Translations under genes and position numbers: made by a program
Notes under the pieces: model-generated
The model's input: the letters and a program-made list of their open reading frames with translations, nothing else
What the model was told of the DNA's origin: nothing
Database searches by the model: none
From: Bacillota bacterium
Lineage (GTDB): Bacteria > Sysuimicrobiota > Sysuimicrobiia > Sysuimicrobiales > Segetimicrobiaceae
Length of the DNA: 37,606 nt
Direction: 5' to 3'
Assembly (NCBI GenBank): GCA_021324295.1
Contig: JAJPJJ010000116.1
Location: forward strand, 1 to 37,606
In this document: positions 1-37,606 of the stretch, piece after piece
Layout of the letters: every line of letters begins with the position of its first letter
How positions within the stretch are numbered: the first letter of the stretch is position 1

Positions 1-2
1 GC

Positions 3-134
3 ACGGCCTACGAGGTGCCGCTCGCGTTCTACCAGCAGGTCCGCGTCGGCGACACGGTCAAGTTCGACGGCAAGGCCTGGTCGATCATAAAGCGCGCGGA
101 GAGCCCCACGCCGGCGACCGCCCCCACGCCGTGA
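3..134 (+). CDS. C-terminal fragment of an unrecognised protein
   Basis: An open frame runs in from the window edge and stops at TGA 132-134, giving about 43 residues. The visible tail has a beta-rich segment (FYQQVRVGDTVKFDGKAWSI) followed by a low-complexity Pro/Thr/Ala end. The pattern resembles a small beta-barrel or SH3-like fold, but I cannot name a family. It ends 87 bases before the transaldolase gene and could belong to the preceding transcription unit. The start lies outside the window. Confidence 0.4.
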   Translation, partial: TAYEVPLAFYQQVRVGDTVKFDGKAWSIIKRAESPTPATAPTP

Positions 135-221
135 CGACGCCCCGGCGGCGACGCCCGCGACGCCCCGATCGCCTGCAGGTCACCCGCTCCCGGTCGTGAG
201 CAGAGAGGCGAGGTGCGGGCC

Positions 222-938
222 ATGTCGGGCAGCTCAGCGGCAACCGGGATGGAGCTCTTCCTGGACTCGGCCAACATCGAGGAGATCAAGCGCTGGATGG
301 ACGAGGGGCTCGTGGACGGCGTCACCACAAACCCGTCGATCATGTATGCCGACGGGGTGTATGACGTCGAGCGAGGGGCCGCGCGGATCGCGGAGGTGGT
401 CCATCCCAGGCCGGTTGCCGTGGAGGTGACGGCGGACGAGGGTGGCGAGATGCTGCGCCAGGCAAGGACCCTGGCCCGCCTTGCCGAGAACATCGTGGTC
501 AAGATCCCGGTGATCAACCAGTTTGGGGAGCCGTGCCTGCGCGTCGCGGGGGCGTTGGAGCAGGAGGGCATCCGGGTGAACGTCACGGCGTGTCTCGCGT
601 TCGGCCAGGCGGCGATGGCCGCGAAGGCCGGCGCGACGTACGTGAGCATCTTCAGCGGACGCATCTCGGACGAGGGACACGATGCCCAGGCGGTCGTGCG
701 GGCGACCGCCGAGTGGCTGGCTCGCTGGGGGTACAAGAGCCGGATCATCGTGGGCAGCATCCGTCGGGCGTACGACATCCAGGAGGCGGCTTTGGCTGGC
801 GCGCACATCATCACGGTGCCTCCGCGGCTCCTCGGGAAGCTGCTGGATCACCGGTACACGCGCGACACGGTCCGCGTGTTCGTCGAGGATGGCCGGAAGG
901 CGCTGGCCAAGATGGAGGAGGCGCGGGTGCGGACGTGA
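222..938 (+). CDS. TalC/FSA-type transaldolase family protein
   Basis: This 238-residue protein belongs to the small class I transaldolase / fructose-6-phosphate aldolase family (TalC, MipB), which moves or cleaves three-carbon ketol units through a lysine Schiff base. The sequence shows the family start (MELFLDSANIEEIKRW), the VTTNPSI loop, and NIVVKIPV with Lys94 at the expected Schiff-base position. YVSIFSGRISDEG follows as in other members. I chose ATG 222 because GAGG at 210-213 lies 8 bases upstream. GTG 213 and ATG 249 are alternatives, and ATG 249 gives the most family-like N-terminus. The stop overlaps the next start (GTGA, 935-938). Being first in a sugar locus, it may make or remodel the sedoheptulose-type precursor; that role is inferred. 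Transaldolase and aldolase activity cannot be told apart here. Confidence 0.9.
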   Translation: MSGSSAATGMELFLDSANIEEIKRWMDEGLVDGVTTNPSIMYADGVYDVERGAARIAEVVHPRPVAVEVTADEGGEMLRQARTLARLAENIVVKIPVINQFGEPCLRVAGALEQEGIRVNVTACLAFGQAAMAAKAGATYVSIFSGRISDEGHDAQAVVRATAEWLARWGYKSRIIVGSIRRAYDIQEAALAGAHIITVPPRLLGKLLDHRYTRDTVRVFVEDGRKALAKMEEARVRT

Positions 939-1927
939 CCGCGCTGCGCGCCGAGCGCGCGGAGCTCCCGCCCGAGCAGGTCCGGGACCTGCTGCGGCAA
1001 ATGATCCGCATCCGCTGCGCGGAGGAGACGCTCGCCGACCTCTATGCCGAACAGGAGATGCGGACACCGACGCACTTCTCCATCGGCCAGGAGGCCGTCG
1101 CCGTGGGCGTCTGCGCCGCCCTTCGCCGCGATGACGTGATCTACAGCGGCCACCGCTGCCACGCGCACTTTCTCGCCAAGGGCGGCAGCCTGCCCGGTCT
1201 CGTGAGCGAACTCTACGGCAGGGAGGGTGGGGTGGCTCGGGGGCGGGGTGGGTCTGTGCACCTGGCGCAGCCCGACGTCGGGATGATCGCCTCCTCCGCC
1301 ATCCTCGGGCAGACGATCGCGGTAGCCGTGGGGTCCGCGTGGGCGTTCGCCATGGACCGGGTGCCGCGCGTGGCGGTCGCTTTCTTCGGCGACGGCGCGG
1401 TGGAAGAAGGGGTGTTTCACGAGAGCCTGAACTTCGCCGCGGTCCGCAAGGTTCCGGTGCTCCTGGTCTGCGAGAACAACCTGTACTCGACGCACAGCCC
1501 GCTCAGCGTGCGGCAACCGGCCGGCATCGCCATCCACGAGCGCGCGCGCGCGTACGGGATTCCGGCCCGCCACGTGGACGGCAACGACGTGCTGGCGGTC
1601 TACCGGGCGGCCGAGCAAGCGGTCGCGTATTGCCGCGGCGGCGCGGGCCCGTGCTTCCTGGAGTGCGCGACGTACCGCTGGCGGGAGCACGTCGGTCCCC
1701 TCTGGGATTACGACCGCGGGTATCGCTCGAAGGCGGAGGTGGACGCCTGGGTGGCCCGCTGCCCGATCAAGCGACTCGCGGAGCACTGCCTCGCGCGCGC
1801 CATCTGCACCGCGGACGAGCTGGAATCATGGCGTCGTGAGTGTCAGCAGGAGGTCGCCGAGGCCGTCGCGGCGGCCAAGCGCAGCCCCTTCCCCTCGGGT
1901 GCCGACATCCTCCAGGGCGTGTACTGA
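935..1927 (+). CDS. Thiamine-diphosphate E1 alpha subunit (PDH E1-alpha family)
   Basis: This 330-residue protein is the alpha subunit of a two-component 2-oxoacid dehydrogenase E1 (E1_dh family), which binds thiamine diphosphate with the beta subunit encoded next. The cofactor motif is complete: GDG at residues 152-154, then AVEEGVFHESLNFAAV and the closing ENN at 180-182. The usual N-terminal features are present, including HFSIGQEAVAVG and RGRGGSVHLA. The start is GTG 935, which overlaps the TalC stop by 4 bases and implies translational coupling. No E2 acyltransferase or E3 is present in the window. Its position in a sugar cluster suggests a two-carbon transfer onto a sugar rather than central metabolism, as proposed for E1-like pairs in branched-sugar antibiotic pathways. 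That role is inference. Confidence 0.9.
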   Translation: MTALRAERAELPPEQVRDLLRQMIRIRCAEETLADLYAEQEMRTPTHFSIGQEAVAVGVCAALRRDDVIYSGHRCHAHFLAKGGSLPGLVSELYGREGGVARGRGGSVHLAQPDVGMIASSAILGQTIAVAVGSAWAFAMDRVPRVAVAFFGDGAVEEGVFHESLNFAAVRKVPVLLVCENNLYSTHSPLSVRQPAGIAIHERARAYGIPARHVDGNDVLAVYRAAEQAVAYCRGGAGPCFLECATYRWREHVGPLWDYDRGYRSKAEVDAWVARCPIKRLAEHCLARAICTADELESWRRECQQEVAEAVAAAKRSPFPSGADILQGVY

Positions 1928-2278
1928 GGCCCCCCGCTTCATGCCCGCACGGTGCCGGTGCCCTCTCCCGCGCGCGGATGCGTTAAAAGGCCCGGGCCCC
2001 CATCGGACCGACACAGCTCGCGTCAGCTCCACGGCCGGTTGCCGTCGTCGCGAGACCCGTGTTCCAGGCCCGGGCCCCCATCGGACCGACACAGCTCGCG
2101 TCAGCTCCACGGCCGGTTGCCGTCGTCGCGAGACCCGTGTTCCAGGCCCGGACCCCCATCGGGCCGGTGCGAGACCACCTCACCTCCGCTTCCGCTTGCC
2201 GACGTCGCGGTACCTGGGTCCCCGGGACCTGCGCGCGAGGCGCTCGAACCCCAGATCCGGCTCTCGGCGGAGGCTGCC
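1928..2278. other. Repeat-filled gap between E1 alpha and E1 beta genes
   Basis: No gene is recognised in these 351 bases. Nearly half is the 78-bp tandem array annotated separately. Reading frames stay open across it on both strands because the repeat length is a multiple of three, but the translations are Pro/Arg/Ser-rich and look like nothing known. In the E1 beta frame the sequence is open upstream to ATG 1952, so an N-terminally extended E1 beta is formally possible. The good ribosome site at 2269-2273 argues against it. Confidence 0.7.
1989..2222. repeat. 78-bp tandem repeat, two identical copies plus one diverged copy
   Basis: Copies start at 1989, 2067 and 2145. The first two units appear identical. 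The third keeps the opening block (ggcccgg, then cccccatcgg) and the tgccg-cgtcgcg block but differs elsewhere. The unit is 26 codons long. A diverged, gapped copy of the same element lies at about 18528-18602, so this is a dispersed as well as a tandem repeat. There are no obvious long internal inverted repeats, but each unit carries a tcgcga core palindrome. Confidence 0.9.
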
Positions 2279-3313
2279 GTGCAGCGACTGACGTACTGGC
2301 AGGCTATCAGCCAGGGCCTGGTGCAGAGCATGGAGCGGGATCCCGGTATCTTCGTGGCCGGTATCGGGGTGGACGACTTCAAGGGCGTCTTCGGCACCAC
2401 GCGGGCGGCCTTCGAGCGGTTCGGCGCCGCCCGGGTGATCGATATTCCCAACTGCGAGAACGCGTTCGCCGGGATCGCCATCGGCGCGGCGGCGATGGGC
2501 AAGCGCCCCGTCGTCGTGCACCCTCGGAACGACTTCATGTTTCTGGCGCTGGATCAAATCATCAACCTGGCGGCAAAGTGGAAGTACATGTATCAGGCCG
2601 CGCGCGGCGTGCCGGTGGTCTTCCGCGGCATCGTCGGGCGCGGCTGGGGGCAGGGCGCCACGCACTCGCAGAGCCTGCACGCGCTCTTCGCGCACTTCCC
2701 CGGGCTGTACGTGGCCGCGCCGGCCTGTCCCGCGGACGCGAAGGGCCTCTTGTGTGCTGCCCTCCGCGGGGATGTGCCCGTCGTGCTCCTGGAGCATCGC
2801 GCGCTCTACGACCTCGAGGGGGACGTTCCGGAGGAGCCCACGCCCGTGCCCTTCGGGCAGGCCCGCGTGATCCGGGAGGGAACGGACGTCACGGTCGTGG
2901 GGGCGTCGCTTATGGCCTACGAGGCGACCCGGGCGGCGGACCTCCTGGCCGAGCATGGGGTCCGCGCCGAGGTCATCGACCCGCGAAGCCTGCGGCCGCT
3001 CGACGAGGGGACGATCCTGCGCTCGTTGAAGAAGACCGGGCGCCTCGTCGTGGCGGACACGAGCTGGGCGCGCTACGGGTTCGCCGGCGAGATCGCAGCG
3101 ATCGCGGCGGAGGGCGGCCACGCGTGGCTGCGGGCGCCCGTGCGGAGGGTGACCCCGCCCGACTGCCCCGCGCCGGTCTCCCGGCCGCTCGAGGAGGCGT
3201 TTCATCCCACGTCGATGACGATCGCCCGCGCGTGCTTGGAGGTGCTCGGGGCGGAGGCGCCGTGGGGTGACGCTGTGACGGACGTGCAGGCGCGGTTTTC
3301 CGGGCCGTACTGA
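2279..3313 (+). CDS. Thiamine-diphosphate E1 beta subunit (transketolase-like)
   Basis: This 344-residue protein is the beta partner of the preceding E1 alpha, with a transketolase pyrimidine-binding domain (about residues 3-175) and a C-terminal transketolase domain (about 195-320). Glu60 in NCENAFAGIAIG matches the glutamate that activates the thiamine ring. ALDQIINLAAKWKYMY and GQGATHSQSLHALFAHFPGL are clear family blocks. The start GTG 2279 has a strong ribosome site (GGAGG 2269-2273, 5-base spacing). The phosphate-loop region reads GVDDFKGVFGTT rather than the more usual GEDVG..GGVFR form, so it is not a typical pyruvate dehydrogenase. The substrate is unknown. It lies upstream of the GT2 gene with 6 bases between. 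Confidence 0.88.
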   Translation: MQRLTYWQAISQGLVQSMERDPGIFVAGIGVDDFKGVFGTTRAAFERFGAARVIDIPNCENAFAGIAIGAAAMGKRPVVVHPRNDFMFLALDQIINLAAKWKYMYQAARGVPVVFRGIVGRGWGQGATHSQSLHALFAHFPGLYVAAPACPADAKGLLCAALRGDVPVVLLEHRALYDLEGDVPEEPTPVPFGQARVIREGTDVTVVGASLMAYEATRAADLLAEHGVRAEVIDPRSLRPLDEGTILRSLKKTGRLVVADTSWARYGFAGEIAAIAAEGGHAWLRAPVRRVTPPDCPAPVSRPLEEAFHPTSMTIARACLEVLGAEAPWGDAVTDVQARFSGPY

Positions 3314-3319
3314 GGAGGT

Positions 3320-4105
3320 ATGGCGCGAGACGGGCGCTCGCTCTCCATCTTCGTGCCGGCGCACAACGAGGCGCGGAACCTCGAGGGTGCGATTCAGGAC
3401 GTCGTGGCGGCCGCCGAAGCGCGGGGAGGAGACTACGAGATCCTGCTCGTCGACGACGGGAGCACCGACGGGACGCCCGACCTCGCCGATCGCCTGGCGC
3501 GGGCCTACCCGCGGATCCGGGTCATCCACAAGCCCGCGAAGGAGGGCCTCGCCTCCGGCTACCGCACCGCGTTGAGCCTCGCCACCAAGGACTACATCGC
3601 GTTCATCCCCGGGGATCGCGAGATCAACGCCGCGTCCGTCCGCGCGATCTTCGAGGCGGTCGGGTCGGCGGACGTCGTCGTCCCGTACCACGCCAACAGC
3701 CAGGCCCGCCCGTGGCACCGGCGGGTGCTGACGAGGATCTCGACGGCGCTGCTCAACGCCCTGTTCCAGCGGCACGTGCGATACTACCAGGGGCCGGCGG
3801 TGTATCCGACCCGGCTGGCCCGCGCGCTTCCGGCGCACAGCCGGGGGTTCTTCTTCCTGGCGGAGATGCTCGTGCACGCCCTCGACCGGGGGTGCAGCTA
3901 CGTCGAGGTCGGATTGGTCCACCAGGAGCGGACCTCGGGGACCTCGAAGGCGGTCACCGTGTCCAACATCCTCCTCGCCCTCCACGCGATCTTCGGGGCG
4001 TGGTGGACGCTGCGCGTGAGGCGGCGGCGGCCGGCGGCCCGCCCCGGCGGGGCCGCCGGCCTGTCCGAGGACTGGGCGCGCTCCCAGGGGAACGATGGAG
4101 CCTAG
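3320..4105 (+). CDS. Family 2 glycosyltransferase (DPM1-like)
   Basis: This 261-residue GT-A glycosyltransferase resembles dolichyl- or polyprenyl-phosphate mannose synthase-type GT2 enzymes, which transfer a nucleotide-activated sugar to a lipid or glycan acceptor at the inner membrane. It has the N-terminal strand SIFVPAHNEARN, VDDGSTDG at residues 44-51, and PGDREI at 97-102 in the place of the metal-binding DXD. HQERTSGTSK (201-210) matches the conserved C-terminal loop. The hydrophobic stretch at about 214-232 may contact the membrane. The basic, low-complexity tail after 233 has no family match. ATG 3320 directly follows GGAGGT with almost no spacer; the upstream in-frame stop leaves no other sensible start. 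The acceptor is unknown. Confidence 0.9.
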   Translation: MARDGRSLSIFVPAHNEARNLEGAIQDVVAAAEARGGDYEILLVDDGSTDGTPDLADRLARAYPRIRVIHKPAKEGLASGYRTALSLATKDYIAFIPGDREINAASVRAIFEAVGSADVVVPYHANSQARPWHRRVLTRISTALLNALFQRHVRYYQGPAVYPTRLARALPAHSRGFFFLAEMLVHALDRGCSYVEVGLVHQERTSGTSKAVTVSNILLALHAIFGAWWTLRVRRRRPAARPGGAAGLSEDWARSQGNDGA

Positions 4106-4180
4106 GCGTGTCGGGGCTCGGGCCCATCGCACGCCTCCGGCGATGCGCCGGGGTGCCGGGGTGACCCGGGGGAGCACGGG

Positions 4181-5188
4181 ATGAAGGCGGTCCTCGTGAC
4201 GGGCGGCGCAGGGTATGTAGGGGCGGTCCTGGTCCCGAAGCTGCTGCGGCGGGGGTGGCGGGTCCGCGTCCTGGACCTGTATCTGTTCGGGGACCACGTC
4301 CTGGCGGCGCACGCGGACGATCCGGCGCTCGAGCAGATCCGGGGCGATATCAGGGACCAGCCGCTGCTCCGGCGGGTCCTCCCGGGGTGCGAGGCGGTGA
4401 TCCACCTGGCGTGTATCTCGAACGACCCCAGCTTCGAGCTGGACCCGCGCCTCGGCAGGTCGATCAACTACGACGCCTTTGAGCCGCTGGTGGCGATCTC
4501 GAGGGAGAGCGGCGTGCGCCGCTTCGTCTACGCATCGACGTCCAGCGTGTACGGGGTCAGCGACAGCGCGCACGTTACCGAAGACCACCCCCTGGTGCCT
4601 CTCACCGACTACAACAGGTACAAGGGGTTGTGTGAGCCGATCCTGTTCGCGTACCAGTCCCCGGAGTTTACCACCGTGACCATCCGGCCGGCGACGGTCT
4701 GCGGCTACTCGCCGCGCATGCGGCTCGACCTCAGCGTCAACATCCTGACGAACTTGGCCGTCAACGCGCGGAAGATCACGATCTTCGGAGGCGCTCAGAA
4801 GCGGCCGAGCATTCACATCGAGGACCTGACCGACCTGTACGCCGATCTCCTGGATCTCCCGGCGGAGGCGATCGCCGGCCAGACCTTCAACGTCTCCTAC
4901 GAGAACCACACGATCGCCGAGCTCGCGCACATGGTGCGGGCGGTAGTGACGCGGGAGATGCCCGAGCTGGGCCCCATCGCCGTGGAGACGACGCCCACCA
5001 CGGACCTCCGTTCGTACCACGTGTCGTCGGAGAAGATCCGGCGCGAGCTGGGGTTCGTCCCGACGCGGACGATCGAGGACGCGGTCCGGGACCTCTGCGC
5101 GGCCTTCCGGGCCGGCAAGATCCCCGACCCGCTCGACGACATCCGCTACTACAACGTCAAGGTGCTTCGGGCCGCCCGGCTGACCTGA
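4181..5188 (+). CDS. NAD-dependent epimerase/dehydratase (extended SDR) 1
   Basis: This 335-residue extended short-chain dehydrogenase/reductase probably works on a nucleotide sugar. It shows the NAD-binding GGAGYVG at residues 8-14, the serine/threonine patch at about 120-122, and the catalytic pair Tyr144-x3-Lys148 (YNRYK). VTIRPATVCGYSPRMRLD follows as in NAD-dependent sugar epimerases. The length fits the family. ATG 4181 is preceded by a GGGGGAG ribosome site about 7 bases upstream. 75 bases separate it from the GT2 gene. The reaction (epimerase, dehydratase or reductase) cannot be read from sequence alone. Confidence 0.9.
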   Translation: MKAVLVTGGAGYVGAVLVPKLLRRGWRVRVLDLYLFGDHVLAAHADDPALEQIRGDIRDQPLLRRVLPGCEAVIHLACISNDPSFELDPRLGRSINYDAFEPLVAISRESGVRRFVYASTSSVYGVSDSAHVTEDHPLVPLTDYNRYKGLCEPILFAYQSPEFTTVTIRPATVCGYSPRMRLDLSVNILTNLAVNARKITIFGGAQKRPSIHIEDLTDLYADLLDLPAEAIAGQTFNVSYENHTIAELAHMVRAVVTREMPELGPIAVETTPTTDLRSYHVSSEKIRRELGFVPTRTIEDAVRDLCAAFRAGKIPDPLDDIRYYNVKVLRAARLT

Positions 5189-5264
5189 GGTGGACTGGCA
5201 GCGCGCTGATCCCAGTGGATCGTCGCACGGGTTTCGGGCCGCCGTACCTATCACGAAACTGCAG

Positions 5265-5283
5265 GCCTGCGCGAGCCGCAGGC
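5265..5283 (+). promoter_or_regulatory. Small perfect hairpin before epimerase 2
   Basis: Seven-base arms (gcctgcg and cgcaggc) flank a 5-base loop, 18 bases upstream of the likely GTG start of the second epimerase gene. No U-tract follows, so it is not a standard terminator. It could affect translation start or mRNA stability. Its role is unproven. Confidence 0.35.
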
Positions 5284-5300
5284 GGTCGGATGGTGCGGAC

Positions 5301-6308
5301 GTGAGGGCCATCGTGACGGGGGGAGCCGGATTTCTCGGCAGCCACATGGTGGACCTGCTCGCGGAGCGGGGTTTCGAGGTCGTTGTGATCGACAACCTCA
5401 GCACCGGGCGCCTGGACAACCTCGCGCAGCACCGGGGCAACCCGCGGGTGACGATCCACGAGGCCGACATGGCCGAGCTCGAGGCGTCCTGCCCGTGGTT
5501 CGCGGGCGTCGACTACGTGTTCCACTTCGGGGGCCTCGGCGACATCGTCCCGTCGGTGGAACGTCCGCTGGACTACATGCGGGCCAACGTCACGGGCACG
5601 CTCGCGGTGCTGGAGGCGGCGCGCCACGCGGGGGTCCGCAAGCTCGTCTATGCCGCCTCGTCGTCCTGCTACGGCGCCGAGCCGCCGCTGCCGACCCCCG
5701 AGGACGCGCCGGCGGCGCCGGAGTACCCTTACGCGCTCAGCAAACATCTCGGCGAATGCTCGGTGCTGCACTGGGGAAAGGTCTACGGGCTGCCCGTGGT
5801 CTCGTTGCGGATCTTCAACGCGTACGGGCCCCGCGCCCGCACGCGCGGGGCGTACGGGGCCGTGTTCGGGGTGTTCCTCGCGCAAAAGCTCAGGGGCCTC
5901 CCGTTCACCGTGATCGGTGACGGGACCCAGCGGCGGGATTTTGTCTACGCGACCGACGTGGTCCGGGCGTTCCTGCTCGCGGCGGAGTCCCCCTGCCGGC
6001 TGGAGGTCTTCAACGTTGGCGCAGGGAACCCGCAGAGCATAAACCGCCTGGTGGAGTTGCTGGGCGGGGACGTGGTGTACGTCCCCAAACGTCCCGGGGA
6101 GCCCGACTGCACGTGGGCGGACATCCGCAGGATCCGCGAGCGGCTGGGGTGGGAACCGCAGGTATCGTTCGAGGAGGGGGTCGGCCGGATGCTCGGCGCC
6201 ATCGAGGCCTGGGCCCATGCGCCGGTGTGGACCCCGCAGGCCATCCAGGCGGCCACCGACGCGTGGTTCCGGTACCTGGGAGCACGTCCCGGAACCCGTG
6301 CCAGATGA
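5301..6308 (+). CDS. NAD-dependent epimerase/dehydratase (extended SDR) 2
   Basis: This 335-residue extended SDR resembles UDP-glucose 4-epimerase-type enzymes. It has GGAGFLG at residues 7-13, the ASSSCYG patch near 119-125, and Tyr144-x3-Lys148 in YALSK. SLRIFNAYGPRARTRGAYGAV and DGTQRRDFVYATDV are strong family blocks for UDP-sugar epimerases and decarboxylases. I chose GTG 5301 because VRAIVTGGAGF starts the fold at the right place. The frame is open upstream to GTG 5190, but that extension looks unrelated to the family. There is no strong ribosome site at 5301. The nucleotide sugar is unknown. Confidence 0.9.
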   Translation: MRAIVTGGAGFLGSHMVDLLAERGFEVVVIDNLSTGRLDNLAQHRGNPRVTIHEADMAELEASCPWFAGVDYVFHFGGLGDIVPSVERPLDYMRANVTGTLAVLEAARHAGVRKLVYAASSSCYGAEPPLPTPEDAPAAPEYPYALSKHLGECSVLHWGKVYGLPVVSLRIFNAYGPRARTRGAYGAVFGVFLAQKLRGLPFTVIGDGTQRRDFVYATDVVRAFLLAAESPCRLEVFNVGAGNPQSINRLVELLGGDVVYVPKRPGEPDCTWADIRRIRERLGWEPQVSFEEGVGRMLGAIEAWAHAPVWTPQAIQAATDAWFRYLGARPGTRAR

Positions 6309-6396
6309 CGGCCCGCTGCCCCCACGCCTTTCACATCGCGCCGGTGAATTCGTGGCGTGGGGCGGGGCGCGCGCGTGTCCCGGCGGGGGGAGAGGC

Positions 6397-7932
6397 GTGA
6401 GCTCGGATTTCCGGCAGAAGATCAAGAGCCGGGAGGAGGTGGCGCAGATCATCGGGAAGCGGCCCCGCCGCCGCGCCGTCGTGATGTGCCACGGCGCCTT
6501 CGACATCGTCCACCCGGGACACCTGCGGCACCTCGCCTACGCGAAGGAGAAGGCGGACATCCTGATCGCCAGCATCACGGCGGACGCCCAGATCCTGAAG
6601 GCCAACTACCGGCCGTACGTGCCCGAGGAGCTGCGGGCGCTAAACCTGGCGGCGTTGGAGTTCGTGAATTTCGTGATCATCGACCCCAACCCGACGCCGA
6701 TCGAGAACATCCTGTTCCTCCAGCCCGACTTCTTTGCGAAGGGGTACGAGTACTTTGCCAACGGCCTGCCGGTGCGGACGCAGGAGGAGATCGCGGCCCT
6801 CCGGACGTACGGCGGCGAGATGCTGTTCACGCCCGGCGACGTCGTCTACTCCTCCTCGGCGCTCATCGAGTCGCATCCCCCCAGGCTGGCAGTCGACAAG
6901 CTCCTGATCCTGATGGAGTCCGAGGGGATCGGCTTTTCCGATCTCCGCCGGACGCTGGAGCAGTTCCGGGGGCTGCGCGCGCACGTGGTGGGGGACGCGA
7001 TCGTGGACAGCTACGTGTACTGCTCGGTCCTGGGGGCCACCGCCAAGTCCCCCACGCTCAGCGTGCGGTTCGAGCGGCGCGAGATGTTCGCGGGAGGGGC
7101 GGCGGCGGTGGCGAAGCACATGCGCGCGACCGGCGCCGAGGTGACGCTGTCCACGGTGACCGGGGACGACGAGCCCAAGGAGTTCCTCCTCCGCGAGATG
7201 GCGGACTCGGGGATTCGCGCGCTGCCGGTCGTCGACCGGATGCGCCCGACGACCTGCAAGGAGCGGTTCCTCGCCGGCGGGCAGAAGCTGCTGCAGGTGG
7301 ACCGGGTCGACAACCGGGCGGTGTCGGAGCGCGCGCTGGAGGCGATCGGCGACGCGCTCCGAGCGGACCGGGCGGACACGGTGGTCTTCAGCGACTTCCG
7401 GCACGGGATCTTCAACCGCCAGACCGTCAAGCTCCTCCGGGCGCACATCCCCGCCGGGGCGCTCACGGTGGCGGACAGCCAGGTCAGCAGCCGGTGGGGC
7501 AACATCCTGGACTTCACCGAGTTCGACCTGCTGACGCCAAACGAGCGTGAGGCCCGGTTCGCGCTCGGGGACCAGGACTCCGTCGTGCGGCCGCTCGCGC
7601 TGAAGCTGTTTCAGGCGGCCCGGTGCCGGTGGCTCATCCTGAAGCTGGGCGAGCGGGGCCTGCTGGGCTACCGCACTCCCGGTCCCAACCCTCGCGAGTT
7701 CTTCATGGTGGACAGCCTGGCCGACCACGTGGCCGATCCGATCGGGGCGGGGGACGCGCTTGTGGCCTATACCTCGATGGCCCAGCGCGTCACCGGGAAC
7801 CTCGTGATCGCCGCGATCCTCGGGTCGGCCGCCGCCGCGGTGTGCTGCGAGCGGTACGGGAATCACGCCGTCACCCCGACCGAGGTGCTCCAGAAGATCG
7901 ACGCGCTGGAGAAGATCGCGCACTACCGATGA
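6397..7932 (+). CDS. Cytidylyltransferase-PfkB kinase fusion, HldE-like with reversed domain order
   Basis: This 511-residue bifunctional enzyme probably activates a sugar phosphate. The N-terminal part (about 25-160) is a nucleotidyltransferase of the cytidylyltransferase class: CHGAFDIVHPGH carries the HxGH motif at 39-42. The C-terminal part (about 180-500) is a PfkB-type sugar kinase with VVGDAIVDSY near 197, FAGGAAAVAKH near 231, and DPIGAGDA with GAGD at 450-453, whose Asp is the catalytic base. E. coli HldE, which makes ADP-heptose, has kinase first and adenylyltransferase second; here the order is reversed. GTG 6397 has GGGGAGAGG just upstream. The stop overlaps the next gene (ATGA). 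Together with the GmhA-like gene this suggests heptose activation; the nucleotide used is not known. Confidence 0.9.
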   Translation: MSSDFRQKIKSREEVAQIIGKRPRRRAVVMCHGAFDIVHPGHLRHLAYAKEKADILIASITADAQILKANYRPYVPEELRALNLAALEFVNFVIIDPNPTPIENILFLQPDFFAKGYEYFANGLPVRTQEEIAALRTYGGEMLFTPGDVVYSSSALIESHPPRLAVDKLLILMESEGIGFSDLRRTLEQFRGLRAHVVGDAIVDSYVYCSVLGATAKSPTLSVRFERREMFAGGAAAVAKHMRATGAEVTLSTVTGDDEPKEFLLREMADSGIRALPVVDRMRPTTCKERFLAGGQKLLQVDRVDNRAVSERALEAIGDALRADRADTVVFSDFRHGIFNRQTVKLLRAHIPAGALTVADSQVSSRWGNILDFTEFDLLTPNEREARFALGDQDSVVRPLALKLFQAARCRWLILKLGERGLLGYRTPGPNPREFFMVDSLADHVADPIGAGDALVAYTSMAQRVTGNLVIAAILGSAAAAVCCERYGNHAVTPTEVLQKIDALEKIAHYR

Positions 7933-8837
7933 GGTACCTGGTCGTGGGCTATGGGAACCTCGGCGCGAAGCGAAAGCAGGTGCTCGGGGAGCGGTGCGCG
8001 GGCACGGTCGACCCGTGTGCCGCCGGCGCGGACTACGCGTCCCTGGGCGAGTGCCCGGCCGAGCGGTACGACGCGGCCATCCTCGCGGTTCCCAATCCGG
8101 TGAAGCTCGAGCTGCTCGGCCTGCTCCTGGACCGGGGCAAGCACGTGCTGGTCGAGAAGCCGCTCGTGTTTCCCGACGACGCGACCGCCGACCGGCTGCG
8201 ACGGCAGGCGGTCTCCCGCGGCGTCATCTGGTACACGTCGTACAACTTCCGGTTCGAGCCCCACGTGGTCAGGCTGCGGCAGCTCGTCGCGGACGGGGCG
8301 GTGGGGCCCGTCTACCACGCGCGGCTCTTCTACGGCTACGGCACCGCCGGCAGCGTGGCCGGGACGTGGCGGGACGATGAGCTCGGCGTCCTCCAGGACC
8401 TCGGGAGCCACCTCATCGACCTGACCGGTTTCGTCTTCGGACGGTTCGGCGCGGAGTTCGTGGTCTGGGCGCGCGCTGCCTACGAGCTTGCGGGCATCGA
8501 CCACTGCATCCTCGCCACCGCCGACCGCCGGATCGTCATCGAGTGCAGCTACCTGTCCTGGAAGAACCGCTGGTCCATCGAGGTGGTCGGCGCGCGGGGC
8601 GCGCTCCGCATGGACGGGCTGACCAAGTGGGGGCGCAGCGAGCTCGTGGTCCAGCGCCGCCGGTTGCCGAGCGGAGCCCCGGACGAGCAGCGCGAGGTGG
8701 CGACGATGCCCGACCCGACGTGGTCGGCCGATCTCGCGTGCTTCGAGGAGATGGCGGCGGCCGGCCGGACGTCGTACGACAACGACGTGTGGATCTCCCG
8801 GACGATCCGGCGCGCCGCCGCGTGCACGCTGCGCTGA
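7929..8837 (+). CDS. Gfo/Idh/MocA-family oxidoreductase
   Basis: This 302-residue NAD(P)-dependent oxidoreductase of the Gfo/Idh/MocA family typically acts on sugars or nucleotide sugars. The N-terminal Rossmann start is MRYLVVGYGNLGAKR, and the hallmark EKP is at residues 76-78 (VLVEKPL). QDLGSHLIDL supplies the active-site Asp/His region. Start ATG 7929 overlaps the preceding stop by 4 bases, and the next gene begins 1 base after this stop, so it sits tightly inside the operon. It is somewhat shorter than the usual 330-370 residues. A role in oxidising or reducing a ring position of the cluster's sugar is inferred. Confidence 0.88.
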   Translation: MRYLVVGYGNLGAKRKQVLGERCAGTVDPCAAGADYASLGECPAERYDAAILAVPNPVKLELLGLLLDRGKHVLVEKPLVFPDDATADRLRRQAVSRGVIWYTSYNFRFEPHVVRLRQLVADGAVGPVYHARLFYGYGTAGSVAGTWRDDELGVLQDLGSHLIDLTGFVFGRFGAEFVVWARAAYELAGIDHCILATADRRIVIECSYLSWKNRWSIEVVGARGALRMDGLTKWGRSELVVQRRRLPSGAPDEQREVATMPDPTWSADLACFEEMAAAGRTSYDNDVWISRTIRRAAACTLR

Positions 8838-8838
8838 G

Positions 8839-10131
8839 ATGGTCGAGCCGACCGGGTTCCTGGGGCTGTCGCATCTCGGGCTTGTGAGCAGCATCGGCTG
8901 GGCCTCCCGGGGCGATCCGGTCGTCGCCGTGGACCCTGACCCGGAGGCGGTGGCCGTCCTGGCCCGCTCCCGGCTGCCGGTGGACGAGCCGGGGCTCGAC
9001 GAGCTGCTCTCGGCCGCGCGCCCCCGGATGACGTTCACCACAGACGTCGCGGCCCTCGCCGCGTGCCCGCTGGTGATGCTCACGCGCGACGTTCCGACAG
9101 CGGAAGACCACCGCAGCGATCTTCTGGCGGTGGAACGCCTGGTGACGGCGGCGATGCCCCATCTCCGCCCGGGGGCGACCCTGGTGATCACGAGTCAGGT
9201 GCCTCCCGGGTTCACGCGCGCGGTGGCCGCCCGAGCCCGTCGCGAGCGAAGCGGCGCCGGACTCCGCGTGTACTACTGGGCCGAGACCCTCGTCGTGGGG
9301 CGGGCGGTGGACCGCTACCTGCGCCCCGAGCGGATCATCCTCGGCTGTGAGGAGCCGGGGGCGGCGCTTCCTCCGACCCTCGAGCGCGGGCTCGGCCTCT
9401 TCCGCTGCCCGGTCCTCAGGATGCGCTACGAGAGCGCGGAACTCGCGAAGGCTGCGATCAACCTCTACCTGTCCTGCGCGGTGACGTACACCAACACCCT
9501 GGCGGACCTCTGCGAGCGCATCGGCGCCGACTGGTCCGAGGTCGCCCCGGCGCTGCGGCTCGATCCCCGGATCGGGCCCGCCGCCTACCTGCGGCCGAGC
9601 CTGGGGCTCTCGGGCGGCAACCTGGAGCGGGACGTCATCGCACTTCACACGCTCGCCGCCGGGTGCGGGGTGGACGGGTCCTTCATCGATGCGATCATCG
9701 AGTGCAACGCCCGGCGCACCCGCTGGGTGATGGACAAGCTCGAGGCGCTGGTCTTCGCGGAGGTGCCCCGGCCCACGGTCGCCGTCTGGGGTCTCGCGTA
9801 CAAGAAGGGGACGCGGTCCTTGAAGAACGCGCCCGCCCGCCGGGTGCTCTCCGCCCTGGAGGGAAGGGCCGCGGTACGCGCCTACGATCCGCTTGCGGGC
9901 GCCGCGGACGTGGGCGCGGGCGTGCTCGTCGTCTCGCGTCGGGACGAGGCGCCGCTGGGCGCAGACTGCCTCCTGATCCTGACCGACTGGGACGAGTTCG
10001 CCGCGGCCGACCCGGCGGCGCTGCGGCGCATCATGCGCCGGCCGCTCGTGATCGACTGCGCCGGGGCGCTGGAGGGCCGGCGCGGGGAGCTGGACGGAGT
10101 CGAGTACGTCTCGATGGGCCGGGCCCCATGA
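8839..10131 (+). CDS. UDP-sugar dehydrogenase homologue lacking the catalytic cysteine
   Basis: This 430-residue protein has the whole architecture of UDP-glucose/GDP-mannose dehydrogenases: an N-terminal NAD domain, a central helical domain (ELAKAAINLYLSCAVTYTN, with the conserved Lys and Asn), and a C-terminal UDP-binding domain (VAVWGLAYKKGTRSLKNAPA). The active-site motif, normally GGxCFPKD, reads SGGNLERD at residues 258-265, so the nucleophilic Cys is Asn261. The Rossmann loop reads GLSHLG instead of GxGYVG. Without the thiol the usual four-electron oxidation to a uronic acid should not occur. The rest is intact, so a two-electron oxidation, an epimerisation or a different sugar is plausible. 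The stop overlaps the next start (ATGA). Confidence 0.85.
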   Translation: MVEPTGFLGLSHLGLVSSIGWASRGDPVVAVDPDPEAVAVLARSRLPVDEPGLDELLSAARPRMTFTTDVAALAACPLVMLTRDVPTAEDHRSDLLAVERLVTAAMPHLRPGATLVITSQVPPGFTRAVAARARRERSGAGLRVYYWAETLVVGRAVDRYLRPERIILGCEEPGAALPPTLERGLGLFRCPVLRMRYESAELAKAAINLYLSCAVTYTNTLADLCERIGADWSEVAPALRLDPRIGPAAYLRPSLGLSGGNLERDVIALHTLAAGCGVDGSFIDAIIECNARRTRWVMDKLEALVFAEVPRPTVAVWGLAYKKGTRSLKNAPARRVLSALEGRAAVRAYDPLAGAADVGAGVLVVSRRDEAPLGADCLLILTDWDEFAAADPAALRRIMRRPLVIDCAGALEGRRGELDGVEYVSMGRAP

Positions 10132-10727
10132 CCTTCACGCGCCGGTTTCTGGACGAGGTCAAGGCGATCGCGGAGCGGATCGATCCCGCGGCCATCGAGC
10201 GTCTGGCGGAGTTCCTGGCCGACGTTCGCGCCCGCGGCGGCCGGCTGTTCTGCCTGGGGGTGGGCGGCGGGGCTGCCTACGCGTCGCACGCGGTGAGCGA
10301 CTTCCGCACGCTCGCCGGCATCGAGGCCTACGCGCCGACCGATAACGCGTCCGAGATCACCGCGCGCACCAACGACGAGGGGTGGGAGGCCAGCTACGCG
10401 GGGTGGCTCCGGGCGAGCCGCATCGGTCCGCGCGACGCGGTGCTCGTGTTCTCGGTGGGCGGGGGAGATCCTGAGCGAGGCGTGAGCGCAAACCTGGTGC
10501 GCGCCCTGGAGCTGGCGCGGGCGGCCGGCGCAGGGATCTGCGGCGTCGTCGGCCGGGACGGCGGGTACACCTCGCGGGTCGCCACCGTGAGCGTGATCGT
10601 GCCCACGGTGAACCCCGCCGCCGTCACCGCCCACACGGAAGCGTTTCAGGCCGTCGTGTGGCACCTCCTCGTGTCCCATCCGCGGCTGCGGCAGTCCGCC
10701 GGGCGGTGGGAGTCGCTGACGACGTAG
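10128..10727 (+). CDS. SIS-domain phosphosugar isomerase, GmhA-like
   Basis: This 199-residue single SIS-domain protein most resembles sedoheptulose-7-phosphate isomerases (GmhA), which form D-glycero-D-manno-heptose 7-phosphate. Strong blocks are LFCLGVGGGAAYASHAVSDF, TARTNDEGWEASYAGWL, VFSVGGG and ICGVVGRDGGYT. The length fits GmhA. ATG 10128 overlaps the previous stop by 4 bases. If the call is right, its product could feed the kinase/nucleotidyltransferase encoded upstream. I did not verify the metal-binding residues, and another phosphoketose substrate is possible. Confidence 0.85.
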   Translation: MTFTRRFLDEVKAIAERIDPAAIERLAEFLADVRARGGRLFCLGVGGGAAYASHAVSDFRTLAGIEAYAPTDNASEITARTNDEGWEASYAGWLRASRIGPRDAVLVFSVGGGDPERGVSANLVRALELARAAGAGICGVVGRDGGYTSRVATVSVIVPTVNPAAVTAHTEAFQAVVWHLLVSHPRLRQSAGRWESLTT

Positions 10728-10738
10728 AGAGGCGAGAC

Positions 10739-11650
10739 GTGCCAGACCGCAAGATCGTCATCCTCGGGCATACCGGGTTCATCGGGCGGGCCCTCCAGGT
10801 CCACTTCGAACGCGAGGGCCGCGAGGTCGTCGGCTTTTCCTCGCGTGCCGCCGATCTCCGTCGGCCTGACGGTCTCCGGCCCCTGGACGGCGTGATCGAT
10901 CGCCGGACGGTCGTGATCTTCGCCTCGGCGATCACCCGGGACAGGGGCGACACGCTCGGCACGCTTCTGGACAACGTGGCGATGGCGGGCCACCTGGCGG
11001 CGTTCCTGGAGTCGCATCCCCCGGCGCAGTGCGTCTGTCTCAGCTCGGACGCCGTGTACGCGGCGCAGGAGGACCCGATCACGGAGGACACACCCGTGTG
11101 CCCCGGAGGCACCTTCTACGCGATCGCCAAGTACACCGCAGAGTGCCTCCTGCGACGCTCGGCGGAGGCGGCGAGCATCCCGCTGCTCGTGCTGCGGCCG
11201 ACCGCGGTGTTTGGGCCGGGGGATACGCATCGTGCGTACGGGCCCAACGCCTTCCTCAGGGACGTGATCGACCGCCGCGAGGTGCGGCTCTTCGGCCAGG
11301 GCGAAGAGCGGCGCGATCACCTCTACATCGGTGACCTGGTGCGCCTGGTCGCCCGCCTGGTCCAGAGCGAGGTGGTGGGCACGGTGAACCTGGCCACCGG
11401 TGTCAGCCGCTCGTTTGCGGAGGTGGTCGAGTGTCTGCGCCGCGTCGTGCCGTTCGAGTTTCGGGTCTCCCACCTTCCCCGGCGGGTGCCGGTTACGCAC
11501 CGTCGCTTCGACATCGCACGCCTGGCGCGGCAGGTCCCGGGATTCGCGTTCACGAGCCCTGAAGACGCGCTGCGCGAGGCATTTGAGTGCCTGCGGGCGG
11601 CGACCGTGAGCGGCGATGCCGACGGGCGCGCCCCTGGGCCCACGGCGTGA
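10739..11650 (+). CDS. NAD-dependent epimerase/dehydratase (extended SDR) 3
   Basis: This 303-residue extended SDR has GHTGFIG at residues 10-16, a CLSSDAVY serine patch near 100-107, and Tyr127-x3-Lys131 (YAIAK). VLRPTAVFGPGDTH and ERRDHLYIGDL are sugar-epimerase blocks. It is shorter than epimerases 1 and 2 and not closely similar to them, so the locus encodes three distinct SDRs. GTG 10739 has GAGAGG at 10727-10732, 6 bases upstream. The last 15 or so residues are low complexity and lead into the 72-bp tandem array. The substrate is unknown. Confidence 0.88.
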   Translation: MPDRKIVILGHTGFIGRALQVHFEREGREVVGFSSRAADLRRPDGLRPLDGVIDRRTVVIFASAITRDRGDTLGTLLDNVAMAGHLAAFLESHPPAQCVCLSSDAVYAAQEDPITEDTPVCPGGTFYAIAKYTAECLLRRSAEAASIPLLVLRPTAVFGPGDTHRAYGPNAFLRDVIDRREVRLFGQGEERRDHLYIGDLVRLVARLVQSEVVGTVNLATGVSRSFAEVVECLRRVVPFEFRVSHLPRRVPVTHRRFDIARLARQVPGFAFTSPEDALREAFECLRAATVSGDADGRAPGPTA

Positions 11651-11663
11651 GGCGGGACGCGGC

Positions 11664-11915
11664 GCGCCGGATCGAGGAGGTCCGGGGTGCCGCCGCGACC
11701 GGGAGTACCGAGTCTGAGCAACGTGGCTCGCGGACGCGCCGGATCGAGGAGGTCCGGGGTGCCGCCGCGACCGGGAGTGCCGAGTCTGAGCAACGTGGCT
11801 CGCGGACGCGCCGGATCGGGGAGGTCCGGGGTCCCGCCGCGACCGGGAGTGCCGAGTCTGAGCAACGTGGCTCGCGGACGCGCCGGATCGAGGAGGTCCG
11901 GGGTCCCGCCGCGAC
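11664..11915. repeat. 72-bp tandem repeat, about 3.5 copies
   Basis: Units start at 11664, 11736, 11808 and 11880; the last is cut after about 36 bases. The copies differ by only a few substitutions. The unit is 24 codons, so several frames remain open through the array on both strands. Each unit contains a short dyad (ccgga and tccgg arms around tcgaggagg). The array fills the gap between epimerase 3 and the methyltransferase and ends about 15 bases before the methyltransferase ATG. It resembles the 78-bp array in placement and unit size. Sequence relatedness is limited to the short CGCGACC-type core and is uncertain. Confidence 0.9.
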
Positions 11916-11930
11916 TAGGAGACCTCGGGC

Positions 11931-12584
11931 ATGCGGGAGGTGAACCTGCTGGATTCGTATCCCCGCATCAAGCGGCCGCTCCGCGAGCGCGAGCAGGCCC
12001 GGCCGCGACAGCGCGAGGTCGCGCGGCGCTTCGGGCGCGAGTATTTCGACGGAGACCGGACGCAGGGGTACGGCGGCTACTACTACGACGGCCGGTGGCT
12101 CGCGGTCGCCAGACGGATGCAGGAGTTCTACGGCCTCATGCCGGGGCATCGCGTCCTCGACGTCGGGTGCGCCAAGGGATTCCTGCTCCACGATCTCCGG
12201 CAGGTGATCCCGGGCATCCGGGTGGCCGGCCTCGATATCTCCGCCTACGCGATCGGGCAGGCGATCGAGGACGTCAGGCCGTTCCTGGTCCTCGGATCCG
12301 CGGACCGGCTGCCGTTTGCGGACCGCTCCTTCGACCTCGTCGTCTCCATCAATACCGTGCACAACCTCGACCTCGACCGGTGCAAGCAGGCGATCAGGGA
12401 GATGGAGCGCGTGAGCCGGGCGTACAAGTACCTGCAGGTCGACTCCTTCCTGACCGAGGAGCAGCGCGAGAACTTCGAACGGTGGCAGCTCACGGCGCTC
12501 ACGTATTTCCCGCCGGACGGCTGGCGGCGGCTCTTCGCCGCGGCCGGCTACACGGGAGACTACTACTGGACGGTCACGGAGTGA
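11931..12584 (+). CDS. Class I SAM-dependent methyltransferase
   Basis: This 217-residue Rossmann-fold methyltransferase has motif I as VLDVGCAKG (residues 75-83), an acidic binding residue Asp102 in GLDIS, and GSADRLPFADRSFDLVVS as motifs II-III. The N-terminal segment (YFDGDRTQGYGGYYYDGRW) is of a type I associate with methyltransferases in LPS or capsule loci. It probably methylates a sugar or glycan end; the target is inferred from context. ATG 11931 follows the 72-bp array; AGGAGA at 11917-11922 gives a usable ribosome site. The stop overlaps the next gene (GTGA at 12581). Confidence 0.88.
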   Translation: MREVNLLDSYPRIKRPLREREQARPRQREVARRFGREYFDGDRTQGYGGYYYDGRWLAVARRMQEFYGLMPGHRVLDVGCAKGFLLHDLRQVIPGIRVAGLDISAYAIGQAIEDVRPFLVLGSADRLPFADRSFDLVVSINTVHNLDLDRCKQAIREMERVSRAYKYLQVDSFLTEEQRENFERWQLTALTYFPPDGWRRLFAAAGYTGDYYWTVTE

Positions 12585-13117
12585 AGGGCCTGATCCTGGC
12601 GGGGATCTGCCTCGGGTGCCTGGTGGGCGGGGCCGCGGCAGCGCTGCGCGGCTACCGGGGAGATCAGGAGTACAAGGTCCTGCTGGGAGCGCTCGCCGGT
12701 GCGTTCCTCCTGTACACGGCCCTCTTCGCGGCCCTGCCGGCGGACCTGGGCTTCCTCCCGCGAGGCGCGGTCGAACCCGCCGCTTCGGTCGACTTCTGGA
12801 ACGGCGCGCTCGTCCTCGCGCTGGTGTTCCACGGGATCTGGACGTTCACGTACATGGCGTGGACCGGGCCCACGATACGCGTGCTGCGGGCGCTCGCCCG
12901 CGCGCGTGATCGCGGCCTGACGATGCGCGAGATCCTGGGCGAGTTCGAGAGTGGCGGACAGGTCAACGCGCTCCTGCGCCGCCGGCTGCCGAAGCTCGTC
13001 GGCGGAGGCTATCTTCGCGAGGAGGGCGGCGTGTACACGCTGCTGCCGCGAGGTCGCGCGGCCGGCGGGATCGCCGCTCGCGTGAAGCGGGCCCTGGGGG
13101 ACCTTGGGCCCCCGTAG
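12581..13117 (+). CDS. Three-TM membrane protein with C-terminal winged-helix-like domain, copy A
   Basis: This 178-residue protein belongs to no family I recognise. Predicted membrane segments lie at about residues 3-22, 33-54 and 73-95. After a basic stretch, residues 113-156 (GLTMREILGEFESG, then LPKLVGGGYLREEGGVYTL) look like a winged-helix fold: two helices, a recognition-like helix and a beta wing. It is clearly related to the next gene: both have the same TM spacing, a GFLP motif between TM2 and TM3, and the same tail layout. Start GTG 12581 overlaps the methyltransferase stop. A membrane-bound regulator or a scaffold for the glycan machinery are both possible; neither is shown. Confidence 0.75.
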   Translation: MKGLILAGICLGCLVGGAAAALRGYRGDQEYKVLLGALAGAFLLYTALFAALPADLGFLPRGAVEPAASVDFWNGALVLALVFHGIWTFTYMAWTGPTIRVLRALARARDRGLTMREILGEFESGGQVNALLRRRLPKLVGGGYLREEGGVYTLLPRGRAAGGIAARVKRALGDLGPP

Positions 13118-13150
13118 CGTCTGCCGTGGCGGCCATGGGGGGGTGCCTCG

Positions 13151-13672
13151 ATGCTCAAGGGATTGCTGCTGAGCGCAGGCATCGTGGCCATATGGGGGGG
13201 CGCTGCGCTGTGGCTGCTGCGGCACCTGCGCCCCGGGAGTCCTCTCGCCGTGCTGGCGAAGTCGTTTGCGCCGGCCGTCCCCGTGTTCTGCCTCGCGTAC
13301 GCGCTCACGCCCGCCACCCTGGGATTCCTCCCGGCACCGCTGGCCGCCACCCCGGAGCCGCTCGGCACGCTGGACGGCTTGCTCGCGCTCGCCCTGTTCT
13401 TCCTCACGGGCGTGCAGTTCTACTATCACTTCCACAACTCGATCACGCTGCGTCTGCTGGCCGAGTTCAGGCGAGTTCCTCGAGGAGCGATGACGCTGGC
13501 GCAACTGGAGGAGGCCTGCGGGCTCGAGCGGCTGCTGGACGAGCGGCTCCGTGCGCTCGAGCATGCGCGCCTCGTGCGGCGCCGGGGCGACCGGTTCTAC
13601 CCGAGCGTCGCCGGCCGCCTCGCCGCCGCGGCTGCGCGGCTGACGCGCGCCGTGCTCCGGCTGAACCCGTAG
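13151..13672 (+). CDS. Three-TM membrane protein with C-terminal winged-helix-like domain, copy B
   Basis: This 173-residue paralogue of the preceding gene starts 33 bases after it. Membrane segments are at about residues 4-23, 37-58 and 74-94. The shared landmark GFLP lies at 58-61. The C-terminal part (114-152, MTLAQLEEACGLERLLDERL, then ARLVRRRGDRFYPS) again fits a winged-helix layout. Divergence from copy A is large, so the duplication is old or the two have separate jobs, perhaps as a heterodimer. ATG 13151 has a G-rich stretch about 8 bases upstream. I cannot assign a function. Confidence 0.72.
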   Translation: MLKGLLLSAGIVAIWGGAALWLLRHLRPGSPLAVLAKSFAPAVPVFCLAYALTPATLGFLPAPLAATPEPLGTLDGLLALALFFLTGVQFYYHFHNSITLRLLAEFRRVPRGAMTLAQLEEACGLERLLDERLRALEHARLVRRRGDRFYPSVAGRLAAAAARLTRAVLRLNP

Positions 13673-14014
13673 CGCGCTGCCGCATGCGTCCGACGACACT
13701 ACGGTCGTGGGGCGGGGCCTGCCGTCCGCTCCCGGCCGGGACCTTCGGGGCGACGCGGCGGCCGGGCGCGCGTCACCGCATCCACCGGAGGGCCGCCGGC
13801 GCCGAGGGATCGGGGTCTTGCGCGGATTCGCGCGGTCAGGGGCGAGATCGACGTTCGCTCCGGGCAGGTCCCCGTCCCCTCCCGCACCATGGCGCCGGCT
13901 TGGTGACAGGGGAGCCGGGGGGTGCGGGGCTAGCCTGAGCGAGGGACGGGGCGCCACACCGCACCGTTCCTGCCACGGACCTCCTGCGCTGCTGCGCCGG
14001 TGGGAGAGGCTCGC
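13673..14014. other. Gap with no recognised gene
   Basis: These 342 bases hold no convincing gene; the small frames present are Arg/Gly/Pro-rich. An imperfect 19-base inverted repeat (13870-13888 with 13902-13920, about 13 of 19 positions pairing, 13-base loop) is the only structure I see. It could end the sugar operon or be part of a leader for the YkoP-like gene. A GGGAGAGG ribosome site closes the gap at 14002-14009. Confidence 0.5.
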
Positions 14015-14611
14015 ATGGGCGACCTGATCGACTGGCTGGAGCAACAGGCGGTGCGCATCCAGCGGATCCGCCCTATCGGGGAGGGCGGGTATGTCATCCG
14101 CCTGAGGGTGACCCGCCATCGCGGACCCCGGATCGTGCTGAAGGACGGCACCACCGTCGAGCCCGGCGACGTCGTCGGCGAGCTGCACCTCGACAACCGG
14201 CGGGCCGCCGCCCTGCACGCGGAAGGCCATAGTGGCCTGCGCTTCCGGCAGGAGGTCTTCCGCGCGCTCCCGGCACTGGCTCGCGAACTTTGCACGCGGC
14301 CGGAGTACCGCGCGATCACCGCGCTCTATGGCGCGAGCCTGTTCTGGGCATCGTCGCGCCTGGCCGCAAAGATGGGGTTCGAGGACCGGCCGCTGCCCCC
14401 GTTCACCCGGTGGTGGCAGGGAGGCCTGGAGCGGTATCTGCTCGCCCACTACCATCCCGAAGGCCGGCGGCGCCTCACGCGTGGCCGGCGTACGGAGCTG
14501 CGGCAGATCTGGATCAGCCGCCGGGGCGTGCTGCGGTTCGCCGGCGGGGGAACCCCGGGAGCGCGCCCCGGACCCCCGGAGGAAGGCCAGGACCCGCCAC
14601 GACTTCGCTGA
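14015..14611 (+). CDS. YkoP-like protein
   Basis: This 198-residue protein resembles the YkoP domain found in Bacillus and relatives, whose biochemical role is not established. Matching blocks include RLRVTRHRGPRIVLKDGT, VVGELHLDNRRA, ALPALARELCTRPEYRAI, and the ending DLHxI-like RQIWISRRGVL. It has no clear signal peptide or membrane segment. ATG 14015 has GGGAGAGG at 14002-14009 as ribosome site. The last 25 or so residues are low complexity. It sits at the end of the sugar locus, convergent with the - strand glycosyltransferase gene. A role in envelope lipid or glycan metabolism is guessed from neighbours only. Confidence 0.7.
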   Translation: MGDLIDWLEQQAVRIQRIRPIGEGGYVIRLRVTRHRGPRIVLKDGTTVEPGDVVGELHLDNRRAAALHAEGHSGLRFRQEVFRALPALARELCTRPEYRAITALYGASLFWASSRLAAKMGFEDRPLPPFTRWWQGGLERYLLAHYHPEGRRRLTRGRRTELRQIWISRRGVLRFAGGGTPGARPGPPEEGQDPPRLR

Positions 14612-14920
14612 GACAGTGCGAATTCGCCGGCCAGTGCCGCGCCGCGCACGGTCGACGCGGGGACGCGGCGGGCCTGGCCTGCGCGCCCTCCCCGGGGGCC
14701 CAGCGAATCGCCGTGCTCCCGCGGTGCGTTGGGGTGGGCGCCGTTCCTACCGGACGCGGGGCACCCCCGCGGCCGATCCGTCTCGCTGCAAACCCTCGCC
14801 AGACGCCGGAGAGCATGCACGAGGCCACGCGCCCGAGGCCGAGGAGGATCCGGCGCGAGGCGCTCCCGCCTGGCGTCGCGGGATCTGCGCGGGAGGCGCG
14901 CCGCGGTGACCGGGCCGCGC
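14612..14920. other. Convergent gap with no recognised gene
   Basis: These 309 bases lie between the YkoP-like gene (+) and the ArnT-like gene (-). I see no gene. GC-rich arms at about 14862-14869 and 14889-14896 could form a short stem, which would suit a bidirectional stop, but no U-tract is present on either strand. Confidence 0.45.
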
Positions 14921-16297
14921 TCAGGGGCAGGGCGCGTACAGGCCGTAGAGCCGGACGATGCGCACGCGGTGGTAGAGCGCGACCGGTTCCGGCGCCACCT
15001 CCTCGCTCCGGTGGAAGCACCGGGTCCACGGAAACGCGGAATACGTGACCCCCACGCCGTTCGCGCCCCTGGCGTCCTCGAACCGCGGCCAGATCGCCGC
15101 GGGATCCGCGCCCGCCAGGAACACCGGGAACGCCCGGCGGCCGTAGTAGCCGAGCGCCGCCGCTATCTCATAGTCGTCCGTCACGACGATCGTCCCATCG
15201 TTCACCTGCGCCATCTCGTGCTGAACTCGTCCGGCCAGGTCGTTCCAGCCGTACAGAAAGTACAGAAAGGAGAGGGGCGGGACCGTGGGACGGACGGCGA
15301 GGATGAGGACCACAACCCAGGCGAGCACCAGCGCGTTGCACGCCGCCATGATTCCGGTCGGGAGGCTCCAGCGCGCCGCGACGGCGACGGCCAACCCGAG
15401 GCACACGGGGCCCCACCAGTGGGCACGCGACATCCCCGTCGGCGCGAGGAGGACCGGGACCGCGGCCGCCGGCAGGCCGGTCCACAAGAGATACCGGAAG
15501 CGCTCGTCCCGCGCGCGCGCCAGCATGGCCCAGACGGCCCAGACGAATGCCGGCGTCAGGAAGAGCAGATCGGGCAACACGAGCCACAACGGCTGGAACC
15601 CGGCCAAACCGTGCTCCGGCCTGGGGCGATCGTGGAGCACGAATCGGACGTTGGCCCAGCCGTGGTGGACGTTCCAGAAGACAACCGGAAGGAAGAGGAG
15701 TACCGCGATGACCGCGCCCTGATACGGCCCCGCCCGGCGCAGGTGCAGCCGCGCGTAGCGATACGCGTAGAGCGCGAGCCCGACACCCAGCCACACCATG
15801 TAGAGCTTGCTGAGGAGCCCCAGGCCCATCGCCACCCCAACGCCGGCCCAGCGCCGTGGCCGCCCGTGGAGGGCCTGCCAGCCGAGCCGCAGGGCCACGA
15901 CCCACGCGAGATACAACGGGGCTTCGGGAGCGGCGGTCATGCCGCCGAACCAGAGGATGGGGATCACCTGGAACAGGGCCGCGGCCAGCAGCCCGACGCG
16001 GTCGTCGAACATCTCCCGCCCCAGCAGGAAGAGCACGTAACTCGTGGCCGCCCCCAGCAGCAGGGAGGACAGCCGGATCCAGATCGCCGCGTCGCCGAGA
16101 CGACTCGTGAGCAGGATGAGGTACGCGATCATCGGCGGCTGATCGAGGTACCCCAAGTCCGGATGGCGCGCCCAGAGCCAGTAGTACGCCTCGTCGAAGT
16201 GCAGGGGGAATCGCGCGGCGACCGCAGCGCGGACGAGCGTGCCGGCCACGATGATCGCGGCGAGGCGCCCGAGAGTGCTCCGCCAGGGCGTGCTCAT
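14921..16297 (-). CDS. GT39/ArnT-like membrane glycosyltransferase 1
   Basis: This 458-residue polytopic protein belongs to the GT-C (PMT/ArnT) superfamily, which takes sugars from polyprenyl-phosphate donors on the periplasmic side. The first periplasmic loop carries HFDEAYYWLWARHPDLGYLD, with the Asp35-Glu36 pair expected for catalysis, followed by QPPM. About ten hydrophobic segments follow, and a soluble C-terminal domain begins near residue 345. ATG lies at 16297-16295 and overlaps the stop of the upstream UgtP-like gene by 4 bases (ATGA), so the two are translationally coupled. A partner in decorating a glycolipid made by the upstream enzyme is inferred. Confidence 0.88.
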   Translation of the reverse strand: MSTPWRSTLGRLAAIIVAGTLVRAAVAARFPLHFDEAYYWLWARHPDLGYLDQPPMIAYLILLTSRLGDAAIWIRLSSLLLGAATSYVLFLLGREMFDDRVGLLAAALFQVIPILWFGGMTAAPEAPLYLAWVVALRLGWQALHGRPRRWAGVGVAMGLGLLSKLYMVWLGVGLALYAYRYARLHLRRAGPYQGAVIAVLLFLPVVFWNVHHGWANVRFVLHDRPRPEHGLAGFQPLWLVLPDLLFLTPAFVWAVWAMLARARDERFRYLLWTGLPAAAVPVLLAPTGMSRAHWWGPVCLGLAVAVAARWSLPTGIMAACNALVLAWVVVLILAVRPTVPPLSFLYFLYGWNDLAGRVQHEMAQVNDGTIVVTDDYEIAAALGYYGRRAFPVFLAGADPAAIWPRFEDARGANGVGVTYSAFPWTRCFHRSEEVAPEPVALYHRVRIVRLYGLYAPCP

Positions 16298-17454
16298 CCC
16301 GGCCGGTGAGGGGCAGTCGCTCCGCCGGCGAGTTGGGCAAGGTGCGCGACCACCGCCTCGGCGGCGTCCGGCCGGCCGAGCCGGGCTGCGGCACGCCGCA
16401 TTCGGGCCAGGCTCTCGGGGTCGGCGCAGAGGGCCTCCAGCGCGTGGTGCACTTCCGCCAGCGTCCTGGGGGCCAACGCGGCGCCGTGCGTCACGAGGAA
16501 CTCGGTGTTGCTCTCCTCCTGGCCGGGGATGGACCCGTACACGAGCATCGGGAGGTGCATGGCCAGCGCCTCGCTCACCGTCACCCCGCCGGCCTTCGTG
16601 ATCAAAAGATCGCTCGCGGCCATCAACTCGGCGACGTTGTCCACATACCCGAACACGTGGAAGCGGTGGCGCGAGCTCGCGGCCGCGGCTCGAACGCGGT
16701 CCGCGAGCCGCGGAGCGTGACCGCACACGACCAGCGCCTGGACCGGTCGCGGGAAACGCGCGAGGACCTGCACGAGGTCGTCGACGCTTCCCAGCATGGC
16801 AAAGGCGCCGGCCATGACGAGGACCACCGGCACGCCGGGCACGAGGCCGAGCCGGGTCCTCACAGCGTCCCGATCGTGCGGCTGTTGAAACTGGCGCCTG
16901 ATCGGGATTCCGGACACGGCGATCCTCTCCGGCGGGATCCCGTGTGCGAGCAGGCCGTCCCGCATCAGCGCGTGGGGCACGCAGTACCGATCGACGTGCG
17001 GATGGAGCCACTCCGCGTGGCTGACGTAATCGGTGATCACGGTGAGGCACGGCACCGGCGTGCGCCCCTGGCCGCGCAGATCGGACATGGTACCCGCGAA
17101 CGTCCAGTGCACGCAGCAGACGACGTCGGGGCGCTCGCGTGCGAGATACCGCTCGAAGCGCCGCATGCCCGTCCGGTTGATCGCGCGCCGGAAGCGCGAG
17201 TCCGGGTGAATCCGCCCCATCAGGTCGTAGAATCTCCCGCACACCTTCGGCGCGTACTGGACGGCCTGGAAGTAACAGAACGTCGTCACCGCGTCGAAGA
17301 GCGGGTTGACGAACCGCGCGAAGTAGTTCAGGATCTCGGCCCGCCCGCCGGTCCGTGCCTTCCACTCCTGGGCGATCGCCTCGCCGACGCGCTGGTGGCC
17401 GCCCCCGGCGCTGCAGTAGAGCACCAGGAGGAACGTCCCGGTCGGCTGTCCCAT
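16294..17454 (-). CDS. UgtP/MGDG-synthase-like glycosyltransferase (GT28)
   Basis: This 386-residue GT-B enzyme resembles diacylglycerol glucosyltransferases and MGDG synthases. The N-terminal acceptor domain has YCSAGGGHQRVGEAIA (GGGH at 17-20) and VHWTFAGTM; the C-terminal donor domain has VLVMAGAFAMLGSVDDLV, FGYVDNVAELMAASDLLITK and AGGVTVSEALA, the nucleotide-sugar site. It probably glycosylates diacylglycerol or a similar lipid at the inner leaflet. ATG 17454 gives the normal family start; a GGGAGG stretch lies roughly a dozen bases upstream. Members are common in chloroplasts and Firmicutes and less so in diderms. Confidence 0.88.
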   Translation of the reverse strand: MGQPTGTFLLVLYCSAGGGHQRVGEAIAQEWKARTGGRAEILNYFARFVNPLFDAVTTFCYFQAVQYAPKVCGRFYDLMGRIHPDSRFRRAINRTGMRRFERYLARERPDVVCCVHWTFAGTMSDLRGQGRTPVPCLTVITDYVSHAEWLHPHVDRYCVPHALMRDGLLAHGIPPERIAVSGIPIRRQFQQPHDRDAVRTRLGLVPGVPVVLVMAGAFAMLGSVDDLVQVLARFPRPVQALVVCGHAPRLADRVRAAAASSRHRFHVFGYVDNVAELMAASDLLITKAGGVTVSEALAMHLPMLVYGSIPGQEESNTEFLVTHGAALAPRTLAEVHHALEALCADPESLARMRRAAARLGRPDAAEAVVAHLAQLAGGATAPHRPG

Positions 17455-17717
17455 GCGATGTCGGTCCTCCCTCTCCGCATCCACGCGCCCGCGGGGACGC
17501 CCCGCGCGGTCTACGGCCTCCGAGGCGGGACATCCGCCCGTCACCGGCGACTACCAGGGGATTCGGCAGTGAGGCGGCCCGCCCTTCGCCGGGGCGCGTG
17601 CGCTGTGCCGGCCGCGCGGCGCGAGCGCGATCCTCCGGCGGGATCCCGGAAGGACTCGGGCGGCGGGCGCGGAAGAACGGACCGTGCGCTGCTTCACGGG
17701 CGAGGCCGCGCGCACAT

Positions 17718-17741
17718 CGCGGCGCCACGACAGGCGCCGCG
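17718..17741 (+). promoter_or_regulatory. Perfect 9-bp hairpin ahead of LolA-like gene
   Basis: Arms cgcggcgcc (17718-17726) and ggcgccgcg (17733-17741) enclose a 6-base loop. It ends 7 bases before ATG 17749, where a ribosome site would be expected, and no Shine-Dalgarno is visible there. It might mask that start, or the real start may be GTG 17824 further down. It lies in the divergent region between the UgtP-like gene (-) and this gene (+). Confidence 0.45.
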
Positions 17742-17748
17742 GTCGAAG

Positions 17749-18489
17749 ATGGCAGGGGCAATCGGGCACCCGTTGACGGCGATCGCGGCCGCGACCGCCC
17801 CCCGTCCCGCGGCGGGGCCGGCGGTGCGCCGCCCGCCGTGCGGAGCGCTGTGGTGGGCGACCCTCTGCGCCGTCCTGATGAGCACCGCCGTCCCGCCGGC
17901 TCGCGGCGCGGGTGCGGCTTCGCTCCCCACGGCCCAGCAGGTCATCGATCGGGTCCTGGCGGCAGCCCGCGGCATGGATCTGTCCCACGCGGATATCGTG
18001 ATCAAGTTCCGCTTCAAGGAGCCACCGACGGCGCCGCCCCTGTGCGTCTTCGACGGCACGCTGCACATTTCCGAGCGGCTGGCGCTCGCAATGAAGCGGT
18101 GGACGCGGACGCCGCTTTGCTGGTTGATCGAGCGGCTCGTGCTCGAACGCCTCTTCCGTGACCGAGACCGCGCCGACGCCCTCCTCCCTCAGTTTCGCTT
18201 CGAGGTCATCGGTGAGAAACTGGTGGACGGGAGGCGCTACTATCTCCTCGCCGGCCAGGCCCTCTCGCGCGGGACCGATCCGAGTTGGATGATGGGCTGG
18301 GTGGACTACGACCGGGGCCTCATCGTCGACGGCATGGCTCGCTACGCGTGGGGCGAGGTCGACAGCGTGCAGGAGTACGGCCTGGTCGCCGGGCAGTGGG
18401 TTCCCGTGCACCAGTACCTCTCGGTGCCGCGCTTCGACGCGTCGCTCGAGATCTCGTACAGCGGCTTCCGCTTCGGCTCCGGCCGGTAG
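17749..18489 (+). CDS. Exported LolA-like (outer-membrane lipoprotein-sorting-like) protein
   Basis: This protein has 246 residues from ATG 17749, or 221 from GTG 17824. The segment GALWWATLCAVLMSTAVPP then ARGAGA looks like a signal peptide; with GTG 17824 the n-region (VRRPPC) is ideal, so that start may be right. The mature part has alternating beta strands (ADIVIKFRFKEPP, FRFEVIGEKLVDGRRYYLL, GWVDYDRGLIVDG), typical of the LolA/LppX/RseB-like half-barrel that binds lipids or acyl chains. A DUF1571-type assignment is also possible. It is monocistronic and convergent with the RND gene, 33 bases apart. Confidence 0.65.
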   Translation: MAGAIGHPLTAIAAATAPRPAAGPAVRRPPCGALWWATLCAVLMSTAVPPARGAGAASLPTAQQVIDRVLAAARGMDLSHADIVIKFRFKEPPTAPPLCVFDGTLHISERLALAMKRWTRTPLCWLIERLVLERLFRDRDRADALLPQFRFEVIGEKLVDGRRYYLLAGQALSRGTDPSWMMGWVDYDRGLIVDGMARYAWGEVDSVQEYGLVAGQWVPVHQYLSVPRFDASLEISYSGFRFGSGR

Positions 18490-18522
18490 CGCTCCGTTTG
18501 GCCTCGTCGCGATACTCGCGAT

Positions 18523-21500
18523 CTAGAGGCCCGGGCCGCCATCGGACGGGGCGACACGCTTCACGTCCACGGCCGCGTTCTCGCGTCGCGGGACACGTAT
18601 TTGGGCCGGGCGCTGCTGGCGGCGCTCCTGGGGGGCGCCCTCGTCCGCGGCCGCCACGGCCGGCTGGGAGGCCCGCGGCCGGCGGGCGAGCCAGCCCGCG
18701 ATCCGCACCGTCCCGAGATCGTCGAAGAGCGAGTAGATGACCGGGATCGCCGCGAGCGTGAGCAGGAGCGACAGCATCTGCCCGCCGATGATCACGGTGC
18801 TGATCGCGTGGCCGGTGGCCGACCCGATGCCCCGGCTGGCGGCGAGCGGGATCATCCCCGCGACGAACGCGATCGTCGTCATCAAAATGGGCCGCAGGCG
18901 GTCCAGGCTCGCCCGCACGATCGCCTCGTCCTTCTCCAGCCCCTGCGCGCGCAGCTCGTTGGCGCGGTCCACCTGGAGGATCGCGTTCTTCTTGACCACC
19001 CCGAACAGCACGAGGATCCCGAGGTAGCTCAGCGGGTTGAGCGATCCGTGGAGGAGGAGGATCGAGACGAGCGCAAACGGCGCGGTCAGCGGCAGCGAGA
19101 GCAGGATCGTGATCGGGTGGACCCACGACTCGAACTGCGCCGCGAGCACCAGGTACATGAACACGAACGCGATGACGAACGCCTGCGTGAAGGCGCGCTC
19201 GGTCTGGGGGACCTGCTCCGAGACGCCGGTCAGGCCGCGGTGGTACCCGGGCGGCAGGCCCAGCGCGCGCATCTTGGCGTCGAGCCGACTGACGACGCTG
19301 CCCAGCGAGGTCCCGGCCAGCAGGTTCGCCGAGATCGTCACCCCGCGCTCGCGGTTGACGTGCGTGATCTCGCCTGGCCCTGCGGTGGGACGGATGCCGA
19401 CGACCTGGCCGAGGGCGACCGGGTGGCCTGTCGGTGAAGCGAGCGGCACCCGGGCGAGCGCCGCGGGGTCGGCGGCCGGCGTCTCGGCGCGGAGGTGGAC
19501 CGTGTAGAACTGCCCGCCCTCGGCGTACGCGACCCCGCGTGCATCGATGCCGTGCGTCGCCAGCGCCAGCGCCTCGGCCACCTCAGCCGGGCTGACACCG
19601 GCGGCCGCCGCGCGCGCGGGGTCGACCTTGACGTCGTAGGACTGGCCGGCGGCCGCCGACGACTGGATGTCCACCACCCCGGGCAGCGTGTGCAGGTACG
19701 CGACCGCCTCCCGCGCGGCCCGGCGGAGCACCGCGAGATCCGGGCCGCTGATCACGTACTGCAACGGCGCGGTGCCCTCGGTCAGGTCCGACACGTCGTT
19801 CACCAGCACCACGAGGTCCTCCGACCGGAACTTCGGCAGGACCTCACGCCGGACGCGCGCCATCTCCTGTTGCTGCGTCACCGTCCGCGCGTGGAGGGGC
19901 ACCAGCCGGACGAAGATGGTGAACCGGTTCGGGCTGTGCTGGGGGTCGTCGCCCACGGTCACCACGGTGAACGCCACGCCGGCGAGGCGCCGGATCTCCG
20001 CCGCCATCCGGGCCGCGAGCGCCGCGCTGGCATCGAGCGTCCAGCCCGCGGGCGCCTGCACCACCACCTCGAACTGGGACTCGTCCTCGGTCGGCAGGAG
20101 ATCCTGGTCGACGGCCATGGCCAGCGGCACGATGCTGGCCAGCGTCAGCAGCGCCAGCAGGACCACCGCCCACCGCCGGCGCAGGGAGCGGTCGAGCAGC
20201 CAGCGGTACCAGCCCTCCATGACCGCGCGGAGCCGCTCGCGCGGCCCGCCGCGGCGGGGAGGGTCGGGGTGGGGCTCGCCCGCGTCGCCGCTGCGGGATC
20301 GGGCGCCGGGGCGGCGCGGCCCGAGCCACTGCGAGGCCAGCGACGGCGTCAGCGTGAAGCTCACCACGAGCGACACCGCGATCGCAAAGGCCATCGTCCA
20401 GCCGAAGCTGCTCATGAAGCGGCCGACGATCCCGCGCATGAACGCCAGCGGCAGGAACACCACGAGGAGGCTCACGGTGGTGGCCATGACCGCGGGCCCG
20501 ACCGCGCGGGTGCCGTCCACCGCCGCCTGCACGGGGTGCCTCCCCTTCTCGTGGACGAAGCGGTAGATGCTCTCAAGCACCACGATCGCGTCGTCGATCA
20601 CGATGCCGATCACGAGCGCGAGCGCCAGCAGCGTGAACGTGTTGAGCGTGAGGTGCAGCGCGGCCAGCAAGGTGAACGTGCTGACCAGGGAGATGGGGAT
20701 CGCGAGGGCCGTGATGATCGTGGCCCGCCAGTCCCAGAGGAAGAGCAGGACCACCAGCGCGGCCAGGAGGGATCCGGCGACCAGATGCTCCTCGACGGCG
20801 CGCGTCGACGCCAGCACGTACTCGGATTGGTCCCAGACGACGCGCAGCGTGTACCCGGGCGGGAGCGCGGCCCGAAGCGTTCGCAGGCGCGCCGTGATCG
20901 CCCGGGCGACGTCGATCGTGTTGGCGCCGGACTGCTTCAGGACGTAGAGCAGCACGGCGGGCGTCCCGTTGATGTTCGCGACCGTCTGGGGCTGGGCGGC
21001 CCCGTCCTCGATGCGCGCGACGTCGGCCAGCCGCACCGGCCGGCCGCCCCGGGACGTGACCGGGAGGTTCGCGAGATCCGCAAGGCTCGTGAACGTGTGC
21101 GCGATGAACTGCTGCGCGGTGGCGTCCAGGCCGCCGGCCGGCGTCTGGATCGCGTTCAGCACCTGGGTGGCGGTCACGCCGTGCGCCGCCAGGCGATCCG
21201 GGTCCACCAGGACGTTGATCTGCCGGAGCCGGTCCCCGACCAGCTTGAGCTGGGCGACGCCGGCGGTGCCCTCGAGCCGGGGCGCGATGGTCCGGAAGGC
21301 GTACTCCGAGATCGCCGGGACGGGCCGGTCGGCCGACAGCGCCACGATCATGACCGGGATCCGGTTGGGATCGAAGCGCAGCACCTGCGGCGGCTCGGTC
21401 CCGGCCGGGAGGTCGGCAAGCGCCCCGATCTTGTCGCGCACCTCCTGCGCCGCCACGTTCACGTCCTTCTCGAGCGCGAACTGCGCGATGACGATCGAAA

Positions 21501-21765
21501 AGCCCTCGGCGGAGGTCGACGTGACCTTGTCCATCCCGTCGATGCCACTGACCGCGTTCTCGATGCGGCGCGTGACGTCGGCCTCGACGGCGGCCGGGGC
21601 CGCTCCGGGCAGCTTCGTGATGATCGTGATGATGGGGAGCTCGACGTTGGGGTACCTGGACACGTTCAGGCCGAGGAAGGCGAAGATCCCCAGGACGATC
21701 ATCACGAGCGTGATGACGCGCGCGAGGACCGGCCGGCGAACGCAGAGCTCGGCGAGGCGTTGCAT
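18523..21765 (-). CDS. RND-family efflux transporter (AcrB/MexB type)
   Basis: This 1080-residue inner-membrane pump has the usual 12-TM, two-large-loop plan. The TM4 proton-relay pair Asp391-Asp392 is in LVIGIVIDDAIVV; the N-terminus (RRPVLARVITLVMIVLG) and FMYLVLAAQFESW are typical. A charged Gly/Pro/Arg-rich linker sits near residues 483-510 between the halves. Drug, metabolite or lipid export driven by protons is the family role. No periplasmic adaptor or TolC gene is in the window. The last 25 or so residues come from a diverged copy of the 78-bp repeat. ATG 21765 has no clear Shine-Dalgarno. Confidence 0.93.
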   Translation of the reverse strand: MQRLAELCVRRPVLARVITLVMIVLGIFAFLGLNVSRYPNVELPIITIITKLPGAAPAAVEADVTRRIENAVSGIDGMDKVTSTSAEGFSIVIAQFALEKDVNVAAQEVRDKIGALADLPAGTEPPQVLRFDPNRIPVMIVALSADRPVPAISEYAFRTIAPRLEGTAGVAQLKLVGDRLRQINVLVDPDRLAAHGVTATQVLNAIQTPAGGLDATAQQFIAHTFTSLADLANLPVTSRGGRPVRLADVARIEDGAAQPQTVANINGTPAVLLYVLKQSGANTIDVARAITARLRTLRAALPPGYTLRVVWDQSEYVLASTRAVEEHLVAGSLLAALVVLLFLWDWRATIITALAIPISLVSTFTLLAALHLTLNTFTLLALALVIGIVIDDAIVVLESIYRFVHEKGRHPVQAAVDGTRAVGPAVMATTVSLLVVFLPLAFMRGIVGRFMSSFGWTMAFAIAVSLVVSFTLTPSLASQWLGPRRPGARSRSGDAGEPHPDPPRRGGPRERLRAVMEGWYRWLLDRSLRRRWAVVLLALLTLASIVPLAMAVDQDLLPTEDESQFEVVVQAPAGWTLDASAALAARMAAEIRRLAGVAFTVVTVGDDPQHSPNRFTIFVRLVPLHARTVTQQQEMARVRREVLPKFRSEDLVVLVNDVSDLTEGTAPLQYVISGPDLAVLRRAAREAVAYLHTLPGVVDIQSSAAAGQSYDVKVDPARAAAAGVSPAEVAEALALATHGIDARGVAYAEGGQFYTVHLRAETPAADPAALARVPLASPTGHPVALGQVVGIRPTAGPGEITHVNRERGVTISANLLAGTSLGSVVSRLDAKMRALGLPPGYHRGLTGVSEQVPQTERAFTQAFVIAFVFMYLVLAAQFESWVHPITILLSLPLTAPFALVSILLLHGSLNPLSYLGILVLFGVVKKNAILQVDRANELRAQGLEKDEAIVRASLDRLRPILMTTIAFVAGMIPLAASRGIGSATGHAISTVIIGGQMLSLLLTLAAIPVIYSLFDDLGTVRIAGWLARRPRASQPAVAAADEGAPQERRQQRPAQIRVPRRENAAVDVKRVAPSDGGPGL
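18528..18602. repeat. Diverged dispersed copy of the 78-bp repeat
   Basis: This segment aligns with the units at 1989-2222 through ggcccgggcc-ccatcggac, cgacac, tccacggccg and the gcgtcgcg-gac-cgt block, with small gaps. It overlaps the 3' end of the RND gene, so it has been captured as coding sequence there. It shows that the 78-bp element is mobile or repeatedly copied in this genome. Confidence 0.7.
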
Positions 21766-22076
21766 CGACTACGCCCTACAGGCCGCCGAACGTCCGCGAG
21801 GCCCCGTATCGCGACGAGGACAAACGACTTGGGAGATGCTCTGCTGCACGCACAACCACCTGGGTGAAGACTCGAGCCGGGCACGGGCGCGAACACCGGT
21901 GGCCCGCCGCCCGCTCGGCGCCCGGGCCGGCCGCTTGCCTCCACTGGAGCATACACCATCGACCGGCTCGTTGGCCAGGGAAGATCGCGATCACCAAAGA
22001 GGATCGACTCGGGGGCGCGTTCGAGCGGCAGCCGCAGCGAAGGCAGTCGCTGGCCCGGAACCGCCCCGAGCGCGCC
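21766..22076. other. Gap between two - strand genes, no recognised gene
   Basis: These 311 bases separate the ArnT-like gene 2 (upstream) from the RND gene (downstream). I see no gene. On the - strand a TATGCT near 21950 is a weak -10 candidate without a good -35. The RND promoter is probably here but cannot be fixed by eye. Confidence 0.4.
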
Positions 22077-23762
22077 CTAACGGTTCGTCACCAAGCTCCA
22101 GCCCATCGGCGTCCGCAGCAACACGGTCGGGTGGAGACGATCACGCAGTGCCGCGAGGCGGTCGGGCGCCAGCAGGGCCAGGATCCGTTCGCGGTGCCAG
22201 GCGGCGACAAGGGCATCATCGTCCACCCGTTCGATGGGCGGCCGGATCCAGTAGGCGGCGAGGTTCGCCTCGGCCGTGTAGCGACCGACGATCAGGACGC
22301 GATCTCCGGGGTGATAGAGCCGGTTGACGGTAGCTCCGATGGCCGGCCACGGCCACAGGGGCGCCCAGCGTTCCACGAGCATCGCATAGGTCACGGTGTA
22401 GGAGAGCACCGAGCCGGCGGCGGCCAGCGCGACGGCCTGCCGGAGGAGGCCCCGGCCCGCCAGCACGGTCAGCGCAACGACGACGAGCGTGAGCACCGCC
22501 AGGATGGGGACGAGGATCGGCGTGTAGGCCTGCATTTCCACCGGAGAGGATCGTCTCGCCACCCAGACGCCGGCCCACAGGGCCAGCGGGCCGAGGAGGG
22601 GCAGGAGGAGGCTCCCTGCACCGAGCCGCGCCCCCCGGGCCAGCGCCCCCGCCAGCGCGCGGCCTGCCAGCAGCGCCAGCGGCGGGTAGCAGGGGAGCAG
22701 GTAGCGAGCGCTCCGGTCCCCCTGCGAGAGCGAGATGGCGGCGAAGTACAGCGCGAACCAGACCGCACTCAACCGTGCGCTTGGAGCGTCCCCGCGCAGG
22801 CTGCGCCAACCCTGTGCGATGGCTCCCGGCAGCAGGGCGGTCCAGGGCAGCATCCCGACGATGAGCAGGGGGACGTACGCGAGCCACGCCGCAACGTAGC
22901 CCTCCAGCCCGGCGAAGCCCGCGCCGAGAAACGGATGGCGCAGGCGCTCGAGGCCTCCGGCGCCGACGAGCATCATCCGGAGGAACGGCGGTCCCAGGCG
23001 CAGCGCCTCGACGACGAACCACGGCGCGGCTGCCAGCGTGAACACGAGGCCCCCGGCGGCGACGTGGCGGACCCGCCAGCGAGGCCGCTCACCGCGCCGC
23101 CACGCGAGCAGCGCGTCCGCGGCGACGACGCCCAGGATGCCCGGCAGAAACAAGATGCCTTTGGTCAGGACGGCCAACGCCGCCCAGAATCCCGCGAGCA
23201 GCGTCCACCGTGCGCGGCCGTCCCGCCGGTACCGCAGGTAAGAGTAGAACGTGAGCGTGAGAAAGAGCGTGACCGGAATATCGTGCTGCGGGGCGAGGCT
23301 GGTCTCGTAGAACACCTGCTGAAACGTGGCCATGATGAGCGCCGCCAGCAGGGATTCCTCCTCGGAGCAGTCGAGCCGGGCGAGGCCGTACACGGTGAGG
23401 ACGAGGAGCATCGCCATCAGGATGCACCACAGCCTCAGCGCGGCGTTCGTCGGGCCGCCGAGCCAGATCGACACCGCCATGAGCCAGTAGGTGAGCGGAG
23501 GCTTGTCCACGATCGCGCTCGAGTAGTGGACCGGGTAGCGGAGGGTGAGCCAATCGCCCGTGGCGAGGATGTGCTGGGCGATCTCCCCTGAGAGCGGGGT
23601 GTCGCTGTCGATCTGGGGCACCGGCGCGCCGAGCAGCATCGCCAGGCAGGCGATGACGACGAGCGCGCGCCACGTCCTCGCACCAGCGCGGGCGAGAGGG
23701 CGCACGCCCCCGGCCAGCGGGCGTTGCGACGGGAGCGCCTGCGCGGAGGGCCGGAGGTTCAC
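22077..23762 (-). CDS. GT39/ArnT-like membrane glycosyltransferase 2
   Basis: This 561-residue GT-C protein belongs to the ArnT / PMT_2 group, which adds sugars from undecaprenyl-phosphate carriers to lipid A or proteins. The first loop has IDSDTPLSGEIAQHIL (Asp52, Asp54, Glu60) and VDKPPLTYWLMA (87-97), both ArnT-like. About 12 membrane segments follow, and a soluble C-terminal domain starts near residue 475 (GDRVLIVGRYT). It differs from ArnT-like 1 and is not a recent duplicate. The start GTG 23762 has no ribosome site; GTG 23705 is a reasonable alternative that removes a low-complexity N-terminus. The acceptor is unknown. Confidence 0.87.
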   Translation of the reverse strand: MNLRPSAQALPSQRPLAGGVRPLARAGARTWRALVVIACLAMLLGAPVPQIDSDTPLSGEIAQHILATGDWLTLRYPVHYSSAIVDKPPLTYWLMAVSIWLGGPTNAALRLWCILMAMLLVLTVYGLARLDCSEEESLLAALIMATFQQVFYETSLAPQHDIPVTLFLTLTFYSYLRYRRDGRARWTLLAGFWAALAVLTKGILFLPGILGVVAADALLAWRRGERPRWRVRHVAAGGLVFTLAAAPWFVVEALRLGPPFLRMMLVGAGGLERLRHPFLGAGFAGLEGYVAAWLAYVPLLIVGMLPWTALLPGAIAQGWRSLRGDAPSARLSAVWFALYFAAISLSQGDRSARYLLPCYPPLALLAGRALAGALARGARLGAGSLLLPLLGPLALWAGVWVARRSSPVEMQAYTPILVPILAVLTLVVVALTVLAGRGLLRQAVALAAAGSVLSYTVTYAMLVERWAPLWPWPAIGATVNRLYHPGDRVLIVGRYTAEANLAAYWIRPPIERVDDDALVAAWHRERILALLAPDRLAALRDRLHPTVLLRTPMGWSLVTNR

Positions 23763-23787
23763 GCGGTCAGCGGGAACGGCGGGCCCG

Positions 23788-23858
23788 GCGCTACGATGAG
23801 GCGGTCGCGCGGATCCATGCTGGAGAGGGCTTCGCCGCCCTGGCGTCGCGACCTGCCA
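23788..23858. repeat. 71-bp copy of the pyrF start region
   Basis: This gap-free 71-bp segment matches 25724-25794 at roughly 85% identity, in the same orientation and offset by 1936 bases. The matching segment covers the first codons of pyrF and about 40 bases upstream. Here it lies between ArnT-like 2 and yihY with no pyrF behind it. It could be a scar of a rearrangement or a short repeat element that pyrF has incorporated. Confidence 0.8.
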
Positions 23859-23926
23859 CGGGCGGCCGGCCGCTTAGGGACGGTGACCGCGTGGGCGGCC
23901 GCGGCCACCCGCCGGCGCGCGATCGC

Positions 23927-24038
23927 GGCCCATGACCATCACCTCGACCCCGATCAGGAGGACCGCGCCACCGTCGAGGGCGCTCGCGTCGTCTGCTGCT
24001 GGCCCATGACCATCACCTCGGCCCCGATCAGGAGGACC
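23927..24038. repeat. 38-bp direct repeat at the yihY 3' end
   Basis: Blocks 23927-23964 and 24001-24038 match at 37 of 38 bases and are 74 bases apart. On the - strand both can encode VLLIG(A/V)EVMVMG, but in different frames, because 74 is not a multiple of three. The yihY stop (23954-23956) lies inside the downstream copy, out of the original frame. This looks like a tandem duplication that rewrote the protein's C-terminus. Confidence 0.85.
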
Positions 24039-24841
24039 AGGGCGACGAGGTAGATCCAGATCATGAACACGACGGCTCCCACGAGAGGCCCGTACACGAC
24101 GGGGTAGCTGGCCAGCGTGCCGACGTACCAGAAGAACCCGCTCTTCGTCGCCTCGAACAGGACCACCGCAGAGACGCTCCCGAGGAGCAGCAGCCGGCGC
24201 TCCACGCGCGCGTTGGGGAGGAAGCGATAGACGGCCACGAAGGCCAGCCAGGAAGACAGCACCGAGCCCGCCCATTCCGCGGCGGCGGCCAGCGGGGTGC
24301 TGAAGAGGGAGTGGACGGCCGTGGCCAGCGGTCGGAGGGCCGAGGTGGCCGCGGCTGCGCTCGCGAGCACGGACACGCTCAGGAAGGCCCCCGCGACGAG
24401 CACCATCGAGAGCTCCACGAGCTTCCGGTGCCAGAGCGGGCGCTCGCGCTGGGCCCCGAGGACCCGGTTGAGGCCGTGCCGCGCCGCGCTCGCGAGCGCG
24501 GTCGCGCTCCACACCAGACCGATCAGCGCCACGGCTCCAGCGGTGCCCGCCCTCGGGGCCACGGCTACGAGCGTCTCCTCGACCATCGCCAGGGCGGAGG
24601 GAGGAAGGTACGGCGCGAGGGCGCGCACCACCGTCTGCTGCGCGTGCGCGTGCTCGACGAACCGGCCGAGGACCGCGACCAAGACCAGCAGCAACGGGAA
24701 CACCGACAGGATCGCGGCATAGGCGATCGAGGCGGCCAGGGTAAAGATGTCGTCCCGCAGCGCGCGCCCCCGCAGGCCGGCGACCGCGCGTCCGATGTGC
24801 CCCAGCACCGCCGTCGGCATCATCCGCGCCATCCTGGACAT
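23954..24841 (-). CDS. YihY/BrkB-family (UPF0761) membrane protein
   Basis: This 295-residue polytopic inner-membrane protein belongs to the YihY/virulence factor BrkB family, whose function is not settled. Landmarks include DDIFTLAASIAYAAILSVFPLL (residues 30-51), LIGLVWSATALASAARHGLN and VVYGPLVGAVVFMIWIYLVA. Six membrane segments are expected. ATG 24841 has GGAGG 6-10 bases upstream. The last 17 or so residues (after VMVMG) are the product of the 74-bp-offset duplication and differ from what the other frame would give. It lies downstream of pyrF, 199 bases away. Confidence 0.88.
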   Translation of the reverse strand: MSRMARMMPTAVLGHIGRAVAGLRGRALRDDIFTLAASIAYAAILSVFPLLLVLVAVLGRFVEHAHAQQTVVRALAPYLPPSALAMVEETLVAVAPRAGTAGAVALIGLVWSATALASAARHGLNRVLGAQRERPLWHRKLVELSMVLVAGAFLSVSVLASAAAATSALRPLATAVHSLFSTPLAAAAEWAGSVLSSWLAFVAVYRFLPNARVERRLLLLGSVSAVVLFEATKSGFFWYVGTLASYPVVYGPLVGAVVFMIWIYLVALVLLIGAEVMVMGQQQTTRAPSTVARSS

Positions 24842-25040
24842 GCGTATCCTCCGATCGATCCTGCGGCGCGCACGATCCCAGGCTGGACGGCGATGCCGAT
24901 GCCCTCATGGAATTCGTTGACCAGGGACGGCGATGCGGTCGCCCGGGCGGCGGCCCGGCGCGGATCGCGGAGGGCGGCCGTGCAGACGCGGGGCCTGCGG
25001 CCGACCGCGCGCGGCCGTCGGATGGCGGTGCGCCGGCGTC

Positions 25041-25754
25041 CTACACGTTCGCGATCTCGTCGAGGATCGCGCGCGCCGCCGCCTGCGGGTCCGCGGCGCC
25101 GGTGATCGGGCGGCCCACGACGAGCAGGTCGGCGCCGGCGGCCACCGCGCCGCGAGGCGTCTCGACGCGCCGCTGGTCCCCCTCCGGCGCCCCGGCGGGC
25201 CGAATGCCGGGGCACACGAGGAGGAACGCCGGCCCGCAGGCGTCCCTGATCGCGGCGGCCTCGAGCGGCGAGGCCACCGCCCCGTCCACCCCGGCGGCGC
25301 GCGCCAGCCGGGCCATCCGGACGGCGGCCTCTTGCGGCGACCCGGTCAGTCCGATCTCGGCGAGCATCGGGGCGTCGGCGCTCGTGAGCAGCGTCACGCC
25401 CACCACCCTGGGAGGGGCATGCCCGGCCGCCGCTGCGCCGCGGCGCGCGGCCTCGACCGCCGCCCGCATCATCGCGGTGCCGCCGGCGGCGTGCACCGTG
25501 CACAGCGCCACGCCCTGCCGCGCGGCCGCCTCGATGCCGGCCGCCACAGTGGACGGGATATCGTGGTACTTCATGTCGAGAAAGACGCGGCCGCGGCGGC
25601 GCAACGAGGCGATCGCGTCCGGGCCGCTGGTCGCAAAGAGGTGCGGGCCGATCTTGAACCACCGGACAACATCCCCCAGGCGATCGGCGATCGCCTCCGC
25701 ATCGGCGAGGGACGGTGTATCGAGCGCTACGATGAGGCGGTCGCGCGGGTCCAT
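25041..25754 (-). CDS. pyrF: Orotidine 5'-phosphate decarboxylase
   Basis: This 237-residue TIM-barrel enzyme converts OMP to UMP, the last step of pyrimidine synthesis. The catalytic tetrad is visible: Lys34 (WFKIGPHLF) and Asp60-Met-Lys62-x2-Asp65 in FLDMKYHDIP. LLVCPGIRPAG and the C-terminal LLVVGRPITGA phosphate loop are intact. ATG 25754 is chosen because MDPRDRLIVALD is the normal beta-1 start; no Shine-Dalgarno is visible there. The frame is open further upstream only because it runs into transposase remnant sequence. The first codons are duplicated at 23788-23858. Confidence 0.93.
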   Translation of the reverse strand: MDPRDRLIVALDTPSLADAEAIADRLGDVVRWFKIGPHLFATSGPDAIASLRRRGRVFLDMKYHDIPSTVAAGIEAAARQGVALCTVHAAGGTAMMRAAVEAARRGAAAAGHAPPRVVGVTLLTSADAPMLAEIGLTGSPQEAAVRMARLARAAGVDGAVASPLEAAAIRDACGPAFLLVCPGIRPAGAPEGDQRRVETPRGAVAAGADLLVVGRPITGAADPQAAARAILDEIANV

Positions 25755-25794
25755 GTTGGGGAGCGCTTCGGCGCCGGCGCGCCGCGACCTGCCA
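25724..25794. repeat. pyrF-start member of the 71-bp repeat pair
   Basis: This is the source or sister of the copy at 23788-23858. It includes the pyrF ATG (25752-25754) and about 30 coding bases. The upstream end stops inside the region between pyrF and the transposase remnant. Confidence 0.8.
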
Positions 25795-25799
25795 TCCGC

Positions 25800-26053
25800 A
25801 GGTCGGGCGAGCGTGAGGACCTGGGCCCGGACGGCGTCCGAGACCCGGCGGGCGGAGGCCCGGGCGCGGTTCCCGTGAGGCACGGCAGCGACGCCGTGGC
25901 GCCGGAAGCGGGCGGGAGGCGGCGAAGGTGCCGCACGGACACGCCCAGGAGGGTGGCTGCCTCAGCGGCCCGGAGGATCCCACCCTGGAGCCGGGTGAGG
26001 ATGCGCACGCGGTGCTGCTCCTTCTGGTTCAAGGTGATCGTCTCCCTGGTCAT
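25800..26053 (-). pseudogene. Frameshifted, truncated transposase N-terminus (ISNCY/IS1202-like)
   Basis: From ATG 26053 the - strand encodes MTRETITLNQKEQHRVRIL and a helix-turn-helix RAAEAATLLGVSVRHLRRL, the typical start of ISNCY-type integrase-core transposases. Near 25905-25925 the similarity moves to another frame (FRRHGVAAVPHGNRARASA, then RRVSDAVRAQVLTLAR), matching the next part of such proteins. After about 85 residues in total it ends, and pyrF follows within 50 bases. The DDE catalytic domain is gone. A small dyad GGTGAC-aga-GTCACC at 26062-26076 may be the remains of the element's terminal repeat. It is a decayed insertion sequence. Confidence 0.75.
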
Positions 26054-26112
26054 CGTCCCAGGGTGACAGAGTCACCGAGCCGTCGTGGATGACAAGATCA
26101 TTGAGCTATTAC

Positions 26113-26140
26113 ACGGCGCGCCAGGCGTTTCACGCGCCGT
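26113..26140 (+). promoter_or_regulatory. Inverted repeat abutting the hpt promoter (operator candidate)
   Basis: Eight-base arms acggcgcg (26113-26120) and cgcgccgt (26133-26140) flank a 12-base spacer. The right arm shares its last base with the -35 box. This is a usual place for a repressor or activator site. The regulator is unknown. Confidence 0.5.
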
Positions 26141-26168
26141 TGACACCTCCGAACACCCGTACTACAAT
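26140..26168 (+). promoter_or_regulatory. Near-consensus sigma70-type promoter for hpt
   Basis: TTGACA (26140-26145) and TACAAT (26163-26168) are 17 bases apart in one of the few AT-richer stretches of the window. Transcription would start near 26175 and lead into hpt and probably guaB3 and guaA. This also rules out the farther upstream ATG 26085 as the hpt start. Confidence 0.8.
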
Positions 26169-26222
26169 GCACGTAATTACCCGGGCCGGTGCAGCTCCGG
26201 GTCCCTGGAGGACCTCCGCCGA

Positions 26223-26765
26223 GTGGGGTTGCTGGACGACGTCGCCGAGGTGCTGATCCGCGAGGAGGAGATTCGGACGCGGATCGCCGACCTCGGCCGG
26301 CGGATCAGCACGGACTACGACGGTAAGATCCCTCTGCTCGTCGGCATCCTGAAAGGCGCCTCGGTCTTCCTGTCCGACCTCATCCGTCAGATCACCATCC
26401 CCTGCATGCTGGACTTCATGGCGACGAGCTCCTACGGCTCGGGCACCGAGAACTCGGGGATCGTCCGCATCCTCAAGGATCTGGACCAGACGATCGAGGG
26501 GCGGCACGTGCTGATCGTGGACGATATCATCGACACCGGGCTCACGATGGACTACCTGCTGGAGACCCTCAAGGCCCGGTACCCGGCGAGCCTGCGCGTC
26601 TGCGCGCTGCTCGACAAGGCGTCGCGGCGGCGCCGGCACGTCCCGATCGATTACCGCGGCTTCGAGATCCCGGACCGGTTCGTCGTGGGGTACGGTTTGG
26701 ACTACGGAGGGATCTATCGGAACCTGCCCTTCATCTGCGTTCTCAAGCCGGAGGTGTACGCCTGA
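26223..26765 (+). CDS. hpt: Hypoxanthine (guanine) phosphoribosyltransferase
   Basis: This 180-residue enzyme salvages hypoxanthine or guanine to IMP or GMP with PRPP. The PRPP-binding loop is VLIVDDIIDTGLT (96-108), the flexible loop is YGSGTENSG near 71, and LLVGILKGASVFL and RFVVGYGLDYGG are typical. GTG 26223 with GGAGG at 26207-26211 (11 bases away) is my choice; TTG 26229 is possible. The frame continues upstream, but that part precedes the mapped promoter. Gene order hpt-guaB3-guaA is a purine salvage/GMP cluster. Confidence 0.9.
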   Translation: MGLLDDVAEVLIREEEIRTRIADLGRRISTDYDGKIPLLVGILKGASVFLSDLIRQITIPCMLDFMATSSYGSGTENSGIVRILKDLDQTIEGRHVLIVDDIIDTGLTMDYLLETLKARYPASLRVCALLDKASRRRRHVPIDYRGFEIPDRFVVGYGLDYGGIYRNLPFICVLKPEVYA

Positions 26766-26792
26766 CGCCGAGGCGGAGGGCGCAGGGGACGA

Positions 26793-26882
26793 CTCCGACC
26801 CCTCCCGGCGACGCGGTCAGCTTCGGCCGGCCGCCGCGCCGCACCGAAGGACGACCGCGTCGGCCGGGAGCGGAGGGCGGAG
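26793..26882 (+). promoter_or_regulatory. Long interrupted stem-loop in the hpt-guaB3 gap
   Basis: Left-arm blocks ctcccggc (26802-26809), gacgcggtc (26810-26818) and cttcgg (26821-26826) pair with ccgaag (26844-26849), gaccgcgtc (26853-26861) and gccgggag (26863-26870). The loop is 17 bases. Outer blocks ctccg/ccc (26793-26801) and ggg/cggag (26875-26882) extend it. About 31 base pairs are possible. It ends 28 bases before the guaB3 start. No U-tract follows. It could be an attenuator, an RNA-processing site, or a fossil of a small palindromic element. Confidence 0.65.
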
Positions 26883-26910
26883 CCCGTCCCCTCGCGAGGA
26901 GGTGACGCCG

Positions 26911-28068
26911 GTGGAGCTGATCGGGAAGGGACGCGTGGCGCGGCGCACGTACGGGTTCGAGGAGATCGCGCTCGTCCCGGCGGCCGCGACGGTCGACCCC
27001 GAGGACGTCGATATCTCCTGGCAGGTCGCCGGGCGCACGTTTCCGCTCCCGATCATCGCGTCCGCGATGGACAGCGTCGTGGACGTGCCGTTCGCGATCG
27101 CCCTCTCCCGGCTCGGGGGGATGGCCGTCCTCAACCTCGAGGGGATCCAGACCCGGTACGAGCGGCCGCGGGAGGCCCTGGACCGGCTCGCCGAGGCGCC
27201 CCCGGAGCGGATCGTCAGCGTGATGCAGGAGGTGTACCGGGAGCCGATCAAGGACGCCCTGGTCGGCCGCCGGATCCAGGAGATCCGATCCGGCGGCGGC
27301 GTGCCGGTCGTCTCCACGACACCGGCCCAGGCGTCCCGGCTCGGTCCGCTCGCCGCGGAGGCCGGGGCCGAGATCCTGCTCGTGCAATCCACCGTGATCA
27401 CGGAGCAGCACCGCAGCGAGCGCGGCCGCGCCCTGTCGCTGCGGGAGCTTGCGGCCCGGACCCCGATCCCGATCATGGCCGGGAACTGCGTCTCCTACGA
27501 TGCGGCCCTCGGGCTCTTCGACGCAGGCTGTGCCGCCGTTTTCGTCGGGGTGGGGCCGGGCGCGGCGTGCACCAGCCGCAAGGTGCTCGGCGTCGGCGTC
27601 CCCCAGGCGACGGCGATCGCGGACGTCGCCGCGGCGCGGGCGGAGCACGCGCGCCGGACGGGCCGGTACATCCCTATCGTCGCGGACGGCGGCATCACCG
27701 TGGGCGGCGAGATCGCCAAGGCGATCGCCTGTGGGGCGGACGCCGTGATGCTGGGCTCGCTCCTCGCCCGGGCCGAGGAGGCGCCGGGGGGAGGCTTCCA
27801 CTGGGGCATGGCCACGCCCCACGCGGCGCTGCCGCGCGGCACGCGCGTGACGGTCGGTGTGACCGGAACGCTGCGCGATATCCTGTTCGGGCCCGCCCGG
27901 GTCGACGACGGCTCCCAGAACCTCGTCGAGGCGCTGCGGACGGCGATGGGCATGTGCGGCGCCCGCACGATCCGCCAGATGCAGCAGGCCGAGGTGATCA
28001 TCGCGCCGGCTCTCGCGACCGAGGGCAAGACGATGCAGTTTTCGCAGCGGGTAGGGCAGGGACGGTAG
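26911..28068 (+). CDS. guaB3: GuaB3-type IMP dehydrogenase/GMP reductase family protein without CBS domains
   Basis: This 385-residue TIM-barrel protein lacks the CBS pair of classical IMP dehydrogenase. The catalytic loop [20 protein letters not shown] has Cys220. The ends ([19 protein letters not shown] and [16 protein letters not shown]) match GuaB3 proteins of cyanobacteria and actinobacteria. A cyanobacterial GuaB3 has been reported to act as a GMP reductase, so either direction is possible; adjacency to guaA would favour IMP to XMP if no other guaB exists. GTG 26911 has GGAGG at 26898-26902, 8 bases off. GTG 26902 is a less likely start. Confidence 0.9.
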
Positions 28069-29645
28069 TGCTGGCCTCGCCGCGCCTGGGCGCGGACCTC
28101 GTCCGGTCCACCCAGGATCTCGTGGTCGTCCTGGATTTCGGCGCGCAGTACAGCCAGCTCATCGCGCGCCGGATCCGGGAGCTGCACGTCTACAGCCTGA
28201 TCCTGCCGTTCGACACGGCGCTCGAGGAGATCCTCGCGCTCCGGCCCAAGGGCATCATCCTCTCGGGGGGGGCGGCGAGCGTGTACGAGCCCGGCGCGCC
28301 CCGGTGCGATCCGGGCCTCTTCACCTCCGGGGTCCCGCTCCTGGGCATCTGCTACGGCATGCAGCTCATGGCGCAGGCGCTCGGCGGCGAGACCGGCCCG
28401 GCGCCCCGCAAGGAGTTCGGCCGGACCCGCCTGTACGTCGATGAGCTGGCGGGCGACGGCCTGTTCCGCGGCCTGGAGCGCCGCCTCCTCTGCTGGATGA
28501 GCCACGGGGATACCGTCCACCGGCTTCCGCCGGGGTTCGAGACGCTGGCGCACTCCGATCACTGCCCTCACGCCGCGGTCGCCGACCGCGCCCGGCGCCT
28601 GTACGGGCTGCAATTCCACCCGGAGGTGTCGCACACCGCCTGGGGCGCCGACGTGCTGCGGAACTTCCTCTACGGCATCTGCGGGTGCGCGCCGTCGTGG
28701 ACGATGACATCGTTCGTCGAGCGGGCCACGCAGGAGATCCGCGCCCAGGTCGGCGGGGGGCGTGCGATCTGCGCGCTCAGCGGCGGCGTCGACTCCTCCG
28801 CCGCGGCCGCGCTCGTGTTCCGGGCGATCGGGGAGAGGCTCACGTGCGTCTTCGTGGACCACGGCCTCCTGCGCCGCGGGGAGGCGGACCAGGTCGTGGC
28901 GGTGTTCCGGGATCACTTCGGGATGCCGCTCGTCCACGTGGACGCGCGGCAGCGGTTCCTCGAGCGTCTGCGCGGGGTGACCGACCCGGAGCAGAAGCGC
29001 GTCCTCATCGGGCGCGAGTTCATCACCGTGTTCGCGGAGGAGGCCTCCCGCCTGGGCCGGCCCGAGTTCCTCGTCCAGGGCACGCTCTACCCTGACGTCA
29101 TCGAGAGCGGCACGCGGACAGCCGCCCGGATCAAGACCCACCACAACGTCGGGGGCCTCCCGGCGGCGCTGCCGTTCCGCCTGGTCGAGCCGTTCCGGAC
29201 GCTGTTCAAGGACGAGGTGCGCGTCGTGGCCCGCACGCTCGGCCTGCCCGACGCGATGGTGGACCGTCACCCGTTCCCCGGCCCGGGGCTCGCGATCCGC
29301 GTGGTCGGCGAGGTCACAGAGGAGCGCCTCGCCATTCTCCGCCACGCCGACGCGATCGTGACCGAGGAGATCCGCCGGAGCGGCCTCGCGCGGGACGTCT
29401 GGCAGGCGTTCGCGGTGCTCCTCCCCGTCCACACGGTCGGCGTCGCCGGCGACGCGCGGACGTACGGCCACGTGATCGCGGTGCGGGCGGTGACGAGCCA
29501 GGACGGGATGACCGCGGATTGGGCGCGGCTGCCGGCGGACCTCCTCGAGACGGTCAGCAATCGCATCACGGGCGAGGTGCGCGGCGTGAGCCGGGTCGTC
29601 TACGATATCAGCAGCAAACCCCCGGCGACGATCGAATGGGAGTGA
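28068..29645 (+). CDS. guaA: GMP synthase (glutamine-hydrolysing)
   Basis: This 525-residue two-domain enzyme converts XMP to GMP. In the glutaminase part, Cys95 (GICYGMQL), His184 and Glu186 (FHPEVSHT) form the triad. The ATP-pyrophosphatase P-loop is SGGVDSSA at 238-245. The dimerisation domain ends with the usual [12 protein letters not shown] 28068 overlaps the last base of the guaB3 stop, so the genes are coupled. The first 16 residues precede the normal family start ([14 protein letters not shown]) and may not be used. Confidence 0.95.
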
Positions 29646-29960
29646 CCTGCGCCGGCCGGGCGGGACACGCGCCAGCGACGTCCCCCGCGGGGCCGCTCCC
29701 CCCTCCAGGAGCGTGCTTCCGGTGCACCCCGCCGGGGAGGCCGGTCGGGTGGATGCGCTCCCTCCGGGAGGAGCGGCGCCCGCGGCACCAGGATTGTCCC
29801 GGAGTCGCCGACCGACGCAGCTGTCGAGCGGCCGAAACGGCGTCGCAGCCGACACGGATCCCGGAGGGGTGGATAGCCTAGCCCCGCCGTCAGGTAGAAT
29901 CAGAAGGTGCACGGGAGCGGAGGCTCCCGAACCTCGTGGGCCGGGAGCGGCAGCAGCATC
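29646..29960. other. guaA-pcrA gap with several small hairpins
   Basis: No gene is recognised here. Two 20-base hairpins share the same 6-base arms (cgctcc and ggagcg) and an 8-base loop, at 29694-29713 and 29756-29775. A third hairpin with 7-base arms (cgggagc and gctcccg, 4-base loop) lies at 29912-29929. TAGAAT at 29895-29900 is a possible -10 box without a clear -35; if used, the third hairpin would sit at the 5' end of the pcrA mRNA. Confidence 0.5.
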
Positions 29961-32129
29961 ATGCTATCTTCCCAAGATCTCGACGCGTCGCTCAACCCCA
30001 TCCAGCTCGAGGCCGTCCGGGCCGGCGACGGTCCGCTGCTCGTGCTGGCCGGCGCCGGCTCCGGCAAGACCCGCGTCCTCACGTACCGCATCGCGGACCT
30101 GATCCTGAGGCGCGGGGTCGCCCCCGCCCACATCCTCGCGGTCACGTTCACCAACAAGGCGGCCGGCCAGATGCGGGACCGGCTCGCCGGCCTCCTGGGC
30201 CCCGCCGTCCCGCGGGCGCTGTGGATCGGCACGTTCCACGCGATCTGCAGCCGGATCCTCCGGATCTCCGGTCGGTGGATCGGCGTCGACCCCCGGTTCG
30301 TGATCTACGACGAGGACGACCAGCGGACGCTCATGCGCGAGGTGATCCGCGAGGCCAACGTCGACGAGCGGCAGTTCCCGCCGGCAGGGGTGCTGGCGGA
30401 GATCGGCCGCGCCAAGAACGAGCTGGTGGACCACGTGGCGTTCGCCCGGCGGGCGGAGACGCACCGGGACGAGGTGATCGCGCGTCTGTACGCGGCGTAC
30501 GAGCGCCGCCTCGGGGAGTGCCACGCGCTCGACTTCGACGACCTCCTCCTGCGGGCGGTCCAGCTCCTGCGCGAGCACCCGCCGGCCCTCGCCGAGTACC
30601 AGGCCCGGTTCCGCCACATCCTCGTGGACGAGTACCAGGACACCAACCACGCCCAGTACGTGCTCGTCAACCTGCTCGCGCGCCAGCACCGCAACCTGTG
30701 CGTCGTGGGCGACGACGATCAGGCGATCTACCGGTGGCGGGGCGCCGACGTCCGGAACATCCTGGAGTTCGAGCGCGACTACCCCGAGGCCCGCGTCGTC
30801 ACCCTCGCGCAGACCTATCGATGCACGCCACAGATCCTGCGGGCCGCCTCCGCCGTGATCGGCCACAACCCCCACCGCCACGCCAAGAGCCTCTGGACCG
30901 CCAACCCGGACGGCGCGCCGGTCACGCTGTACGAGGCGTTCGACGGGTACGACGAGGCCCGCTATGTCGCGGAGCAGATCCGCGCGCATGTGGGGTCGGG
31001 CGGGCGAGCCGGGGACGTCGCGGTCCTGTACCGGACGCACGCGCAGTCCCGGCAGTTCGAGGAGATGTTCCTGCGCCTGGGCATCCCCTATCAGATCGTC
31101 GGCGGCGTGCGGTTCTACGAGCGGACGGAGATCAGGGACATGCTGGCCTACCTCCGGCTCGCCTACAACCCGGCCGACGAGGTGAGCCTCCGGCGCGTGC
31201 TCAATGTGCCGCGCCGGGGCATCGGGGAGGCGACGCTGCGGCGGCTCGAGGCGTGGGCCCGCGACGAAGGGCTCTCGCTGTGGGAGGCCCTCCGCCGGGC
31301 CCAGGACGCCGGGGTGGGGCCGCAGCCGCGCCGCGCGCTCCGGGAGTTCGTCGCCCTCATCGACGCGCTCGTCGCGCACGCGTCCGATCACCCGGCCCGC
31401 GAGGTGCTCGCCTACGCGCTCGACCTGACCGGGTACCGCCGCCTGCTCGAGGCCGAGGGGACCGAGGACGCGCACTCCCGGCTGGAGAACCTGGAGGAGC
31501 TCGCCGCCGTCGCGCGGGAGGTCGAGGAGATGGCCGGGGAGGGCACGCTGGAGGCGTTTTTGCAGCACCTCGCGCTCCAGACCGACCCCGACGCCTTCGA
31601 GGACAGGCCGGACCGGGTCACGCTGATGACCCTGCACAGCGCGAAGGGCTTGGAGTTTCCCGTGGTGGTCCTGGCCGGGTTGGAGGAGGGACTCTTCCCC
31701 CACGCCCGCGCGGCGGAGCAGGAGGCGAGCCTCGAGGAGGAGCGCCGTCTCTGCTACGTGGGGATGACGAGGGCGAAGTCGCGCCTGCTGCTGACGTACG
31801 CCCGCCAGCGTGCCAGCTACGGGATGTCGCGGCCCACCGTGCCGTCTCGCTTTCTGGACGAGATCCCGGCGGAGTACCTCGAGCGCGCCGCGACGCCTCG
31901 CACGCCGACGGCGGACTGGCCGGAGGACGAGCAACGACCCGTGCCGGAGGTGGCGGTGGGCGACACCGTGCGCCACAGGACGTTCGGCACCGGCCGCGTG
32001 CTCGAGGTCGACGGGGACGGGCCCCGGGCTATCGTCACCGTGCGCTTCGACGGGGTCGGGACCAAACGCCTGGCGCTCGGCTACGCGCCGCTCGAGGTCG
32101 TGCAGCGCGCGGGACCGGCGTCCTCGTGA
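29961..32129 (+). CDS. pcrA: PcrA/UvrD-type DNA helicase
   Basis: This 722-residue superfamily 1A helicase acts in nucleotide-excision and replication repair, moving 3' to 5'. Motifs are complete: LNPIQLEAV (Q motif), GAGSGKT at 31-37, [61 protein letters not shown], and [10 protein letters not shown]. The C-terminal tail [18 protein letters not shown] is the Tudor-like domain that contacts RNA polymerase in PcrA. ATG 29961 has only a weak GGGAGCGG upstream. It follows the purine genes and is probably separately controlled. Confidence 0.95.
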
Positions 32130-32208
32130 GCCGGCGGCGGGACCGCAGGGCGCCGCGAACCTCGCCCCGCCCGTCCTCGTTGCTGTAGACGGACGCCCGG
32201 CACGGAGC

Positions 32209-32236
32209 CGGAGGGCGCGGGTGTCCACGCCCTCCG
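32209..32236 (+). promoter_or_regulatory. 9-bp hairpin between pcrA and the binding-protein gene
   Basis: Arms cggagggcg (32209-32217) and cgccctccg (32228-32236) surround a 10-base loop. An AT-richer stretch follows (about 32240-32256) but no U-run. It may end pcrA transcription or form a leader for the ABC operon. Confidence 0.45.
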
Positions 32237-32280
32237 TGTGGAAGATATTGAGATAGCCAGGCCGCGAAGGAGCGAGACCC

Positions 32281-34014
32281 GTGCGAATGCGCGCCGCCGC
32301 CCTGATCTGCCTGCTCGGCGCAGTCCTCCTGCTGACGCCGCAGCTCGGTGCCGCCCCGCCGCACCCCAGCCTGCCCGGTCTCCCAGACCCCAAGGTGATG
32401 GTCGGCGAGATCGGTCAGTACGGGGGGACGTTCCTCGACTCCCAGGTGAGCGATCCCCGGACGTTCAACCCGGTCCTGGCGCAGGAGACGACCTCGACCG
32501 GGCCGCTCGGCTACCTCTTCGAGGGCCTCGTCGAAGACAACGGGCAGACGACCGAGACCGAGCCGGCCCTCGCCGAGTCGTGGACCACGAGCAAGGACGG
32601 CCGGACGTGGACGTTCGTGCTGCGGCAGGGGCTCCGGTGGAACGACGGCCAGCCCGTGACCGCGGACGATGTCCTGTTCACCTTCCAGGTGGTTTACGAT
32701 CCGCGCATCCCCAACAGCGAGAGCGACGTGCTGCGGGTCGCGGGCAAGCCGATCCAGGTCGCGAAGGTCGACGCCCGGACGGTCAGGTTCACGACCGCGG
32801 AGCCCTTCGGCCCGTTCCTGCGGGTCATCGGGGTGCCGATCATCCCGCGCCACAAGCTGGAGGCGGCGTACAACGCCGGCCGGTTCAATCAGACCTGGGG
32901 CCTCAACACGCCTCCGCGGGAGCTCGTCGGCACCGGCCCGTACGCGATGACCGAGTACAAGAACGCTCAGCGGATGGTGTTCGTGCGCAACCCGCACTAC
33001 TGGAAGGTGGATACGGCGGGGCACCGGCTGCCGTACATCGACCGGGTCGTGCTCACGATCGTGCCGGACCAGGATGCCCACCGCCTCCTGTTCCAGGCCG
33101 GTCAGACCGATAGCTACGGGGTCCGGCCGCGCGAGTACGCGGAGTTCAAGCGCGGCGAGAAGGCCGGCAACTACACCGTTTACGACGGCGGCCCCTCGTT
33201 CGGCTCGCAGTTCCTCGTGTTCAACCAGAACCCGCACAGCGGGCTTCCCGCCTACAAGCTCAAGTGGTTCCAGACGCAGAAGTTCCGGCAGGCCGTCGCC
33301 TACGCGGTGGACCGGCAGGCGATCATCAACCAGGTGTTCGCCGGGCACGCGATCCCGGAATACGGCCCGGAGAGCCCGGCCGACAAGTTCTTCTACAACC
33401 CGCGCGTGATGCAGTACCCGTACGATCTGGACAAGGCCGCCCGGGTGCTCGCGGAGGCCGGGTTCAAGAAGGGCGCGGATGGGGTCCTGCGCGACGCGGA
33501 CGGTCACCCCGTGCAGTTCGTGATCAGCACCAACTCGGACAACAAGGACCGGGTCGCGATCGCCAACATCATCCGGCAGGATCTGACGAAGCTCGGCATG
33601 CAGGTGACGCTCGCCCCGGAGTCGTTCAACACGCTGGTGAACAAGCTCGTGGAGTCGTTCCGGTGGGAGGCGATGGTCCTGGGCCTCACCGGCGGCGTCG
33701 ATCCGCACAACGGCCAGAACGTGTGGAAGTCCTCGGGCAGCCTCCACATGTGGTACCCGAAGCAGCCCAAGCCGGCGACCCCGTGGGAGGCGCAGATCGA
33801 CCGCTACTTCAACCTGGCGGCTACGACCGTGGACCAGAACCGGCGCAGGGCATACTACAACCAGTACCAGGAGATCGTGGCCGAGCAGGTGCCGCTCATC
33901 TACACCGCCATCCCCAACGCGTATGTGGCGGTGCGGAACAAGTTCGGCAACATCAAGTTCACCGCGTTCGGCGGCGCGTTCTGGAACTTCCCGGTGGTGT
34001 TCATCAAGCGATAG
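32281..34014 (+). CDS. ABC transporter substrate-binding protein, family 5 (peptide/nickel type)
   Basis: This 577-residue extracytoplasmic protein captures peptides or other solutes for the permeases that follow. The signal peptide is about residues 1-24 (AAALICLLGAVLLLTPQLGA); no lipobox cysteine is seen, so the protein is probably periplasmic or anchored by its N-terminus. Family blocks include LRQGLRWNDGQPVTADDVLF, FVRNPHYWK, RQAVAYAVDRQAI and VLAEAGF. GTG 32281 has AAGGAG about 9 bases upstream; ATG 32287 is an alternative. The ligand cannot be inferred. Confidence 0.93.
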   Translation: MRMRAAALICLLGAVLLLTPQLGAAPPHPSLPGLPDPKVMVGEIGQYGGTFLDSQVSDPRTFNPVLAQETTSTGPLGYLFEGLVEDNGQTTETEPALAESWTTSKDGRTWTFVLRQGLRWNDGQPVTADDVLFTFQVVYDPRIPNSESDVLRVAGKPIQVAKVDARTVRFTTAEPFGPFLRVIGVPIIPRHKLEAAYNAGRFNQTWGLNTPPRELVGTGPYAMTEYKNAQRMVFVRNPHYWKVDTAGHRLPYIDRVVLTIVPDQDAHRLLFQAGQTDSYGVRPREYAEFKRGEKAGNYTVYDGGPSFGSQFLVFNQNPHSGLPAYKLKWFQTQKFRQAVAYAVDRQAIINQVFAGHAIPEYGPESPADKFFYNPRVMQYPYDLDKAARVLAEAGFKKGADGVLRDADGHPVQFVISTNSDNKDRVAIANIIRQDLTKLGMQVTLAPESFNTLVNKLVESFRWEAMVLGLTGGVDPHNGQNVWKSSGSLHMWYPKQPKPATPWEAQIDRYFNLAATTVDQNRRRAYYNQYQEIVAEQVPLIYTAIPNAYVAVRNKFGNIKFTAFGGAFWNFPVVFIKR

Positions 34015-34078
34015 GCACGCTCCCGCTCCGACGGCGGCGTGGCCGCGGTCGCCCCTGTGTGGTATTGTTGTCCCGGCG

Positions 34079-35053
34079 ATGCTCCGCTACATCATCCGTC
34101 GCGTGATCTTGCTGGGTCCCCTCCTCATCGGCATCACGCTGGTGAGCTGGGCGGCGATCCAGCTTGCGCCCGGATCGGGCAACTACTTCCAGTCCCTGGT
34201 CCTCCAGTACCCCCAGATCAGCCCCTCGACGATCTCCGCCCTGCGGGCGCAGTTCGGGATGGATCAGCCACCGTGGATCCAGTACCTGCGGTGGCTGTGG
34301 AGCATCGTGCACCTCAACTTCGGGCTTTCGTTCGCGTACAACGTCCCCGTCACGTGGCTGATCGGCAGCCGGGCGGCCAACACGCTGCTGCTCTCGGTGA
34401 CCTCGATGGTGGTGGCGTGGTCCGTCGCGCTGCCGCTCGGCATCTACTCCGCGGTGCACCAGTACTCGGTGACGGACGGGTTGCTGAACACGGCCGCGTT
34501 CGTCGCCATCTCGATCCCGAGCTTCTTCAGCGCCCTCCTCCTGCTCTACGGCGCGTACTGGACCCGCCTGTTGCCGCTCCAGGGCCTCACGAGCGTCGAC
34601 TTCGACTTCCTCCCATGGTGGGGGAAGATACTCGACATCGCCCGCCACCTCGTGCTTCCGACGATCGCCCTCGGCCTCTTCTCGGTGGGCGGCCTGATGC
34701 GGTACATGCGCAACTACCTGCTGGAGGTCCTGCGGGCCGACTTCGTGAAGACCGCACGGGCGAAGGGGCTGGCGGAGCGCGTGGTCATCTACCGGCACGC
34801 GGTCCGCAACGCGATCAATCCCCTCGTCACGCTGTTCGGGTTCGAGCTGGGTGGGCTCCTCAGCGGGGCCGCGTTCGTGGAGAACGTCCTGGGATACCCG
34901 GGCCTGGGCCGGCTGATCCTGGAGGCGCTGCTGAAGAAGGACGTCTTCGTGGTGATGGGCACCCTGCTGATCGGCAGCGTCCTGCTCGTGCTGGGGAACC
35001 TGGTGGCCGATATCCTGCTCGCCTATGTGGACCCGCGGATCAGATACGACTGA
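34079..35053 (+). CDS. ABC transporter permease, DppB/OppB type
   Basis: This 324-residue inner-membrane permease has about six TM segments. The N-terminus MLRYIIRRVILLGPLLIGIT is typical of DppB, and the EAA loop that binds the ATPase is DFVKTARAKGLAERVVIYRH. FVENVLGYPGLGRLILEA is another signature. It lies 64 bases after the binding-protein gene; no clear ribosome site precedes ATG 34079. It pairs with the next permease. Confidence 0.93.
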   Translation: MLRYIIRRVILLGPLLIGITLVSWAAIQLAPGSGNYFQSLVLQYPQISPSTISALRAQFGMDQPPWIQYLRWLWSIVHLNFGLSFAYNVPVTWLIGSRAANTLLLSVTSMVVAWSVALPLGIYSAVHQYSVTDGLLNTAAFVAISIPSFFSALLLLYGAYWTRLLPLQGLTSVDFDFLPWWGKILDIARHLVLPTIALGLFSVGGLMRYMRNYLLEVLRADFVKTARAKGLAERVVIYRHAVRNAINPLVTLFGFELGGLLSGAAFVENVLGYPGLGRLILEALLKKDVFVVMGTLLIGSVLLVLGNLVADILLAYVDPRIRYD

Positions 35054-35068
35054 GGGCGGCCGCGGCTG

Positions 35069-36199
35069 ATGGCGCGCGACCTGGTGGCGGACCGACTCGC
35101 CGTCGAGCGGCGGCGGGAGGCGGCGCGCGCCCGGACCCCGCTCCAGCTCGCCTGGCGCCAGCTCACGCGCTACAAGCTGGCGCTCGCGGGGGGCGCGGTC
35201 CTCGTCGTGCTCTACGTCACGATGCTGATCGCGGAGTTCCTCGCACCCTACCCGCTGGACTTCTCCGACCGGAGCCTCTACTACGCGCCGCCGGTGGGCG
35301 TGCACTTCGTGGACGCGCAGGGCCGGTGGCACCTCCGGCCGTTCGTCTACGCCTATCGGGCCGTGGACCCGTCGCTGCCCGCGTACGCGGCCGATACCTC
35401 CCGCGCGTATGACATCCACTTCCTCGTGCACGGAGCCCCGTACCGGTTGCTCTGGCTCATCCCGACGGACCTCCACCTGCTCGGCGTGACCCCTCCCGCG
35501 CGGCTGTTCCTCCTGGGCAGCGACCAGTTCGGCCGCGACCTGCTCTCGCGGATGCTCTACGGGAGCAGGGTGTCCCTGATGATCGGCGTGCTCGTCGTCC
35601 TCGTCACGTTCCCGATCGGGATGCTCCTGGGGGGCATCGCCGGCTACTACGGGGGCGTGATCGACAACCTCACCATGCGGGCGGTCGAGGTGCTGGCCGC
35701 CTTTCCGAGCTTCTACCTGTTCCTGACGCTCGCGTCGGTGCTGCCGCCCACCCTCAGCGGCGGCGCCCGGCTGTTCATGCTGTCCGCGGTGTTCAGCCTG
35801 GTGGGGTGGGGCGGGCTCGCCCGGGTCATTCGCGGGCTGGTCCTCAGCATCCGGGAGATGGAGTTCGTGCTCGCCGCGCGGGCCGCCGGTCTCCGGGACC
35901 TCAAGGTGATCCTCCGGCACGTCCTGCCGAGCACCTCCTCCTACGTCATCGTCGCCGCGACGCTGACGATCCCCGGGGCGATTTTGGGCGAGAGCGGGCT
36001 CTCGTTTCTCGGGCTCGGGATCCAGGAGCCCAGCACGAGCTGGGGCCTGCTGCTGGCCCAGGCGCAGAGCGTCGACGTGCTCACCCAGTTCCCCTGGCTG
36101 CTGTACCCGGGCCTCGCGATCGTCGTGGCGATCCTGGCCTTCAACTTCCTGGGGGACGGCGTGCGGGACGCGCTCGATCCCCGCCAGCGGTCGGTCTAG
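35069..36199 (+). CDS. ABC transporter permease, DppC/OppC type
   Basis: This 376-residue permease is longer than most DppC proteins (about 300) because of an extra periplasmic segment of roughly 80 residues between TM1 and TM2 (from SLYYAPPVGVHFVDAQG to LWLIPTDLHLLG). LLGSDQFGRDLLSRMLYGSR and the EAA loop EFVLAARAAGLRDLKVILRH are typical, as is GLSFLGLGIQEPSTSWG. ATG 35069 has a weak GAGGG upstream. It forms the translocation pore with the DppB-like protein. Confidence 0.93.
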   Translation: MARDLVADRLAVERRREAARARTPLQLAWRQLTRYKLALAGGAVLVVLYVTMLIAEFLAPYPLDFSDRSLYYAPPVGVHFVDAQGRWHLRPFVYAYRAVDPSLPAYAADTSRAYDIHFLVHGAPYRLLWLIPTDLHLLGVTPPARLFLLGSDQFGRDLLSRMLYGSRVSLMIGVLVVLVTFPIGMLLGGIAGYYGGVIDNLTMRAVEVLAAFPSFYLFLTLASVLPPTLSGGARLFMLSAVFSLVGWGGLARVIRGLVLSIREMEFVLAARAAGLRDLKVILRHVLPSTSSYVIVAATLTIPGAILGESGLSFLGLGIQEPSTSWGLLLAQAQSVDVLTQFPWLLYPGLAIVVAILAFNFLGDGVRDALDPRQRSV

Positions 36200-36201
36200 C
36201 G

Positions 36202-36726
36202 ATGGCCGACACGCGCTCCTCGCCCCGTCCGCCCGCCGGCCAGAGGCCCCGGCCCGCCCGCCGCCCGCGCTGGGCGACGTGGGCGCTCGTCGCCGGCGGG
36301 CTCGCGCTCCTGCTCGGGGGTGCGGTCCTGCTCTGGGTCCGGATCGCCGAGGTCCAGCAGGGCGCGATCGTGGCGCCGGTGCCGCAGGGCGTGACCCGAG
36401 ACCCGGCCACGCGGGCCCGGGGCGCGGTGCTGAGCATCTCCGGCCAGGACAGCCGCCCCGTCGCCACCTACGATCCCCCTTCCGGGACCGTGACGGTCCG
36501 CTTCCAGTCGCGGTACTACGATCCCCATCACACGGCCGCGCTGAACCGCCAGTACCTGGCGACGGAGGGGCGCCTCGTCGTCCAGCTCATCCTCTACAAC
36601 GACCCGGAGGTCAGCCGGGCCGTCGCCGAGCTGTACCGCGGCCGTCAGCGGCTCGCCACCGTCTCCGGCGCGCCGGGAGATTCCTACTCCGCCTACACCG
36701 TCGAGTACGCGCCGGGCGTTCCGTAG
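36202..36726 (+). CDS. Unrecognised membrane-anchored protein in the ABC operon
   Basis: This 174-residue protein has a basic N-terminus, one membrane segment at about residues 27-46 (WALVAGGLALLLGGAVLLWV), and a beta-rich outer domain (GTVTVRFQSRYYDP, RLVVQLILYNDPE, DSYSAYTVEYAPG). I know no family for it. It starts 2 bases after the DppC stop, so it belongs to the operon and may be an accessory of the importer. A Tat or Sec signal is not evident; the topology is inferred as N-in. Confidence 0.65.
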   Translation: MADTRSSPRPPAGQRPRPARRPRWATWALVAGGLALLLGGAVLLWVRIAEVQQGAIVAPVPQGVTRDPATRARGAVLSISGQDSRPVATYDPPSGTVTVRFQSRYYDPHHTAALNRQYLATEGRLVVQLILYNDPEVSRAVAELYRGRQRLATVSGAPGDSYSAYTVEYAPGVP

Positions 36727-37031
36727 GGGGGTTGCGGCGAGACGAACCGGCCCGCGGCCCCTCGTCGAAGGTGCGCGGCGCTGCACCGGCGCCGTGCCCC
36801 GGCCATGGATCCGGCGCGGGCCGCGACGCGGCCTCGGGTCCGGTCGAGTGTTGCTTACCCGGCCCGGGGGCGCTCAACTCGCCGCCGCGGCGCCGCGGGC
36901 GGGCCTCGCGTCCGCGCCCGCCCGGGAGGCCGAGGCGGGCCCGCGAGCCTGCGGGAGAGGATTTAGGAACACCTTGTGGAATCGCTCCGTGATGACTTGA
37001 TGGTATGATACGCGTGTAAGGGCCCGGGGGG
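36727..37031. other. Gap inside the ABC importer locus
   Basis: I see no gene in these 305 bases. GC-rich hairpins are possible at 36819-36833 (6-base arms, 3-base loop) and 36897-36923 (arms gggcgggc and gcccgccc). The last 60 bases are AT-richer and hold the extended -10 promoter noted separately. The gap separates the ATPase gene from the permease genes. Confidence 0.5.
37001..37009 (+). promoter_or_regulatory. Extended -10 promoter candidate ahead of the ATPase gene
   Basis: TGGTATGAT combines a TGn extension (37001-37003) with TATGAT (37004-37009). No good -35 is found at 17 bases, which is acceptable for extended -10 promoters. Transcription would start near 37016, about 16 bases before the ATG. 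Confidence 0.5.

Positions 37032-37606
<575 letters not shown>

What the first reader, a model, noticed from the sequence alone, without database searches (positions are those of the whole stretch)
935..3313. E1 alpha/beta pair without E2/E3 inside a sugar locus
The two subunits have complete thiamine motifs (GDG...ENN; Glu60 in beta) but no lipoyl partner nearby. In avilamycin- and aldgamycin-type pathways E1-like pairs are thought to add two-carbon units to sugars. With TalC directly upstream, the trio could build a branched or longer-chain ketose, an unusual route for a surface glycan.
Basis: partly seen in the sequence, partly recalled or inferred. Interest (0 to 1): 0.6.

Follow-up and report, generated by a model that had tools for sequence, protein, structure and literature searches.

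The report
Sugar-branching enzyme pair in glycan locus
A gene pair that looks like part of pyruvate dehydrogenase belongs instead to a separate enzyme lineage that probably glues two-carbon side branches onto unusual cell-surface sugars; the closest studied relatives do this in Streptomyces antibiotics, and here the pair sits in a rare-sugar pathway of an uncultured bacterium.

Summary
TalC (249-938), E1-alpha (935-1927) and E1-beta (about 2279-3313) sit in a glycan operon. No E2 or lipoyl domain lies on this contig; the genome's three E2 genes sit beside other E1 pairs.

Independent alpha and beta trees place the window pair, with three same-family orthologues, as sister to Streptomyces pairs mostly in NDP-deoxysugar clusters, some paulomycin-like. 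These lie inside a strongly supported clade in which 0 of 63 loci carry an E2 gene (35 of 59 outside). His81, Arg83 and Arg174 of the beta chain mark the clade. Ordinary PDH/BCDH is therefore rejected, and the avilamycin/aldgamycin comparison is supported.

The 'trio' reading is only partly supported. TalC belongs with a GmhA-type isomerase and a HAD phosphatase, a set that occurs without E1 in sister genomes. The wider locus (TalC, isomerase, sugar kinase/nucleotidyltransferase, SDRs, Gfo/Idh, cysteine-less UDP-glucose-dehydrogenase homologue) resembles lincosamide octose genes and recurs in Acidobacteriota, Chlamydiota and Hyphomicrobiales, paired there with a different E1 sublineage.

Best model, inferred and unassayed: TalC builds a higher-carbon ketose phosphate, which is activated to an NDP-sugar and oxidised to a ketone, and E1 adds a pyruvate-derived acetyl branch. 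E1-type branching had been credited to Gram-positive antibiotics; YerE serves Gram-negative glycans.

The parts
249..938 (+). TalC/LmbR-type transaldolase (fructose-6-phosphate aldolase family)
   Evidence: PF00923 3.2e-46. Below the NCBIfam equivalog cut-off for fsa_talC. The genome has a separate main transaldolase on C107.
935..1927 (+). E1-alpha-like ThDP subunit of the sugar clade (GDG...ENN)
   Evidence: PF00676 4.8e-66; 295.7 bits against a 393.85 cut-off for PDH E1 alpha; E1-alpha tree
2279..3313 (+). E1-beta-like subunit: Glu60, His129 and clade signature H81-x-R83-x-D85, W123, Q125, R174
   Evidence: tree
3320..4105 (+). Family 2 glycosyltransferase
   Evidence: PF00535 1e-25; conserved in L047-L049
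4181..5188 (+). SDR epimerase/dehydratase 1, a frequent partner of sugar-clade E1 pairs
   Evidence: PF01370; 57-63% identical in Acidobacteriota, Chlamydiota and Hyphomicrobiales
5301..6308 (+). SDR epimerase 2
   Evidence: PF01370 1.1e-59; 60-69% identical across phyla
6397..7932 (+). HldE-like bifunctional enzyme in reversed order: nucleotidyltransferase domain first, PfkB sugar kinase second
   Evidence: rfaE domain II at residues 23-159 and domain I at 188-501; 52-59% identical across phyla
7929..8837 (+). Gfo/Idh/MocA oxidoreductase (LmbZ-like role)
   Evidence: PF22725/PF01408
8839..10131 (+). UDP-glucose/GDP-mannose dehydrogenase homologue with the catalytic Cys replaced by Asn (GGNLERD); predicted alcohol-to-ketone oxidase (LmbL-like role)
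   Evidence: PF03721/PF00984/PF03720; Cys-to-Asn in all module copies, Cys kept in other loci; also Cys-less in the lmb-like L228
10128..10727 (+). SIS-domain ketose-phosphate isomerase (GmhA/LmbN-like)
   Evidence: PF13580; weak match to gmhA, far below cut-off; 51-73% identical in module copies
10739..11650 (+). SDR 3 (RmlD/epimerase type)
   Evidence: PF01370 3.3e-31
11931..12584 (+). SAM-dependent methyltransferase of the module
   Evidence: PF08241 1.2e-15; 53-60% identical in L215 and L089

Best explanation
The E1 pair is a two-subunit ThDP carboligase of the branched-sugar lineage (alphaKADH2, like AviB1/AviB2, Plm8/Plm9 and KbDH), not a dehydrogenase component. Inferred mechanism: (1) TalC makes a higher-carbon ketose phosphate, most simply an octulose phosphate as LmbR does. 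(2) The SIS isomerase turns it into an aldose phosphate, the HldE-like enzyme phosphorylates C1 and adds a nucleotide, and a HAD phosphatase (next door in relatives, not in the window) removes the terminal phosphate. (3) SDR enzymes set the stereochemistry, and the Cys-less dehydrogenase homologue makes a ketone instead of a uronic acid. (4) E1-alpha/beta decarboxylates pyruvate on ThDP and adds the resulting two-carbon (acetyl) unit to the ketone, giving a tertiary alcohol with a two-carbon branch. (5) Gfo/Idh or SDR enzymes may reduce the branch, the methyltransferase modifies the sugar, and the glycosyltransferase passes it to a surface glycan. Shown here: lineage, missing E2, conserved linkage, lost cysteine. 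Inferred: donor, acceptor, chain length, order of steps.
For: Beta tree: window plus 3 orthologues are sister to 10 Streptomyces pairs (SH-aLRT 100), inside a 63-row clade (100) with no E2-linked row. The alpha tree agrees (59-row clade 100; window plus Streptomyces 100). E2 in 0/63 loci against 35/59 outside, p=4.8e-15; HldE, SIS or GHMP kinase genes in 30/63 against 0/59; beta His81, Arg83 and Arg174 at 100% in the clade against 0, 0 and 5% outside. Nine of the ten Streptomyces loci carry deoxysugar or antibiotic-type glycosyltransferase genes, and L195/L199 have paulomycin-type content. In paulomycin, Plm8/Plm9 attach a two-carbon chain derived from pyruvate (PMC4802897); KbDH is pyruvate-specific and takes ketone acceptors in vitro (PMC12247030). 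The octose-like module is conserved in order in Acidobacteriota, Chlamydiota and Hyphomicrobiales, paired there with another E1 sublineage. A profile of module TalC finds one strong match among 395 Streptomycetaceae genomes, in a cluster matching lmbK-L-M-N-Z-P-(O)-S-R (table in PMC4351081).
Against: No enzyme assay and no known product from this or any related candidate-phylum locus. No sequence of AviB1/B2, KbDH, Plm8/9, Qnc or Scl could be put in the tree; the link to paulomycin rests on gene content. One close relative (S. griseofuscus plasmid, L069) sits next to NRPS/ACP genes with no sugar genes within 20 kb. TalC and SIS of the window are only 31-35% identical to those of the lmb-like cluster. 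No 4,6-dehydratase is seen, so which enzyme makes the ketone is a guess. The GmhB-like phosphatase is missing from the window.
Confidence: 0.6

Rival explanations
1. Transketolase-like reading: the E1 pair takes a two-carbon glycolaldehyde unit from a ketose phosphate or hydroxypyruvate and, with TalC, lengthens an aldose phosphate to the ketose that the SIS isomerase uses.
For: E1-type two-component transketolases using ketose donors are known from naphthyridinomycin and quinocarcin biosynthesis (own knowledge), and SclQ2/SclQ3 are homologues of QncN/QncL (PMC6335953). Heptose-type activation genes sit beside 30 of 63 sugar-clade E1 pairs. E1 and TalC genes overlap here.
Against: The SIS-HAD-TalC set works without E1 in sister genomes. 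Nearest relatives sit in deoxyhexose pathways that need no long ketose. No lipoyl partner, which the Qnc/Nap enzymes need, is on the contig.
Confidence: 0.2
2. An ordinary 2-oxoacid dehydrogenase E1 that borrows E2/E3 encoded elsewhere in the genome.
For: All cofactor motifs are intact, and three E2 genes exist elsewhere in the genome.
Against: Those E2 genes have their own E1 pairs. The pair lies in an E2-free clade in both trees and scores below NCBIfam PDH cut-offs. Most of the sugar-clade copies aligned have a C-terminal beta extension, where PDH E1-beta chains dock E2 (docking from general knowledge).
Confidence: 0.04
3. A carboligase of the sugar clade with another donor or acceptor, for example adding the two-carbon unit to a non-sugar or making an acetoin-like product used in the glycan.
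For: The close Streptomyces relative L069 lies beside a condensation-domain protein, ACP and PPTase with no sugar genes within 20 kb.
Against: The other near relatives, and the window's own neighbours, are sugar genes.
Confidence: 0.12

Closest known systems
alphaKADH2 branched-sugar E1 pairs (AviB1/AviB2, Plm8/Plm9 = Pau11/Pau12, KbDH-alpha/beta, aldgamycin pair)
   Same: E1-alpha/beta architecture, no E2, sugar gene cluster, sister position to Streptomyces pairs from NDP-deoxysugar and paulomycin-like clusters (64-69% identity in beta).
   Different: Known cases decorate dTDP-deoxyhexoses of Gram-positive antibiotics. Here the pair sits in a higher-carbon-sugar module of a surface-glycan locus in a candidate phylum.
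Lincosamide octose pathway (LmbR, N, P, K, O, M, L, Z, S)
   Same: Transaldolase, SIS isomerase, HAD phosphatase (in relatives), SDR, Cys-less UGD homologue and Gfo/Idh.
   Different: HldE-like fusion replaces LmbP/LmbO, no DegT aminotransferase (LmbS), and an E1 pair is added. Identity to the lmb-like cluster L228 is only 30-39%.
YerE-type branching enzymes (yersiniose, erwiniose)
   Same: Same chemistry proposed: a ThDP enzyme adds a two-carbon unit to a keto-sugar of a surface glycan.
   Different: YerE is a single-chain decarboxylase-superfamily protein; this is an E1-alpha/beta pair of another superfamily.
Two-component transketolases QncN/QncL, NapB/NapD, SclQ2/SclQ3
   Same: E1-like split subunits acting outside PDH.
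   Different: Those pass a glycolyl unit to lipoyl and ACP carriers for NRPS; no such carriers lie here. Not placed in the trees.

Membership tests
alphaKADH2 branched-sugar carboligases | E1-alpha (PF00676) and E1-beta (PF02779/PF02780) pair with ThDP motifs | tested here: met
alphaKADH2 branched-sugar carboligases | No E2/lipoyl partner; sugar gene neighbourhood | tested here: met
alphaKADH2 branched-sugar carboligases | Groups with characterised members in a phylogeny | tested here: inconclusive
   Sister to pairs from paulomycin-like and other deoxysugar clusters, but no characterised sequence itself was available.
alphaKADH2 branched-sugar carboligases | Pyruvate donor, ketone acceptor | not testable with these tools
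   needs an enzyme assay
PDH/BCDH E1 | Encoded with, or phylogenetically nested among, E2-linked pairs | tested here: not met
PDH/BCDH E1 | Above curated NCBIfam cut-offs | tested here: not met
   295.7 against 393.85 for alpha; 301.4 against 321 for beta
Two-component transketolase (Qnc/Nap/Scl) | Lipoyl/acyltransferase and ACP partner genes | tested here: not met
   no biotin/lipoyl domain on the contig; none among the neighbouring genes scanned
Lincosamide octose pathway | Transaldolase plus SIS isomerase of the Lmb type | tested here: inconclusive
   Same gene partnership; the only strong TalC-profile match in 395 Streptomycetaceae lies in an lmb-ordered cluster, at 31-35% identity to the window proteins
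Lincosamide octose pathway | DegT aminotransferase LmbS and GHMP kinase LmbP | tested here: not met
   DegT absent from window and E1-bearing module copies; an HldE-like kinase is present in place of LmbP
Lincosamide octose pathway | Octulose 8-phosphate product | not testable with these tools
   needs an enzyme assay

The most novel reading that the evidence does not exclude
E1-type enzymes are a second, widespread class of sugar-branching enzyme for bacterial surface glycans, in well over a dozen phyla. In the window's module they add a two-carbon branch to a lincosamide-like octose at the ketone made by the Cys-less dehydrogenase, in place of transamination, giving a branched ten-carbon sugar not described before.
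Probability: 0.3. Interest if true: 0.78.

Novelty: new variant of a known kind. Interest (0 to 1): 0.6.

Why it matters
Published work credits E1-type sugar branching to Gram-positive antibiotics and YerE to Gram-negative glycans. These trees show a large E2-free E1 clade tied to surface-glycan genes in many phyla, with diagnostic beta residues (His81, Arg83, Arg174) that can correct a common 'pyruvate dehydrogenase' or 'transketolase' annotation. It also shows a lincosamide-like higher-sugar module outside antibiotic producers, which makes a set of unknown glycans predictable and testable.

Tried and rejected
Ordinary PDH/BCDH: rejected by trees, cut-offs and gene context. Qnc/Scl-type transketolase: at first favoured because of the S. 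griseofuscus neighbour, dropped as the main reading once the other close Streptomyces loci proved to be deoxysugar clusters. Plain GDP/ADP-heptose pathway: disfavoured because a dedicated transaldolase accompanies the isomerase although the genome has its own main transaldolase. Literature searches for E1 genes in O-antigen loci gave nothing relevant. Self-trained gene calling failed on several GC-rich loci, so contexts were re-read with another model and with direct protein searches. No Rfam match in the window. No structure prediction was run; it would not settle the donor or acceptor.
Full report
Observation. The window is the whole of contig C3 of a 4.02 Mb genome in 129 contigs, 96% complete, from a phylum for which 43 genomes are held. 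TalC (249-938), E1-alpha (935-1927) and E1-beta (start about 2279, end 3313) are intact, with the GDG...ENN motif, beta Glu60 and beta His129. They open an operon with a glycosyltransferase, two SDRs, an HldE-like kinase/nucleotidyltransferase fusion, a Gfo/Idh oxidoreductase, a UDP-glucose-dehydrogenase homologue, a SIS isomerase, a third SDR and a methyltransferase. The genome has seven E1-alpha genes and three E2 genes; the E2 genes sit beside other E1 pairs, and no biotin/lipoyl domain lies on this contig.

Lineage. The nearest solved structures are PDH and BCDH E1 chains, but both subunits fall short of the curated PDH cut-offs. E1-beta relatives were collected from same-phylum genomes, plasmids, 80 loci of named genomes and 395 Streptomycetaceae genomes. 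In the beta tree (122 rows) the window and its three same-family orthologues form a clade with ten Streptomyces pairs (SH-aLRT 100), inside a 63-row clade (100) that holds no E2-linked locus. The alpha tree gives the same picture. E2 genes are found in 0 of 63 loci inside against 35 of 59 outside (p=4.8e-15). Heptose-type activation genes (HldE, SIS or GHMP kinase) occur in 30 inside and none outside, and DegT in 32 against none. His81, Arg83 and Arg174 of beta are invariant inside and almost absent outside; by the alignment they correspond to Phe80, Thr82 and Glu173 of human E1-beta (mature numbering worked out by hand), the first two beside residues that line the PDH active site (general knowledge). 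Caveats: the loci were picked by similarity to a sugar-type query, many are MAG contigs of limited length, the support is SH-aLRT only, and the context searches used a fixed set of reference proteins.

What the close relatives do. Nine of the ten close Streptomyces loci carry deoxysugar genes or antibiotic-type glycosyltransferase genes (NDP-hexose 2,3-dehydratase, RmlA/B/C, EryCIII-type glycosyltransferase); L195 and L199 have paulomycin-type content with anthranilate synthase, a P450-like helper and (L195) isochorismatase. [quoted passage not shown] KbDH from the kibdelomycin pathway is limited to pyruvate and accepts cyclic ketones in vitro (PMC12247030). The exception is L069, next to NRPS/ACP genes.

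The sugar module. The same genes (SIS, HAD phosphatase, TalC, SDR1, SDR2, HldE-like, Gfo/Idh, UGD homologue, with SDR3 or methyltransferase) recur in closely matching order in Acidobacteriota (L079/L215), Chlamydiota (L213) and Hyphomicrobiales (L089/L216). The SDRs 1 and 2, HldE and SIS are 51-69% identical to the window's, TalC only 34-37%, and each locus carries an E1 pair, but from another sublineage of the clade. So two E1 sublineages were paired with one module, which argues that the step matters. In all module copies the catalytic cysteine of the UGD homologue is Asn (GGNLERD), so it probably makes a ketone and not an acid (inference). The SIS-HAD-TalC part occurs without E1 in sister genomes (L219, L221, L223/L224, L225), so TalC does not depend on E1. 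A profile of the module's TalC gave one strong match among 395 Streptomycetaceae genomes, in a cluster with the gene content and order of lmbK-L-M-N-Z-P-(O)-S-R (the O position has no Pfam match), whose UGD homologue also lacks the cysteine (table in PMC4351081). In lincomycin the transaldolase and isomerase make an octulose 8-phosphate and its isomer, and later enzymes convert GDP-octose (PMC12945683; PMC4351081). The lmb-like cluster has DegT and no E1; module copies with E1 have no DegT. This suggests, on few cases, that E1 uses the ketone that an aminotransferase uses in lincosamides.

Mechanism and confidence. Shown: lineage, absence of E2, conserved linkage, lost cysteine. Inferred: pyruvate as donor, an NDP-keto-sugar as acceptor, a carbon chain longer than six and perhaps eight, and the order of steps. 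I put 0.6 on the branching model, 0.2 on a transketolase-like role, 0.12 on another acceptor and 0.04 on an ordinary dehydrogenase.

Novelty. Earlier authors wrote that Gram-positive antibiotic producers use E1-like pairs and Gram-negative glycans use YerE for such branches (PMC4753412; PMC12247030). I found no paper describing E1 pairs in surface-glycan loci, though most subscription journals are not held. The finding is a new variant of a known kind.

Noticed in passing
window 1988-2166 and 11658-11915: Two unrelated intergenic tandem arrays in the same operon (78 bp x 2.3 between E1-alpha and E1-beta; 72 bp x 3.6 between SDR3 and the methyltransferase), 97-98% matching units, no Rfam match.
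   Followed up: partly
window 8839-10131: UDP-glucose-dehydrogenase homologue in which Asn replaces the catalytic cysteine, conserved in the module across four phyla.
   Followed up: yes
window 6397-7932: HldE-like fusion with the nucleotidyltransferase domain first and the PfkB kinase second, the reverse of E. coli HldE.
   Followed up: partly
L228 1883-9952: An lmb-ordered octose gene cluster in an unnamed Streptomycetaceae genome with a class II tRNA-synthetase-like neighbour; product unknown.
   Followed up: partly
L012 (own contig C96) 5826-7834: A second sugar-clade E1 pair in the same genome, in an exopolysaccharide-type cluster with DegT.
   Followed up: partly
L050, L071, L093, L106, L108, L115, L121: Another recurring group: GHMP kinase, E1 pair, DegT and a B12-type radical SAM protein, often with a nucleotidyltransferase, suggesting C-methylated, aminated branched sugars.
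   Followed up: partly
L069 18989-27161 (S. griseofuscus pSGRIFU1): A close relative of the pair (67% in beta) beside a condensation-domain protein, ACP and PPTase, with no sugar genes within 20 kb.
   Followed up: partly
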